From contig CATLPD010000005.1 of the NCBI GenBank assembly GCA_950054485.1, forward strand, positions 1 to 64,000: a stretch of DNA of 64,000 nucleotides, written 5' to 3'. The position numbers and the translations under genes are program-made. Shown in pieces: positions 1 through 64,000 of the stretch. The notes beneath the pieces are model-generated. The model saw nothing but the letters and a program-made list of their open reading frames with translations. It searched no databases and had not been told where the DNA came from. The DNA comes from an uncultured Alphaproteobacteria bacterium (GTDB lineage: Bacteria > Pseudomonadota > Alphaproteobacteria > Micavibrionales > CSBR16-224). Every line of letters begins with the position of its first letter. The first letter of the stretch is position 1.

Positions 1-1386
1 TGCCTCCTATATTTAAGTCCAATCCATATATCAGTTCTAACTTTAAAACTGGACTCTTTTATAGGGGGCGGGTCAATAATAAAAGAGCTCAAGGATTTTA
101 TAGGTGCATCTGATGGGGAAGAGAAACACTCTTATATGTTGGATTTAATGGAAAGAGGAATTGTTATACATCATGGCTCTATTCCTTTAAAAGCCAGGTT
201 ATTAATTGAGGATTTTGTAAATCAGGGTTTTGCTAAGATTTGCTTTGCAACTTCGACTTTAATACAAGGTATCAACATGCCGTTTGATGCCGTTTGGATC
301 GATAATTTTACTTTTAGGGGTGATGAGGATAGCAAAACTCTTGGAATGAAAAACCTAATCGGACGTGCAGGGAGAATTACACAAGATAAAGAAGTTTTCG
401 ATTTTGGTTACGTAGTGGTAAATGAGCAGAACCGTAGCACTTTTTCTAAAAGGCTTACATCTATAAATAGACTTTCAGAGAATTCCGCATTAGATAGAGA
501 TATATCTGATATACCAGAAAATTTAAAAGATATTGCCGAGGCAACGAAAAATAATACTTTTGATATTGATTTAAATTTGACGGAAAAACAAATTGAGCGC
601 ATCAAAGAAGCGAATATTAATGATGATATTAAATTTATACTGGATGCCTTTATGGATGGGAACAGTATTATTAAAGAAAGCGTATACAGACAATTAAGCA
701 AGTCTGATAGAGATAAAGCCAAGCAAAGTTTCCAGCACGTCTTTTTAAGCCACCTCAGGAAAGAAGAGTTGTCTAGCCGAGAAAAATCTATTTTAAGTGT
801 TGCTATTTCAATTATGCTTTGGAGAGTTCAAGGGAAGTCTTTTAAGGAAATAATTTCTTTAAGGTATTCTTATTTAGCACAAAAAGACGAGCAACGTAAA
901 ATTGATGCACAATTACGTAACGGTGAAATTACTGCTGATGATGCATATAGATTAAAAAGACATTTGAAAATAAAATACAGTCAAGAGGCAGATGTTTTGC
1001 CAGGTACATCTACTGGAACAAATGTATTATTTAATACCAATCAGTCTGTATTAGACCTGGATTACGATAAGCTTGTTTACGATACTTATGATTACTTAGA
1101 TAAAGTTATTGGCCAGTGCTTAATAGACCCTATCACCGGAGCGTTAAAAATATTCTATGAGCAGACCCGTGATGAAAGGGCCAAGGCTTTAAGTAACTAT
1201 ATTAAATATGGCACTAACAAAGATAAAGAAATTTGGTTAATGAGATATGGTTTTGACCCAGAAAATATCGAATGGATTATAGATTTTATAATTTCGATTG
1301 ATGCCCAGGAAATTACTTTCAGTGATGATATTATCCAATTGCCCCCAGAGAAATACGCAGTTATAGAAAAGTTTGTCTATCAGTGA
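1..1386 (+). CDS. SF2 DEAD/DEAH-type helicase, C-terminal part (5' end outside window)
   Basis: The frame is open from base 1, so this is the C-terminal ~460 residues of a larger protein; the first in-frame ATG, at 136, is internal. The visible part is the second RecA-like helicase lobe: an HHGSIP segment, then ATSTLIQGINMPF (motif V region) and LIGRAGR (motif VI). This is the arrangement of Ski2-like and defence-associated SF2 helicases. A long charged region of unknown fold follows. The gene is AT-rich and lies next to a restriction-modification operon, so a defence helicase (for example of the Hachiman HamB kind) is possible. The N-terminal motifs and the upstream partner are not visible, so that is inference. 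Confidence 0.75.
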   Translation, partial: CLLYLSPIHISVLTLKLDSFIGGGSIIKELKDFIGASDGEEKHSYMLDLMERGIVIHHGSIPLKARLLIEDFVNQGFAKICFATSTLIQGINMPFDAVWIDNFTFRGDEDSKTLGMKNLIGRAGRITQDKEVFDFGYVVVNEQNRSTFSKRLTSINRLSENSALDRDISDIPENLKDIAEATKNNTFDIDLNLTEKQIERIKEANINDDIKFILDAFMDGNSIIKESVYRQLSKSDRDKAKQSFQHVFLSHLRKEELSSREKSILSVAISIMLWRVQGKSFKEIISLRYSYLAQKDEQRKIDAQLRNGEITADDAYRLKRHLKIKYSQEADVLPGTSTGTNVLFNTNQSVLDLDYDKLVYDTYDYLDKVIGQCLIDPITGALKIFYEQTRDERAKALSNYIKYGTNKDKEIWLMRYGFDPENIEWIIDFIISIDAQEITFSDDIIQLPPEKYAVIEKFVYQ

Positions 1387-1428
1387 TTAAAATAAATTAA
1401 GTTGCTTTAACGCTATTATTAGGGAGGC

Positions 1429-2103
1429 TTAATTTGACAATCCAAGCATATGACTGAAATATGCGGTAGCTGCAGCAGTTATTATTGCTATAAAAGCTCC
1501 GTAAAAGTATTGGCTACTAATTGTTTTTTGGAAAACCCTTTTTATAAAATTTCCTTTTTTTATTAGCCAAGTGCCCTCATCATAATAGCGAGTTAGATAA
1601 TCATATAAATTTGAAAACTTTATTACATCCGTATTTATAGTTATCTCCGTGTTGTCATGAACCCCATTTGGGGTGTTTTGTATAATACTACTATCATAAA
1701 GGAGAGCCTTAGTGGAATAAAAGTTATCGTTTAAAAGATCTATGTCGCTTTTTATATCCTTATAAAAAATTATTTCTCCATTTTTCCCTTCATAAAGATT
1801 TTTCAAGAATAAATAAGATTTATTTAGTTCGTTCATTAATTCTTTTGACAGATTTGTGTCTATGATAGGAAAGTTTAAGGTTGATAAACTAATAATCTCA
1901 TTTCCCTGTCTATTAATTTCGGGGCCCCAACCAAGTTCTTCAACTTCTTTTATGTGCTGTTTATTTTTTATCTGGAAATGATTAAAATTTATAATTTGTT
2001 TTTCCAAATAAAGCTCTTTAAAGACTTGGTTTAATAAATCAACTTTAATCGGCCCAAGTTCTTCTTTTCTATTCTTTATTTTTGTTTTATATATTTTGCC
2101 CAT
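1429..2103 (-). CDS. Hypothetical protein with C-terminal membrane anchor
   Basis: 224 residues of unrecognised family. The body is polar and rich in Lys, Asn, Ile and Glu. One hydrophobic segment (about residues 200-220, with FIAIITAAATAYF) lies next to the C-terminus and would leave most of the protein in the cytosol as a tail-anchored protein. It is convergent with the helicase fragment, 42 bp between stops. No good ribosome binding site precedes the ATG, so the start is uncertain. The strongly AT-rich codon use matches the helicase and differs from the core genes to the right, which suggests both arrived together. No function can be assigned. Confidence 0.6.
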   Translation of the reverse strand: MGKIYKTKIKNRKEELGPIKVDLLNQVFKELYLEKQIINFNHFQIKNKQHIKEVEELGWGPEINRQGNEIISLSTLNFPIIDTNLSKELMNELNKSYLFLKNLYEGKNGEIIFYKDIKSDIDLLNDNFYSTKALLYDSSIIQNTPNGVHDNTEITINTDVIKFSNLYDYLTRYYDEGTWLIKKGNFIKRVFQKTISSQYFYGAFIAIITAAATAYFSHMLGLSN

Positions 2104-2168
2104 ATTGGATTTTAAATTTAAAATAACCCTTATTACAACTTCTTATTTTTTATTTCGGCTAATAATCG

Positions 2169-2339
2169 TCAGATCTTGGGAGGGAAGGCGTGTACAATAG
2201 TCCATTCCGTAAGCCCTCGGATATAAAAAACGACGTCCAATCCCAGCTTAACGATAAACCACTCTTCATCTTGCTGAATTTGCATTAGAATACTGATTGA
2301 ATGATGTTCATTGACGTGGGCATATCGCTTGTTACGCAT
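2169..2339 (-). CDS. Possible small protein of 56 residues
   Basis: A short minus-strand frame, starting MRNKRYAHVNEHHSISILMQ and ending AFPPKI, fills most of the 327-base gap between the membrane-anchored protein and hsdR. Its composition looks protein-like, with alternating hydrophobic and charged residues and the stretch KLGLDVVFYIRGL. No clear ribosome binding site precedes it. It could be a real small gene or a remnant of a longer one. I do not recognise the family. Confidence 0.3.
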   Translation of the reverse strand: MRNKRYAHVNEHHSISILMQIQQDEEWFIVKLGLDVVFYIRGLTEWTIVHAFPPKI

Positions 2340-2341
2340 AG

Positions 2342-2359
2342 TCTGATAATGCTATCAGA
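2342..2359. other. Perfect hairpin/operator-like dyad
   Basis: TCTGATA-ATGC-TATCAGA forms a 7-bp perfect stem with a 4-base loop, just upstream of the small minus-strand frame and about 70 bases downstream of the hsdR stop. No T-run follows on either strand within a few bases, so an operator or RNA stem is likelier than a canonical terminator. Confidence 0.35.
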
Positions 2360-2430
2360 GGTTTATTTAGAGACCTTTTTTGTATTAGTAACGTCATAAA
2401 TACTTGTAGAAAATGGTGGTGATATACCAT

Positions 2431-5400
2431 TTACAAAACCCCGCCAACGCCTTTAAATTTTTCGACAAAGGCAGATATTTTCTGAAAAACAGTTTGTTTT
2501 TTTGATAGGTATTGTGGATTCAGGGGACTCATCTTGGGTAATATAGAATTTAGCTCAGTTCCGTTTTCTGTCGCAAATTCTCGTTTAATAGATGTCATTA
2601 AATAGCGTTTTGCAGCTTCGGCATTTAGATTTTCAGTCTCAATTAACTCATTGGCTTCACGACTTTGCTCTTTTTGAGCAAAGGTGAAAAATGCGTCGAT
2701 TACACTTGCTTTATTCCCAAGCTCATCCAAGTCGGTCTGGTTAATGAAGTCAACCACTAAACTCTCTTTCGCGCGATTTCCTATGCTAGCTCTTATCATG
2801 CGGCGAACATCTTCAACCAATTTAGTTTTATCTTTTATCTTTTTATTTTTTTCAAAAATTTGCTCTAAAATATAATCCAGATTAATTTCTTGAGATTTTA
2901 AAAGGTCAACCTCAAAAACCACATCATCCCAGTCTATATCAGACGTTTCTTGTTCGTTTGCAGCCTTTTCTCGCCGTAACCAATCGCGGATATCATTATA
3001 AGTTGATCTGTAATCTTGTATTTTGCGTTCTGCCGGAATATTTATTGATTGCAGAGTATTGAGGTCCTCATCACTTAAATAATGCTTTGCTTTGAATTCT
3101 TCTACGGCCTTATTATCGCTTGTATCTATACTCTGTAAGGCTTTTAAGCTTGCAAATTCGTCATAATTCTGAAGAATATTCTCAACACGTAAATATTCAC
3201 CAAAGAGCTTTGCAAAGGCTTTCTTGTCAGATTCTTTGATAATATCCTCAGGATTGGGAAAACGCTGTTCTAGTTCAGTGACAACATCAATAAAGCCACG
3301 ACGAGCCTCACCCGAGGAAGCATCACTAAAGCCTTCCATATATTCTTTATAGCTTTTCTCTAAAACAACGTTTTTAGTATTGTTATCACCAAAAAGGGTA
3401 ATAGCGTCAATCGTCGCCTGTTCCAAATCACGGAAGGTAACGATATTACCAAAGGTTTTAGTGGCGTCATAAATGCGGTTTGTCCGTGAATATGCTTGCA
3501 TCAAACCATGATAACGAAGATTTTTATCAACAAACAAGGTGTTGAGTGTAGGGGCATCAAAGCCTGTTAAAAACATTCCAACAACAATCAGTAGGTCAAT
3601 TTCCTTGGATTTAACACGCTTGGCTAAATCTCGGTAGTAGTTTTGAAACCCATTACTATCGACGCTGAAATTAGTTTTAAAAAATGTATTATAATCATTG
3701 ATGGCAGCACTTAAAAATTCTTTGGCGCTACTATTCATCGCTGATACATCAAAACTTTCATCGGGAATTTCCCCAATAGCGTCCTGCTCTTCATTGGCAT
3801 TAAAAGAAAATATAGTGGCAATCTTAAGGGGTTTATCACTATTTAATTGTAGGTTGTTAAGCATTTCATAGTAGCATTTTGCTGCATCTACGCTATTAAC
3901 TGCAAACATTGCATTGAAACCTTTGTTTCCGCCTTGTAAGCGGTGAGTCTTTAGACGAAAATTGTTCAAAATATATTGGGATATCTCACGAATGCGTTCC
4001 GGATGCAGTAGGGCTTTTTTATTCTCAGCGGCGCTGAGCTTTCTCTCGTCTTGTTCGATTTCGAATTCTTTAAAGGATGGGCGTACATCATTGTAGTCCA
4101 CCTTAAACTTAAGAACTTTTTCATCACGAATAGCATCGGTTATCACGTATGAATGAAGCTCACGACCAAACACGCTGGCTGTAGTATCTGCGCCAAGAGC
4201 ATTTTGCGGAAAAATTGGCGTACCGGTAAATCCAAATTGATAGAAGCGTTTGAATTTCTTTTTAAGGTTTTTCTGTGCTTCGCCGAATTGACTACGGTGA
4301 CATTCATCAAAAATTAATACGACCTGTTTATTATAGACAGGCAGATCATTTTCACTTTTCATCAAATTATTTAGTTTTTGAATGGTGGTTACAATAATTT
4401 TATTGTCGTCTTTATCAATGTTACGTTTAAGCCCAGCAGTGCTATCCGAACCATTCACGCTATCAGGTGAGAATCGCTGATATTCTTTCATAGTCTGGTA
4501 ATCGAGGTCTTTTCGATCAACAACGAAAAAGACTTTGTCAATAAAATCAAGCTCGGTTGTTAAGCGCGCAGCTTTAAAACTGGTCAGCGTTTTACCTGAG
4601 CCTGTTGTGTGCCAGATATATCCGCCGCTGTCAGGATTGCTCCAGTTTTTTGCGAGATATGAGCTTTTAATCTTCCACATAATACGCTCAGTCGCGGCAA
4701 TCTGATAGGGGCGCATGACAAGCAAGGTATTGCTGACATCAAAAACGGAATAATGAAAAAGCACATTCAGCAAGGTGTTTTTCTGGAAAAATGTCGCGGT
4801 AAAATCCTTCAAGTCTTTAATCAGACTGTTGTCAGCTTTTGCCCAATTCATGGTGAAGTCATAGCTGTTTTTATTGCGCTGAGTCGTATTCGCGAAATAA
4901 CGTGTATTGGTTCCGTTTGAAATTACAAACAACTGCAAATATTTATAGAGCGAATTTTCGCTATTAAAGCTTTCTTTGCTGTAACGATGAATTTGGTTAA
5001 AAGCCTCGCGAATGGCGACGCCGCGCTTTTTCAGCTCAATCTGCACCAGGGGTAAACCATTCACTAAAATCGTTACATCATATCGATTTGCATGTGTGCC
5101 AGACTGCTCAAATTGCTTGATAATTTGTACTTTGTTGCGAGAAATATTGGATTTATCAACCAAATAAATATTTTGAATGCGCCCATCATCAAATACGAAA
5201 TCATGGATGTAATCATCATGAATTTTACGGGTCTTATCGACAATGCCGTCGCTGGGTTTATCTAGGAATGTTTCAACAAACCGCGCCCATTCTGCATCAG
5301 TGAACTGCACATTATTGAGGGTTTGTAATTGTGCCCGCACATTGGTCAGCATGGCATCTGGCGTTGTAAGATCGGGCAGGAATTCATAGCCCTGTTTGAC

Positions 5401-5532
5401 CAGATCGGAAACAAGCTCACGTTCCAAATCACCTTCAGATTGGTAACTATCAGCAACCGGCCATTCCTTGATATATTTATCAAGGACAATAAAGCGGTTT
5501 GATTCTGCGATGGGTTTAGTTTGTTGCTGCAT
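2431..5532 (-). CDS. hsdR: Type I restriction enzyme subunit R (HsdR)
   Basis: Motor and nuclease subunit of a type I restriction-modification complex. It translocates and cleaves unmodified DNA together with HsdM and HsdS. 1033 residues from the chosen start. An N-terminal PD-(D/E)xK nuclease shows D152 and the E166-L-K168 pair. The SF2 motor follows, with TTGSGKT at 309-315 (Walker A), DECH at 409-412 and FTGTP after it, then a helicase C lobe with FLTGFDAP and SRTNR. Codons in frame upstream give a longer frame, but AAGGAGG lies 6 bases before the ATG at 5532, so translation should start MQQQTKP there. This overlaps the 3' end of the ATPase gene by 17 bp and suggests translational coupling. 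Last gene of the hsd operon. Confidence 0.95.
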
Positions 5533-7135
5533 TTTCATCCTCCTTATACCAAGATCCATATTGATCCAAATTATCAAGTAAAAGCTTTACAGTTTGCTGT
5601 TGCGGTGGTGTTATCTCAGTAATCTCTTCATTAGACAGCTTTGAATGACTTAAGGAATTCATAAGAGCGATGTATGATTTCTTATTGCCTTCGACTGTAT
5701 CTAGTAAATCTGCCCAGTCTTTATAGCCTAAAAATGCTCCTGTCTTTTCATACAAGTTCCGCAACAATGTGAAATGATAGCGCTGTGCGGTGTTTTCTTT
5801 TATAGCCTTTTCAATCAATCCCTTAATATGCAGATGATAAGAAAACGCCTTGTTTGAACCGCCCTTTTTTTCTTCTAAATCATACTCATCTTCATTGAAT
5901 CTACTTAGGATATAACCGCTGTTAATGCCAAGTTGACTGTAAAGGACATTATAGAAGAAGGGGCTGTGTGTCGTTATAATAAATTTTAAATGATCTGGAG
6001 CATCTTTAATAAGTTTTGCCACATTTACAGCAAGTTCAATCAAGTGATTTTCATCAAGCGAGCTTACTGGGTCATCAATGAACACATATTTCAGTTCATT
6101 AAATTGATCTGTTTCCCGTTCCTCTGGGTCTACAATATTCAAAATATCAACCACTTGATTGAGCAATGTATAAAAAACACTCCATATAAAGTTGCTCTCT
6201 TCACCCTTTGATATTTTGATATGCGCCACACGTTCTCCAAGTGTGGTGGTCATTTCTTGTAGCTGTGTTTTGAGTTTTGAAAAAGTCACCTCAGAAAAGG
6301 CTGGCACCTTTATTTCTACTTCCTTCCCGTTCGGATCATTCTTTTTGTATTTATATTCTTCGTTAAACAGAGGAATGATCTTACTATTTGAATAGCGTTG
6401 GAAATTGGCGGCTATATTTTGATCCTGTCCTTGGTCTTTAAGAAAGGTCATTACCCAATAAGTAAAGCTATTTGGCTGGATTTTTAGTTTGGGTTCTGTA
6501 TCAAATTCCAAATCATTATCCCAGTAAAACAAGTCTTCAGTATGAGCATTGTAATAAAGAAATTTTTTACTGGATGGACCTGCAGATTCATCCTCACTTT
6601 TAGGGGCTATTATGTCTTTGAGAGCACGCGAAAGGCGAGTTTTGCCCGTACCATTAAAGGCATAAATCAACTGCACTTTTTTATTAGTATTCTTTAATTT
6701 ATGGGCAATCCCTGTGAGTGATTTTAAATAGCCCTCATAAAAATCAGAAATATCGCATTCCTTAACAGCCCAATGCCCCCTGTGAAACTCAAAATCATCT
6801 ATACCTAATTTTTGCTGATGCTCCTTTAAAATACCTCTGGTTAAAGGATAGTGGTCTTTGTCAAATATATACTTAGCGCGTAGGTTATTAGAATTAACTT
6901 TGATATCGGTAATTTTTCCAATTCTTGCATCAGCGACTTCATCCTCGACCGCAAAAATGGTTGGCAGGCTCTTGAGCTTATTTATTGCATCGTGGTCTAA
7001 GGTTTGAAATTGCCCTCTGACAGGGTCTTCCGTGTATTCTAAAAACCTGCTCAAAGGAATGTTGAATTCCCCTTGATCGCCTGAGTAAAAGCCAGGTACG
7101 CTCGCCATGATGAGGTTGTACAATTGACCGCTCAT
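5516..7135 (-). CDS. PrrC/RloC-like ABC-ATPase, candidate anticodon nuclease in the hsd operon
   Basis: 539 residues. Seen: Walker A NGTGKT at 161-166; an ISKGE signature-like motif at 308-312; Walker B with FIDDP at 352-356; D-loop SSLD at 358-361; and an H-loop TTH at 388-390. The C-terminal region contains R459-x3-E463 and H497. PrrC, the tRNA anticodon nuclease associated with type IC systems, uses an Arg-x3-Glu and a His about 32 residues later (Arg320/Glu324/His356 in E. coli); here the Glu-His distance is 34. The gene lies between hsdS and hsdR, the prrC position, and starts directly after the hsdS stop. About 150 residues precede Walker A, a module not expected in PrrC. If active, it would cleave tRNA when the restriction complex is inhibited. 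Alternative: an ATPase of the same superfamily with another effector. Confidence 0.65.
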
Positions 7136-8347
7136 CTACGCTGCTTCCTCCATAGGTTTGGATAAATTCAGCAATAAATCACGGTAATATTCGTATTGTT
7201 TTTGGCGCAGTTCAATTTCACGCGGAAGGCCTTCGCTTATGGAATTGGTCAACGCATCGAATTTATCGAGAATGACAACGATCCTTTCTTTTTCTTTCAA
7301 TGATGGATCGGGAATGCTTATGATTTCTAAATTCTTTTTATTCAATTTTGGTTGGGCTGCACCAGAAATATACGGTGTCAGGTCAATACTATTAAGATAA
7401 TATTCAACGAACTTTCGTTCCGCATACGTTTCAAATTCAAGCACATGGGCATGATTGTTAACCCAGTTTTTACCGCTAATGCTAAATGCTATAGGGGTGT
7501 TTCTGGCTAATAGATTTGCTCCATCTTCAGACACAAGCAAATAATTGCCATCAAAAATGTAATCTTTAACGTAGTCTACGATGCCAGACGCACCATAATA
7601 AGGTATTTCCCCAGGTTCTCGCAAGCGGCTGGTGATTGGTTTACGCTTTGAGTCTAGGTTTTTAGAAAGTTCACCGAGCGGCTTGAAGCTGACATTAGTG
7701 TCATCGGAAAAAGTGAGGAGTTGGTCACGGTAGTAGTTGTATTGTTTTTTGCGGGCTGTAAGCTCGGCTGTAAGCTCGGCTTTAAGGGCGGTAAAAGCGT
7801 CCAGAATCCGCACAATCTCGGCCTGTATCGCTAACGACTTTTCCGGATCGTCAGGGCATGGGATTGGGACTAGGTGCTCCTCCATTTTACTTTTGCGGAT
7901 TGATGGCACAGCCCCTGAATCATTAGCCAAAGTGCTCAGATTTATTGTTTGCATCCAATAAAAAAGAAAGCGAGACATAACCTTTTCATTCGGTATCAGT
8001 CCCATAACGTTATTATCATAGGCGGATGACGATAATAGGACGCGTTTCTTGTTTGTCGCAACTGCAGCTCCAATTTTCGGAAAAATTATTGTTCCTGCAG
8101 GCGCTGGAGAGATGCCAAGTTTTTTTATGACTTCATCATCAATATAGTTATTAGCTCTATCCATCATTGTTTCATTACCAACGATATTCATGTCGCTAAC
8201 TTTATAGAATGGATATATTCCTTCAGATTTCCCTTGATAGGCATTTGGAAATCCCCATCCACTCCGAACTTCAGAGATTTTTCTTAACGGCAGCCACTCA
8301 ACGTCTGCACCATCCAAAAGTTTTTCTAAAAAATTGGCCTCGCTCAT
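7136..8347 (-). CDS. hsdS: Type I restriction-modification specificity subunit (HsdS)
   Basis: DNA-recognition subunit that sets the target of both methylation and restriction. 403 residues with the classic two-fold layout: target-recognition domain 1 (about 1-170), a central conserved helix (about 172-212), target-recognition domain 2, and a C-terminal conserved helix. The central helix has [20 protein letters not shown] followed by KQYNYYRD, and the C-terminal helix repeats the theme with LDKFDALTN and KQYEYYRD. The TAEL repeat in the spacer is the type IC (EcoR124) hallmark; its copy number sets the gap in the bipartite target. The start overlaps the hsdM stop by 4 bp (ATGA), and the TAG stop directly abuts the ATG of the next gene. 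Confidence 0.93.
7754..7789 (-). repeat. 12-bp tandem repeat in hsdS spacer helix (TAEL repeats)
   Basis: On the plus strand GGCTGTAAGCTC occurs twice in tandem (7754-7765 and 7766-7777), followed by a degenerate third unit, GGCTTTAAGGGC. Each unit encodes four residues of the AEL-T repeat in HsdS (about 189-198). In EcoR124-type enzymes, gain or loss of one such unit changes the spacing of the recognition sequence, so this is a possible specificity-switching site. Confidence 0.8.
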
Positions 8348-9891
8348 GCATTGATCTCCGCAATGATGGCATCGATATCGGTGCGGAGCTTGGTGATGTT
8401 TTTCACCGTAGCATCGATATCGGCATTTAGTTTAACAATATCGGTCTTTTCCCGCTTGTCTTCTGGTTCAATATACGAACTTACCGACAGATTATAATCA
8501 TTGGCGACGATTTTATCATATGGAATGCTTTCGGCAATGTGATCAACTTTTTCTTTGCTATCAAACATATCCATGATGCGCTGGATATGGTCATCATACA
8601 TCACGTTATTATTGGTTTCTTTTTTGAAGAATTTTTCCCCGCTGGCATCAATAAACTGGATATCCGTGTTGGGTTTGTTTTTGGCAAGTACCAAAATGGT
8701 CACGGCGATAGTTGTGCCGTAAAACAGATTAGGCGCCAAGGAAATGATCGTTTCAACATAATTATTATCGACCAGAAATTTACGGATTTTCTGTTCCGCC
8801 CCGCCACGATAGAAAATACCGGGGAAGCAGACAATCGCCGCACGGCCTTTGCTGGATAGATAGCTAAGCGCATGAAGGACAAAGGCAAAATCCGCCTTTG
8901 ATTTTGGTGCAAGCACGCCCGCAGGGGCAAAACGGTCATCATTAATCAGGGTCGGATCGTCAGAGCCAATCCAGCTCACCGAATATGGCGGGTTGGAAAC
9001 AATAGCATCGAACGGTTTATCATCACCGAAATGCGGATCAATCAGGGTATTGCCCAGCTGGATATTGAATTTATCGTAGTTGATGTTGTGCAAGAACATA
9101 TTCATGCGGGCAAGGTTGTAAGTGGTATGGTTGATTTCCTGCCCGAAAAAGCCTTCTTCCACGATATGTGCATCAAAATGCTTTTTGGCCTGCAATAGTA
9201 ATGACCCAGAACCACAGGCAGGATCATAGATTTTATTCACCTTGGTTTGACCATGCATTGCCAACTGTGCGATCAGCTTTGATACATGTTGCGGGGTAAA
9301 GAATTCACCGCCTGATTTACCGGCATTGGCGGCATAGTTGGAAATGAGGAATTCATACGCATCACCGAACAGGTCAATTTGAGATCCGTGGAAATCGCCA
9401 AACTCTAAATCCGCTACACCTTTAATGACGGAGGCAAGGCGTGAGTTTTTGTCTTTGACTGTATTACCAAGGCGGTTGCTGGTGGTATCAAAATCGGCAA
9501 ACAGGCCTTTGATATCTTGCTCTGATGGATAACCGTTAGCCGAAGCCTCAATCTCGGCAAAGATTTTGGCAAGGTCAGTATTCAGGCTTTCGTTAGTGTT
9601 GGCAGTTTTGGCAATATTAACAAAAAGCTGACTTGGGTAAATAAAATAGCCTTTAGTTTTGATGGCATCATCTTTAATTTCAGGGGTGATAACGCTATCG
9701 GCAAGCTGGGCATAGTTGATGCTGTCATCATCGGCTTCGATATAGCTGGCGAAATTTTCGCTTATAAAACGGTAAAATAGCGTGCCAAGGACATATTGCT
9801 TAAAATCCCACCCATCAACCGCACCGCGCACATCATTGGCAATTTTCCAAATTTGACGCTGTAGCGCATCACGCTGTTGTTTACCTGTCAT
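8344..9891 (-). CDS. hsdM: Type I restriction-modification methyltransferase subunit (HsdM)
   Basis: N6-adenine DNA methyltransferase of the type I complex, using S-adenosylmethionine to protect host target sites. 515 residues: an N-terminal HsdM helical domain (about 1-150), then the catalytic domain with the FFTPQHV entry motif at 197-203, DPACGSGS at 223-230 (motif I, AdoMet binding) and NPPY at 300-303 (motif IV, catalysis), and a C-terminal helix for HsdS contact. First gene of the four-gene minus-strand operon. AAGGG lies 7 bases before the ATG. Codon use is closer to the core genes than that of the first 2 kb. Confidence 0.95.
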
Positions 9892-10082
9892 AATTAGCCC
9901 TTATTTTTTATAAATCTCTTTAAAAAGAAAATCATTTTACAGGCCTTTTAGCAACTATTTATTCTACAAACAACTTGATATCCATACACATAGCAAGCTA
10001 ATCTACTGATGTGAATGCGGTTTTGCGTATTCGCCGGGGCTTTGTAACCTCGTGCATAGCGGTTGATATCACCGTTAATGGT
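9892..10082. other. Divergent intergenic region between hsdM and the leader RNA
   Basis: AT-rich near hsdM, then mixed. It must contain the hsd operon promoter (minus strand) and probably the leader RNA promoter (plus strand), but I see no convincing -35/-10 pair for either. A small dyad, CACC-GTTAAT-GGTG, lies at its right end. A 61-residue minus-strand frame here has no features of a gene. Confidence 0.4.
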
Positions 10083-10219
10083 GTCGCCTTTCGATCTCTC
10101 TATTGAGACCGGGAGGCGACGATGTATGTCCAAGCCTCGCGGCCGAAAGATCGTCGCGGTTGTCTATGCACAACTTACAAACTCCCGGTCACCAGAGCAT
10201 TTAAGCCTGGTGACTTTTT
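10083..10219 (+). ncRNA. Structured leader RNA or small RNA ending in an intrinsic terminator
   Basis: Several perfect pairings can be read. GACCGGGAG (10107-10115) pairs with CTCCCGGTC (10182-10190). GCGACGAT (10116-10123) pairs with ATCGTCGC (10150-10157). GTTGT (10159-10163) pairs with ACAAC (10170-10174). GTCACCAG (10188-10195) pairs with CTGGTGAC (10207-10214) and is followed by TTTTT. GTCGCCT (10083-10089) can instead take AGGCGAC (10114-10120), and the terminator stem shares GTC with the outer stem. Such mutually exclusive pairs are the pattern of an attenuator. The T-run ends 9 bases before the Shine-Dalgarno of the lipoprotein gene. It matches no riboswitch class I know; a free-standing small RNA is the alternative. 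Confidence 0.6.
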
Positions 10220-10241
10220 GTTTATAAAAAGGAGTTATCAA

Positions 10242-10526
10242 GTGAGAAAATTTTTAATACCAATAATTTCAATTTTGGCGCTTTCGGCATGTGGTACAAT
10301 TGAAGTACATGATGAGGCGAATGGTATTAAGCGTATAGAGCACCACGGCGCAGCAATTCTTTCTACTTCCCCAGAAGCTGCTTATGCTCACCGTGAAACG
10401 CAAGAGGGTATGAAAATCACTGCCTACAAGGCGTGTCCGAGCGGGTACAGCTTAATTAAAGAGCAATATGTAGCTAAAACTGATAATAGCGATGATATGC
10501 TCGTTTGGTATGTGAAATGCACATAG
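10242..10526 (+). CDS. Small lipoprotein
   Basis: 94 residues, chosen to start at GTG 10242 because AAGGAG lies 7 bases upstream and because it gives a textbook lipoprotein signal: a basic N-terminus, a hydrophobic stretch, then the lipobox LSAC. The mature part is small, with two further cysteines (KACPSGY and YVKCT) that may form a disulfide. An upstream in-frame ATG at 10122 would extend the frame through the leader RNA but buries the signal peptide, so it was rejected. Probably attached to the outer or inner membrane in the periplasm. Function unknown. Confidence 0.7.
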   Translation: MRKFLIPIISILALSACGTIEVHDEANGIKRIEHHGAAILSTSPEAAYAHRETQEGMKITAYKACPSGYSLIKEQYVAKTDNSDDMLVWYVKCT

Positions 10527-10620
10527 TAAGCATTTAATAAATATAAAACCCTAAAAGGGGTTGAATAAAATTTGGAATCGTGTTTTATTTAAATAAAGAA
10601 ACCTAGAAAGGGGTTTATTT

Positions 10621-11304
10621 ATGGTTGAATATACACGAGGACAAACTGAATTTGCTTTAATGTCTCATTTTTTAAATGGGCAAAATGGCGCTGGCTTAAC
10701 AAAGAAAAAATTAAAAACACGAGCAAAACGGCTGTTAGAGTTAGATAGTGCTATGTCGGAAAGTGAGAATCTTCCATGCGCGTTCGTGACAGAAAACAAA
10801 GGGGCTCAGGGGAGTGCTCGTGTTTTTTTATACGAAAATATTTTTAATATTGGACTTGGCCTTGAATTACTAGATGCAGGATTCAAGCAAAGTGAAGTTG
10901 TCTTTCTGCTCCAACATTCTCAAGAAATTTTATATACGGCAGCACGTAGGATAAAAAAATATCCTAATGCTTTCCGTCAGGTCGTATCCTCAGCCGATTA
11001 TCCCGACCTTCCCAAAGACATGAAAGACAGCAACCTTGCAGATTTAAGGGCGTTCTTTCTATTCCAACGCCTGGATAGGCCGAATTTGGTAAAAGGTAAA
11101 AAAGCTCCTTTGTTTTTGTTGCCCAAAATCTGCTTTGGTATTGTGAGTCTTGCCAGTGAAATCAACGACATTTCCTACAGCCAATCAAAAGCCACAATTG
11201 TTGAGCTGGGAAATTTGGGCATATCCTTGAACAATTATTTAAAGCAAGCTCCTGAGATCAAGCGTGGACGTCCTAAAACAGAAGGGCATGATGACATTAA
11301 ATAA
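10621..11304 (+). CDS. Hypothetical protein of mobile module
   Basis: 227 residues, no family recognised. No signal peptide or membrane segment, so cytoplasmic. It is basic near the N-terminus (LTKKKLKTRAKRLLELD) and C-terminus (IKRGRPKTEG, an AT-hook-like RGRP motif that may touch DNA). AAAGGGG lies about 8 bases before the ATG. Its 3' end overlaps the methyltransferase gene by 14 bp, so the two are probably co-translated. The context (ParB-methyltransferase, DUF5681, recombinase) suggests a role in the biology of the mobile element. Confidence 0.65.
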   Translation: MVEYTRGQTEFALMSHFLNGQNGAGLTKKKLKTRAKRLLELDSAMSESENLPCAFVTENKGAQGSARVFLYENIFNIGLGLELLDAGFKQSEVVFLLQHSQEILYTAARRIKKYPNAFRQVVSSADYPDLPKDMKDSNLADLRAFFLFQRLDRPNLVKGKKAPLFLLPKICFGIVSLASEINDISYSQSKATIVELGNLGISLNNYLKQAPEIKRGRPKTEGHDDIK

Positions 11305-12601
11305 AGATTTTAAGCATTTGGGCAAAGGTTTGAAAATTGATTATTACACATGTGATAATTTAAAGCCCTACAAGAATAACCCGCGAACACATAGCGCTAA
11401 ACAAATTCGTCAAATTGCTAACAGCATTAAAGAGTTTGGTTTTACTAACCCCATATTAATTGACGGCAGTCAAAATATTATTGCCGGGCACGGCCGGGTC
11501 GATGCTGCGCGCTTGCTTGGGCTTAAGACTGTCCCAACAATTAATTTATCCTATTTATCTGATGTTCAAAAACGGGCTTATATTATTGCAGATAATAAGT
11601 TAGCGGAAAATGCCGGGTGGGATTTTGAGCTTTTACAATCTGAGATATTGACAATTTCAGAAATGGACTTGAATTTTGATTTAACATTAACTGGCTTTGA
11701 AGTATCTGAAATTGATAAATTTCTATCGCCTGACGAAGTTGATGAAATGTATAATCAAATTCCAGAATCTCCGGTAGTGCCAGTTTCAAAGCTTGGTGAT
11801 GTTTGGCATTTAGGTGACCATACTATTTTTTGCGGGGATGCTACAGATAAGCAGTCATATGACCGTTTAATGGATTTTGATGTTGCGCAAGCTGTTTTTA
11901 CTGATCCCCCGTATAACGTAAAAATTAATGGCCATGTTTGCGGAAACGGAAAAACACAGCATGATGAATTTAAAATGGCATCTGGTGAAATGTCAGAAGC
12001 TGAGTTTACCCATTTTCTCCAGTCCGTGCTGTGTAATCTAAAATTATTTTCAGCGGATGGCTCCTTACATTACATTTGTATGGACTGGCGGCATATGAAG
12101 GAGCTCATAACTGCCGGGTCTGTTTATACAGAATTAAAAAACTTGTGTATTTGGAACAAGAGTAACGGCGGTATGGGCTCTCTTTACCGCTCTAAGCATG
12201 AGCTTGTCTTTGTTTATAAAAATGGCAGGGCGGCTCATGTTAACAATATTGAACTTGGCAAACATGGAAGATACCGGACAAATGTTTGGGACTATGCCGG
12301 TGTGAATACATTTCAAAATAATAAAGACCTTGAGCTGCATCCAACAGTTAAGCCGATAGCAATGATTGAAGACGCTATTCTAGACTGCACAAAACGCGGC
12401 GATATCGTACTTGATGTTTTTGGCGGGAGTGGCAGTACTTTGATTGCGGCAGAAAAGTGCGGACGTAAAGCCCGACTTATGGAGCTTGATCCAAAGTATG
12501 TAGATGTAACCATCCGACGTTATCAAGATGTAACTGGAAGAATAGCCATTCATGAAAATGGTCAAACATTTGAAGAAGTAAGGGAGGTTTGTCGTGTCTG
12601 A
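11291..12601 (+). CDS. ParB-like nuclease domain fused to DNA methyltransferase
   Basis: 436 residues. An N-terminal ParB/Srx-type domain (about 15-110) contains IAGHGRVDAARLLG with the GHGR motif at 66-69. A beta-class DNA methyltransferase follows, with DPPY at 205-208 (catalytic motif) before FGGSGS at 377-382 (AdoMet-binding motif). It should methylate adenine N6 or cytosine N4; which cannot be told from sequence. Such fusions are common in phages and integrative elements and may protect element DNA. ATG 11291 is preferred: AAGGG ends 4 bases upstream, whereas the neighbouring ATG at 11288 is too close. The gene overlaps the next one by 8 bp. Confidence 0.88.
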   Translation: MTLNKDFKHLGKGLKIDYYTCDNLKPYKNNPRTHSAKQIRQIANSIKEFGFTNPILIDGSQNIIAGHGRVDAARLLGLKTVPTINLSYLSDVQKRAYIIADNKLAENAGWDFELLQSEILTISEMDLNFDLTLTGFEVSEIDKFLSPDEVDEMYNQIPESPVVPVSKLGDVWHLGDHTIFCGDATDKQSYDRLMDFDVAQAVFTDPPYNVKINGHVCGNGKTQHDEFKMASGEMSEAEFTHFLQSVLCNLKLFSADGSLHYICMDWRHMKELITAGSVYTELKNLCIWNKSNGGMGSLYRSKHELVFVYKNGRAAHVNNIELGKHGRYRTNVWDYAGVNTFQNNKDLELHPTVKPIAMIEDAILDCTKRGDIVLDVFGGSGSTLIAAEKCGRKARLMELDPKYVDVTIRRYQDVTGRIAIHENGQTFEEVREVCRV

Positions 12602-13064
12602 TAATGAAGAGTATAAAGTTGGCTATGGCAAGCCCCCTGAAGAACATCAATTTAAAAAAGGTCAGTCAGGTAATCCAAGCGGGCGTCCAAAAAGAAAACG
12701 TATGCGTTTTGCTGAAGATATTTCTGAAATATTTATGAGAAGTTTGAACGAAGAAATTGAAATAAATTTTGGTGGAATATCGCGTAAAGTTACCTCATAT
12801 GAGGCAATAATTCTCAGGTTAAAGGCAAAAGCTTTAAAGGGAAATTCTAAAGCTCTTAAACTTTATTTAGAGCTCGCGCAAAAAGCAGCGAATGAAGAAA
12901 AGTCGCATTTTCAAGATATCAACGAAACGATTTATAAATTGACAGACGCTCTTGAAAATAATTCAGATGAAGAATTTGAGAAAAAATATGGTTTTCCTAA
13001 ATCGGTGGGCAAAATGATGCACGATTCACTTACTGAAAGTGAAGAAGAAAGGTTTGGATTATAA
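12594..13064 (+). CDS. DUF5681-like protein
   Basis: 156 residues starting at GTG 12594, 6 bases after a strong AAGGGAGG and overlapping the methyltransferase stop. The N-terminus has GYGKPPEEHQFKKGQSGNPS then GRPKRKR, the signature of DUF5681 proteins found beside phage-type methyltransferases and terminases. The rest is helical and charged. The biochemical role of the family is not established; a DNA-binding helper of element packaging or transfer would fit the neighbours but is inference. Confidence 0.75.
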   Translation: MSDNEEYKVGYGKPPEEHQFKKGQSGNPSGRPKRKRMRFAEDISEIFMRSLNEEIEINFGGISRKVTSYEAIILRLKAKALKGNSKALKLYLELAQKAANEEKSHFQDINETIYKLTDALENNSDEEFEKKYGFPKSVGKMMHDSLTESEEERFGL

Positions 13065-13069
13065 ACCTC

Positions 13070-13101
13070 TGGACTTCTTTGCTGAAGCAAGCATGTATAG
13101 A
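13070..13101 (+). repeat. 32-bp element, copy 1 (before DUF2924 gene)
   Basis: Begins TGGACTTC and ends AAGCATGTATAGA. An ungapped copy at 14756-14787 matches at 25 of 32 positions; both flanks are nearly identical and the differences lie mostly in a central hairpin-forming part. An additional stem, AGCTCCT-GAA-AGGAGCT, follows directly and contains the Shine-Dalgarno of the next gene. Confidence 0.65.
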
Positions 13102-13121
13102 GCTCCTGAAAGGAGCTTTAC

Positions 13122-13520
13122 ATGGAATATTTAGAAAAATTACCAATCAATATTTTACGTGCACGTTGGGAGGGGCTTTGGCAAACAGACGCGCCTCAGC
13201 GCATGGGTAAAACGATGCTTGTTAAAAGTATTGAATATAAAAAGCGAGAGCAGAGCGGCGCGGGGTTAACAGCCGAACAGAAAAATCAGCTGGGCAAACT
13301 AATCAAACACTATCAGCGGAATCCAAAAGCTTTTGATCCGGGCCGCGTTTTAAAGCCCGGCACAAAACTGATCCGGCATTATGAAGGACAGAAACATATA
13401 GTCACAGTTCTAGAAGACGGCTTTGAATATAATGGACAACAAGCTTCTAGTCTCTCGAAAATTGCTAAAGAAATTACAGGCACAGCATGGAATGGGTGGA
13501 CATTTTTTAGAGCCTCTTAA
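13122..13520 (+). CDS. DUF2924 family protein
   Basis: 132 residues. The layout is that of DUF2924: an N-terminal helix with LPINILRARWEGLW, a GLTAEQKNQLGKL segment, then a beta-rich half with KPGTKLIRHYEGQKHIVTVL and a C-terminal SLSKIAKEITGTAWNGWTFF. The second half resembles a small recombinase-associated DNA-binding or sensor fold. DUF2924 genes are regularly found directly upstream of large serine recombinase genes in alphaproteobacteria, and that pairing is present here, interrupted by the inverted cassette at 13517-14729. The start follows AAGGAGC by 6 bases. Confidence 0.85.
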   Translation: MEYLEKLPINILRARWEGLWQTDAPQRMGKTMLVKSIEYKKREQSGAGLTAEQKNQLGKLIKHYQRNPKAFDPGRVLKPGTKLIRHYEGQKHIVTVLEDGFEYNGQQASSLSKIAKEITGTAWNGWTFFRAS

Positions 13521-14551
13521 AACTTAAGATTCGGTAATTTTTCAACAAGTCTCCCTATATGGGCGTGAGCAATTGTTTTCCCAACAGGTGACAGGCGACA
13601 GTTTATAATTGGTGAATTGTTCATTGTTTCAATAAAATTAAAAAGATCAGGTTTAATTTGACAAATTTTCTCTTTAATCTGCTCAGGTGAAAAAACATTG
13701 TTATCTAGAATACCTATTAATTTTCGTTTTGCATCTTCCCCAATGTTTAGCGAATTAATTTCATCTGAAGAAGCATAGCCTGGCTGTAAGTTATTAGGGG
13801 CATGGAAACTAGGTATAATATTTGCTTCTTTGAAAATAGAATGTCCAAGCTGTTCTACAAATATATCTCTTGGTATCCCATTGCAGAATAAACCAGTATA
13901 CTTTGTTTTTGCTTTCTCATAAAAGTTCTGCTGTGTAAAAGGCAAAATATTTACACATCGCTGGCAGGATAATAGTTCAAAGTTAATATCCGATAAATCG
14001 TCCTTTGAGCAGTTAATTTTTTCAAATATGTTCCACATGTTATTAAGGAGGTTTTCTGGTGTATTCCCAATAAATTTTAATTCTGTATTTAATAATATGA
14101 TACTTAAAGCTTTAAATTGAGATACAGAAAGTTTAGGTGCCGTTTCGACGGCTTCGGAGAAAATTATATCGCTAATTTCAGCGTTTGAAAATTGATCAAA
14201 AGATTTTGTAATTAAACGCGATAGAATGTTTTTCAACTCATCTTTTCCAGAGGAAATCGCAAATCCCTTTTGAGCATTAAAAAGATCGTTTTGTTTCCTT
14301 GGCGATTTAAACTCGTTTAGAATATTATGGGGGTGCAATGCTAGTTCCTCCATGATTGATATCCTTAAATCTTCAGCTTTTTTTTCAGCTTCCTCTTTTG
14401 CTATTCTTTGCAAATTGGGGAAATTCTCGTTCCATACATGTTGCATTATATCCATAGCGTCTTTAGCACTAATTCCTGAAACTATAGTCTCTGCCTGAAT
14501 TAAAACGCTTTCATTCCCAGCCTTTTGCGTTTGTTTATTCTTTTTTGTCAT
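13517..14551 (-). CDS. Hypothetical 344-residue protein of inverted two-gene cassette
   Basis: Soluble, mostly helical, no catalytic motif seen. The N-terminus carries the short motif ESVLIQAE (14-21), related to the SVLIQ motif at the end of its small partner and to GDNS-x-x-IQ motifs seen in some prokaryotic defence and conflict proteins. The C-terminus contains LSPVGKTIAHAHIG. It may belong to the LPO_1073/Vpar_1526 family, by memory of its general layout only. It overlaps the upstream 64-residue gene by 17 bp, so the two are co-translated. Its 3' end overlaps the convergent DUF2924 gene by 4 bp. AT-richer than the recombinase gene beside it, which suggests separate acquisition. Confidence 0.7.
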   Translation of the reverse strand: MTKKNKQTQKAGNESVLIQAETIVSGISAKDAMDIMQHVWNENFPNLQRIAKEEAEKKAEDLRISIMEELALHPHNILNEFKSPRKQNDLFNAQKGFAISSGKDELKNILSRLITKSFDQFSNAEISDIIFSEAVETAPKLSVSQFKALSIILLNTELKFIGNTPENLLNNMWNIFEKINCSKDDLSDINFELLSCQRCVNILPFTQQNFYEKAKTKYTGLFCNGIPRDIFVEQLGHSIFKEANIIPSFHAPNNLQPGYASSDEINSLNIGEDAKRKLIGILDNNVFSPEQIKEKICQIKPDLFNFIETMNNSPIINCRLSPVGKTIAHAHIGRLVEKLPNLKF

Positions 14552-14729
14552 TTTCTATCTTGCCTATTTGTATTAAAACAGATTTATCTTTTGCCTTTTG
14601 CTTTTGAACAATGCTATCAGCAATCTTTTTCTTAAAGAAAAATGCAGTTAGCGCAGTTAATATAAAAACGCCGATTCCGCTAAAAATCCAATCAACATTC
14701 GCCTTTATAAAACCAACCAAATTATTCAT
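14535..14729 (-). CDS. Small single-span membrane protein, partner of the 344-residue protein
   Basis: 64 residues: a short N-terminus, one hydrophobic span at about 13-32 (FSGIGVFILTALTAFFF), then a basic stretch and a cytosolic tail with KSVLIQIGKI (49-58). The tail motif echoes the partner's SVLIQ sequence at 15-19. AGGTGA precedes the ATG. First gene of a two-gene minus-strand operon lodged between DUF2924 and its recombinase. A membrane effector or anchor paired with a cytosolic sensor is a common layout for abortive-infection systems, but no activity can be read from the sequence. Confidence 0.65.
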   Translation of the reverse strand: MNNLVGFIKANVDWIFSGIGVFILTALTAFFFKKKIADSIVQKQKAKDKSVLIQIGKIENDKKE

Positions 14730-14755
14730 AATTCTTCACCTTTAATAAACTTAAC

Positions 14756-14787
14756 TGGACTTCCTGCCGAAAGGAAGCGTGTATAGA
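14756..14787 (+). repeat. 32-bp element, copy 2 (before recombinase gene)
   Basis: Direct copy of the element at 13070-13101 (25 of 32 matches, no gaps). Here the centre forms CTTCCT-GCCGAA-AGGAAG, a 6-bp stem. It ends four bases before the recombinase ATG at 14791. Both copies lie just before the start of a plus-strand gene, so they could be regulatory leaders, recombination sites, or both. Confidence 0.65.
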
Positions 14788-14790
14788 CGT

Positions 14791-16311
14791 ATGACGAATA
14801 CGCCCCAGAAAAAAGTTTGCGCGATTTACACCCGAAAATCAACAGATGAGCGGTTGGATATGGAGTTCAATACGCTGGATGCCCAACGTGAGGCTTGCGA
14901 GGCATATATTCTCAGCCAGCGATCTGAAGGCTGGCAATCCAATGCCGAAGAATATGATGACGGAGGTTTTTCCGGTGGCAACCTTGATCGTCCGGCTTTG
15001 AAGAAACTTCTGGAAGATATTAAGGCTAGCAGGGTGCAAATAGTGGTCGTTTATAAAATAGACCGGCTGACACGATCACTAATGGATTTTTCAAAGCTAG
15101 TCGATATTTTTGACGAGCACGGCGTTACATTTGTAAGCGTCACACAAAGTTTCAACACCACAACCTCCATGGGGCGATTAACGCTAAATGTGCTTTTATC
15201 CTTTGCCCAGTTTGAGCGCGAGGTGGCCGGAGAGCGCATCCGCGATAAAATTGCGGCCAGTAAACGCAAAGGGATGTGGATGGGTGGTGCGCCGCCAGCG
15301 GGTTACCGGATTGAAAACCGTCAGTTGGTAATTGAAGAGACTGAAATTGAATTGGTGCGTTATATCTTTGACCGGTATTTAAAGCTTGGGAATGTTCGTG
15401 ATTTAAAGCATGAGCTCGGCCGCAAAAACATCACAAGCCCCAAGCGGATATCCCAAAAAGGCAAACCGTATGGTGGACAGCCATTCTCAAGAGGGGCGCT
15501 GTATGCACTTTTAAAAAATCCGGCCTATGTTGGCAGAATATCCCATAAAGGAAAAATTCACGATGGTCTGCATGAGGGGATTGTTGAGCAAGAGGTTTGG
15601 CAGAGCGTTCAAAAAATGCTGAAAGATAATGCGGTAAACCGAAGCGAGACTGTACAAAGCAAGCATCTGCTTCAGGGCTTGATTTATGATCCGGACGGGA
15701 CAATATATAGCCCTACATATACGAAGCGTCATGGGCGGCAATATCGTTATTATATCTCGCAAAACTTGTTGCAATACAAAGATCATCCTAACGGAATACT
15801 GGCCCGATTACCCGCTCATGAAATTGAAGCGCTGGTAGAAAAAACATTACGGCAGGAAATTCCCAAGTTTTGTTATAAACTGGATGCAAATATACAGGGG
15901 CATATATCAATCCAACATAACAATATTCCCGGCCATGACTTAATTCGGCTTTGTTTAAAGAAGGTGACGATTGGGCTTGAAGAAATAATTCTGCAAATCC
16001 AGCCGGAGCCTTTTGCAGAATTAGCTTTAAAATATTTGAACCTCAATATATCCGGACTTGGAAAAAACTATGATGTGTCCGTACCCTTTAAGCTTAAGAA
16101 AGCCCAACGCGGCGCATTGGTCATAGAGCCTGAGGGCGAAAAGAATATTTTTGATCTGCCGCCATCCGGTTTGAAAAAACTTGTGCAGGGTACCATCTGG
16201 CGAGAAGAACATTTTGATGGCATGGCCCTTAAGGCAATTGCAAAGCGTGAAGGTTGTTCTGAAGCCTATGTTGGCACAGCTATCTATCAAAGCCTGGACC
16301 TTGGCAGCTGA
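14791..16311 (+). CDS. Large serine recombinase
   Basis: 506 residues. Catalyses site-specific integration and excision through a 5'-phosphoserine DNA link. The resolvase-type catalytic domain (about 8-150) shows YTRKS with Ser17 as nucleophile, DRLTRS, and the FERE...GERIRDKI segment. The recombinase domain follows, with KNPAYVGRISHKG, then the LLQGLIYDPDG and YRYYIS segments of this family. The zinc-ribbon cysteines of many large serine recombinases are absent. ATG 14791 is preferred over GTG 14779, which abuts the AAGGAAG ribosome site. Likely responsible for mobility of the module from about 10.1 kb to here. Downstream TTCCCTG repeats may belong to its terminator or attachment site. Confidence 0.93.
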   Translation: MTNTPQKKVCAIYTRKSTDERLDMEFNTLDAQREACEAYILSQRSEGWQSNAEEYDDGGFSGGNLDRPALKKLLEDIKASRVQIVVVYKIDRLTRSLMDFSKLVDIFDEHGVTFVSVTQSFNTTTSMGRLTLNVLLSFAQFEREVAGERIRDKIAASKRKGMWMGGAPPAGYRIENRQLVIEETEIELVRYIFDRYLKLGNVRDLKHELGRKNITSPKRISQKGKPYGGQPFSRGALYALLKNPAYVGRISHKGKIHDGLHEGIVEQEVWQSVQKMLKDNAVNRSETVQSKHLLQGLIYDPDGTIYSPTYTKRHGRQYRYYISQNLLQYKDHPNGILARLPAHEIEALVEKTLRQEIPKFCYKLDANIQGHISIQHNNIPGHDLIRLCLKKVTIGLEEIILQIQPEPFAELALKYLNLNISGLGKNYDVSVPFKLKKAQRGALVIEPEGEKNIFDLPPSGLKKLVQGTIWREEHFDGMALKAIAKREGCSEAYVGTAIYQSLDLGS

Positions 16312-16420
16312 TTTTCCCTGTTAATTCCCTGCTTATATTAAGCATTTTGACGGTTAACCCGCGAACGATATGGCTTTTAGCGGGGCTCCCTTATAAAAGA
16401 TAAAAAAATTCCCTGTTAAT

Positions 16421-16438
16421 TTCCCTGTTAGCAGGGAA
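16421..16438 (+). terminator. Hairpin after recombinase gene
   Basis: TTCCCTG-TTAG-CAGGGAA gives a 7-bp perfect stem about 110 bases downstream of the recombinase stop, followed only by TTTG, so it is a weak terminator or an attachment-site dyad. Confidence 0.45.
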
Positions 16439-16603
16439 TTTGATCCCGGCACGCGGCGAATTTGCCGTTTGAGAAAAATCAAAGAAATGGGGGTATATTG
16501 GTATATTCTGGGCGTGTGGCAAAAATACCACCATGCGTAAAGCGCGCAAAACGTGGGCTATTGCCCTGTATTTACTAATATATCTGGGAAAGATGAGACT
16601 AGA

Positions 16604-16641
16604 TGGCTGCCTCTTGTGGATTCGAACCTATGCATGGTGAG
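16604..16641 (-). pseudogene. Degenerate tRNA 3' end (tRNA-Gln-like)
   Basis: On the plus strand TGGCTG, then GGATTCGAACCT, then GCATGG are shared in the same order and spacing with the intact tRNA-Gln at 17024. The T-loop and 3'-CCA are kept, but the T-stem no longer pairs and the 5' half is missing. This is what a duplicated attachment site at a tRNA 3' end looks like after decay. Confidence 0.6.
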
Positions 16642-17023
16642 AAAAAATTTTGTAATGAAATTAGGTGTTTACCCAGTTTTTCATTTTTAGATTATCAATA
16701 GAAGTTATCATTTAACAATTTTGAGCAATTTTGTTGCTGGTAAAAAAATCACAGAAAAAGTTCGATTTTTTTGATTGGATAGATATGAGTCAAAATCGAA
16801 CCTGGAAATCTTGTATTTGACTCAGACCTTCAGAAGTGAGTCATTTGCGAAACTGGAAATGTCGATCTCGGCACGCGTGAAAAATCCGATCTCAGACAAA
16901 TCGAAAAAATTGCCTGTTATTGGTCTTTCTCTATGCGTGTCAAAAAAATGGGTATAAAAATAGCCCGCAATTTGCGGGCAAAAACCAGAAAAAATCGTTT
17001 AAAATCAACTGTTTAGGACTGAG

Positions 17024-17098
17024 TGGCTGGGGTGGCAGGATTCGAACCTGCGCATGGCGATACCAAAAACCGCTGCCTTACCGCTTGGCTACACCCCA
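17024..17098 (-). tRNA. tRNA-Gln (anticodon UUG)
   Basis: A full cloverleaf can be drawn: acceptor TGGGGTG with CACCCCA; D-stem GCC/GGC; anticodon stem GCGGT/ATCGC around the loop TTTTGGT (anticodon TTG); T-stem GCAGG/CCTGC with loop TTCGAAT; discriminator G and an encoded CCA. 75 bases. The 3' end points toward the island, the expected side for integration at a tRNA. Confidence 0.95.
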
Positions 17099-17265
17099 GT
17101 GAGAGAGCACACGTTAATTCAAATAAAACCAAAATTCAAGCCCCATAAAACGCTTTAAATGAAAAAAATACGTGTTTGGCGGAATTTTTTATTCAAAAAC
17201 ATAGTCGAAGTGTGTTATGTTATTTTCATTCAGGTTAACAGAATGCATTAAGGGACTGGGCACGT

Positions 17266-18972
17266 ATGACTCAATTCGGCCGCAGAGCATCGCAATCAAA
17301 GGCGCGCGAAACAACGCTGTCAGCGCACCAAGAGCGCGTTTACGGGGAATTCTTCAAAGCGATTGAGCAGGTCGGGCGCCGACTGGAGCGCACCGAATCC
17401 GAGCGCGACCGTCTTGCAACCCGCGTTTCAAATCTGGAATCCCGTGCTGAAAAAGATGAGCTGACGGGTAATTATTATCTGCCTGTTCGAGCTGACCATC
17501 ATGATGATTCGCACGTTGCACCCATGCCGAAATCGGTCATGGCCGCATCTTTTGTGAGTGTTTTTGTTGCGCTGTTTGCTTTGGGCGTGGTTCTGACCCA
17601 AGAACCCACATTGTCGAAAGAGCAAATCGCGGCCCTTCAGTTTAACCCGCCGAAATATGCGAATTTAAATCCGCAAAGCCCGTATTGGCAAAAAGTAGAT
17701 CTGTCGCAATCCGGCCAGACTAGCGCGCCTGTGAAACGCGAGGCCCCGACAGAAGAAGTTGCAGATATATATAGTGATACGCGCCCTGACGAGGCTGAGC
17801 TGGCAGAAGTTGTCAACGAGCCTGATCCATTGATACAGTCGATTTTAAACTCGCTTGAGAATACATCGAACGAGCAAGCAGGCGTTAATATTGATGCTGA
17901 AGAAGTTGACGTTGCCATTCAGGAAAATATAACCCCTGAAGCTGGTGAGGAAATTGTTCTAAATATTCCGATCGAGGAAATTGCCCCTGCGGCTGGCGAG
18001 CAATCCGCGGAAGACATTCAGGAAGCGACAACTGTTGCAAATGAGCCCGCACCTGCGCCCGTTGAGGTGGCAAAGGCACCAGAGGTGGTCGCCAAACCTG
18101 CGCCAGCTGTTGCAAAGCAGGAGCCTGTGAAGGCTGAAGTTAAACCTGTCGTTGTTGAGACTCAGAAATCACTTACGCCGTTACAGGCTGTAGATGCTAA
18201 GCCCGATCCTTCTTTACCGGAATCTCTAAAATCATTGGAGGCGCGTGCGCTTGACGGTGTGGCTGAGGCCCAGCATGACCTGGCAACATTATATGCGGCC
18301 GGTAATAATGTGAAGGCGGATTACTCCCGCGCCTTATTCTGGTTCAAGCAGGCGGCTGACGGTGGAATCGCAAATGCACATTATAATCTTGGTGTTATGG
18401 CTCACCAGGGTTTGGGACAAGCAGTGGATATGACCGGCGCACTGAAGTGGTATCAGAACGCGGCCGAGCTGGGGCACCCGGAAGCTTTATATAATCTGGG
18501 AATTGCTTTTACGGAAGGTATCGGCGTTGACCAGGATATAGAGCGTGGCGCGTCTTATTTCAAACGCGCAGCTGAAGTCGGTGTGGCACAGGCTGCATAT
18601 AACCTCGGCATTTTGTACGAGAGCAGCTTTCTGGGAGGAATTGATAAGCCCGAAGCAGCCAAGTGGTATAAAACAGCGGCAGAATCCGGCCACCAAGATG
18701 CGCTGGCATCATATGCGCGTATAACGGGTCAATCACTTGAGGTGTCTGCTGATTCGGTTCAATCTATTGAACCGGCTGCAGGGATGGCGCAACAGGATTT
18801 GATTGAATCTATCCAGAGCATTTTGATCACAGAAAAATATTTGCCGGGATACGCAGATGGCGTGATGGGCGCACAGACCGTTGATGCGATCAAAGCTTAC
18901 GAGCGTGCGAACGGACTGTCTGTGACCGGGCAGGCGACGCCCGAGCTTTTGTCTTATATGCGTGCTGAATAA
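17266..18972 (+). CDS. PodJ-like membrane protein with Sel1 repeats and peptidoglycan-binding domain
   Basis: 568 residues. A basic cytosolic N-terminus with a coiled coil (about 30-65), one membrane span (about 90-110), a long Pro/Ala/Glu-rich linker (about 125-310), roughly four Sel1-type TPR repeats (about 320-480, with AQHDLATLYAAG, AHYNLGVMAHQG, ALYNLGIAFTEG and AAYNLGILYES), and a C-terminal peptidoglycan-binding-like domain (about 500-566, ending near GYADGVMGAQTVDAIKAYER). This order matches the Caulobacter polarity factor PodJ, although PodJ has a much longer coiled-coil part. Likely a cell-envelope organiser spanning the inner membrane. First core gene beyond the tRNA; convergent with ispE, with 3 bp between stops. 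Confidence 0.75.
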   Translation: MTQFGRRASQSKARETTLSAHQERVYGEFFKAIEQVGRRLERTESERDRLATRVSNLESRAEKDELTGNYYLPVRADHHDDSHVAPMPKSVMAASFVSVFVALFALGVVLTQEPTLSKEQIAALQFNPPKYANLNPQSPYWQKVDLSQSGQTSAPVKREAPTEEVADIYSDTRPDEAELAEVVNEPDPLIQSILNSLENTSNEQAGVNIDAEEVDVAIQENITPEAGEEIVLNIPIEEIAPAAGEQSAEDIQEATTVANEPAPAPVEVAKAPEVVAKPAPAVAKQEPVKAEVKPVVVETQKSLTPLQAVDAKPDPSLPESLKSLEARALDGVAEAQHDLATLYAAGNNVKADYSRALFWFKQAADGGIANAHYNLGVMAHQGLGQAVDMTGALKWYQNAAELGHPEALYNLGIAFTEGIGVDQDIERGASYFKRAAEVGVAQAAYNLGILYESSFLGGIDKPEAAKWYKTAAESGHQDALASYARITGQSLEVSADSVQSIEPAAGMAQQDLIESIQSILITEKYLPGYADGVMGAQTVDAIKAYERANGLSVTGQATPELLSYMRAE

Positions 18973-18975
18973 AAA

Positions 18976-19871
18976 TTACCTTTTATTTATAAGGCCTTTT
19001 TTAACCCACCAGTTCGGGTTTTCACGTTTTATTTTTCTGGCCGCTTTTCGAGTATCGCGTTCGTTCTCAAAAAGAGCGAAACATGTTGCCCCGCTGCCGC
19101 TCATGCCCAAATAGCCCTGACCCTTTTGTCTTTCGAGTACTTCACGTATTTTTTTAATGTCCCGGCATAGATCCTCTGCTGCGGGGGCCAGATCGTTAGA
19201 GTGAATCGAAAGCCAGTTAAAATAATCTTTTGTGCTTGTAGCGCCAAACGGGGTAACAGCCTTTGCATTAAATTCGCCTTTTAACGATTTAAATACATCT
19301 GCGGTTAAAACGGGTCTGTTGGGGTTTACCAAAACGATGTTGCTTTGCGGCAGGCTTTCAAATGTTTCAATTTTCTCGCCAATTCCTGTTACGATGGCAC
19401 CATGCTGCTTTAAACACATGGGCACATCTGCACCCACTTTTTCGGCAATTTCAAGCAGTGCACTGTCATCATCTATCTTGTGAAGACGTGAAAAAAGTCT
19501 GAGCGCCGCTGCCGCATCACTCGAACCGCCGCCGATGCCGCATCACTCGAACCGCCGCCGATGCCGGCCCCAACAGGTAAATTTTTGTAAAGGGTTATTT
19601 CTCCACATAAAAGCAAATCAAATTTTTCGCAGAATAGCTTTAAGGTTTTGACAACAAGGTTGCTGTCATCGGCAGGGGCGCTGTCTCTATAGGGGCCCTT
19701 TACTTTGAACGTGAAGCTGTTGCCTTTTGTTTCTTTGTAGACAATGCGATCTGCAATGTCAGGGCAAAACACAACATGACTGTAGAGCAAATGATAACCA
19801 TCAGGCCGTTTTCCTGTTATATGTAAGAATAAGTTGATTTTGGCTGCGGCATCTTCCGAATGTTTTTTCAT
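18976..19871 (-). pseudogene. ispE: 4-diphosphocytidyl-2-C-methyl-D-erythritol kinase, frameshifted by a 26-bp duplication
   Basis: IspE is the GHMP-fold kinase of the non-mevalonate isoprenoid pathway. The N-terminal part (AAAKINLFLHITGKRPDGYH, then NLPVGAGIGGGSSDAA) is in one frame and the C-terminal part (VGADVPMC, GYLGMSGSGATCFALF) in another. An exact 26-bp tandem duplication at 19511-19562 lies in the ATP-binding GIGGGSSDA motif. Removing one copy restores a single frame of about 289 residues, the usual family length, reading SSDAAAALRLFSRLHKIDD across the join. The gene is normally essential where no other isoprenoid route exists. The break may be real, reversible by slippage, or an assembly error. 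Next to a TPR protein gene on the same strand. Confidence 0.88.
19511..19562. repeat. Perfect 26-bp tandem duplication inside ispE
   Basis: The unit GCCGCATCACTCGAACCGCC plus GCCGAT occurs at 19511-19536 and again at 19537-19562 without a mismatch, and the next four bases (GCCG) continue the match. Since 26 is not a multiple of three, the frame shifts. The lack of divergence shows that the event is recent or artefactual. Confidence 0.95.
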
Positions 19872-19900
19872 ACCGCCTATATATCAGATTTGTATTTCGA

Positions 19901-21742
19901 TTACAAAGCATCCGGTTTCTCCATTTCGGTTACAGAGGCAGAGTCTGTTTCAATTTCAGAATATAACCCATGCTTCATTTTTCTGGATAATTCGCCCAGC
20001 AGCTGAGTGTCGTCAGAGAAACGTCCGGCGCGCTCCCATTGATAACGGGCTTCTTTCAAGCGGCCGCTCTTCCAATAGGCGTCGCCAAGGTGATCATTCA
20101 TCGTGGCATCTTCGGGGTGCAGTTCAATCGCTTTTTCAAGCCAGTAGGACGCTTCATCATATTTTTCAAGCTTATAGAAAGCCCAGCCATAACTATCCAT
20201 GATATAACCGTCATGCGGGCGCATTTGAACAGCCTGTTCTATCATGTCCATGGCGCGTTCAAGATTGACACCTCTGTCAACCCAGCTATAGCCCAAAACA
20301 TTCAAAAGGGCAGGGTTGTCAGGGCTTAGTTCTAAAGCTTTAACAAAATCCTTTTCTGCCGCAGGCCAGTTATCCATTTGTTCATGCGCCATGCCACGTG
20401 CATATAAAACATTCCAGTGATCAGCGCTTATGTCGCTACCCAGCTTGGATACAGCATTGTTATAGGCAACCAGAGCCAAATCAAATTGATTCTTACTTTG
20501 GTGGATATCGCCTGTGCGAACCAAAGCTTCATAGACGTAATGCGCATTGTTCTGCATATTTTTTAATATACCAAGCGCGCTTTCAGGCTGATCGGCCTGT
20601 TCAAATGCATGAACCATCTTCATCTGGGCTGTCTTGTATAAGACATTGGTTGGCAAAACTTTTTTATAATAGGCAATGGCTTCATCGTAATGATGGTTTT
20701 CGGTCATTAGGTCCCCCATCAGAATGAAGGCTTCCTGATTGGTGTGTCCGACATATTCTGCAATGCGGTTGTAAATCAACGCGCTGTCTTTGGCATCGCG
20801 GTCTGAAAGCAGCTGGGCCATACTATATAGGGTAAAAGCCATTCCCTGATCGGGCTTTGTAAAGAAGGCTTCGGGCACCTCTTTGGCTGCTACGCGTTGC
20901 AGGGCCGTTTCCAAATACGGGTTGTTGGGCTCTTGCTCGTTAAACAACTTATATACTTTTTCGGCCGTTTCCCAATCGTGATTACGTTCAAAAAAGTTAG
21001 CAACCATCAAGGTTTCCTGCAGGGGCAATCCTTTTTGTAGGCTCATTCTATAGGCAAGGTCGGCTTGCTGTGTCTGAGCGGTAAAGTCGAGTATAATAGC
21101 CTTTTGAAAATTATAGGCATTGTCATCGGTAAAATCTGAAGCTTCAAGCTGGCTCATCGCTCGTTCTGTATTGCCTTCAGCCGCACTGTTCCAGGCTTTT
21201 AGTAAAGGCACGGCATATCCGCCAAATACATTCGTATCGATCTCGGCCAGGGTTGCGTTTGATTTTTGATAGTCGCCATCTTTAAAGGCTTTTATGGCCC
21301 TAAGAATGTGGGCAAGCTCCCCACCTTCGCGTAAATCACTTATTTTATCGGCATAAGATAGGGCGCTGTCAAAATCGGCAGTCGTAATCGCCATCAAAAA
21401 TGCGCGATCCAAAATGCCGTTTTTATCGGCTTTGCCGATGTCGGAAAGCTCGAACGCTCTATTCATGTAGCGATAGGCATTATCCCAATCTTTGTTCTTT
21501 TGAGCAGAGCGACCAGCCAAATAACTGCCCGTCACAGTCGGGCGCAACATCGGATTCAGGCGGGCCTGGTGCTGCTTTAGAATATCCTCTAGCTCGGCCG
21601 TGACTGCGTCAGGATACTGATGTACAGCCGGTCCATTATTTAATGTATTAAAAAACGGGATGCTGTCCTTGTAATCAGACGAGATTACGCCTGCTGCAAA
21701 TGCAACAGACACAGATAGTGCGATCAGGGATTTCTTATTCAA
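19901..21742 (-). CDS. Secreted TPR-repeat protein
   Basis: 613 residues with an N-terminal signal peptide (MNKKSLIALSVSVAFAAGVI). The rest is built of tetratricopeptide repeats, clearest in the C-terminal half: YARGMAHEQMDNWPAAEKDF, ALELSPDNPALLNVLGYSWV, and HPEDATMNDHLGDAYWKSGR. TPR arrays act as protein-protein scaffolds, here in the periplasm or outer membrane. TPR genes of this size are often found beside ispE in alphaproteobacteria, and the two lie 29 bp apart on the same strand, so they may be co-transcribed. No enzymatic domain is seen. Confidence 0.85.
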   Translation of the reverse strand: MNKKSLIALSVSVAFAAGVISSDYKDSIPFFNTLNNGPAVHQYPDAVTAELEDILKQHQARLNPMLRPTVTGSYLAGRSAQKNKDWDNAYRYMNRAFELSDIGKADKNGILDRAFLMAITTADFDSALSYADKISDLREGGELAHILRAIKAFKDGDYQKSNATLAEIDTNVFGGYAVPLLKAWNSAAEGNTERAMSQLEASDFTDDNAYNFQKAIILDFTAQTQQADLAYRMSLQKGLPLQETLMVANFFERNHDWETAEKVYKLFNEQEPNNPYLETALQRVAAKEVPEAFFTKPDQGMAFTLYSMAQLLSDRDAKDSALIYNRIAEYVGHTNQEAFILMGDLMTENHHYDEAIAYYKKVLPTNVLYKTAQMKMVHAFEQADQPESALGILKNMQNNAHYVYEALVRTGDIHQSKNQFDLALVAYNNAVSKLGSDISADHWNVLYARGMAHEQMDNWPAAEKDFVKALELSPDNPALLNVLGYSWVDRGVNLERAMDMIEQAVQMRPHDGYIMDSYGWAFYKLEKYDEASYWLEKAIELHPEDATMNDHLGDAYWKSGRLKEARYQWERAGRFSDDTQLLGELSRKMKHGLYSEIETDSASVTEMEKPDAL

Positions 21743-21946
21743 AATATGCTCCTTTTGACGCTTTTTAGCCTATGGCTTTATTTCGGTATTCGACCCAAGC
21801 GGCAGGACGTATCTTTATTATCCCGCGCATATATTAAAATTTGGTCAAAAATTCTGAATTTCAATGGTAAATCCGGATTTTTTTGGATTGTCATGTCTTT
21901 TTTTATGTGATAATTGTAATAATCTTACAAAAAAGCGGGGGCTATT

Positions 21947-23152
21947 TTGTCCAAAAAACGTAAAAGCGTTGTTGCTGCATTCGCGAGTGTTTCCCTGATC
22001 GGGGCTGCGCCCGTTTATGCCGTCCCAGATATTTCACCTGTAACGGAAACAGTTTCCGGGGCATCCGAATGTGAGAGCGTGGGGCAGGGGTTCTCGAACG
22101 GGGAAGTTTATAAAGATAGAAGTTGTGTCCTTTTGACTGATTTTCTGGCATCCCCTGATGCCTATAAGGGCGAGAAAATGCACGGAACATTAACGATGCT
22201 GTTTAATTCGTCGGCGATGGGGCGCCAAATGCTGACCGAGGCGGCGGCTGAAGGGTATCGCCTTTGTGATATGAATTTACCGCCCTATGTCGCGGCTATG
22301 CATTTTAAAGACGATAGAAAAATCGGTGTTGATTACTCACATGAAAAAAGTCAGTTGGACTATTTAACAAATGTGGTTCATGAACTGGGGCACTTTTACC
22401 AGCAGTCCCATTTTGGTGTTAACCATTTTGCGCTTGAACGCTCCTTGTATGATAATCAGAGAGTGATGCTGGCCATGGAAACGGCTGCGCCCGTTATGGA
22501 GGTTATCGCCGTATACGAGGCTGGTTTAGCGGGCTCGGTTAACTGGCGGGCAGCTTACATGAAAAACAGCATCAAAAGACAATTGCTGGAAAATTTTGAT
22601 CAGGAATATAATCTTTCCAGAAGCTCGGGGGAAAGCCACCGGGCCGCCATTAATCGCGCGGCGGCAAGCGCATGGCAGGCCGTGCTACAAGATCAATATA
22701 AGCTTGATTTTTATAACAACCGCGCAGCCAGAACAACATTAATGTATTCGGAGTTTTTGCGTTCTGACATGACATCCTATGATCGTAACGCTGTCATCGA
22801 TCAGGTCAACAACGCCGGAAGGATCGGGGATACTATAAGTTTTACTAGCTTTGACGCCCTGCCATCGACACAAAGGCTTTTCGGCAAAAGCGACCAGACG
22901 CGCCAGTTTTTCGAGGCGGTAGAGTGGTATCGTATTTCCAAAATTTGGGGCACTGACCATCCTGATGTGCAGGCCAGATATGATGGTCTGGTTACGGCCA
23001 ATAATGCCTTTATACAAAAAGATTTCGAGCAGGTCATATGCAAGATGAAGCAGGGTATGAACACCAGAGATGCGCTGGATGATACAATTGTGCCATTAAC
23101 AGCGGCAGAAATATCGACACGCGTAAATGTGAATGTGCGCTTTCACATGTGA
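21947..23152 (+). CDS. Secreted HExxH putative metallopeptidase, paralog 1
   Basis: 401 residues. TTG start at 21947 after a G-rich ribosome site; no ATG is available before the signal peptide, which runs to about APVYA (22-26). The mature protein has HELGH at 145-149 and, 29 residues later, the conserved METAAP with E178 as likely third zinc ligand, a gluzincin-like layout. Two cysteines (about 60 and 107) are kept in the paralog and may form a disulfide. The family may be DUF6782, from memory only. The neighbour at 23219 shares DNQRVMLAMETAAPV almost word for word. Substrate unknown; it would act outside the cytoplasm. Confidence 0.75.
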   Translation: MSKKRKSVVAAFASVSLIGAAPVYAVPDISPVTETVSGASECESVGQGFSNGEVYKDRSCVLLTDFLASPDAYKGEKMHGTLTMLFNSSAMGRQMLTEAAAEGYRLCDMNLPPYVAAMHFKDDRKIGVDYSHEKSQLDYLTNVVHELGHFYQQSHFGVNHFALERSLYDNQRVMLAMETAAPVMEVIAVYEAGLAGSVNWRAAYMKNSIKRQLLENFDQEYNLSRSSGESHRAAINRAAASAWQAVLQDQYKLDFYNNRAARTTLMYSEFLRSDMTSYDRNAVIDQVNNAGRIGDTISFTSFDALPSTQRLFGKSDQTRQFFEAVEWYRISKIWGTDHPDVQARYDGLVTANNAFIQKDFEQVICKMKQGMNTRDALDDTIVPLTAAEISTRVNVNVRFHM

Positions 23153-23218
23153 CCTTGAGCGCGCGAAACGAGTATGATAAAAATAGGCATAATTTAAATT
23201 ATAAATCAGGGGTTTAAG

Positions 23219-24451
23219 ATGAAAAAATCAAAGTCAAAAAGGCTGAAGGCTGTTTTTGCCGCGGCGGCAGCGTCAATGATGGTAACAAGTATGCCTGCGG
23301 GGGCGCATATTCACAGTATGCCGTTCCAGGGACAACAATTCGTAAATGATAATGGCGATCCGGGGGTGATCCGTATTGCCGGAATGCGTATAGATCAGCG
23401 TTCATGCCTTTCTTTGGATGATTTTCTTGCAGATACATCAAATCACCGACGTGCCCCAAGCTATGAAACCTTGACCGAGCTTTATAATTCCTCTGCTTTC
23501 AGCCGTAATCTGATGCGTGATGCGGCAGATCAGAATGTACAGGTTTGTGATATGGGGCTGCCAAACAATATCGCAGGTGTTCATATTCCACACTTAAACA
23601 AGGTTGGGCTTGATTTCAAACGCAACACTTCGACGCATTTAAATATGGTCTATATGGCGCACGAATTTGCGCACTATACCCAGTTTTTGAACGGCAGTGA
23701 TTATTTTGACCCGAACAGAACCATGTACGAAAATCAAAGGGTGTTGCTGGCCATGGAAACGGCGGCACCTGTTGCGGAATTGATCGCAATGTTTCTGGCC
23801 GAGGAAAATGGCGACCGCCGGGCCTCGTCAGCTTTTCCACACAGGTCCGAAGAATCGCGCTGGTACCGCGCCTTTAAACTTGAATATCGTAGCCAAATCC
23901 GTGCGGGGGTTACACATGATGACGCCTTGAACGCTGCAGCGAATAAAGTCTGGATCAATACCTTTGATGATCAGGACAAGCTAGATCATTATAACAATGC
24001 GCTTTTAGGATTTACGCTGGTGAATATGCATTTACTTAAGCCATCCGTGGCGGCCAATTATTCGGACCCTGACCTGGCAGCCGCTGTCAGAGGGGCTGGA
24101 CAGCTTTCGGACACCGTAGATTTCACCAATCTGGATACGATGCCAAGCGGCGAGGCGCTGTTTGGACGCAATGATCGCATGCAGCGTATATTCGAAGCAA
24201 TGGAATGGTATCGCCAAAGCAAAATTTATGGTGCTGATAACGAATGGGTGATCTGGCAGCAAAACAATCTGCGTGCAAATGGAAACCGCTATGTCGACGC
24301 CGATTTTGACGAGGCATTACGGGATATCAGAAAAGGTAAACGTGCGGACCGCGCAATTGCCGATTCCGTCAGCCGCCAGAGAAACTCATTCGAAGCATCA
24401 GATATTTCAACGTTTCATACGCCGAATATCTCTGTGACGTATAAGTTTTAA
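23219..24451 (+). CDS. Secreted HExxH putative metallopeptidase, paralog 2
   Basis: 410 residues. Signal peptide to about PAGA (26-29); HEFAH at 148-152; E180 in LAMETAAPV as probable third zinc ligand. Blocks shared with the upstream gene include NSSAFSRNLM versus NSSAMGRQML, VCDMGLP versus LCDMNLP, and EAMEWYRQSKIYG versus EAVEWYRISKIWG, so the pair arose by tandem duplication and then diverged widely. 66 bp separate the genes, with no terminator seen, so they may be one transcript. Convergent with ETF-QO, 9 bp between stops. Function unknown. Confidence 0.75.
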   Translation: MKKSKSKRLKAVFAAAAASMMVTSMPAGAHIHSMPFQGQQFVNDNGDPGVIRIAGMRIDQRSCLSLDDFLADTSNHRRAPSYETLTELYNSSAFSRNLMRDAADQNVQVCDMGLPNNIAGVHIPHLNKVGLDFKRNTSTHLNMVYMAHEFAHYTQFLNGSDYFDPNRTMYENQRVLLAMETAAPVAELIAMFLAEENGDRRASSAFPHRSEESRWYRAFKLEYRSQIRAGVTHDDALNAAANKVWINTFDDQDKLDHYNNALLGFTLVNMHLLKPSVAANYSDPDLAAAVRGAGQLSDTVDFTNLDTMPSGEALFGRNDRMQRIFEAMEWYRQSKIYGADNEWVIWQQNNLRANGNRYVDADFDEALRDIRKGKRADRAIADSVSRQRNSFEASDISTFHTPNISVTYKF

Positions 24452-24460
24452 ATGTGATTT

Positions 24461-26095
24461 TTACATTCCCGTGTAATTCGGACCACCGCCGCCCTCGGGC
24501 ACTGTCCAGTTAATGTTCTGTGCAGGGTCTTTGATGTCGCATGTTTTGCAATGTACACAGTTTTGCGCGTTAATCTGGAATTTTGGCTGACCATCATCGC
24601 CCTGAATAATTTCATAGACCGAGGCAGGACAGTATCTTTGTGCGGGCTCGTCATAGATCGGCAGATTTTGCTGAACCGGCACGGACGGGTCTTTTAATTT
24701 TAAATGACAGGGCTGATCTTCGGCATGGTTTGTATTTGATAAAAAGACGGATGATAAAATATCAAAGGTCAAAACCCCATCCGGTTTCGGATATTCAATT
24801 GGCGTGCAGTCCTTCGCAGGTTTTAACTGTGTATGATCGGCATGGTTTTTAAATGTCCATGGTGCTTTGCCACGCAATATATATGTGTCCAGACCGGCAT
24901 AGGCAAGGCCGGCATAAAGGCCCTTGTGAAAGCCGGGGCGAATGTTGCGTGCCGTATAAAGCTCCTCATGCAGCCAGCTGTTTTTATATTTTTCGGTGTA
25001 AGATACAGCTTCTGCCTGATCGCCCGCTACAGCCTCAAAGACAGCTTCAGCAGATAACATTCCCGATTTCATGGCAGTGTGATTGCCCTTGATTTTGGGT
25101 GTATTCAAAAAACCAGCAGCATCGCCAACTAAAACGCCACCTGGGAAAGTCAGACGTGGCATTGATTGATATCCGCCTTCGGATAATGCGCGCGCACCGT
25201 ATGAAATGCGTTTACCGCCTTCCAGATATTTTTTGATGTCAGGATGCGTTTTAAAACGCTGCATTTCTTTGAACGGGTGCAAATAGGTGTTTTGGTAATC
25301 CAGCCCCACCACAAAACCGATTGATACCAGATTATCACCGTAATGATACATCCATGATCCGCCATAGGTTTTGCTGTCCATCGGCCAGCCGACGCTGTGC
25401 ACAGCAAGGCCTCTTTTATGCTGTTCAGCTGGGATTTCCCAAATTTCTTTAACGCCGATCCCGTATGTTTGCGGGTCGCAATCTTTACGCAGGTCGAACT
25501 TTTCCATCAGCATTTTCGATAGATGCCCACGGCAGCCTTCGGCGAATATTGTTTGTTTGGCATGCAGCTCTAATCCGGGCTCGAAACTGTCTTTATGTGA
25601 TCCGTCAGCAGCAACGCCCATATTGCCGGTGGCAACACCTTTGACACGGCCGTCTTCGTGATACAGAATTTCGGCGGCGGCAAAGCCGGGATAGATTTCA
25701 ACGCCCATGGCCTCGGCCTGTTCGGCCAGCCATTTGCCGAGCTCTCCTATAGATATGATGTAATTGCCATCATTATGCATTTGTGGCGGGGTGGGGAGTT
25801 TGAAAGAGGATTTTTCCGTCAGGAATAAAAAACGGTCTTCCGTGACAGGCGTATTCAATGGTGCGCCTTTTTCTTTCCAGTCAGGGATCAATTCGTTCAA
25901 TGCGCGCGGTTCGAACGCCGCGCCTGACAATAAATGCGCCCCGACTTCTGATCCTTTTTCCAAAACGGTGACATGGATATCTTGGCCTTTTTCAGCGGCC
26001 AGCTGTTTCAGGCGAATGGCCGCGGATAATCCTGACGGGCCGGCCCCGACGATGACGACATCGACTTCCATACTTTCGCGCTGAACATTTTCCAT
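24461..26095 (-). CDS. Electron transfer flavoprotein-ubiquinone oxidoreductase
   Basis: 544 residues. Passes electrons from ETF (fatty acid and amino acid oxidation) to ubiquinone at the inner membrane. The N-terminal FAD-binding motif is [17 protein letters not shown]. The middle has the [20 protein letters not shown] block of this family. The C-terminal ferredoxin-like part binds a 4Fe-4S cluster through CPASVYE and [12 protein letters not shown]. Full length for the family. Good evidence for aerobic beta-oxidation-type metabolism. The partner genes etfA and etfB are not in the window. Confidence 0.95.
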
Positions 26096-26164
26096 CTTGA
26101 AACTCCGTTTGTTTTACTCTTTATATATAGTGTGCATTTATTTTTAATTCAGTAAAGATATCAA

Positions 26165-26689
26165 ATGGCTTATCGCATCATGATTATCGGGTCTAGTTGC
26201 TCGGGCAAGACAACTTTAGGGCGCCGATTGGGGCAGACGCTGGATGTCAAGCATATCGATCTCGATGATTTGAATTGGCTGCCCAATTGGCAGGCAAGTA
26301 CGAAAGAGGATTTACGACGAAAGATTAAAGAGGAAATTCGGGATATCGACAGTTGGGTTATAACAGGCGGCTATTCCCAAACGTGGGATATTACAATGCC
26401 ATTGGCAACCCACGTCATTTTCCCCGATCTGCCATACCCGATTTTGCTATGGCGGCTTTTGGTGCGGACGTTTCGCAGAGTGAGGAAAAAAGAAAAATGC
26501 TGCGGTGATAATGTCGAAACGCTGTCAAACTTTTTGTCAAAAGACTCTTTGGTGATTTGGCAAATCAAAAACTTTAAAAGTAAAAAAGAGCGATTTGAAA
26601 CACTGAAGGCAAAACCATATAATCCTGATACAAAATTCCTGAGATTTAAAAGGATCAGGGATGTTCAAACCGTTATAGATGCTTTATAA
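26165..26689 (+). CDS. P-loop nucleotide kinase-like protein (FlaR/adenylate-kinase type)
   Basis: 174 residues. N-terminal P-loop [15 protein letters not shown], then [13 protein letters not shown] and WVITGGY, the pattern of small adenylate-kinase-like proteins often annotated as DNA topology modulation protein FlaR. It lacks the long lid of true adenylate kinase. The substrate is not known. Divergent from ETF-QO and just before the uracil-DNA glycosylase gene. Confidence 0.7.
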
Positions 26690-26696
26690 AATAAAC

Positions 26697-27551
26697 ATGT
26701 CTCAAGATTTATCAGATATAGCGGCGCTGGATTGGCACCTTGAAGTCGGGGCGGATGAAGCGATTGGCGATGCGCCAGTTAACTGGCTTGCCAAAGCGCC
26801 TACTTTGTCAAAACCGACGGCGGCTTCAGCTTCTTCGGCGATCAAAACACCAATTTCTGCAGGAACACCAAAGTTCGATCCGCCCAAAGCACAAAAGTCT
26901 CTGGAGGTTGCCCCGCCATTGGGCACGGCAGATGCCGCGGTCGAAGCCCGCCGCATTGCGGCAGAATGTGAGGACCTTGAGGCGCTCGAAAAAGCGGTGC
27001 GCGCATTTGAAGGTTGCCCGTTAAAACGAACGGCGAAAAATACGGTTTTCTGCGATGGCAATCCAAAAGCCCGCATTATGCTGATTGGCGAGGCCCCGGG
27101 CGCGGAAGAGGATAAGATGGGCAAGCCCTTTGTTGGGGCGTCAGGCCAACTGCTGGATAAAATGTTTGGTGCCATTGGGGTTTCGCGCGAAGCTGATGAG
27201 GTTGAAAAAGCCATCTATATTTCGAACATCGTATTCTGGCGTCCGCCGGGTAACCGCGCCCCAAGCCCTGCCGAGATTGCTGTCTGCCTGCCGTTTGTCG
27301 AACGTCATATCGAAATAGTGAAGCCTGAAATATTAGTTTTTTGTGGCGGCGTGGCAGCCAAGGCCTTGATGGAAACAACCCAAGGCATCACACGCCTGCG
27401 TGGAAAATGGTATGACTATGAAACGTCTAAACTGGGCAAAGCTGTGCCGTCTTTGGCGCTTTTTCATCCTTCATATTTGTCGAGATCACCCCAGCAGAAA
27501 AAATATGCGTGGCAGGATTTACTGATGATTCAAAAGAAAATGGCCCAATAA
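26697..27551 (+). CDS. Uracil-DNA glycosylase, family 4-like
   Basis: 284 residues. Removes uracil from DNA as the first step of base-excision repair. Motif 1 GEAPGAEED (131-139) and [13 protein letters not shown] (142-154) are the family-4 signatures, and the C-terminal LFHPSYL motif is present. The first ~95 residues are a low-complexity Ala/Pro-rich extension common in alphaproteobacterial members. The iron-sulfur cysteines are reduced: FEGCPLK keeps one Cys where many family-4 enzymes have a Cys-x-x-Cys. The ATG at 26697 is preferred; another at 26679 overlaps the kinase gene. Neither has a good ribosome site. Confidence 0.88.
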
Positions 27552-27756
27552 GGTCATCTGATTCTCTGGTTTTAAGGTAGGTTTTAGTTGTTTTTTCATA
27601 AAAACGATATCTGTTTTTATTCCATGAATACAATCCCTTAAAAACACGGGGCTTGGCATCATCCTCCCAAATAATGCTTTCTGAATTGCAAAAAGCTGTA
27701 ATTTAAGATAAAAAATAAGTCTATTCGCGAATAAAGAAAATAAAAAGGTGTGCCGT

Positions 27757-29595
27757 TTGATACAGCATCGCGCTAAAATACTATTTGCTATTGCAGGATT
27801 TCTGGTTTTTTTGCTGGGTGCCGGCCTTAAGGCTACGGCGTCGATCACATCACATGTGCCTAGCCCCAAGCCTCATGTTTTTCAGGAACAGGATCAGGCG
27901 GGTCCGCTAAAGCCGTTGAATGTTCCATCGGAATTCCTTTCAAAAGAAGATACGAAACTCTATCAAAAAATATTTGCAGTTCAAGAAAGCGGTCAGTGGG
28001 ATCAGGCAGATAAGCTGATCGGGCGTCTTTCAGACGATGTTTTGATGGGCTATGTTCTTTATCAGCGTTATATGCATCCCGATGCCTATACATCAACCTA
28101 TCCCGAATTGCAGGCTTGGTTGAAAAAATACCGCGATCACCCGGGCGCCGATGATATCTACAAGATTGCTTCGCGCCGTCACATGAAAGATTACAAGGGA
28201 CCGTTGAAGCCTCAAACAGGTCTAAAGACAATTGGTGGGCTCGATATTCACGGTAACAGCCGTGCGAAACCATTGCCGGCACAGGGCTACAGTAAATCAC
28301 AATCTGCCCATGCCTATAAATTGAGCCGTCAGATACAATCTGATCTTGCCAAGGGGCGTCCGACGTCTGCCTGGGAACGTCTTAATACGGACTTTAATAA
28401 AAAAGTAATTACAGACGGTGATTTTGATCGTCTTCGTTCCGAGATTGCCCAAAGCTATTTTTATCATGGCAAAGCAGATGAAGCCATGATCCATGCGCGC
28501 GAGGCTTTTAAACGCACGGGGGACAAAGCGCCTTTGGCAGGTTGGATTGCGGGCTTGATCAGTTGGCAGAATAATGATCCGGGTCGCGCTGCTGTTTATT
28601 TCGAATCTGTTGCAGATACGGTTTATGCATCACCTTGGACAGTTTCGGCAGGGGCCTATTGGGCATACCGTGCGCATAAACAATCGCGCAACCGCTATGC
28701 TGCCAAAAAATACCTGAAGGTTGCCGCCGATTACCCCTACACATTCTATGGCATTTTGGCCCACCGCGCGCTTGACCGTAAAAACTATATTTACAGCTGG
28801 GATGCAGAAGAATTTCTTGTTGATCATTTCAACACGCTGGAAAAAGACGATGCGGGCCGCCGCGCAATTGCTCTGTTAAAAGTCGGAAAGCGCGACATGG
28901 CCGAGGCCGAGCTGAAGCAGATTTACATTCAGCAGGACAGTGATCTCCGTAAAGCTGTCGTGTCACTGGCACACCACTGGAATATGCCGTCATTGTCCCT
29001 TCAATTGGCAGGGGCGCTTAAAAATGATGATGGCAGCCTGATGGACCCGTCGCTTTATCCGTCAATGCCATGGAGCCCGAAAGACGGTTTTAAAATCGAT
29101 CGTGCCCTGATCAAAGCCTTTGTCAGACAGGAATCAAGATTTAACCCCAAGGCGATCAGCCATTCTGGCGCAATTGGCCTGATGCAATTGATGCCGACAA
29201 CGGCCAAATATATTGCGGGTAAAAGCTTGTCAAAGAGCACTTTGAAAACGCCTGAAGAAAATCTGAGCCTGGGGCAGAAATATATCGGCAGCCTGATGCG
29301 TGACCAACGCATTGGTGGCGATTTGTTCAAACTGATGATTTCCTATAATGCGGGTCCGAACCGTATGGCGCGTTGGGCCTCCGAAATCGGTCATGATGAT
29401 GACCCGCTTTATTTTATCGAGGCGATACCATCGCCAGAAACCCGCGCCTTTGTGGAGCGCGTCATGACCAATTACTGGATATACCGTATCCGTATGGGGC
29501 AGGACCTGCCGTCTCTGTCGGATGTTGCCCAGAATAATTGGCCTGTTTATGTGTCGCAAGATTTGCCTGCACGCTTGCAAATGGCATCCAACTGA
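27757..29595 (+). CDS. Soluble lytic murein transglycosylase (Slt-type)
   Basis: About 612 residues. Cleaves the MurNAc-GlcNAc bond of peptidoglycan in the periplasm. The N-terminal hydrophobic segment (ILFAIAGFLVFLLGAGL) is a signal or anchor. A long alpha-helical superhelix follows, then the C-terminal SLT domain with KAFVRQESRFNP (catalytic Glu), GAIGLMQLMP, and ISYNAGPNRMARW. GTG 27748 abuts the AAAAAGG site, while TTG 27757 is 8 bases away, so TTG is preferred. The 205-base spacer upstream has no other gene; it is AT-rich with several T-runs and must hold the promoter. Confidence 0.9.
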   Translation: MIQHRAKILFAIAGFLVFLLGAGLKATASITSHVPSPKPHVFQEQDQAGPLKPLNVPSEFLSKEDTKLYQKIFAVQESGQWDQADKLIGRLSDDVLMGYVLYQRYMHPDAYTSTYPELQAWLKKYRDHPGADDIYKIASRRHMKDYKGPLKPQTGLKTIGGLDIHGNSRAKPLPAQGYSKSQSAHAYKLSRQIQSDLAKGRPTSAWERLNTDFNKKVITDGDFDRLRSEIAQSYFYHGKADEAMIHAREAFKRTGDKAPLAGWIAGLISWQNNDPGRAAVYFESVADTVYASPWTVSAGAYWAYRAHKQSRNRYAAKKYLKVAADYPYTFYGILAHRALDRKNYIYSWDAEEFLVDHFNTLEKDDAGRRAIALLKVGKRDMAEAELKQIYIQQDSDLRKAVVSLAHHWNMPSLSLQLAGALKNDDGSLMDPSLYPSMPWSPKDGFKIDRALIKAFVRQESRFNPKAISHSGAIGLMQLMPTTAKYIAGKSLSKSTLKTPEENLSLGQKYIGSLMRDQRIGGDLFKLMISYNAGPNRMARWASEIGHDDDPLYFIEAIPSPETRAFVERVMTNYWIYRIRMGQDLPSLSDVAQNNWPVYVSQDLPARLQMASN

Positions 29596-29656
29596 TATTC
29601 ACCTGAATTTAAGACTTACTTGCTACCCTTAAAGATATTTTAAAGGGGAGACTCCT

Positions 29657-30064
29657 ATGGGATTTCATAGATGTGAATATATAAGCCGGGAAGAGGCAGA
29701 GGCAAAAGGGCTGAAATATGCTAAGTACACGAGTAGCTCTGGCGATACGATTATAAATTTTCAATCAGGGCGTAGCTGGCAATTCCCGGATATGGCCGCA
29801 CTGTATATTGAGCTGGGCTGGGTGCCGCCAAAAGAGTTTATCGAAGACCTTCAATCAGGTGAGATTTTGGACAGCACAAGGATGCAAACCAAATCAATGA
29901 CGCGTCGGGTTGGCTATCTATCGCCCGAAAAAGATCCGCTGCCGCTTGAAAGGAATCCGATGGTCCCCGAAGGCCTAGAGGATAAGCTAGCGGATATTAT
30001 ATCAAAAGCATCTGACTTTGGTGCTCGACGTAAACAGTACCGGGGCGGTGGTCCGCGACGATAA
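29657..30064 (+). CDS. Hypothetical protein
   Basis: 135 residues, not recognised. The first half has a compact mixed pattern (KYTSSSGDTIINFQSGRSW, MAALYIELGWVPPKEF). The tail is basic and ends GARRKQYRGGGPRR, which could bind nucleic acid. AAAGGGGAG lies about 8 bases before the ATG. 70 bp upstream of the alanyl-tRNA synthetase gene on the same strand, with no terminator between, so co-transcription is plausible. Confidence 0.7.
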   Translation: MGFHRCEYISREEAEAKGLKYAKYTSSSGDTIINFQSGRSWQFPDMAALYIELGWVPPKEFIEDLQSGEILDSTRMQTKSMTRRVGYLSPEKDPLPLERNPMVPEGLEDKLADIISKASDFGARRKQYRGGGPRR

Positions 30065-30134
30065 AAAAATACTGATTTTCTTTTGAATTTTCGTTATATT
30101 CTATTTTCATTTATAGAGACGGAGAAAATCTTTA

Positions 30135-32006
30135 ATGTCTGAATTTAAGAATCCCAACGAACTGCGCAATTCATATCTGAATTTTATGAAGAATTTGGGC
30201 GCAAAAATTGTCCCATCCAGCAGCCTTTTGCCGGAAAATGACCCGTCGACGCTATTTACAGGCAGTGGTATGCAGCCGATGGTTCCATATCTGTTGGGCC
30301 AACCGCATCCCGAAGGCAACCATATTGCCAACGTGCAAAAGTGCCTGCGCACGGTTGATATTGACGAGGTCGGTGACCATTCACATCTGACCCTGTTCGA
30401 GATGATCGGACGCTGGGCCTTTCAGGCTGATCCTGCCAAATACAAGAAAGAGCAAATTCAAGCCATCTGGGATTGGCAAGTCGGTGAATTAGGATTGGAC
30501 CCGAAACACCTCTATATCAGTGTTTATTCAGGCAACAAGGATCTGGATATCGTTAAGGATGAGGATGCGATTTCCATATGGAAAGATTTGTTTGCCAGTG
30601 TCGGCGTTGATGCCACGGTTGAAGACAAGCCATATGAATTCGGCGCATCCCGCGGCGGGCGCATTTTCGTATATGATGAAAATGAAAACTGGTGGAGCCG
30701 TTCAGGCCCGCCAAAGAATATGCCTGTGGGCGAGCCAGGTGGCCCTGACAGTGAAATGTTCTTTGATTTCCAACCGGACGGAGATGATAAATTGCATCCG
30801 GCGGAAGGCGGAGCGCGTTTTGTTGAAATCGGCAATAACGTATTTATGGCCTATCGCCGTAATGATGACGGGTTCGAGCCAATCGCAAAGCCGAACATTG
30901 ATTACGGCGGAGGGCTGGAGCGTCTGGCATCTGCGGTCAATGGCGATGCTGACATCTATAAAACAGCCTTTTTTACAAACCCCGCTAAAAAGCTGGAGGA
31001 ATTATCAGGCCGGAAATATACAGATTCAACACGTGAATTCCGTATTATTCTGGACCATTCACGCGCGACGACATTTCTGATCGGCGATGGCGCTGTGCCA
31101 TCAAACACAGATGCGGGATATATTACACGTCGCCTGATGCGCCGTGCGATTAGAACAGCCCGTAAGATCGGCATTGAGACAGCTTTCATGGCTGATCTGG
31201 CGAATGTCTTTATTGATGAATCTGCGGCCTATCCAAATTTGCAGGAGGGGCGCGATAACATTTTACAGGCCATCACTGCCGAGGAAGCAAAATTCCAGAA
31301 AACGCTGCAAACGGGCGAGCGTGAAATGCAAAAGCATATGGAGCAAAACGGTAAAGTGACAGGCCGCGATGCTTTCTTTTTCTATGAAACATACGGTTTT
31401 CCTAAGGAATTAACCGAAGAATTCCTGGCAGAATACGACCAGAAGATGGTTGAGCCGGAAGGCTTTGAGAAAGCGGCAGACGAGCATTCGGAGAAAAGCC
31501 GCACGGCATCTGCCGGAAAATTCGCCGGCGGTCTGGCGGATCATAGTGAGAAAACAACAGCTCTGCATTCGACAACACATCTGATGCTGGCAGCCCTGCA
31601 ACAGGTTTTGGGCGACCATGTGCACCAAAAGGGCAGTAATATTACGCCTGAACGTGCCCGTTTCGATTTCAACTATGAACAGAAAATGACGGACGAGCAG
31701 AAAAAAGCCGTTGAAGAATGGGTGAATGCTGCGATTGATGCCGATGCCAAAATGGAAGTCGTTGTGATGCCGAAACAGCAAGCGATGGATGAAGGCGTAG
31801 AAGGCAGCTTTTGGGAGAAATATCCCGATCAGGTGAACGTCTATATCTTTGAAGACAGCAATGGAAAAATCTGGAGCAAAGAGCTGTGCGGCGGCCCGCA
31901 CGTGGATCAGACATCAGATATTGCCAAGTTCGGTCGCTTTAAAATCAAGAAAGAGGAAAGCTCCTCCGCCGGCGTGCGCCGTATCAAAGCAGTTTTGATT
32001 GAGTAG
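30135..32006 (+). CDS. alaS: Alanyl-tRNA synthetase, short form
   Basis: Charges tRNA-Ala. 623 residues against about 870-880 for the usual bacterial enzyme. The class II catalytic core is present (VPSSSLLPENDP, LFTGSGMQP, CLRTVDIDEVGDHSH, GGGLERLA), as is the editing domain with HSTTH at 478-482 and CGGPH at 585-589. The protein ends with SAGVRRIKAVLIE straight after the editing domain, so the oligomerisation and C-Ala parts are absent. The GSGMQPMVPYLLGQ segment resembles AlaRS of Patescibacteria and some archaea-like forms rather than the FTNAGMVQFK of typical alphaproteobacteria. It may be the only AlaRS, acquired by transfer, or a second copy. Confidence 0.9.
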   Translation: MSEFKNPNELRNSYLNFMKNLGAKIVPSSSLLPENDPSTLFTGSGMQPMVPYLLGQPHPEGNHIANVQKCLRTVDIDEVGDHSHLTLFEMIGRWAFQADPAKYKKEQIQAIWDWQVGELGLDPKHLYISVYSGNKDLDIVKDEDAISIWKDLFASVGVDATVEDKPYEFGASRGGRIFVYDENENWWSRSGPPKNMPVGEPGGPDSEMFFDFQPDGDDKLHPAEGGARFVEIGNNVFMAYRRNDDGFEPIAKPNIDYGGGLERLASAVNGDADIYKTAFFTNPAKKLEELSGRKYTDSTREFRIILDHSRATTFLIGDGAVPSNTDAGYITRRLMRRAIRTARKIGIETAFMADLANVFIDESAAYPNLQEGRDNILQAITAEEAKFQKTLQTGEREMQKHMEQNGKVTGRDAFFFYETYGFPKELTEEFLAEYDQKMVEPEGFEKAADEHSEKSRTASAGKFAGGLADHSEKTTALHSTTHLMLAALQQVLGDHVHQKGSNITPERARFDFNYEQKMTDEQKKAVEEWVNAAIDADAKMEVVVMPKQQAMDEGVEGSFWEKYPDQVNVYIFEDSNGKIWSKELCGGPHVDQTSDIAKFGRFKIKKEESSSAGVRRIKAVLIE

Positions 32007-32009
32007 TCT

Positions 32010-32303
32010 TTATTTTAATTGAGCCGTTTTTTTCTTTTTTGAATGCGTGACCGATGCTGAAATGACGCCTTCATTTTCGCTTAAGGTTAAAGTCCTGTAA
32101 AGCAGTTCATCACCATCGATACCGTTCATTAAAAGGGTGGTTTCAGAAGTTGCCAGTATTTTTCTTATTTTCTCGGGCATGGTCTGAACCGTCTCAACAA
32201 GATTACTTTTGGCGTCATTAATTTCCTTGCGGCTTTTGGCATTAAATACAGCCTGCAAAGCACGTTCATAGTTATTCAGGGCTTCAATATCATTTTTAAG
32301 CAT
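32010..32303 (-). CDS. Hypothetical small helical protein
   Basis: 97 residues from ATG 32303, chosen because TGAGGA lies 8 bases upstream; in-frame ATGs at 32318 and 32345 exist. The first half is a charged amphipathic helix pair (ALNNYERALQAVFNAKSRKE), the second half is beta-prone, and the C-terminus is Lys-rich (HSKKKKTAQLK). No motif recognised. Convergent with alaS, only 3 bp between stops. Confidence 0.6.
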   Translation of the reverse strand: MLKNDIEALNNYERALQAVFNAKSRKEINDAKSNLVETVQTMPEKIRKILATSETTLLMNGIDGDELLYRTLTLSENEGVISASVTHSKKKKTAQLK

Positions 32304-32444
32304 TGCTGTTTTCCTCATTACATCCAATTTTTTGCCATAATACACTGAGAGCGCCCAGCTGTCAAGAAAATTAGATACCCAAGCTCTTGACCTTATGTAA
32401 AATATTTGCTATAGTGGCATAGATTTTTAATAAGGAGATTCGAA

Positions 32445-32747
32445 ATGAACTGGAAAAAAGGCGCTTTGGCATTTGCAGCAGGGACAGTATTTGGCGGTGG
32501 AGTGATTGCCGTTGGTCTGCAAGACGATAAAATTATACCTGAACGCACAGAATTCACATGCCCGGACCTGAAAATGGATGATGGTGAAACGTTTTCAGAT
32601 ACCGCTATGGGCGAAAATCCATTTACTATAGATTTTGGAACCAATGCAATCTGGTACCAGAATGAAGATGGCCAGTCTGTTGCTGTTGAGGGCTGCCGTA
32701 ATTATAAAATCACGAACCAGCAGTTTCGGCTGACCACTGGGTTTTAA
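32445..32747 (+). CDS. Hypothetical small exported or membrane-anchored protein
   Basis: 100 residues. The N-terminus MNWKKGALAFAAGTVFGGGV is a signal peptide or anchor with a Gly-rich hydrophobic core. The mature part has two cysteines (FTCPDL and EGCRNY) that may pair in the periplasm. AAGGAG lies 8 bases before the ATG. Not recognised. Confidence 0.65.
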   Translation: MNWKKGALAFAAGTVFGGGVIAVGLQDDKIIPERTEFTCPDLKMDDGETFSDTAMGENPFTIDFGTNAIWYQNEDGQSVAVEGCRNYKITNQQFRLTTGF

Positions 32748-32758
32748 GAAATAAAATA

Positions 32759-32786
32759 TTGCACTGCCGATTCTATATGTTATAAA
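32759..32786 (+). promoter_or_regulatory. Probable sigma-70 promoter of ndk
   Basis: TTGCAC (32759-32764), 16 bases, TATAAA (32781-32786), 43 bases before the ndk start. Confidence 0.5.
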
Positions 32787-32829
32787 TGCGCTGGATTAAC
32801 CTAAAGTATAAGAAAACATAGAGGATATC

Positions 32830-33252
32830 ATGGCAGTACAAAGAACACTTTCTATTATCAAGCCGGACGCAACACGCCGTAACCTGACAGGTGCTATTAA
32901 CCAGCGCTTTGAAGAAAAAGGCCTGCGCATCGTTGCGCAAAAGCGTATGTGGCTGACAGACGAGCAAGCAAAACAATTCTATGCTGTTCATGCAGAGCGT
33001 CCATTTTACGGCGAACTGGTTGACTTCATGACATCCGGCCCGGTTGTAGTTCAGGTTCTGCAAGGTGAAGACGCCGTTGCAAAAAACCGTGAGATTATGG
33101 GTGCGACAAACCCTGCAAACGCTGATGACGGCACAATCCGCAAGGACTTTGCTGAAAGCATCGAGGCGAACTCTGTTCACGGTTCTGACAGCGAAGATAA
33201 TGCAAAAATCGAAGTTGCTTTCTTCTTCTCGGAAACAGAAATCGTCGGTTAA
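32830..33252 (+). CDS. ndk: Nucleoside diphosphate kinase
   Basis: 140 residues, the standard length. Transfers the gamma-phosphate of ATP to other nucleoside diphosphates to balance NTP and dNTP pools. [14 protein letters not shown] at the N-terminus binds nucleotide, and NSVHGSDS holds the catalytic His that is phosphorylated. GAGG precedes the ATG. A strong terminator follows. Confidence 0.97.
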
Positions 33253-33272
33253 TTGCAGCCACATAAGATTTT

Positions 33273-33297
33273 AAAGGGAGCCTGGTGCTCCCTTTTT
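33273..33297 (+). terminator. Intrinsic terminator of ndk
   Basis: AAAGGGAGC-CTGGT-GCTCCCTTT: a perfect 9-bp stem followed by a T-run. Confidence 0.93.
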
Positions 33298-33361
33298 TTA
33301 TTTGCATCCTTTGGCGGCTGCACCTAAGATTCTTTTTGAAAAGAACAAAGGGGAAATAAAA

Positions 33362-33994
33362 ATGTCAGAATTAAAGCTTAGCCCGAAAATCGTTGAATTG
33401 ATGGTCTCGCATATATGTCACGATTTAGTCAGTCCGGTCGGCGCGATCAGCAACGGTATCGAGTTTATTGAAGAAATGGGCGACAGCGTGGGGGCAGATG
33501 CCTTGTCACTGATCAGCAACAGCTGTAATCAGGCTTCTGTCAATTTGCAATGTTTCCGTTTGGCCTATGGTGGTGCTGGCAGCAGCGGGAATATCACATA
33601 TGGCGACATCCAGTCTGCCTTTGGCAATTATATTGAGGGCGGCCGCGCGAGATTGCATTGGAATATCAATGGCGGCGCAAATATGTTCCCCGAAGGATAT
33701 ATGAAAGTTGTTTTAAACGTTTTGATGATGTCAAAAGAGGCTTTACCTGGAGATGGTGATATTAATGTTGAAAACCTTGATGGTGGAAATGGCGTTAAGA
33801 TTTCAGTGACCGGCGGGCGTGTCGAGTTGAAAGACGGTGTAGAGGCGGCTTTTACGCACAAGGCTGACGTCGATGATCTGACACCGCGCACTGTTCATGC
33901 CTATATGAGCCGTGTTTTTGCCAAGCATTTCGACATCAAACTTGATATGCCGGTGCAAGAGCCGTCTAAAATTGAATTTACCGTCGATTGGTAA
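33362..33994 (+). CDS. chpT: Histidine phosphotransferase ChpT
   Basis: 210 residues. Relays phosphate from the hybrid kinase CckA to CtrA and CpdR in the alphaproteobacterial cell-cycle pathway. The HICHDLVSPVGAISNGIEF block contains the phospho-accepting His20, and the degenerate ATPase-like C-terminal half is typical of ChpT. ATG 33362 was chosen because AAAGGGG lies just upstream; a longer frame from 33302 begins only 5 bases after the ndk terminator and was rejected. ctrA lies 580 bp downstream on the opposite strand. Confidence 0.9.
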   Translation: MSELKLSPKIVELMVSHICHDLVSPVGAISNGIEFIEEMGDSVGADALSLISNSCNQASVNLQCFRLAYGGAGSSGNITYGDIQSAFGNYIEGGRARLHWNINGGANMFPEGYMKVVLNVLMMSKEALPGDGDINVENLDGGNGVKISVTGGRVELKDGVEAAFTHKADVDDLTPRTVHAYMSRVFAKHFDIKLDMPVQEPSKIEFTVDW

Positions 33995-33999
33995 AGCCC

Positions 34000-34028
34000 T
34001 TGACATAAGTTTGAATATGTCATAACAT
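34000..34028 (+). promoter_or_regulatory. Sigma-70-type promoter of lipoprotein gene
   Basis: TTGACA (34000-34005), exactly 17 bases, TAACAT (34023-34028), 28 bases before the ATG at 34057. The -35 begins six bases after the chpT stop. Confidence 0.75.
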
Positions 34029-34056
34029 CTCCGCGTTCATAACGAAGGAGATCAAA

Positions 34057-34503
34057 ATGAAAATAAAAACACTCGCAATCTCTATGGGTGCAGCATTCTC
34101 TTTGGCCGCTTGTGGTCAAATTGATACAGGTGCTGACAACCAGACAGAAATCACGGCAGAAGAACAAACAGCGCAACGCGCACAGTTTGACACGGAAACA
34201 GCGAATAATATCCTGTCATGCACAACAGGTACCAAGGCTGAAAGCCGTGAAATGGAGCCGAACTATAAAGGTGAATTTAATCAGGAAAGACTGGATTGGC
34301 ATAAATCAAAAGTCGAGCGTTGTGTAACGACTGCATCAGGCAACTTTTTTGCGATCACGTATGGTGACAGAGATGGTGAGCTGCGTGGTTCAATAGCACA
34401 GCAAATCCACAATGCTGAAATTGCAGCCTATAGCGCAAATACAGCACCGGAATATCCAACAGCGGCGCAACTGTCTGCAACGCTTTCTGCTGCTCGCAAG
34501 TAA
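34057..34503 (+). CDS. Lipoprotein of unknown function
   Basis: 148 residues. Lipoprotein signal MKIKTLAISMGAAFSLAACG with lipobox LAAC. The mature part has two more cysteines (ILSCTTG and VERCVTT) and no recognised domain. AAGGAG lies 7 bases before the ATG. It has its own promoter and shares a bidirectional terminator with ctrA. Confidence 0.75.
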   Translation: MKIKTLAISMGAAFSLAACGQIDTGADNQTEITAEEQTAQRAQFDTETANNILSCTTGTKAESREMEPNYKGEFNQERLDWHKSKVERCVTTASGNFFAITYGDRDGELRGSIAQQIHNAEIAAYSANTAPEYPTAAQLSATLSAARK

Positions 34504-34526
34504 GTTTGTAGCAAAGTCAGAATTAA

Positions 34527-34552
34527 AAAACCCCGGTCAAGGCCGGGGTTTT
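34527..34552. terminator. Bidirectional terminator between lipoprotein gene and ctrA
   Basis: AAAACCCCGG-TCAAGG-CCGGGGTTTT: a perfect 10-bp stem with a T-run on each strand, placed between two convergent genes. Confidence 0.93.
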
Positions 34553-34575
34553 TCTTTAAATTAGATGTCAGGTGA

Positions 34576-35280
34576 TTATGCTGATTCCAGCTCCTCGACC
34601 TTTACAGGTTCACGCAGAACATATCCGCGTCCCCAGACTGTTTCGATGCACTGTTCGCCTTCTTTGGAAAGCTTGGCAATTTTTTTGCGTAGCTTGCAAA
34701 TGAACACGTCAATAATCTTAACTTCAGGCTCGTCCATACCGCCATACAGGTGGTTCAGAAACATTTCCTTGGTCAGTGTTGATCCCTTACGCAAGGATAG
34801 CAATTCCATGATACCGTATTCTTTGCCAGTCAGGTGCAAAGGTTTGCTGGCAACGTTAACGGTGCGAGCATCCAAGTTAACCTCGATCGGGCCGGTTGTA
34901 ATAATGCTTTGCGCGTGACCTTTGGATCTGCGGACAATCGCCTGCAGGCGGGCCATCAGCTCGCGCTTATCGAATGGTTTTGTCAGATAATCATCAGCGC
35001 CAAAGCCCAGACCCTTTAATTTGCTATCCAGCTCGGCAAAGCCGGACAGGATCAAAATGGGTGTTTCAACCTTTGAAGCGCGCAGTTTTTTCAATACATC
35101 ATAACCATCCATATCCGGCAGACCCAGATCCAGAATGATGATGTCGTAATCATATAATTTACCGATCTCAAGGCCTTCTTCGCCCAGATCGGTTGAATCA
35201 ACAACATAACCTTCCGATTTCAACATCATTTCGATGGTCTGTACGGTTGGCTTATCGTCTTCTACTAACAAAACTCTCAT
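34576..35280 (-). CDS. ctrA: Cell-cycle response regulator CtrA
   Basis: 234 residues, OmpR family. Master transcription factor of the alphaproteobacterial cell cycle, motility and division. The receiver domain has the acidic pocket E7/D8/D9, the phospho-acceptor D51 in [11 protein letters not shown], and K in LTKPF. The winged-helix DNA-binding domain has [14 protein letters not shown] and [10 protein letters not shown]. The protein ends LESA, not in the Ala-Ala that serves as ClpXP degron in Caulobacter. Two CtrA-type boxes lie upstream, pointing to autoregulation. ChpT, its phosphodonor, is encoded nearby. Confidence 0.95.
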
Positions 35281-35306
35281 GGTATTTTCCCCTCTTATTG
35301 TTATAT

Positions 35307-35322
35307 GTTAACCAAATGTTAG
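35307..35322 (-). promoter_or_regulatory. CtrA-box-like site, imperfect
   Basis: On the minus strand CTAA-CATTTGG-TTAAC: one base from TTAA-N7-TTAAC, 27 bp before the ctrA start codon. Confidence 0.55.
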
Positions 35323-35377
35323 AATCGTTTTAAGGATTCCGCAATTAAACCTACCCTTTTATTAATAAAGGTTAATG

Positions 35378-35393
35378 GTTAACAACCCGTTAA
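35378..35393 (-). promoter_or_regulatory. Perfect CtrA box upstream of ctrA
   Basis: On the minus strand TTAA-CGGGTTG-TTAAC, an exact match to the known CtrA consensus TTAA-N7-TTAAC, about 100 bp upstream of ctrA in a 182-bp spacer rich in TTAAC half-sites. Confidence 0.8.
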
Positions 35394-35462
35394 TATTATC
35401 ACCTGAAACGTTAACTTTTACAAAACAAAAATTTATAAAATCTTTCTAATAAGATAAATGAA

Positions 35463-36179
35463 CTAGCGTGCAAGCGAGCGGCCGCCGTCGACTTTAATGG
35501 ATGTGCCAGTAACAAAATCATTATCCAGAATGAATTCCACGGCCTGAAGGATCGGTGTGAAACCGGCTTCTTTAGGTATTAACGTTTGGGATAAAACATT
35601 CTGGCGATAGTCCGCATCATGTTCAGGTAGAAATTTGACGGGCCCGGGCTGAATGCTGTTCACCCTGAGGATGGGGGCATATTTGACCGCCATCGATTTT
35701 GTCAGCGATTCAAGCCCTGCTTTTGTGGAGCAGTAAAGCGCACTTTTCGGGCTGGGACGTTCCGCAAAAATATCAGTCATATTTATGATATTGCCGTTAT
35801 GTTCGGAATTCTTGCAGCTGTTAAAATATGCCTCGCACAATGCGGCGGGAAACATCATATGGACATTGAAAAACGCCTGATACTGATCGCCTTTCATCTC
35901 GGGGAATGGCTGGTCATTTTCGTACATGGATGCGTTGTTTATAATCATATCAACGGGGTTCTGTGTCATATAAGTGCTGATATTTGCGATACTATCATAT
36001 GTATAGTCCTCGATTTCAATAACCGTCAGGCGGTCATATGATGCAGCAAGGTCTTGCAGTTCATTTGTAATGGTGCGGGTAACGGCATAAACATGTGCAC
36101 CGCTTTGCAGTGCATGCTGGCTAAGGAACAATCCCAAACGTCGTCCTGCACCCGTGATCAGAAGTTTTTTATTTTGCAA
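35463..36179 (-). CDS. FolM/pteridine-reductase-like short-chain dehydrogenase
   Basis: 238 residues, SDR fold. The nucleotide-binding motif is TGAGRRLG rather than the common TGxxxGxG; the Arg in this place is typical of FolM and pteridine reductase (dihydromonapterin/dihydrofolate reductase). The catalytic set is NNAS, then Y of YCSTKAG, and the C-terminal TGTSIKVDGGRSL. It lies divergent to folK with 65 bp between starts, supporting a role in pterin or folate metabolism. A general SDR oxidoreductase is the alternative. Confidence 0.8.
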   Translation of the reverse strand: MQNKKLLITGAGRRLGLFLSQHALQSGAHVYAVTRTITNELQDLAASYDRLTVIEIEDYTYDSIANISTYMTQNPVDMIINNASMYENDQPFPEMKGDQYQAFFNVHMMFPAALCEAYFNSCKNSEHNGNIINMTDIFAERPSPKSALYCSTKAGLESLTKSMAVKYAPILRVNSIQPGPVKFLPEHDADYRQNVLSQTLIPKEAGFTPILQAVEFILDNDFVTGTSIKVDGGRSLAR

Positions 36180-36244
36180 AGATATTTTAACCCGATGTTA
36201 TGATATAATTGTCAAAATATACATGAGCCTGTATGGAGATCAAT

Positions 36245-36766
36245 ATGTATTACCATCTTTCATTAGGAACAAATCTGGAGCCGCAAAAAAATGCGGCGGC
36301 GATCCTACACGCTTTGTGTGCGCATTTTGGCGAGGTTGTTATATGCCCTTTCATTGAAACCACGCCCCATAGTATCAAGACTGACAAAATGTTTTTAAAT
36401 GCTGTGGCGATCGTGAGATCCGATAAAACGCCCGAACAGATAAAGGCGATAACCAACCAGATCGAAGTTTCATTGGGCCGTGATCGATCAGATCCGAATT
36501 CTTCCAAAAAAGACCGTGCGGCGGATATTGATATCGAACATGTGGCATCAGATCTGAATTTTAATTATTTCAAAGCCTGTCCCGAGCCCTATATACACGA
36601 GGTTTTAAAATGTGATCCGAAAAAACGCACTGATCTGCAAGAATACGGGGTTCCGTATCAAACAGGTATGCAGGTTCTGTCGTTTGATCCCGTATTGCAG
36701 CGATTGAAATCGCAACCCTATGCCCCGAAACCGCCGCAAACGCATGTGCGCTTGTTTAAGCCGTAA
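36245..36766 (+). CDS. folK: 2-amino-4-hydroxy-6-hydroxymethyldihydropteridine pyrophosphokinase
   Basis: 173 residues. Transfers pyrophosphate from ATP to 6-hydroxymethyl-dihydropterin in folate synthesis. LSLGTNLEPQKNA at the start, ETTPH, MFLNAVAIV, IEVSLGRDRS and the Mg-binding DRAADIDI follow the HPPK order, although the usual W-x-PR before DxD is replaced by KKDRAAD. ATG 36245 is preferred over ATG 36233 because GGAG lies 6 bases upstream. folB and folP are not nearby. 21 bp before fliI on the same strand. Confidence 0.85.
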   Translation: MYYHLSLGTNLEPQKNAAAILHALCAHFGEVVICPFIETTPHSIKTDKMFLNAVAIVRSDKTPEQIKAITNQIEVSLGRDRSDPNSSKKDRAADIDIEHVASDLNFNYFKACPEPYIHEVLKCDPKKRTDLQEYGVPYQTGMQVLSFDPVLQRLKSQPYAPKPPQTHVRLFKP

Positions 36767-36787
36767 AATCGCTATAGTCTATTAGGT

Positions 36788-38152
36788 ATGAATTCTATTG
36801 CAGATAACATCGAAAAATCATTAAGCCAGATCCAACCCTACAAGCTGTATGGCCGTGTATCCAAAATTCTGGGAATGCTGGTCGAAATCGGCGGGATCGA
36901 GCGCGAACTTTCAATTGGGGACCGCGTGATGTTGACCCCATCGGGCACAAAGCCTATTCCCTGTGAAATTATCGGGTTTAAAGACGGGCAGGCGCTGGCG
37001 ATGCCATTCGGCTCCCTGCAAAGGGTCGGATTGGGATGCAAAGCGGTTGCGGTTTTCAGCGAACCTGTTGTTTATCCATCCCGCAAATGGCTGAGTCGTG
37101 TGATCAATGCTTTTGGTGAACCGTTGGATGGTAAGGGGCCCCTTGAAACTGGCGATATGCCTATGGCCTTGCGCGGCGCGCCGCCACCGGCGCATGACCG
37201 TAAACGTCTGGGGCCTAAACTTGATTTGGGTGTGCGCGCGATTAATTCTTTCTTATCGACCTGTCAGGGTCAGCGTATGGGTATTTTTGCCGGATCCGGT
37301 GTCGGTAAATCGGTTTTGATGTCGATGTTGGCGAAATATACATCAGCAGACATCAGTGTTATCGGCCTGATCGGGGAGCGCGGGCGCGAGGTTCAGGAAT
37401 TCCTGGAGGATGATCTTGGCGAAGAAGGCCTACGCAAATCTGTTGTGATTGTATCGACATCAGATGAATCTCCGCTTATGCGTCGTCAAGCCGCGTATCT
37501 GACGCTGGCTACAGCGGAATATTTCAGAGATCAGGGGCAACAGGTCATGTGCCTGATGGATTCTGTAACGCGTTTTGCGATGGCGCAGCGCGAAATCGGC
37601 CTGAGTGCGGGCGAGCCGCCGACATCAAAAGGATATCCACCGACAACTTTTGCCGAACTGCCGAAATTGCTGGAGCGCGCAGGGCCGGGCACGAACGCTC
37701 AAGGCGATATCACGGGATATTTCACCGTTCTGGTCGAGGGGGATGATCATAACGAGCCGATATCCGATGCCGTACGCGGCATTCTGGATGGGCATATTGT
37801 TCTGGATCGCTCCATTGCCGACCGTGGGCGCTATCCGGCCATCAATATTTTAAAAAGTATTTCACGATCGATGCCGAAATGCCTGACCGAGGAACAGGAA
37901 GATCTGGTGCGTCAGGCGCGCGAGATTATTTCGACCTATGAGGATATGGAAGAGCTGATCCGCTTGGGCGCATATCGCCCCGGCAGTGACCCTAAAGTAG
38001 ACCACGCCATTCAGTTGTACCCGCAAATCGAAACATTCCTGAAACAGCGCCCGACCGAACATATGACGCTTGATCAGGGCTATGATATTTTAAAGGGCAT
38101 CTTGCGCCCGGGCTCTGCCCAGCCACAAGACGACGGACAAGACGATGGCTGA
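36788..38152 (+). CDS. fliI: Flagellum-specific ATPase FliI
   Basis: 454 residues. ATPase of the flagellar type III export apparatus, homologous to the F1 beta subunit. The Walker A is [13 protein letters not shown]; also [13 protein letters not shown], the Walker [19 protein letters not shown], and [11 protein letters not shown], which marks FliI and injectisome ATPases. It overlaps fliJ by 8 bp, the usual FliI-FliJ pairing, which favours the flagellar assignment. The other flagellar genes are elsewhere. Confidence 0.93.
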
Positions 38153-38570
38153 TCTATCCAGCCTGATCCGCCTGCATAAACACGAACTGGATGAAAAACA
38201 GCGCCAGATCGGTCTGATGTATGACCAGCTTCAAAAATTGGAAGATCACAAAACCAGAATTCTTGAACGCCGTGAACAGGAGCTGGAAGCTGCAAATAAA
38301 AATCCGGAAATGGTGTCTTATACGCTGGCAGGCTTTTTGGATAAGTCCAAACATCAGGAACAGGAAATTAACAGCCATATATTTCAGATGAACCAGAAGA
38401 TCGAATTGATGCGCGATGATATGCTGGATAGTTTTGCAGAATTAAAAAAATACGAGCTGACGCAAGACCAGCGCCTGAAGCTTGAAGAACAAGAGCGCAA
38501 GCTGAAAGAAGGGCGCATGTTTGATGATATCTCCATTGATGGATACAGGCGCCAGCAAGATGATAGTTAG
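38145..38570 (+). CDS. fliJ: FliJ-like coiled-coil protein of the flagellar export apparatus
   Basis: 141 residues, nearly all coiled coil with heptads of Leu, Ile and Met among Glu, Lys and Gln. FliJ is the stalk-like partner of FliI and helps chaperone recycling. Identified from position directly after fliI (8-bp overlap), size and coiled coil rather than from sequence motifs, which are weak in this family. Confidence 0.75.
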
Positions 38571-39072
38571 ACGCGCAACAATTGATGATGCTGCCGATAT
38601 CGCCTGGTGCAATATGCGCGGTTGGCAGGTCGGATATCGCGGTATTATGCCCGATGATTTTCTGGATAGTCTTGATCATAGCCAAAGGACAGAAAACTGG
38701 CGCAAAAACCTATCTGATGATGGCGATAGTAAATATACGCTGGTCGCCCAGCTTAACGGAAAGGCTGTGGGCTTTGCCACAATTGGGCCATCGCGTGATG
38801 GAATGAATGGCTATGACAGCGAACTTTGGGCGATCTATGTCGATCCCGATCACTGGGGGCAGGGGATTGGCCGTGCGCTGTTTGATCGTGTGACCCGCGA
38901 TTTAAAATCGCGGGGTATTGAAAGTACCTATGTCTGGTGCTTGCGGGATAACCACAAAGGGCGCAAATTCTATGAAGCGATCGGCGGCATGTATTTGGAA
39001 GGCATCAGCAAAAAATTCATTTTAAATGAAGAGCCTTATGAGGAAGTGGCCTATGGTTGGCGTGACTTATAA
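38560..39072 (+). CDS. GNAT family N-acetyltransferase
   Basis: 170 residues. The start ATG 38560 overlaps the fliJ end by 11 bp. N-terminal [20 protein letters not shown], acetyl-CoA-binding motif A in AIYVDPDHWGQGIGRALFD, and the late CLRDNHKGRKFYEAIGG are GNAT signatures. The acceptor is unknown. Its location at the end of fliI-fliJ probably means co-transcription. The 3' end overlaps the convergent cyclic-nucleotide-binding gene by 6 bp. Confidence 0.9.
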   Translation: MIVRRATIDDAADIAWCNMRGWQVGYRGIMPDDFLDSLDHSQRTENWRKNLSDDGDSKYTLVAQLNGKAVGFATIGPSRDGMNGYDSELWAIYVDPDHWGQGIGRALFDRVTRDLKSRGIESTYVWCLRDNHKGRKFYEAIGGMYLEGISKKFILNEEPYEEVAYGWRDL

Positions 39073-39609
39073 TCCTTCTTCCGCCTGACGTTTGCGTTCA
39101 AAGGTGCGCAGCTTGCTGACAAAGGTATTGAATTCGGCAACGACTTCGCGGTCGAATTCCGTGCGCAGATCAGAGTCTTTAATTTGTTCGCGAATATTTG
39201 AAATGGTGACTTGTCCGGCCTCGTTCAAATGCTGGGGATTATAAAAATTCTTGCTCATCACATCATTCATATGCAACAGGCGTTTCAGCATGATTTTATA
39301 AAGGGCCTTGGCGGGTTTATCCATGGTGTCGATATAACGTTCGATATCGCGTTGGGACAGGGTGACGACTGTGCTGCCTTCCAGCGCACGGGCACTGGCC
39401 GTGCGTGTTTTCGGATCGGCGAAAAAGGCAAGTTCGCCAATAATTTCACCGGCACCGGCCACCGATACGCGTCGGTCTTTTCCATCTGAATCGGTGCGGT
39501 ATATTTCGATGCTTCCGTTTTCAATGAAAAAGGCGCGGGCCGCTTCGTCCCCTTCGTGCATTAAAACCTCGCCAGCGGCGACAAATTTACGTGCTAATAT
39601 CTTATTCAT
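39067..39609 (-). CDS. Cyclic nucleotide-binding domain protein
   Basis: 180 residues. One Crp-type cyclic nucleotide-binding beta-barrel (about 1-115), with the phosphate-binding cassette in GEIIGELAFFADPKTRTASA. A helical tail follows without a helix-turn-helix, so it is not a typical transcription factor. Overlaps the preceding ABC ATPase gene by 4 bp (ATGA), so the two are translated together; it may gate or regulate that transporter. The ligand (cAMP, cGMP or none) cannot be told. Confidence 0.85.
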   Translation of the reverse strand: MNKILARKFVAAGEVLMHEGDEAARAFFIENGSIEIYRTDSDGKDRRVSVAGAGEIIGELAFFADPKTRTASARALEGSTVVTLSQRDIERYIDTMDKPAKALYKIMLKRLLHMNDVMSKNFYNPQHLNEAGQVTISNIREQIKDSDLRTEFDREVVAEFNTFVSKLRTFERKRQAEEGL

Positions 39610-40556
39610 GCGGCTTTGTTCCTTGTAAAGCTGAGGAAGATATCTTCAAGATCGCTTTCCTGCGTTGAAATATCACGGATCGACAGGCCTGCCGAACTTA
39701 AAAGCCCAAGCATTTCCTGCACGGATGTCTTGTTACTATGATAGCTGAGCCTGATCTGGGTGTCGTCAATTTTTTCAACATTATATGCTGACAAAGCATC
39801 CGGAATGTTGTCGATCTCTTTTTCGAAGGTTACATACATGTCTTTCAGATCAAGCTGCTTTAACAGATCCGATTTGCTTTTGTTCGCAACGATTTCACCG
39901 TGGTTGATGATGGCAATACGATCGCACAGCTCTTCAGCCTCCTTCAGATAGTGGGTGGTCAAAACGATCGTAACACCTTTTTCATTAAGCGCGCGGACGG
40001 CATCCCACAGCCCCTGGCGCAATTCTATATCAACACCTGCTGTTGGCTCGTCGAGAATCAGAACAGGCGGGCTATGGACCATGGCCTTGGCCACCATCAA
40101 ACGGCGTTTCATGCCGCCTGACAGCGTGCGTGAATAGGCATCGGCCTTATCCATTAATCCGACCAGATTTAACAGTCCGTCTGTGTAACGCTCGCCTTTC
40201 GGCACGCCGTATAATCCGGCCTGAACCCCCAGAATTTCACGCGGGCTGAAAAACGCATCCAGCGATATTTCCTGCGGGACGATTCCGATGGCGCCGCGTG
40301 CATTGCGTGGATCTTTATCAATATCGATTCCCCATATTTTGGCGGTTCCGCCGGTTTTCATGACCATGCCGGCCAGAATATTGATAAAAGTCGACTTTCC
40401 GGCCCCGTTTGGCCCCAATAGACCGAAAATAGATCCGCGCGGTACGTTCAGGTTGATCGATTTCAAGGCATGCTTTGATTCGCCTTTGCCTTCGGCACGG
40501 TAGGTTTTATCAAGGCCTTGGGCTTCAATGGCGTAATCGGGAAGGGATGATGACAT
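39606..40556 (-). CDS. ABC transporter ATP-binding protein (ABC-2 type)
   Basis: 316 residues. Walker A GPNGAGKST, signature LSGGMKRRL, Walker B VLILDEPTAGVD, H-loop TTHY. The LSGGMKRR signature and the ~90-residue C-terminal extension are typical of ABC-2 exporters (drug, polysaccharide or NodI-like). No permease gene is adjacent in the window. Overlaps the downstream cyclic-nucleotide-binding gene. Divergent from rpmH. Confidence 0.9.
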   Translation of the reverse strand: MSSSLPDYAIEAQGLDKTYRAEGKGESKHALKSINLNVPRGSIFGLLGPNGAGKSTFINILAGMVMKTGGTAKIWGIDIDKDPRNARGAIGIVPQEISLDAFFSPREILGVQAGLYGVPKGERYTDGLLNLVGLMDKADAYSRTLSGGMKRRLMVAKAMVHSPPVLILDEPTAGVDIELRQGLWDAVRALNEKGVTIVLTTHYLKEAEELCDRIAIINHGEIVANKSKSDLLKQLDLKDMYVTFEKEIDNIPDALSAYNVEKIDDTQIRLSYHSNKTSVQEMLGLLSSAGLSIRDISTQESDLEDIFLSFTRNKAA

Positions 40557-40604
40557 TTTTTTGACTTTCTTGTTTCAAAAGCAGTATAAAAAACCAAACA
40601 TCGC

Positions 40605-40633
40605 TTGACAAGCGCTTGATTCTTGCGTAATTA
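40605..40633 (+). promoter_or_regulatory. Promoter of rpmH-rnpA
   Basis: TTGACA (40605-40610), 17 bases, TAATTA (40628-40633), 36 bases before the rpmH start. Confidence 0.75.
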
Positions 40634-40669
40634 TGTCCCCCGAACGAATAAGATATTTGGAGAATTATA

Positions 40670-40804
40670 GTGAAACGCACATTTCAGCCCAGCCGTCTAG
40701 TCCGCAAGCGCCGTCACGGGTTCCGCTCGCGCATGGCAACAGTTGGTGGACGCAAGATTCTTGCACGCCGCAGAGCCAAAGGCCGCAAGGTTTTGAGCGC
40801 TTAA
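40670..40804 (+). CDS. rpmH: 50S ribosomal protein L34
   Basis: 44 residues, GTG start: [20 protein letters not shown] and ending GRKVLSA. Matches L34 over its whole length, including the strongly basic KRRHGFR block. GGAG lies 5 bases upstream. Part of the 23S rRNA-binding set. First gene of the rpmH-rnpA-yidD-yidC-engB run. Confidence 0.97.
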
Positions 40805-40812
40805 GGACATCT

Positions 40813-41181
40813 ATGCGCCTTGGCCGCCTCAAAAAACGGCATCAATTTCTGGATATTCAAAATAACGGTCACAAAGCCATTACAAAAAGCTTTGTGATCT
40901 TTTGTCGTTTTGATTTTATTCCGACACAAATGCAAGATTTTCAGGAATACGACATGCTGTCAGGTTTCACTGTGACCAAAAAACTGGGCAAGGCCGTCAC
41001 GCGCAATCGTATTAAGCGCCGTTTGCGCGCCGTGATGGATCAAATGTTGCCGGATGCACCCGACGTTTTCAAGGATTCGGGCCTTGTTGTGATTGGCCGC
41101 CCGTCAGCCCTGACCGAAGATTTCAAAAGCCTTTGCGCTGAAACTGAAAAGGTTTTGAATTGGCTGAGGAAACAAAAATGA
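40813..41181 (+). CDS. rnpA: Ribonuclease P protein component
   Basis: 122 residues. Protein cofactor of RNase P, which trims tRNA 5' leaders. The conserved RNR box is [11 protein letters not shown], with [10 protein letters not shown] before it. ATG 40813 has TAAGGA 5 bases upstream. The same frame is open back to ATG 40633, across rpmH in another frame, but that ATG lies over the -10 promoter element and has no ribosome site. Overlaps yidD by 4 bp. Confidence 0.93.
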
Positions 41182-41393
41182 AATTCTTTCTGACATTGCC
41201 GATCCGTTTTTATCAGATCTTTATATCCCCTTGGTTTGCCCCAAGCTGCCGTTTCATGCCGACGTGCTCGCAATACGGGCGCGAGGCTGTTGAAACACAC
41301 GGCATTATAAAAGGCGGCTATCTGACATTGCGCCGCATCTTGCGATGTCATCCATGGGGCGGGTGCGGACACGACCCTGTTCCGCCCAAATGA
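41178..41393 (+). CDS. yidD: Membrane protein insertion efficiency factor YidD
   Basis: 71 residues. Small membrane-associated protein that aids YidC-dependent insertion. [20 protein letters not shown] and [10 protein letters not shown], then GGCGHDPVP, are its diagnostic Cys-rich motifs. Start ATG 41178 overlaps the rnpA stop (ATGA). Confidence 0.95.
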
Positions 41394-41457
41394 TTTGACG
41401 CTGGCGGTAACTTCCTATACAACAGGCACTGTCTAAAAAACAGCAAGAGCAAGTACC

Positions 41458-43263
41458 ATGATGAATCGTCATCCCCGCAATCAGCAGGATCCGGACCAAA
41501 ATAAACGTATGATGATTGCGATCGTTTTATCGCTTCTGATTCTTTTTGGATATCACTATTTTTTCGAACGTCCACGTATCGAGGCCATGCAAGCGCGTGA
41601 AGCCGCAAAACAAAACGCAGAATTGCAAAAATCGCTGGATCAGACGGAAACGCAGATTGTCGCAGACGAAGATGTGAAGACTTATACGCGCGATGAAGTT
41701 ATGGCCCGCGGCGGACGTGTAACAATCAAAAATGACAAGATCGAAGGCTCGATGCCGCTGACCGGTACGCGTATTGACGATATTCGCCTGTTAGAGCATT
41801 ACGAGACGGTTGAACGCGTAAATCCTGTTGCCTTGTTCTCGCCATCAGGCACTGAAAAACCGTATTATGCAGAATTCGGATTTATTGCTGAAAACGACAG
41901 CGTTAATGTGCCGTCCGAAACAACCAACTGGCAGCTTGCATCTGAAAACAGCCAGTTGACGCAGGATCAGCCGATCATTCTGCGCTGGGATAACGGGCAG
42001 GGGCTGACGTTCGAACGCAAAATAGCATTGGATCAATATTACCTGTTTACAATCACCGATCGCGTCATTAACGGCGGTGAAAATGCAGTGACCTTATATC
42101 CCTATCAGCTGTTGTCACGCAAAGGGCTGCCAAAAGATTTTGTCGATTTCTTTATTCTTCATCAGGGCCCGATCAGCTTTAGCGACGGCGAGCTGGAGGA
42201 GCTGTCCTACAGCGATCTAGAAGAAGAGCAAACATTCAAAAATAAAGGCGGCTGGATCGGTTTTACTGATAAATACTGGTTTGCCAGCATCATTCAGGAT
42301 GAAACTGAAACTTACAAGGCGCGCTTTACACAGAGCGGGCCAAATGATCCGCAACAGGCAAGATATCAGGCTGACGTATTGGCCGAACCGATGACCATTT
42401 TGCCGAATAGCGCTGAGGAAACATCATATCGCATGTTCGCGGGGGAAAAGAAATTGGATATCCTAAGCTCCTACAGCGATCAACCGGGCCTCAGAAATCT
42501 GGACCTTTCGATTGACTTCGGGATATGGGCGATTATTACAAAGCCGTTTTATCTGGCCTTGAATTTCTTGTCCGAAACTTTTGGTCATGTTGCCTGGGGT
42601 ATTATTATCCTGACAGTTCTGCTGCGTCTGGCTTTGTTCCCACTGAACAGCAAGTCATTCAAATCTATGGCGGCAATGAAAAAGGTTTCCCCGAAACTGA
42701 AAGAAATTCAGGAACAGCACAAAGGCGATACGCAGACCATGCAGATGAAAATCATGGAGCTGTATCAAAAGGAAAAGGTCAACCCACTCAGTGGCTGCTG
42801 GCCGATGCTGTTGCAGATTCCGATTTTCTTTGCCCTTTATAAGGTTGTGATGCTGGATATTGATATGCGCCACGCGCCGTTCCCGGGCTGGATTGATGAT
42901 ATGTCTGTTATGGACCCGACCAGTGTCTTTAACCTGTTTGGTCTATTGCCATACGACGTGCCGGGTTTTCTGATGATTGGTGCATGGCCGGTTTTGATGG
43001 GGATGACTATGGCGGCACAGCGCCGTTTAAACCCGCCGCCGTCTGACCCGATGCAGGCCAAGATGATGAAATTCATGCCATGGTTCTTTATGTTCATATT
43101 GGCAAAATTTGCAGCGGGGCTTGTCATTTACTGGACGTGGTCAAACTTCCTGGGTCTGCTGCAGCAATATACCATTATGCGCCGCGAAGGGGTCGAGGTC
43201 TCGCTGATCAAAGGCTATAAAAAAGCGCCTGTAGACGACAAAAAAGATGACGATGACAAATAA
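41458..43263 (+). CDS. yidC: Membrane protein insertase YidC
   Basis: 601 residues. Inserts and folds inner-membrane proteins alone or with SecYEG. First membrane helix at about 15-35 (MMIAIVLSLLILFGYHYFF), a large periplasmic beta domain (about 60-340), then the conserved five-helix core with GWGIIILTVLLR-like AWGIIILTVLLR, CWPMLLQIPIFFALYKV and the last helix LVIYWTWSNFLGLLQQY. C-terminus acidic/basic (DDKKDDDDK). Overlaps engB by 17 bp. Confidence 0.95.
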   Translation: MMNRHPRNQQDPDQNKRMMIAIVLSLLILFGYHYFFERPRIEAMQAREAAKQNAELQKSLDQTETQIVADEDVKTYTRDEVMARGGRVTIKNDKIEGSMPLTGTRIDDIRLLEHYETVERVNPVALFSPSGTEKPYYAEFGFIAENDSVNVPSETTNWQLASENSQLTQDQPIILRWDNGQGLTFERKIALDQYYLFTITDRVINGGENAVTLYPYQLLSRKGLPKDFVDFFILHQGPISFSDGELEELSYSDLEEEQTFKNKGGWIGFTDKYWFASIIQDETETYKARFTQSGPNDPQQARYQADVLAEPMTILPNSAEETSYRMFAGEKKLDILSSYSDQPGLRNLDLSIDFGIWAIITKPFYLALNFLSETFGHVAWGIIILTVLLRLALFPLNSKSFKSMAAMKKVSPKLKEIQEQHKGDTQTMQMKIMELYQKEKVNPLSGCWPMLLQIPIFFALYKVVMLDIDMRHAPFPGWIDDMSVMDPTSVFNLFGLLPYDVPGFLMIGAWPVLMGMTMAAQRRLNPPPSDPMQAKMMKFMPWFFMFILAKFAAGLVIYWTWSNFLGLLQQYTIMRREGVEVSLIKGYKKAPVDDKKDDDDK

Positions 43264-43897
43264 CATCGAATTTACAAAATCGCAGATTGAAACCGGACGT
43301 AAAATATTCGTTGGCGATTGTGATTTTGTCGCAGGTGTTACCAGCCTCGGTAACTTGATCCCGATGAGCCTGCCTGAAGTCGCCTTTGCCGGACGTTCAA
43401 ATGTCGGAAAGTCATCCCTGATCAATGCGCTGACCAATCGCAAGATGCTGGCGCGCACATCGCATACACCTGGTCGCACGCAACAATTGAATTTTTTCAA
43501 TCTCGGCGGGCATATGTTTATTGTCGATCTGCCGGGCTATGGCTATGCGCGCGCGGCAAAAACCAAGGTTAAATCCTGGAATGATCTGATCCGCAAATAT
43601 TTGCGGGGCCGCCAGACCCTTCAACGTGTCTGTCTTTTAATTGACAGTCGCCATGGGTTCAAGGAGGTCGATACCGAAATCATGGATATGCTGGATGACG
43701 TCGCGGTGACATATATGATCATTCTGACCAAGATAGATAAGGTTAAGAATGCGGAGCTTGAAAAATGTGTGGCAGGCATACAGGCCGAGTTGAAAAAAAG
43801 GCCGGCAGCCTATCCATTTATATTTAAAACCAGTTCAGCCAAAGACCTCGGCATTGCCGAGGTTCGCGCCGAGCTGGTTAAATTTGCAGATCAGTGA
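43247..43897 (+). CDS. engB: Ribosome biogenesis GTPase EngB (YihA/YsxC)
   Basis: 216 residues. GTPase needed for large-subunit assembly. G1 GRSNVGKSSLIN, G2 region TSHTPGRTQQ, G3 DLPGYGYA, G4 LTKIDK, G5 TSS. No clear Shine-Dalgarno before ATG 43247 or 43253; the coding overlap with yidC suggests coupling. Confidence 0.95.
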   Translation: MTMTNNIEFTKSQIETGRKIFVGDCDFVAGVTSLGNLIPMSLPEVAFAGRSNVGKSSLINALTNRKMLARTSHTPGRTQQLNFFNLGGHMFIVDLPGYGYARAAKTKVKSWNDLIRKYLRGRQTLQRVCLLIDSRHGFKEVDTEIMDMLDDVAVTYMIILTKIDKVKNAELEKCVAGIQAELKKRPAAYPFIFKTSSAKDLGIAEVRAELVKFADQ

Positions 43898-43959
43898 TGA
43901 TTTTTTAACTTTTATCATGCACACTGTTACCAGAATTATTGTCTAAGGGAGGACTTAAA

Positions 43960-44283
43960 ATGACAAATATCGCAGCAATGATGCAAAAAGCACAACAGAT
44001 GAAAGAGCGCATGGGCGCAATGCAGGCGGAAGTCATGCAGATGGATATTCCCGGCGAGGCCGGCGGCGGTCTGGTTAAGGTTGCCACAAACGGCAAGGGC
44101 GAGGTCAGAATGATTGACATTCAAAAAGACCTGTTGAACCCCGATGACAAGGAAATGATTGAAGACTTGATTACGGCGGCAATTAACGATTCACGTAACC
44201 GTGCCGAGCAGATCATTACAGAAAAAACACAAAAAATTATGAGTGATCTGGGACTGCCTACCGACGGCAGCCTGCCAATGTAA
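43960..44283 (+). CDS. YbaB/EbfC family nucleoid-associated protein
   Basis: 107 residues. Small DNA-binding dimer. MTNIAAMMQKAQQMKERMGA at the start, GEAGGGLVKVATNGKGEV in the middle. ATG 43960 lies 7 bases after AAGGGAGG. In most genomes this gene sits before recR; here recR is not adjacent and dnaX is not visible either. Ends in a 199-base spacer with a terminator. Confidence 0.92.
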   Translation: MTNIAAMMQKAQQMKERMGAMQAEVMQMDIPGEAGGGLVKVATNGKGEVRMIDIQKDLLNPDDKEMIEDLITAAINDSRNRAEQIITEKTQKIMSDLGLPTDGSLPM

Positions 44284-44418
44284 TCCTTTCTTTATAAATT
44301 AAAGTCAGGCGGCGTCACATCGTCGCTCATGGATTGAAATACATGTCGCTCCTTGTTTCTAGCCTGATCATTAATTTATTTCGAAATCAGAATATAAAAG
44401 CGAAGTTTGGAGAAAAGG

Positions 44419-44447
44419 AAGGCCGACATTATGTGTCGGCCTTTTTT
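44419..44447 (+). terminator. Intrinsic terminator after ybaB
   Basis: AAGGCCGACA-TTATG-TGTCGGCCTT plus TTTT: a perfect 10-bp stem. The preceding 135 bases are unexplained; TCAGGC and GCCTGA there could close a larger RNA fold. Confidence 0.93.
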
Positions 44448-44482
44448 ATTGAAGCGATAGGGGAATCGCAGTATCAATAGAT

Positions 44483-45286
44483 ATGCGATTAACATCTTGG
44501 AATATCAACTCTGTACGACTGCGTGCGCCTTTGCTGGCTGAAATTGCCGAATATACAAAATCAGACATCATATGTTTGCAGGAAACAAAGACGCCTGACG
44601 AGTTTTTCCCACATGACGAAATTGAGGCTATGGGCTTCAAACACCGTGCCTTCACAGGTATGAAAAGCTATAACGGGGTTGCGATTTTATCTAAATATCC
44701 GCTGGAAGATGTGCGAATTGAACACCGTTGTGAAAATGCCGACTGCCGCCACATCGCCGCGCGCGTTATCAAAGACGGTAAGGAAGTTTTTGACCTGCAT
44801 AATCTTTATATCCCCGCTGGAGGGTACGAGCCGGACCCTGTCGCGAACGACAAATTCAAACATAAACTTGATTTTGTAGACGAGCTGACGGAATGGTTTC
44901 CTGCCAATCACAAGAAATCTGAAAAAATGGTTGTTGTGGGTGATTTAAACATCGCCCCTCGTGAAAACGATGTCTGGGATCATAAAAAGATGCTCAAGGT
45001 GGTTTCGCACACACCTGTCGAGGTTGAAAAATTTACAGCGTTCCAGAATGCTATGGATTGGGTCGACAGCGCGCGCGAGTTCTACCCTGATGATCAAAAG
45101 CTATATACATGGTGGAGCTATCGCGCCAAAGACTGGGCGGCGGCTGACAAGGGCCGTAGACTGGATCATATCTGGGTCACGCAACCTTTGAAAAAACATT
45201 TAAAAGGGCATAGCGTCTTAAAAGATGCCCGCGGGTGGGATCGTCCCAGCGACCATGCCCCTTTGACAACGGAGTTTGATTTATGA
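44483..45286 (+). CDS. xthA: Exodeoxyribonuclease III (AP endonuclease)
   Basis: 267 residues. Cuts abasic sites and removes 3' blocks in base-excision repair. MRLTSWNINSVRLR (metal-binding Asn), CLQETK (metal Glu), GDLNIAP (catalytic Asp, Asn), and the final DRPSDHAPL (Asp-His pair) are all present. Together with the uracil-DNA glycosylase at 26.7 kb it supplies two steps of the same pathway. Overlaps the CYTH gene by 4 bp. Confidence 0.95.
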   Translation: MRLTSWNINSVRLRAPLLAEIAEYTKSDIICLQETKTPDEFFPHDEIEAMGFKHRAFTGMKSYNGVAILSKYPLEDVRIEHRCENADCRHIAARVIKDGKEVFDLHNLYIPAGGYEPDPVANDKFKHKLDFVDELTEWFPANHKKSEKMVVVGDLNIAPRENDVWDHKKMLKVVSHTPVEVEKFTAFQNAMDWVDSAREFYPDDQKLYTWWSYRAKDWAAADKGRRLDHIWVTQPLKKHLKGHSVLKDARGWDRPSDHAPLTTEFDL

Positions 45287-45897
45287 TTGAAACAGAACAG
45301 AAAATTATCCTGTCACGCGAATCTCTTGAGGATGTGTTCAATAAACTGGCGCCGTCAGAATTCAAACGCAAGCACCATCCGCGTGCATATTTCGATACGC
45401 TGGATATGCAACTGCATCATCGTAAGGCAGCTTTGCGTATTCAGAAAAAGAGCAGCGGCGGTTTCAAACAAACAATAAAAGCCGCGCATGCTGATCAGGG
45501 AGATTCACTGGTAAGATCGGAATGGGACATGGCGATCGCAAATGATCATCCCGATTTCTCCGTTATAGATAATCCGGACATTTTAAAAATTCTTGCCGAT
45601 GTCGATTCCAAAAAGATGGTCCATATATTCACGTCAGATGTAAAACGCCGCTTTTTTGATATTGATGTGCCAGGCAAGGGCATTGTCGAAGTCGCTTTTG
45701 ATTTGGGCGAAATATATTTGCCGAACGGCGATATTCGCGAGGAGCTTTGCGAGATCGAAGTCGAACTGAAATCCGGCAACGAGAGTGCGATTGATGATGT
45801 TGTCGCCCGTATCCTTGATATGGCGGCTGATGCCAAGGTGTCAAAAAGCAGCAAAGCTGAACGCGGTTTTAATTTATATCAAAAACACCGCCTGTAA
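45283..45897 (+). CDS. CYTH domain protein (triphosphate tunnel metalloenzyme)
   Basis: 204 residues. The N-terminal E-x-E-x-K motif is ETEQK (3-7). Basic and acidic residues typical of the tunnel follow (HHRKAALRIQKK, SLVRSEWD, DVKRRFFDI, CEIEVELK). Members act as triphosphatase, thiamine triphosphatase or adenylate cyclase; here inorganic triphosphatase is likeliest from general family experience. No CHAD domain. ATGA overlap with xthA suggests one transcript. Confidence 0.88.
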   Translation: MIETEQKIILSRESLEDVFNKLAPSEFKRKHHPRAYFDTLDMQLHHRKAALRIQKKSSGGFKQTIKAAHADQGDSLVRSEWDMAIANDHPDFSVIDNPDILKILADVDSKKMVHIFTSDVKRRFFDIDVPGKGIVEVAFDLGEIYLPNGDIREELCEIEVELKSGNESAIDDVVARILDMAADAKVSKSSKAERGFNLYQKHRL

Positions 45898-46032
45898 ACC
45901 TCCCGTAAATTTTTTGAAATTTTTACTGGCGCTTTGAAGAATCTGTGATATATATAAGTCACTTATTTCCCTTAAATTGTTAGCTTAAATTTCCCGCAAA
46001 GGGGTAACGGCTAATAAGAGAAGGGATTAGAC

Positions 46033-46113
46033 CACAAATCCCGAGGGCGTTTGCTCAAGCAGCCGTAAGGCGGTAGCAAGAACAAAAAGCCCGACGACGC
46101 ATTTGTGTTTTTT
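46033..46113 (+). ncRNA. Candidate structured small RNA upstream of tRNA-Trp
   Basis: Nested pairings: CACAAAT (46033-46039) with ATTTGTG (46101-46107); GGGC (46045-46048) with GCCC (46089-46092); TTGCT (46051-46055) with AGCAA (46075-46079); GCC-GTAA-GGC at the tip (46062-46071). Six T residues follow the outer stem, so it ends like an intrinsic terminator. A further stem GGGATT/AATCCC upstream overlaps the outer stem as an alternative. The transcript may start near 45.97 kb, after an AT-rich stretch with TATATATAAG. I cannot match it to 6S, SRP or a riboswitch. Confidence 0.5.
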
Positions 46114-46117
46114 AAGT

Positions 46118-46193
46118 AGGAGCGTAGCTCAATTGGTAGAGTACCGGTCTCCAAAACCGGGGGTTGTGGGTTCGAGCCCCTCCGCTCCTGCCA
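46118..46193 (+). tRNA. tRNA-Trp (anticodon CCA)
   Basis: Acceptor AGGAGCG/CGCTCCT, D-stem GCTC/GAGT (one G-U), anticodon stem CCGGT/ACCGG with loop CTCCAAA (anticodon CCA), T-stem GTGGG/CCCTC with one T-T mismatch, discriminator G, encoded CCA. The position before secE-nusG is the common bacterial arrangement. Confidence 0.96.
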
Positions 46194-46321
46194 TTAGTTT
46201 CCATCGTTCGCTCGATGGCTGTGTCAGATTATCGCTCGTGTATGTTGAATACACCTCACGAAAATCTTCCTCGCCACGAACAAACGCTGTTTACTAAGAG
46301 TTAATTGAAAAGGATTTGATT

Positions 46322-46516
46322 ATGTCGAAGAACGTAACGCAATTTTTTAAAGAGGTTAAACAGGAAGGTAAAAAAGTTACCTGGCCTGGCCGCAAGGAAG
46401 TTACCGTCACGACAATAATCGTATTTATCATGGTCATATTCATTGCGATGTATCTGATGTTTGCAGATTGGGTGATCGCAGGTGTGATCGAATGGATTTT
46501 AGGTGTTGGAAACTAA
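46322..46516 (+). CDS. secE: Preprotein translocase subunit SecE
   Basis: 64 residues. Essential small subunit of the SecYEG channel. FFKEVKQEGKKVTWPGRKEV is the conserved amphipathic segment, followed by one membrane span (VTTIIVFIMVIFIAMYLMF). ATG 46322 is preferred since AAAAGGA lies 8 bases upstream. 23 bp before nusG. Confidence 0.95.
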   Translation: MSKNVTQFFKEVKQEGKKVTWPGRKEVTVTTIIVFIMVIFIAMYLMFADWVIAGVIEWILGVGN

Positions 46517-46539
46517 GCTAAAGAATAAGGATTTTTAAA

Positions 46540-47073
46540 ATGGCTCACCGTTGGTATGTAGTTCACGTTTATTCAGGTTTCGAGAATAAGGTTGCCGAAG
46601 CAATCAAGCAGAATGCGAAAAAACGCAAACTGGAAGAAGCAATCGAAGAAATTATGGTGCCGACCGAAGAAGTGATCGAGGTTCGCCGTGGCCAGCGCGT
46701 GAATGCAGAACAAAAATATTTCCCGGGCTATGTCCTTGTGAAAATGGACCTGACTGACGAAGCATGGCATTTGGTTAAAGATACACCAAAGGTAACAGGC
46801 TTTTTGGGCGCCGCAAACAAGCCGCAGCCGATTTCACAAAAAGAAGCCGAACGTTTGATCAAACAGATGGAAGAGGGCGCTGAAAAGCCACGTTCGACCG
46901 TTATGTTCGATGTCGGCGAAACGGTCAAAGTTATCGACGGTCCGTTCAATTCATTCAGCGGTACGGTTGAAGAAGTAGACGAAGAGCGTAGCCGCTTGAA
47001 AGTGCTGGTTTCGATCTTTGGTCGTGCAACACCGGTTGAACTGGAATTCAGCCAGGTTGATAAAACCGCTTAA
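46540..47073 (+). CDS. nusG: Transcription termination/antitermination protein NusG
   Basis: 177 residues. Binds RNA polymerase and Rho or ribosomal protein S10. N-terminal NGN domain ([19 protein letters not shown]) and C-terminal KOW motif ([19 protein letters not shown]). Full length. Confidence 0.97.
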
Positions 47074-47097
47074 TTCAATAAAAATCAGAGAATCGTC

Positions 47098-47129
47098 TTG
47101 AATTATAGTGCGCTTTCTGTATAGTGCGC
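47098..47129 (+). promoter_or_regulatory. Probable promoter of rplK-rplA with tandem TATAGTGCGC
   Basis: TTGAAT (47098-47103), 16 bases, TATAGT (47120-47125). TATAGTGCGC occurs at 47104-47113 and again at 47120-47129, so the -10 plus discriminator is duplicated at a 16-base step. The GC-rich discriminator fits stringent control of a ribosomal operon. The remaining ~100 bases form the L11 leader. Confidence 0.6.
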
Positions 47130-47227
47130 GAGTACCTATGGGTACGATTCGGTGTGGAAGGCTATGTATCAAAGTCCAAATACGGCCATACCACGCGACC
47201 TAAAACTTAATATGTTAGGAGAATAAC

Positions 47228-47656
47228 ATGGCAAAAAAGATAGACCGCGTCCTGAAGCTTCAGGTCCCTGCGGGTAAAGCAAACCCATCCCCACCCATCG
47301 GTCCTGCCCTGGGTCAGGTTGGTGTGAACATCATGGAATTTTGTAAAGCCTTTAATGCGCAAACTCAGGAAATGGAACCTGGTATGCCGTTGCCGACTGT
47401 TATTACAGTTTACGGTGACCGCAGCTTTACATTTGAAATTAAAACAGCGCCAGCTAGCTATTACCTTAAAAAGGCTGCCAAGGTCCAAAAAGGATCAGGT
47501 ACAGTCGGTAAGGGGCCGGCAATTGGTAAAGTCACAATGAAACAAGTTCGTGAAATTGCCGAAGCTAAGATGAAAGATTTGAACGCTCACGACGTTGATC
47601 AGGCCGCGAAGATTATCGCCGGTTCTGCACGTTCAATGGGAATTGAGGTAGCATAA
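47228..47656 (+). CDS. rplK: 50S ribosomal protein L11
   Basis: 142 residues. Binds the GTPase-associated region of 23S r[23 protein letters not shown] and [12 protein letters not shown] mark the two domains. TAGGAG precedes the ATG. rplA follows 1 bp after the stop. Confidence 0.98.
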
Positions 47657-47657
47657 G

Positions 47658-48356
47658 ATGGCAAAAGCAGGAAAAAGAATTCGCAAAATCCGTGAAGGTC
47701 TGGATCGTACGACAACCTACAATCTGACAGACGCGGTAAAATCAGTTCAGGAATTTTCGAACACGAAATTCGACGAAACTGTTGAAATTTGCATGAACCT
47801 TGGCGTTGACCCGAAACACTCGGACCAGATCGTCCGCGGTATGGTTCAATTGCCGAACGGTACAGGTAAAACAATCCGCGTTGCGGTTTTTGCGCGTGAT
47901 GCAAAGGCTGACGAAGCCAAAAAGGCCGGCGCTGACATCGTCGGAGCCGAAGACCTGATGGAATCAATTCAAAAGGGTAACATGGATTTTGATCGCGTTA
48001 TTGCGACACCTGACATGATGCCATTGGTTGGCCGTTTGGGTCAGGTTCTGGGTCCGAAAGGCCTGATGCCGAACCCGAAACTGGGTACGGTTACACCTGA
48101 TGTTGAGAAAGCTGTTAAAGCTGCCAAAGGCGGCGCTGTTGAATTCCGTGCTGAAAAAGCCGGTATCGTACACGCTGGTGTTGGCAAAGTCAGCTTTGGC
48201 CAGCAGAAGCTGGAAGAAAATATCCGCGCATTTGTCAGTGCTATTGTGAAAGCAAAGCCATCAGGCGCGAAAGGTACATACGTTAGAAAAGTGACTCTGA
48301 CATCTACAATGGGCCCAGGCCTGAATGTTGATGTTGCGGATGCAACTGCAGCGTAA
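47658..48356 (+). CDS. rplA: 50S ribosomal protein L1
   Basis: 232 residues. L1-stalk protein and, in many bacteria, repressor of its own L11-L1 operon. [31 protein letters not shown] and the C-terminal [17 protein letters not shown] are the family marks. Full length. Confidence 0.98.
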
Positions 48357-48361
48357 GTAAT

Positions 48362-48389
48362 TTTGTCCGGTTGTTAAAAGCCGGACAAA
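48362..48389 (+). terminator. Stem-loop after rplA
   Basis: TTTGTCCGG and CCGGACAAA form a 9-bp perfect stem around a 10-base loop. There is no T-run after it, so partial termination or processing between the L11-L1 and L10-L12 parts is likelier than full termination. Confidence 0.55.
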
Positions 48390-48525
48390 TGTTCCTGTCC
48401 AAGACTACAGGTGCCCAAAAGATTTTTAATTCAAGGGTTTAAAATTGGCCTGTATAGATAGTGGAATAAAGAGTTAAAAGACGTTTATCGCGTTTCAAGA
48501 CTTTGATTTCCGGGCAGGGTCGTAA

Positions 48526-48558
48526 GATTTACAGATGTAATGGTTTGATCTGTAAATC
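48526..48558 (+). promoter_or_regulatory. rplJ leader hairpin
   Basis: GATTTACAGAT (48526-48536) and ATCTGTAAATC (48548-48558): a perfect 11-bp stem with an 11-base loop, 55 bases before the rplJ start. The 5' leader of rplJ is the known site where the L10-L12 complex represses translation; this stem is the best candidate here. The rest of the 256-base spacer has no gene. Confidence 0.65.
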
Positions 48559-48612
48559 AAGTGCAACCCGACGGGGGATAAAACCCTTGTCACAACAAAC
48601 GGAGAAGTGTCC

Positions 48613-49122
48613 GTGAATCGTGCACAAAAGAAAGAAGCCGTTGAAGCTCTCGCAAAGACGTTTGAAGCGTCTGAGACAATTGTTTTGGCCCATAACGAAG
48701 GCCTGACAGTTGCCCAGATGTCTGAATTGCGTTCTAAAATGCGTGAAGCTGGCGGTCAAATCAAAGTCGTTAAAAACCGTTTGGCACAGCGTGCTATCCA
48801 GGAAAGCAAATTTGCTGGTCTTGGCGAACAATTCAAGGGGCCTGTTGTTATGGCGTCATCGGAAAACCCGGTGCCGGCTGCAAAGATTGCTTATGAGTTC
48901 GCAAAAGAGAACAAAAAATTTGTAATCTTTGCTGGTGGTATGGGCGAAACACAGCTTGATCAAAGTGGCGTCGAGGCCTTGGCCAAAATGCCGTCTCTGG
49001 ACGAGTTGCGTGGGAAAATTATCGGTGTTATTTCTGCACCGGCCCAAAAACTGGCTGCTATAACGCAGGCCCCAGCTGGACAGCTGGCCCGTGTTATTAA
49101 GGCCTATGCCGACAAAGGCTGA
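48613..49122 (+). CDS. rplJ: 50S ribosomal protein L10
   Basis: 169 residues from GTG 48613. Anchors L7/L12 dimers to the ribosome. GGAG lies 8 bases before this GTG; the other GTG at 48607 is only 2 bases away. Starting VNRAQKKEAVEAL matches the family N-terminus. KVVKNRLAQRA is the rRNA-binding part; the C-terminal helix binds L12. Confidence 0.95.
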   Translation: MNRAQKKEAVEALAKTFEASETIVLAHNEGLTVAQMSELRSKMREAGGQIKVVKNRLAQRAIQESKFAGLGEQFKGPVVMASSENPVPAAKIAYEFAKENKKFVIFAGGMGETQLDQSGVEALAKMPSLDELRGKIIGVISAPAQKLAAITQAPAGQLARVIKAYADKG

Positions 49123-49191
49123 TAGCTAAAGCGTGTTAATGGTTAAACGCAAACTAAAGTAAACGATAAAAAGCATATAGGAGAAAAAATC

Positions 49192-49566
49192 ATGGCTGAT
49201 ATCGAAAAAATTGCTGATCAACTGTCTGAACTGACAGTAATGGAAGCAGCTGAACTGTCTAAACTTCTTGAAGAAAAGTGGGGCGTTTCTGCTGCTGCTC
49301 CAGTTGCTGTTGCTGCTGCTGGCGCTGCTGCCGGTGGTGATGCTGCTGCTGAAAAAGACGAATTTGATGTTGTTCTGGCCTCTGCCGGCGCACAAAAAAT
49401 CAACGTCATTAAAGAAGTGCGCTCAATCACAGGTCTGGGCTTGAAAGAAGCCAAAGATCTGGTTGAAGGCGCACCAAAGCCAGTTAAAGAAGGCGTTGCG
49501 AAAGCAGAAGCTGAAGAAATGAAGAAGAAGCTTGAAGAGGCCGGCGCTACAGTCGAGCTGAAGTAA
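49192..49566 (+). CDS. rplL: 50S ribosomal protein L7/L12
   Basis: 124 residues. Stalk protein that recruits translation GTPases. N-terminal dimer helix, an Ala-rich hinge, and the C-terminal domain with [20 protein letters not shown] and [24 protein letters not shown] precedes the ATG. Confidence 0.98.
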
Positions 49567-49628
49567 GCTTTTTGAAATTTCGGAAAATATATCTTGATAA
49601 TTTTCTGAAATTCAGTATTTAAAGGTAG

Positions 49629-49655
49629 GGCGATCTGTAAGGTTTACAGGTCGCC
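49629..49655 (+). promoter_or_regulatory. Strong hairpin in the rplL-rpoB spacer
   Basis: GGCGATCTGTAA and TTACAGGTCGCC pair over 12 bp (one G-U) with a 3-base loop and no T-run. Further stems follow in this 297-base spacer: AAGGTTACC with GGTGACCTT, and GGCGT-TTTT-ACGCC. In E. coli this spacer holds an attenuator and an RNase III site; a similar role is inferred. Confidence 0.6.
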
Positions 49656-49863
49656 ATTACCGACAAAAGACCGAAAATAAGGTCTAATTAAGGTAAGCGG
49701 GCAAATAAGGAGCACTTTGAGTGGTCTTTGAAAATTAGAATTTTAAAAGGTTACCGCACGGAGCGATGGTTTCGGCGCAGGTGACCTTATTGGCGTTTTT
49801 ACGCCGCAAATACTGGCGAAAGTTTGAAAGCTTTCGGAATTTAAACTAAGGGAACAGATAGAC

Positions 49864-52800
49864 ATGAGCGCACAGGCATCAAAATCAAAAAAACCAGCAC
49901 GTTTTTCACAAAGCTATACAGGCCGTAAACGTGTACGCCGCAGTTTCGGACGTATTGAAGAAATTTGCGAAATGCCAAACCTGATCGAGGTTCAAAAGGA
50001 ATCATACGAAAAATTCCTGCAAATCGGCATTCCGGGCGAGGAACGCGCGCCAGAAGGACTGCAGGAAGTATTCCAATCAGTCTTCCCGATCCATGATTTC
50101 TCGGACCGTGCGCAAATTGATTTTGTGAAGTACGAATTTGAAGAGCCTAAATACGACGTTGATGAATGTCAGCAGCGCGACATGACATTCGCCGCGCCTT
50201 GCCGCGTGACATTGCGCTTGTCGGTTTTTGATGTTGACGAGGATACAGGCTTGAAGTCGATCCGCGACATCAAGGAGCAGGACGTCTATATGGTCGATAT
50301 GCCGATGATGACAGAAAACGGTACGTTCGTAGTAAACGGTACTGAGCGTGTTATCGTATCGCAGATGCACCGTAGCCCGGGTGTGTTCTTTGACCATGAC
50401 AGCGGTAAAACACACGCATCTGGTAAATATCTGTTTGCAGCCCGCGTGATCCCTTACCGTGGATCTTGGCTGGATTTTGAATTTGACCCGAAAGACATTC
50501 TGAACGTTCGTATCGACCGTCGTCGCAAATTGCCGGTGACAACATTCCTGTTGGCGCTGGATAACGAAGAATCTGCAAAATACCGTGCCAAGCAGATCGA
50601 AAAAGGTGAAGAAGTAGACGTGACCAAAATTCAAGGTATGTCAAAGCAGGAAATCTTCAGCCTGTTCTATGGTGCGAATGAATTTGAAAACACAGCTAAG
50701 GGCTGGAAAACATCTTATGATGCCGAGCGTTACCGCGGTATCAAACTGGTTTACGATCTGGTTGATGCCAAAGGCGGAAAAGTTGTTGCCGAAGCCGGTA
50801 CAAAAATCACAGCCCGCAAAGCGAAAAAGCTGGAAGAAGACGGTCTGAAAGAACAGCTGATTACAGCTGAAGAAATGAACGGATCCTATCTGGCCGAAGA
50901 CATCACCGATAAAGAAACAGGTGAAGTTGCTTTTGAAGCCGGTGACGAGCTGGATAAAAAAGCTTTCGCTAAGCTCGAGAAAATGGGCGTTACTAAAATC
51001 AAGCTTTTGGCAATTGATAACATTAACATCGGCCCTTATCTGCCCGTCACAATGAATGCGGATAAATGTAAAAACCGTGAAGATGCGCTGGTTGATATCT
51101 ACCGCGTTATGCGCCCGGGCGAGCCGCCAACACTGGAATCTGCAGATGCATTGTTCCAAGGCCTGTTCTTTGACGCTGACCGTTATGACCTGTCACCTGT
51201 AGGTCGTGTGAAAATGAATTCACGTCTGGGCCTGGAAACAGATGATCAGATGCGCATCCTACGCAAGGAAGACATCATTGAAATCCTGCGCACATTGCTG
51301 GATTTGAAAGACGGTAAAGGCGAGGTGGACGATATTGACCACCTTGGTAACCGCCGCGTCCGTTCTGTTGGTGAATTGATGGAAAACCAGTTCCGCGTTG
51401 GTCTGCTGCGTATGGAACGCGCGATCCGCGAGCGTATGTCTTCTGTTGATATCGATACAGCAATGCCGCACGATCTGATCAACGCAAAACCGGCAGCAGC
51501 GGCTGTCCGCGAATTCTTCGGATCATCACAGTTGTCACAGTTTATGGACCAGACAAACCCGCTGTCTGAAATTACACACAAACGCCGTTTGTCGGCGCTT
51601 GGACCGGGTGGTTTGACACGTGAACGCGCAGGCTTTGAAGTCCGCGACGTACACCCGACACACTATGGTCGTATCTGTCCGATTGAAACACCGGAAGGCC
51701 CGAACATTGGTCTGATTAACTCGCTGTCGACTTTTGCGCGTATCAACCAATACGGCTTTATCGAAAGCCCGTACCGTAAAGTTGAAAACGGCAAAGTGAC
51801 TGACGAAGTTGTTTACCTGTCTGCGATGCAGGAAGGTAAATACACAATCGCCCAGGCCAACGCAGAAGTTGATGATAAAGGCAAACTGGTAACAGATCTT
51901 GTGTCTTGCCGTATCAACGGTGAAAACATGATGGTTTCAAAAGACCAGGTTAATATGATTGACGTATCGCCAAAACAGATGGTTTCTGTTGCGGCGGCTT
52001 TGATCCCGTTCCTTGAAAATGACGATGCGAACCGCGCCCTGATGGGATCGAACATGCAACGTCAAGCCGTGCCGCTGCTGCAAGCAGATGCGCCGCTGGT
52101 TGGAACAGGTATGGAAGTTACAGTTGCGAAAGACTCGGGTGCTGCGATTGGTGCACGCCGTACGGGTATCGTCAACTCGGTTGATGCCAACCGTATCGTT
52201 ATTCACGCGACAGAGGAAAAAGATTCTTCGAAATCAACAGTTGATGTTTATTCTTTGAAGAAATTCCAGCGCTCGAACCAGAATACCTGCATTAACCAGC
52301 GCCCGCTGGTTAAGGTTGGCGACAAGATTATGGCCGGCGATATTATCGCTGACGGTCCGTCGACAGATCTGGGTGAATTGGCCTTGGGTCGTAACGTTCT
52401 ATGTGCCTTCATGCCTTGGAACGGTTATAACTTCGAGGATTCTATCCTGCTGTCAGAGCGTATTGTGAAAGATGACGTTTATACTTCGATCCACATTGAA
52501 GAATACGAAGTCATGGCCCGCGATACAAAACTGGGTCAGGAAGATATCACACGCGATATTCCGAACGTTGGTGAAGAAGCTCTGCGTAATCTGGATGAAG
52601 CGGGTATTATCTATGTAGGTGCCGAAGTACACCCTGGCGATATTCTAGTTGGTAAAGTTACACCAAAGGGTGAAAGCCCGATGACACCGGAAGAAAAACT
52701 TCTGCGTGCGATCTTTGGTGAAAAAGCCTCTGACGTTAAAGATACATCGCTTCGTCTGCCCCCGGGTGGTTCAGGTACGATTGTTGAAGTTCGCGTCTTT

Positions 52801-54102
52801 AACCGCCGCGGCGTTGAAAAAGATCAACGTGCGATGGCGATTGAACGTGAAGAAATCGAACGTCTGGCAAAAGACCGTGATGACGAACGCCGCATTTACG
52901 AAGGTGGTTTCTATGGATCATTGCGCAAGATGCTGAAAGGCGAAACATTGTCGAAAGCAATCGCAGGTCTGAAGAAGGGCACCAAGCTGTCTGCCGAAGA
53001 TCTGGAAGGCTTGTCTTACGGCGATCTGCGCAAGGTTGTCGTCGAGAAAGACAAGACCATGGAATCAATCGAAGACATGGGCACTACATTCGACAAGCAA
53101 ATCAATGATCTGAATGATCGCTTTGAAAACAAAGTTGAAAAACTTCAGCGTGGTGACGAAATGCTGCCGGGCGTGATGAAGATGGTTAAAGTCTTCGTTG
53201 CTGTTAAGCGTAAAATGCAGCCGGGTGATAAAATGGCCGGTCGTCACGGTAACAAAGGTGTGGTTTCCCGCATTATGGCGCAAGAAGATATGCCATATCT
53301 GGAAGACGGCACACCGGTTGATATCGTTTTGAACCCGCTGGGTGTTCCATCGCGTATGAACGTCGGTCAGATTTTGGAAACGCATCTGGGTTGGGCATCT
53401 GCGCAGCTTGGTAAGCAGATCAGCGACGTTCTGGAGAGCTATCACCACGCTGTGAAGTCGAAAGACAAATCAACAGCTGAAAAAGATCGTAAGCAGCTTG
53501 ATAAAGTTCTGAAGACAGCCTACGGCGATGATACATACAATCAGGATGTAAAATCACTGAATGATGACGAACTGATCGAAATGGCAGGCAACCTGCGTAA
53601 AGGTGTTCCGATGGCAACGCCGGTATTCGACGGTGCGCATGAAGAAGACCTGAACAAGGCTTTGGAAAGTGCGGGGCTGCATACATCCGGTCAGGTTACA
53701 TTGATTGATGGCCGTACAGGCGAGAAATTCGAACGTCAGGTTACAGTTGGATACATGTATATGTTGAAACTGCACCACTTGGTGGACGAGAAAATTCACG
53801 CCCGTTCAATCGGTCCGTACTCTCTGGTTACGCAGCAGCCTCTGGGTGGTAAGGCCCAGTTCGGTGGTCAGCGCTTTGGAGAGATGGAAGTTTGGGCGCT
53901 GCAGGCCTACGGTGCAGCCTATACGCTGCAGGAAATGTTGACCGTGAAATCGGATGACGTTGCCGGCCGTACCAAAGCCTATGAATCAATCGTTCGCGGT
54001 GATGATACGTTCGAAATCGGTATCCCTGAATCCTTCAACGTCCTGATCAAGGAATTGAAGTCGCTGGGTCTGAACGTCGATCTGAAACAAAGCGGAATGT
54101 AA
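49864..54102 (+). CDS. rpoB: DNA-directed RNA polymerase subunit beta
   Basis: 1412 residues. Core subunit forming one jaw of the RNA polymerase active centre and the rifampicin pocket. [20 protein letters not shown] with [13 protein letters not shown] is the rifampicin-binding cluster, with sensitive-type residues. GVDxGxx-like and [13 protein letters not shown] regions are intact, and the C-terminus has [14 protein letters not shown]. Length is normal for alphaproteobacteria. Confidence 0.98.
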
Positions 54103-54110
54103 TATACAAA

Positions 54111-54132
54111 CCCCCGTGCGATGTCACGGGGG
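54111..54132 (+). promoter_or_regulatory. Hairpin between rpoB and rpoC
   Basis: CCCCCGTG-CGATGT-CACGGGGG: a perfect 8-bp GC-rich stem 8 bases after the rpoB stop, followed by ATTTTAAA and not by a T-run. Likely a partial attenuator or processing/stability element. Confidence 0.6.
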
Positions 54133-54177
54133 ATTTTAAACAGAATAAAAATATTAAGGCGCACTAAGGAGCATAAA

Positions 54178-58401
<4,224 letters not shown>

Positions 58402-58420
58402 GCTTTAATCTAAATCATTC

Positions 58421-58450
58421 AAAAGCCCGGCCAGAGTGCCGGGCTTTTTT
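58421..58450 (+). terminator. Intrinsic terminator of rpoBC
   Basis: AAAAGCCCGGC-CAGAGT-GCCGGGCTTTT plus TT: a perfect 11-bp stem. Confidence 0.96.
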
Positions 58451-58451
58451 A

Positions 58452-58481
58452 TTGACTTCCGCGCGCGCTTATGAAAATATA
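58452..58481 (+). promoter_or_regulatory. Possible promoter of S9 peptidase gene
   Basis: TTGACT (58452-58457), 18 bases, AATATA (58476-58481), directly after the rpoC terminator and 33 bases before the start codon. Confidence 0.45.
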
Positions 58482-58513
58482 AGACAATCAAAAAATCAGG
58501 ATAGGATGTAAAA

Positions 58514-60490
58514 ATGGGTAAGCAAAAACGCGCTTCTAAAACACGGAACCAGTTTAACAATCTTGCCCCTATACCAAAAGCCCCACGCGACAATACGTTT
58601 GACATCATTCACGGTAAAAAAATCAAAGATCCGTTTCGCCCGCTTGAAAAAATGGAAAGTATCGATACCCATGATTTTATTCGCGGGCAAAACGAAAGAT
58701 TTGAAGACCTTGTGAAAGACGATATTGCAGGTCGTAATTTTGCAGCGAATGTCGCTGAATTGATGAACACGAAATTTGATGGTATGCCGCGAAAGGTCGG
58801 GCCGTTTTATTATCACATGTATAATGACGGCAGCATGCAGCAAAATGTTTTGTGTATTCGTAACAAGGTTAATGGTAAGTCGCGGAGCATATTGGATCCG
58901 AACAAAGTAGATCCAAGCGGCAAGACGGCAATTGCAAGTTATTCGCCCAGTCCGAACGGAAAATATCTAGCCTTTGTTTTGTCACAAAATGGTAGTGATA
59001 TTGATCGCTTGCATATCCTCAACATTAAAACCGGACGTTGGCACAGCAATAAAATTGATGATCACCGCATTACTAAAGTTGCATGGGATGCGAACAGTCG
59101 GGGCTTTAGATATTCGTATCAAAGTCATGACCGTAAGACATTGAAAACCCGCCATCATAAAATCGGCAATCCAACAAAATTTGATAAGCGTGTTAAAAAC
59201 CCGAAATGGCTTAATTCTGTAAGGGTCAAAAAACGTGGGCTCTCATATTCTCATATGATGGTTTCTACGGCAAATACACCGCGCGGTTCGCTTGTCGTTA
59301 AAGATCCGAAGTCTCAGAAATGGTCGGAAATCGTATCCCAGCATAAATGCCGAAAGATGGTTAGCGCACACGAAATCAAGGGGGGGCTTTTGATACACTG
59401 GCTGGACGACAGTGCATCGAAAATGACTATTCATGACTATAATGGTAAATATCTGCGATCTGTTCCATTGCCTGACCGCAGTCATGTGACGTTGGGGGCC
59501 AGATTTAACCGTGGTAATGATATACTGATGTCTATCACGGACCACAAGACGCTGCGCCCCAAGGTTTATCGTTATAATATCAAATCGAACAGAATGCGTC
59601 TTTTTACAAATAATAAGACGGAATATAAAATTTTTAAAAATTTCGTAGTTGAGCGTCATTACGCGAAATCAAAGGACGGCACAAAAGTACCGATGACCGT
59701 TATTCGCCGAAAAGATGTTAAGCTGGATGGCACGGCGGCAACGAAACTGTACGGTTATGGTGGTTTTAATAATGCCCGCACGCCAGCCTTGAGCGAGAAT
59801 ATCGCCCAATGGGTGCAAGAGGGTGGAATATATGTCGATACGAATTTACGCGGCGGCGGCGAATTCGGCGAAGACTGGTATAAGGCCGGTAAGCTTGAAA
59901 ACAAACAGAATGTTTTTGATGATTTTGCGGCCTGCGCGGAATATCTGGTGAAAAAGAAATTCACATCGCCTGAACGGCTTTGTTCCAGTGGGGGCAGCAA
60001 TGGCGGCCTTTTGACATTGGCAACAATGATGCAACGACCTGATTTGTTTGGTGCGGTTATATCATCCGTACCTGTAACCGATATGTTTCGTTTCGATCGT
60101 TTTGGTGCGGGAATCGGCTGGCGCGGTGATTACGGTGATATCAAAAAATTGAAAAGCCATTTCAATGCGGCCGCTGCTTATTCGCCGCTGCACAATATAA
60201 AGTCGGATGTGATATATCCGCCAACGCTAGTCATGACATCAGATCAGGATGACCGTGTTGTACCGCTTCATTCATACAAATATTTGGCGGCTATGAACGA
60301 TATATCGCCTTTATCGCCTGTATTTATGCGTGTTGCACGCAATCAGGGGCATGGATTTGGTAAATCGCGCGACCAGTTGTTGGCAGACAGACAGGCCGAA
60401 CATGCATTTCTGGTTAAAGCCCTGGGGCCGATTGATCAAAAAGCCTACAAAGCTGATTTGAAAAAGAAAAAAAGCGTCCGTAGGAAATAA
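58514..60490 (+). CDS. S9 family (prolyl oligopeptidase-like) serine peptidase
   Basis: 658 residues. N-terminal beta-propeller (about 70-400) and C-terminal alpha/beta-hydrolase domain. The catalytic Ser495 is in SSGGSNGGLL, Asp in TSDQDDRVVPLHS (D579/D580) and His613 in NQGHGFG; GGFNNARTP and LRGGGEFG are also family blocks. No signal peptide, so cytosolic. It would cleave short peptides after Pro or a basic residue. It lies between rpoC and rpsL, which are usually neighbours, with its own terminator before and a promoter after, so it seems to be an insertion into this block. Confidence 0.93.
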   Translation: MGKQKRASKTRNQFNNLAPIPKAPRDNTFDIIHGKKIKDPFRPLEKMESIDTHDFIRGQNERFEDLVKDDIAGRNFAANVAELMNTKFDGMPRKVGPFYYHMYNDGSMQQNVLCIRNKVNGKSRSILDPNKVDPSGKTAIASYSPSPNGKYLAFVLSQNGSDIDRLHILNIKTGRWHSNKIDDHRITKVAWDANSRGFRYSYQSHDRKTLKTRHHKIGNPTKFDKRVKNPKWLNSVRVKKRGLSYSHMMVSTANTPRGSLVVKDPKSQKWSEIVSQHKCRKMVSAHEIKGGLLIHWLDDSASKMTIHDYNGKYLRSVPLPDRSHVTLGARFNRGNDILMSITDHKTLRPKVYRYNIKSNRMRLFTNNKTEYKIFKNFVVERHYAKSKDGTKVPMTVIRRKDVKLDGTAATKLYGYGGFNNARTPALSENIAQWVQEGGIYVDTNLRGGGEFGEDWYKAGKLENKQNVFDDFAACAEYLVKKKFTSPERLCSSGGSNGGLLTLATMMQRPDLFGAVISSVPVTDMFRFDRFGAGIGWRGDYGDIKKLKSHFNAAAAYSPLHNIKSDVIYPPTLVMTSDQDDRVVPLHSYKYLAAMNDISPLSPVFMRVARNQGHGFGKSRDQLLADRQAEHAFLVKALGPIDQKAYKADLKKKKSVRRK

Positions 60491-60525
60491 CTCACCTAAA
60501 TTTAACGTAATTGGCAAAAAAGGCC

Positions 60526-60553
60526 TTGACCGAATCCTTATATGTGTTATATT
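60526..60553 (+). promoter_or_regulatory. Promoter of the rpsL-rpsG-fusA-tuf operon
   Basis: TTGACC (60526-60531), 16 bases, TATATT (60548-60553), about 210 bases before rpsL. Confidence 0.7.
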
Positions 60554-60623
60554 CCGCTCGCTTTTATAAGGATGGATTGGCCGTAGAGACGATTCTAGAC
60601 GCAGTCCAAAAGCATATTCGAGA

Positions 60624-60684
60624 GGTCGCTGAAACAAGATAGTGACCGCCCCGCAGAAAAAAGGCTTGCGGAACGCTTTTTTTT
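60624..60684 (+). promoter_or_regulatory. Leader with two hairpins and T8 run (attenuator-like)
   Basis: GGTCGCT-GAAACAAGAT-AGTGACC (7 bp, one G-U; 60624-60647), then CCGCA/TGCGG (60651-60671), then eight T residues (60677-60684). An alternative stem of the A-rich and T-rich runs is possible. It is placed 80-140 bases before rpsL, so it would stop transcription unless read through. The rest of the leader (60685-60765) has no gene. Confidence 0.6.
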
Positions 60685-60765
60685 ATGCCATTTTGCGGGC
60701 TCGCTTAACACGGTAACCATCCCAAAAGCAACGAATTGTATAGAAAATAGAAGGAACCAGGCAAT

Positions 60766-61137
60766 ATGCCCACAGTGAACCAACTTGTACGTAAAGGCCG
60801 TAAAAAGGTCGTAAAGAAAACAAAGACACCGGATCTGAAGGGTAACCCTCAGAAACGTGGTGTTTGCACACGTGTATATACAACGACACCTAAAAAGCCG
60901 AACTCGGCTTTGCGTAAGGTTGCACGTGTTCGCTTGACCAATGGTCGCGAAGTTAACGCATACATCCCGGGTGAAGGCCATAACCTGCAGGAACACTCGG
61001 TTGTTCTGGTGCGCGGCGGCCGTCGTAAGGATTTGCCAGGTGTTCGCTATACAGTTGTACGCGGTACATTTGATACACAGGGTCTTGATAAACGCCGTCA
61101 GCGCCGTTCGCGCTATGGTGCTAAGAAGCCTAAGTAA
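60766..61137 (+). CDS. rpsL: 30S ribosomal protein S12
   Basis: 123 residues. Decoding-centre protein. [18 protein letters not shown] carries the Lys associated with streptomycin sensitivity, and [12 protein letters not shown] is the second decoding loop, also of the sensitive type. AAGGAAC lies before the ATG. Confidence 0.98.
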
Positions 61138-61162
61138 GAAATTTTTAAGGATAAGGATTTAA

Positions 61163-61636
<474 letters not shown>

Positions 61637-61668
61637 TTGGGTAATAGAAAAATATAAGGGTAGAAAAC

Positions 61669-63750
61669 ATGTCAACAGCAGATACACCACTGAAGGATTA
61701 CCGCAACATCGGGATTATGGCCCATATTGATGCTGGTAAGACAACAACAACAGAACGTATTCTGTACTATACAGGTCGCTCTCACAAAATTGGCGAGGTG
61801 CACGATGGTGCTGCGACAATGGATTGGATGGAGCAAGAGCAAGAGCGTGGTATTACGATTACGTCTGCTGCGACAACATGTTTCTGGAAAGATCACCGCA
61901 TTAACATCATTGACACTCCGGGTCACGTTGACTTTACAATTGAAGTTGAACGTTCTCTGCGTGTACTTGATGGTGCGATCGCTGTATTTGATTCGGTTGC
62001 GGGCGTCGAGCCTCAGTCTGAAACAGTTTGGCGTCAGGCGGATAAGTACCGCGTTCCGCGTATGTGCTTTGTAAACAAAATGGACCGTACAGGGGCTGAC
62101 TTCTACATGTGTGTAGATATGATTGTTGACCGTCTGGGTGCGACTCCTTTGGTTCTTCAATTGCCAATCGGTAACGAATCAGATTTTGCTGGTGTTGTTG
62201 ATCTGGTTACAATGAAGTCAATCGTCTGGAAAGATGAAAACCTTGGCGCTGAATTCGAATATGTTGATATTCAGGATGATCTGAAGGACAAGGCTGCAGA
62301 GTACCGCGAGCTACTGATCGAAAAGATCGTTGAACTTGATGACGCTGCAATGGAGGCTTACTTCGAAGGTACGGAGCCTGATGAAGCAACAATCAAGAAA
62401 TTGGTACGTAAAGGTACTCTGGCGGGTAAGTTTGTCCCAGTATTGACAGGTACGGCCTTTAAGAACAAAGGTGTTCAGCCTCTGCTGGATGCGGTTATCG
62501 ATTACATGCCATCTCCGCTGGATGTTGGAAATGTAAAAGGTGTTAACGTTGACGATGAAACAAAAGAAGATTCTCGTCCACCGGAAGATGATGCGCCATT
62601 CTCTGCGCTGGCGTTCAAAATTATGAACGACCCGTTTGTTGGCTCACTGACATTCGCACGTATTTACTCAGGTACGTTGGAAGCCGGTTCTTACGTTCAG
62701 AACTCTGTTAAGAACAAAAAAGAGCGTATCGGCCGTATGTTGTTGATGCACTCAAACAACCGTGAAGAAATCAAGACAGCCGGTCCAGGTGACATTGTTG
62801 CCTTGGTTGGTCTGAAAGATACCACAACAGGTGATACACTTTGCGATCTGCAAAAACCGATCATTCTGGAGCGTATGGAATTCCCGGAGCCAGTTATCGA
62901 GATTGCGGTTGAGCCGAAATCAAAAGCGGATCAGGAAAAAATGTCATTGGCGCTTCAGCGTCTGGCGGCGGAGGACCCATCTTTCCGTGTGAGCTCTGAC
63001 AACGAAAGCGGTCAGACCGTTATTAAAGGTATGGGTGAATTGCACCTTGATATTATCGTTGACCGTATGAAGCGTGAATTCAAGGTTGAGGCGAACATCG
63101 GTGCGCCGCAGGTTGCTTACCGCGAAACAATTACAAAACCATATACTGTTGATTATACACATAAGAAACAGTCCGGTGGTTCTGGTCAGTTCGCGAAAAT
63201 TGTTATCGAGCTTGAGCCAAATGAAAAAGGCGCAGGTTTCGAATTCGAAAGCAAGATCGTTGGTGGTTCTGTTCCACGTGAATATATCCCTGGCGTTCAA
63301 AAAGGTTTTGAAAGCGCGAAGGAAACAGGCGTTATCGCTGGCTTCCCCGTAATCGACTTTAAAGCCACCCTTGTGGATGGTGCATATCACGACGTTGACT
63401 CTTCTGTCATGGCGTTTGAAATTGCAGCACGCGCAGCGTTCCGCGAAGGAATTGCAGCAGCGGGTCCTGCTTTGCTAGAGCCTGTGATGAAGGTTGAGGT
63501 TGTAACCCCAGAAGAATATATGGGGGATATCATTGGTGATCTGAACTCTCGTCGTGGTCAGGTAGCTGAAATGACGCAACGTGGTAACGCCCGTGTCGTT
63601 CACGCTCATGTTCCTCTGGCAAATATGTTCGGATATATCAATACACTGCGTTCGATGTCACAAGGTCGTGCACAGTACTCAATGGTCTTTGATCACTATG
63701 ATCAAGTTCCACAGCAGGTGGCTGAGGAAGTAAAAGCAAAAATGGCGTAA
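61669..63750 (+). CDS. fusA: Elongation factor G
   Basis: 693 residues. GTPase that drives ribosomal translocation. G1 [10 protein letters not shown]2 [12 protein letters not shown]3 [10 protein letters not shown]4 NKMDRTGAD, and domain [17 protein letters not shown]. Full length. 32 bp after rpsG. Confidence 0.98.
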
Positions 63751-63792
63751 GCCAAAAGTAAATTCGGTAACCAACTCAAAAGGAAGAGAGAA

Positions 63793-64000
63793 ATGGCTAA
63801 GGAAAAATTTGAAAGAAACAAACCCCATGCAAACATCGGCACAATTGGCCACGTTGACCATGGTAAAACAACACTGACAGCTGCGATTACAAAGGTATTG
63901 GCAGAAACAGGTGGCGCAACATTCAGCGCGTATGACCAGATCGATAATGCTCCAGAAGAGCGCGAGCGCGGTATTACAATTTCAACAGCTCACGTTGAAT
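63793..64000 (+). CDS. tuf: Elongation factor Tu, N-terminal part (3' end outside window)
   Basis: The first 69 codons are in the window: [20 protein letters not shown] then VDHGKTTL (G1) and [11 protein letters not shown] (G2). The gene delivers aminoacyl-tRNA to the ribosome. 42 bp after fusA, the standard str operon order. AGGAAGAG lies a few bases before the ATG. Confidence 0.97.

Follow-up and report, generated by a model that had tools for sequence, protein, structure and literature searches.

A leader RNA of about 205 nt, located at approximately 10012–10219 of the analysed 64,000-nucleotide stretch of DNA (the window), is very probably a module of the sRNA-Xcc1/C4 type. We slightly favour the combined reading that it is a C4-type antisense module from the sRNA-Xcc1 branch and that it acts to down-regulate the next gene. 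The extent of the unit is derived from an alignment of homologs. The first-pass annotation had placed the element at 10083–10219, which covers only part of the unit; the stems described there are real, but the 5′ half at about 10012–10062, which forms long-range pairs with the core, was missed. The unit is composed of a sigma70-like promoter, a 5′ arm containing a1 and b1, a three-stem core, and an intrinsic terminator, followed by the small gene. Its features are listed below, with pairing given as the percentage of cells in the alignment of homologs.

9975–10004 (+), sigma70-like promoter identified by eye, with TTGATA at 9975–9980, an 18-nt spacer, and TAATCT at 9999–10004
10013–10032 (+), 5′ hairpin with a sequence that varies among homologs, GAATGCG/CGTATTC in the computed fold
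10036–10051 (+), a1 hairpin, stem paired in 94.6% of cells, with the a1-like arm TTTGTAA in the loop (10041–10047)
10054–10059 (+), b1-like arm GCATAG, which pairs with b′ at 10164–10169
10065–10085 (+), hairpin HT (10065–10070/10080–10085), 98.9% paired, with double changes in five of its six pairs
10083–10120 (+), alternative hairpin of 11 bp (10083–10093/10110–10120), paired in 98.2% of cells over 46 homologs
10107–10190 (+), sRNA-Xcc1-like core, recognized from a match to RF02221, our own model, and covariation
10107–10115/10182–10190 (+), P1, outer stem of the core
10116–10123/10150–10157 (+), P2, inner stem of the core, with strands GCGACGAT and ATCGTCGC
10134–10136/10141–10143 (+), P2b, in the core
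10159–10163/10170–10174 (+), P3, in the core
10164–10169 (+), b′, in the P3 loop
10175–10181 (+), a′, in the P3/P1 junction
10126–10227 (+), possible micro-ORF inside the core, of doubtful meaning, with an AUG 9 nt after an SD-like GGGAGG
10188–10219 (+), intrinsic terminator with the stem 10188–10195/10207–10214 (GTCACCAG/CTGGTGAC) followed by TTTTT at 10215–10219
10231–10242 (+), Shine-Dalgarno (SD) region GGAGTTATCAAG, partly complementary to the a′/P1 3′ strand at 10174–10185 (CTTACAAACTCC)
10242–10526 (+), lipoprotein ORF of 94 residues with a GTG start (MRKFLIPIISILALSACG...), with a signal peptide and lipobox visible in the sequence

A promoter scan chose the same −35 box as that identified by eye, but with a 16-nt spacer and GCTAAT, and the site at 9975–10004 is absent from the list produced by a stricter consensus promoter scan of the window. 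In 41 of 55 units, the best promoter-like −10 box ends 24–33 nt 5′ of the GGGG of the a1 hairpin. Hairpins at the position matching 10013–10032 can be recognized by eye in homologs, and the P1 c4-a1b1 model likewise has one there. Hairpin HT occupies the position of the U-tract hairpin in the leaders of phage P1 C4 and sRNA-Xcc1, and is crossed by an additional stem (10060–10062/10072–10074; 95.6% of cells paired). The core of the window copy starts with GACC, and those of homologs mostly with GGCC or GACC. A GGTC/GACC hairpin immediately 5′ of P1 was weighed as a conserved feature and rejected, because homologs, as judged by eye, do not keep it.

The fold had been described in the first-pass annotation as fitting no known class; however, its core matches the sRNA-Xcc1 family. 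In a search with relaxed thresholds, RF02221 (sRNA-Xcc1) aligns over its full length (model positions 1–87, no truncation) at 10107–10198, with a score of 35.9 bits against a cut-off of 53 and E-values of 9e-5 in a 411-nt search and 1.2e-4 genome-wide. The genome contains six such sub-threshold matches, the best of which scores 46.7 bits, so that the 53-bit cut-off is not reached. At Rfam cut-offs there is no match at this locus and no riboswitch family at the gathering threshold in the window; neither a riboswitch family nor C4 (RF01695) matches 9890–10300 at E up to 5, and isrK (RF01394) has no match in the window. Our own model, R1, which was built mainly from the window's subtype, assigns 85.7 bits to the window copy, a member of its training set. 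R1 finds seven copies in this genome, and 78 of the 103 genomes of the host's order carry one or more. It also recovers classic loci of sRNA-Xcc1 and places them correctly (L121, E 3.8e-6; L134, 2e-4). The subtype is common in the order of the window and occurs also in Verrucomicrobia and some other Proteobacteria; it is present in named genomes of Verrucomicrobia, Sneathiella, Gammaproteobacteria, and Magnetococcales, and on a plasmid of Sphingobium yanoikuyae.

Several candidates were discarded. A match on an X. citri plasmid (H4), which had seemed to be a relative, turned out to be a short chance match, and seven pattern matches in coding-like sequence (L044, L057, L060, L066, L091, L092, and L094) are due to chance. 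A blastn search with two members found no match in close phage records, and viral contigs yielded only three pattern matches, one of which is due to chance. A group II intron, an HDV-like ribozyme, and a guide RNA (bridge or omega), which the anatomy had suggested, had no support from Rfam and were dropped once the C4 layout emerged.

The computed folding energy of 10040–10225 is −72.4 kcal/mol, compared to a mean of −49.4 kcal/mol for shuffled sequences (z = −5.3; none of 200 shuffles equals it). Covariation, which had been suggested as a check of the fold, is strong in 46 homologs. It was counted over 46 distinct units and 48 pairs, including two long-range pseudoknot contacts. In this pseudoknotted fold 98.0% of cells are paired, 342 cells are compensatory against a shuffle mean of 97, and 27 of the 48 pairs have changes on both sides. 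The covariation score is 0.477, compared to 0.199 after shuffling (0/500) and at most 0.095 when the partners are slid. Stems P1, P2, P2b, and P3 pair in 97–100% of cells (P1 98.3%, P2 100%). The first pseudoknot contact, a1–a′, joins 10041–10047 to 10175–10181 and is paired in 98.8% of cells, with four pair types at each of its three variable middle positions. The second, b1–b′, joins 10054–10059 to 10164–10169 and is paired in 94.5% of cells over 46 loci; all six of its pairs vary on both sides, and nearly all positions show all four Watson-Crick types. In the window, TTTGTAA is perfectly complementary to a′, and GCATAG to b′. It is most improbable that the unit is a mobile-element relic that keeps its structure without a function. 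The window copy does lie near a recombinase and other mobile-element genes, and the lipoprotein is nearly an orphan; however, 342 compensatory cells and 98% pairing over wide taxa need ongoing selection.

The organization of the unit corresponds to that of the C4 immunity leader of phage P1. The record of phage P1 contains, in order, the target sites a1 (48255–48261) and b1 (48269–48276), the C4 RNA (48343–48419), the target sites a2 (48423–48429) and b2 (48452–48459), icd (48470), and ant. The a1 sequence of the phage, TTGACAG, is positioned in a hairpin loop, and b1 (GTTAGTGC) overlaps GCGG. The GCGG hairpin of phage P1 with its U-tract is TTGCGGTATTTTTGTG; many sRNA-Xcc1 leaders have TGCGGTATTTTTGTGCC. 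In the phage core, as in the window, b′ is found in the loop of P3 and a′ (CTGTCAA) forms the P3/P1 junction. With C4 and the c4-a1b1 leader of phage P1 (RF01695, RF03163) the window unit shares the succession of promoter, 5′ hairpin, a1 loop, b1, GCGG hairpin, three-stem core with its b′ loop and a′ junction, and gene; the distance from core to start codon is about 50 nt in both. By contrast, the window lacks a2 and b2, has a terminator in their place, and carries a lipoprotein gene instead of icd and ant. Phage P1 scores 68.8 bits with the Rfam C4 model (RF01695); however, there is no cross-match, as the C4 model misses the window and R1 misses phage P1 C4. The isrK model (RF01394) spans the leader of phage P1 with a1, b1, and the U-tract hairpin, at 35.1 bits, which is below its cut-off. 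The Rfam clan CL00128 comprises C4, c4-2, and c4-a1b1, and no clan is shown for sRNA-Xcc1. In phages P1 and P7, RNase P cleaves the C4 RNA at the 5′ end of the P1 stem, the loops of C4 mask the ribosome site, and a′ and b′ set the specificity (PMC5320573).

The sRNA-Xcc1 was discovered in Xanthomonas campestris as an RNA of 88 nt, the ends of which were mapped (PMC2996969); this is the length of the Rfam model that starts at the P1 stem. It has been discussed as being controlled by HrpG/HrpX and linked to symE cassettes (PMC12444791), and it is associated with Xylella vesicles (PMC12189769). Matches above the cut-off occur in 35 of 299 sampled Pseudomonadota genomes, and 28 such loci were read for layout. 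In these loci an arm upstream of the core is complementary to both the loop of P3 and the P3/P1 junction, and many of them carry a repeat of this arm in the ribosome-site region of the next gene. For example, L132 has the arm GCTGCAAACCCCAAACACAAG, the core CTTGTGTCGGTTTGCAA, and the ribosome site TGCAAAGGAGACACAAGCCATG. When loci were permuted, the match of the core to the upstream arm gave z of 9.0 for a′ and 4.2 for b′ (1/5000), and that to the ribosome site of the next gene gave z of 7.3 and 8.8 (0/5000 each); a whole-region test of the core–ribosome-site match gave z −7.4. The genes that follow include P22_AR_N, KilA-N, Bro-N, two Rha, and SymE. Because their arm, core, and ribosome-site layout match those of phage P1 immI, sRNA-Xcc1 may be read as a C4-type antisense RNA, a reading of shared layout and pairing logic and not of established common descent.

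The unit in the window resembles these classic loci in its P1/P2/P3 core and in the pairing of an upstream arm with the loop of P3 and the P3/P1 junction. It differs from them in the interior of P2, which is UAUGUCC/AAAG in the window subtype and AAUACAA/AAUA in sRNA-Xcc1, in that the arm is not repeated at the ribosome site, and in the terminator after the core. The alternative hairpin is conserved in the window subtype, whereas in classic sRNA-Xcc1 loci it is not locus-specific (692/5000). One classic locus with a Bro-N gene (L118, 379–742) is situated less than 1 kb from a tmRNA gene, a common integration site. Another (L125, 2890–2958) has a sub-threshold match to c4-2 RNA 1.3 kb away.

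The second set of target sites has been lost in the window's subtype. Within about 440 nt downstream, 10 candidate a2/b2 copies were found over all subtype loci compared to 11.6 expected; copies of a1 or b1 elsewhere near the gene are not above chance, and the match of b′ to the ribosome site is not significant (z 1.1). With a2, b2, and a b′ match to the ribosome site all missing, it cannot be taken for granted that the subtype uses the classical C4 mechanism. The SD region could instead pair with the a′/P1 3′ strand through AACTCC/GGAGTT and CTT/AAG (−10.2 kcal/mol). Over 41 terminator-type units, the match of this strand to its own SD beats that in permuted loci (z 3.2, 10/5000); by longest-run scoring it is not significant (543/5000). 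The complementarity lends weak, suggestive support to a masking of the SD by the a′/P1 3′ strand.

The loss of local a2 and b2 would also suit a small RNA acting in trans, in which case the RNA of about 205 nt or about 84 nt would hit other copies or incoming elements through a′ and b′, as in C4-like superimmunity, and the gene would be an expression passenger. The seven copies in the genome, the unit's own promoter and terminator, the mutually unrelated downstream genes, and the variation of a′ and b′ between loci, as in C4 where specificity depends on them (PMC5320573), are consistent with such a role. However, nearly all units that passed the filters have a sense ORF soon after the terminator, with the start codon at a median of 52 nt after P1 in subtype units. 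In the window the interval from terminator to SD is too short to hold a promoter, and the next gene can therefore be read only through the unit. This favours a role in cis, and near matches to a′ and b′ of the window are at chance level, with no convincing trans target among them. We consider the action in trans unlikely.

The segment 10114–10123 can pair in two ways, as had been proposed: 10114–10120 (AGGCGAC) with 10083–10089 (GTCGCCT), and 10116–10123 (GCGACGAT) with 10150–10157 (ATCGTCGC). The complete alternative hairpin excludes the core stems P1 and P2 together with the last three pairs of HT. Its variation is mostly one-sided, through wobble pairs, and its covariation support is therefore lower than that of the pseudoknotted fold. 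Both mutually exclusive states are conserved. The terminator is 98.6% paired over the 46 homologs, with double changes in three pairs; a simple terminator scan of the window does not list 10188–10219 because the loop exceeds the limit of the scan. The three bases that the outer stem was said to share with the terminator are exactly 10188–10190, the last three of P1 and the first three of the terminator, and they are the only ones shared. Their middle pair in P1 fails in 7 of the 46 units, and both the P1 and terminator stems are conserved. Since the overlap is limited to three bases, a strong antitermination effect is not obvious. The T-run (10215–10219) does precede the ribosome site, ending 11 bases 5′ of the GGAG (10231–10234) of the ORF at 10242. 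In four Verrucomicrobia units (L045, L068, L084, and L113), a different hairpin lacking a long T-run takes the place of the terminator.

The first-pass annotation saw in this region the pattern of a riboswitch or attenuator, or possibly a small RNA. A leader, an attenuator, or a small RNA was right in kind, and the structured leader with exclusive stems and a terminator is confirmed, but nothing found suggests a metabolite-binding riboswitch. A ligand riboswitch or protein-sensing attenuator, in which a metabolite or host factor would bind the knotted core with its invariant UAUGUC/AAAG and shift the balance between P1 and the alternative hairpin with the terminator, is improbable. It would account for the very high conservation of the unpaired core bases, the two conserved exclusive folds, and the overlap of the terminator with P1. 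However, the downstream genes (lipoproteins, GYF_2, Mrr_cat, HNH, GIY-YIG, zinc ribbons) have no common pathway, the variable and fully compensated contacts of a1 and b1 with a′ and b′ typify antisense specificity and not a ligand pocket, and the related loci are of the C4 type.

The AUG that follows the SD-like GGGAGG (10111–10128) lies within the conserved UAUGUCCA of the core, and this well-spaced pair occurs in essentially every subtype unit. Ribosomes loading at GGGAGG in P1 and AUG in P2 could translate MSK..., melt P1, and alter termination. Such translation-coupled attenuation is still less probable than ligand sensing, because neither frame nor stop is kept, the length of the P2b loop varies out of frame, and the AUG is absent from classic sRNA-Xcc1 cores. 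The micro-ORF, beginning M-S-K/R, is 6 codons long in 32 of the 58 units; in the others its length ranges from 4 to over 60. A conserved leader peptide was rejected for the same loss of reading frame.

Considered by its mechanism alone, the proposal that the unit is a C4-derived attenuator and ribosome-site-masking leader has about even chances. The unit's own promoter would produce the leader with the arm a1/b1, the three-stem core, and the terminator. Most transcripts would end at the terminator, giving the RNA of about 205 nt, and a possible cut at the 5′ end of the P1 stem would release a C4/Xcc1-like RNA of about 84 nt. Read-through would produce the mRNA of the downstream gene, the ribosome site of which would be masked by the a′/P1 3′ strand. 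The arm would occupy a′ and b′ and compete for them, and the alternative hairpin (10083–10120) would compete with P1 and P2, and hence with the three bases shared by P1 and the terminator; this competition would determine the frequency with which the gene is read. We infer the processing, the direction of regulation, and the signal that would flip the states from this anatomy. More tentatively, a C4-derived RNA may have been rebuilt as a portable attenuator in front of unrelated accessory genes in Proteobacteria and Verrucomicrobia, having lost a2 and b2, kept the pairing with its own arm, and gained a terminator and a competing hairpin, with sRNA-Xcc1, a family described in print as a virulence regulator, in the same superfamily and regulating the neighbouring antirepressor or SymE gene.

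If this is true, sRNA-Xcc1, discussed as a virulence or vesicle-borne RNA of plant pathogens, gains a testable C4-type function on the next gene, and the C4 layout is far from confined to phage antirepressors, with seven copies in one small genome and a presence in 78 of 103 genomes of one order. One and the same fold would then span control from antisense repression to termination, a natural series open to experiment. The comparison shows a fold of the C4 type that is re-used, together with a terminator, in different phyla, and the element flags small accessory genes that are perhaps worth screening for defence or exclusion functions.

The lipoprotein has no match in Pfam, PHROG, or PADLOC, and 142 genomes of the order contain a single distant homolog with 33% identity. 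That lipoprotein homologs might lack the element had been named as grounds against it. The sole homolog is indeed preceded by coding sequence without a match to the RNA model; this refutes a fixed RNA–lipoprotein pair but not the element, because the RNA precedes many unrelated genes. The cargo of the subtype includes lipoproteins, zinc-ribbon membrane proteins, GYF_2 (4), Mrr_cat (3), HNH, GIY-YIG, and DUF4268 proteins, and several PADLOC candidate defence families. In Verrucomicrobia a GYF_2 domain often begins the gene behind the RNA, as in four members (L045, L068, L084, and L113). Homologous proteins of about 312 residues (MTRKTFTKARYIKLG.../TGRYIKLGSGGRWENLC...) are encoded directly behind the RNA in L061, L069, L071, and L112, and are a recurrent cargo; the carriers are Sneathiella and a Legionellales MAG, and a 325-residue protein (L036) appears related by eye.

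The description of the RNA as a leader before a mobile-element gene was borne out, and the segment 10242–17098 of the window is probably an integrated element. The surrounding genes are the following.

2431–9891 (−), type I restriction locus, with hsdM at 8344–9891, hsdS at 7136–8347, and an hsdR-like gene at 2431–5577
5516–7135 (−), AAA_13-domain gene between hsdS and hsdR
11264–12601, ParB-domain DNA methyltransferase, downstream of the RNA
12594–13064, DUF5681, downstream of the RNA
13122–13520, DUF2924, downstream of the RNA
14779–16311, serine recombinase, close to tRNA-Gln
17024–17098, tRNA-Gln

Another copy in the same genome (L002) has a DUF5681-like ORF nearby, as judged by eye. The order of the hsd genes with the AAA_13 gene recalls prrC/rloC-type anticodon nuclease loci, a resemblance only. 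A Micavibrio aeruginosavorus assembly (L093) contains tandem units 278 nt apart (3715–3747 and 3993–4025), and five clustered copies of sRNA-Xcc1 have been described in Xylella (PMC12189769); therefore, tandem arrays recur.
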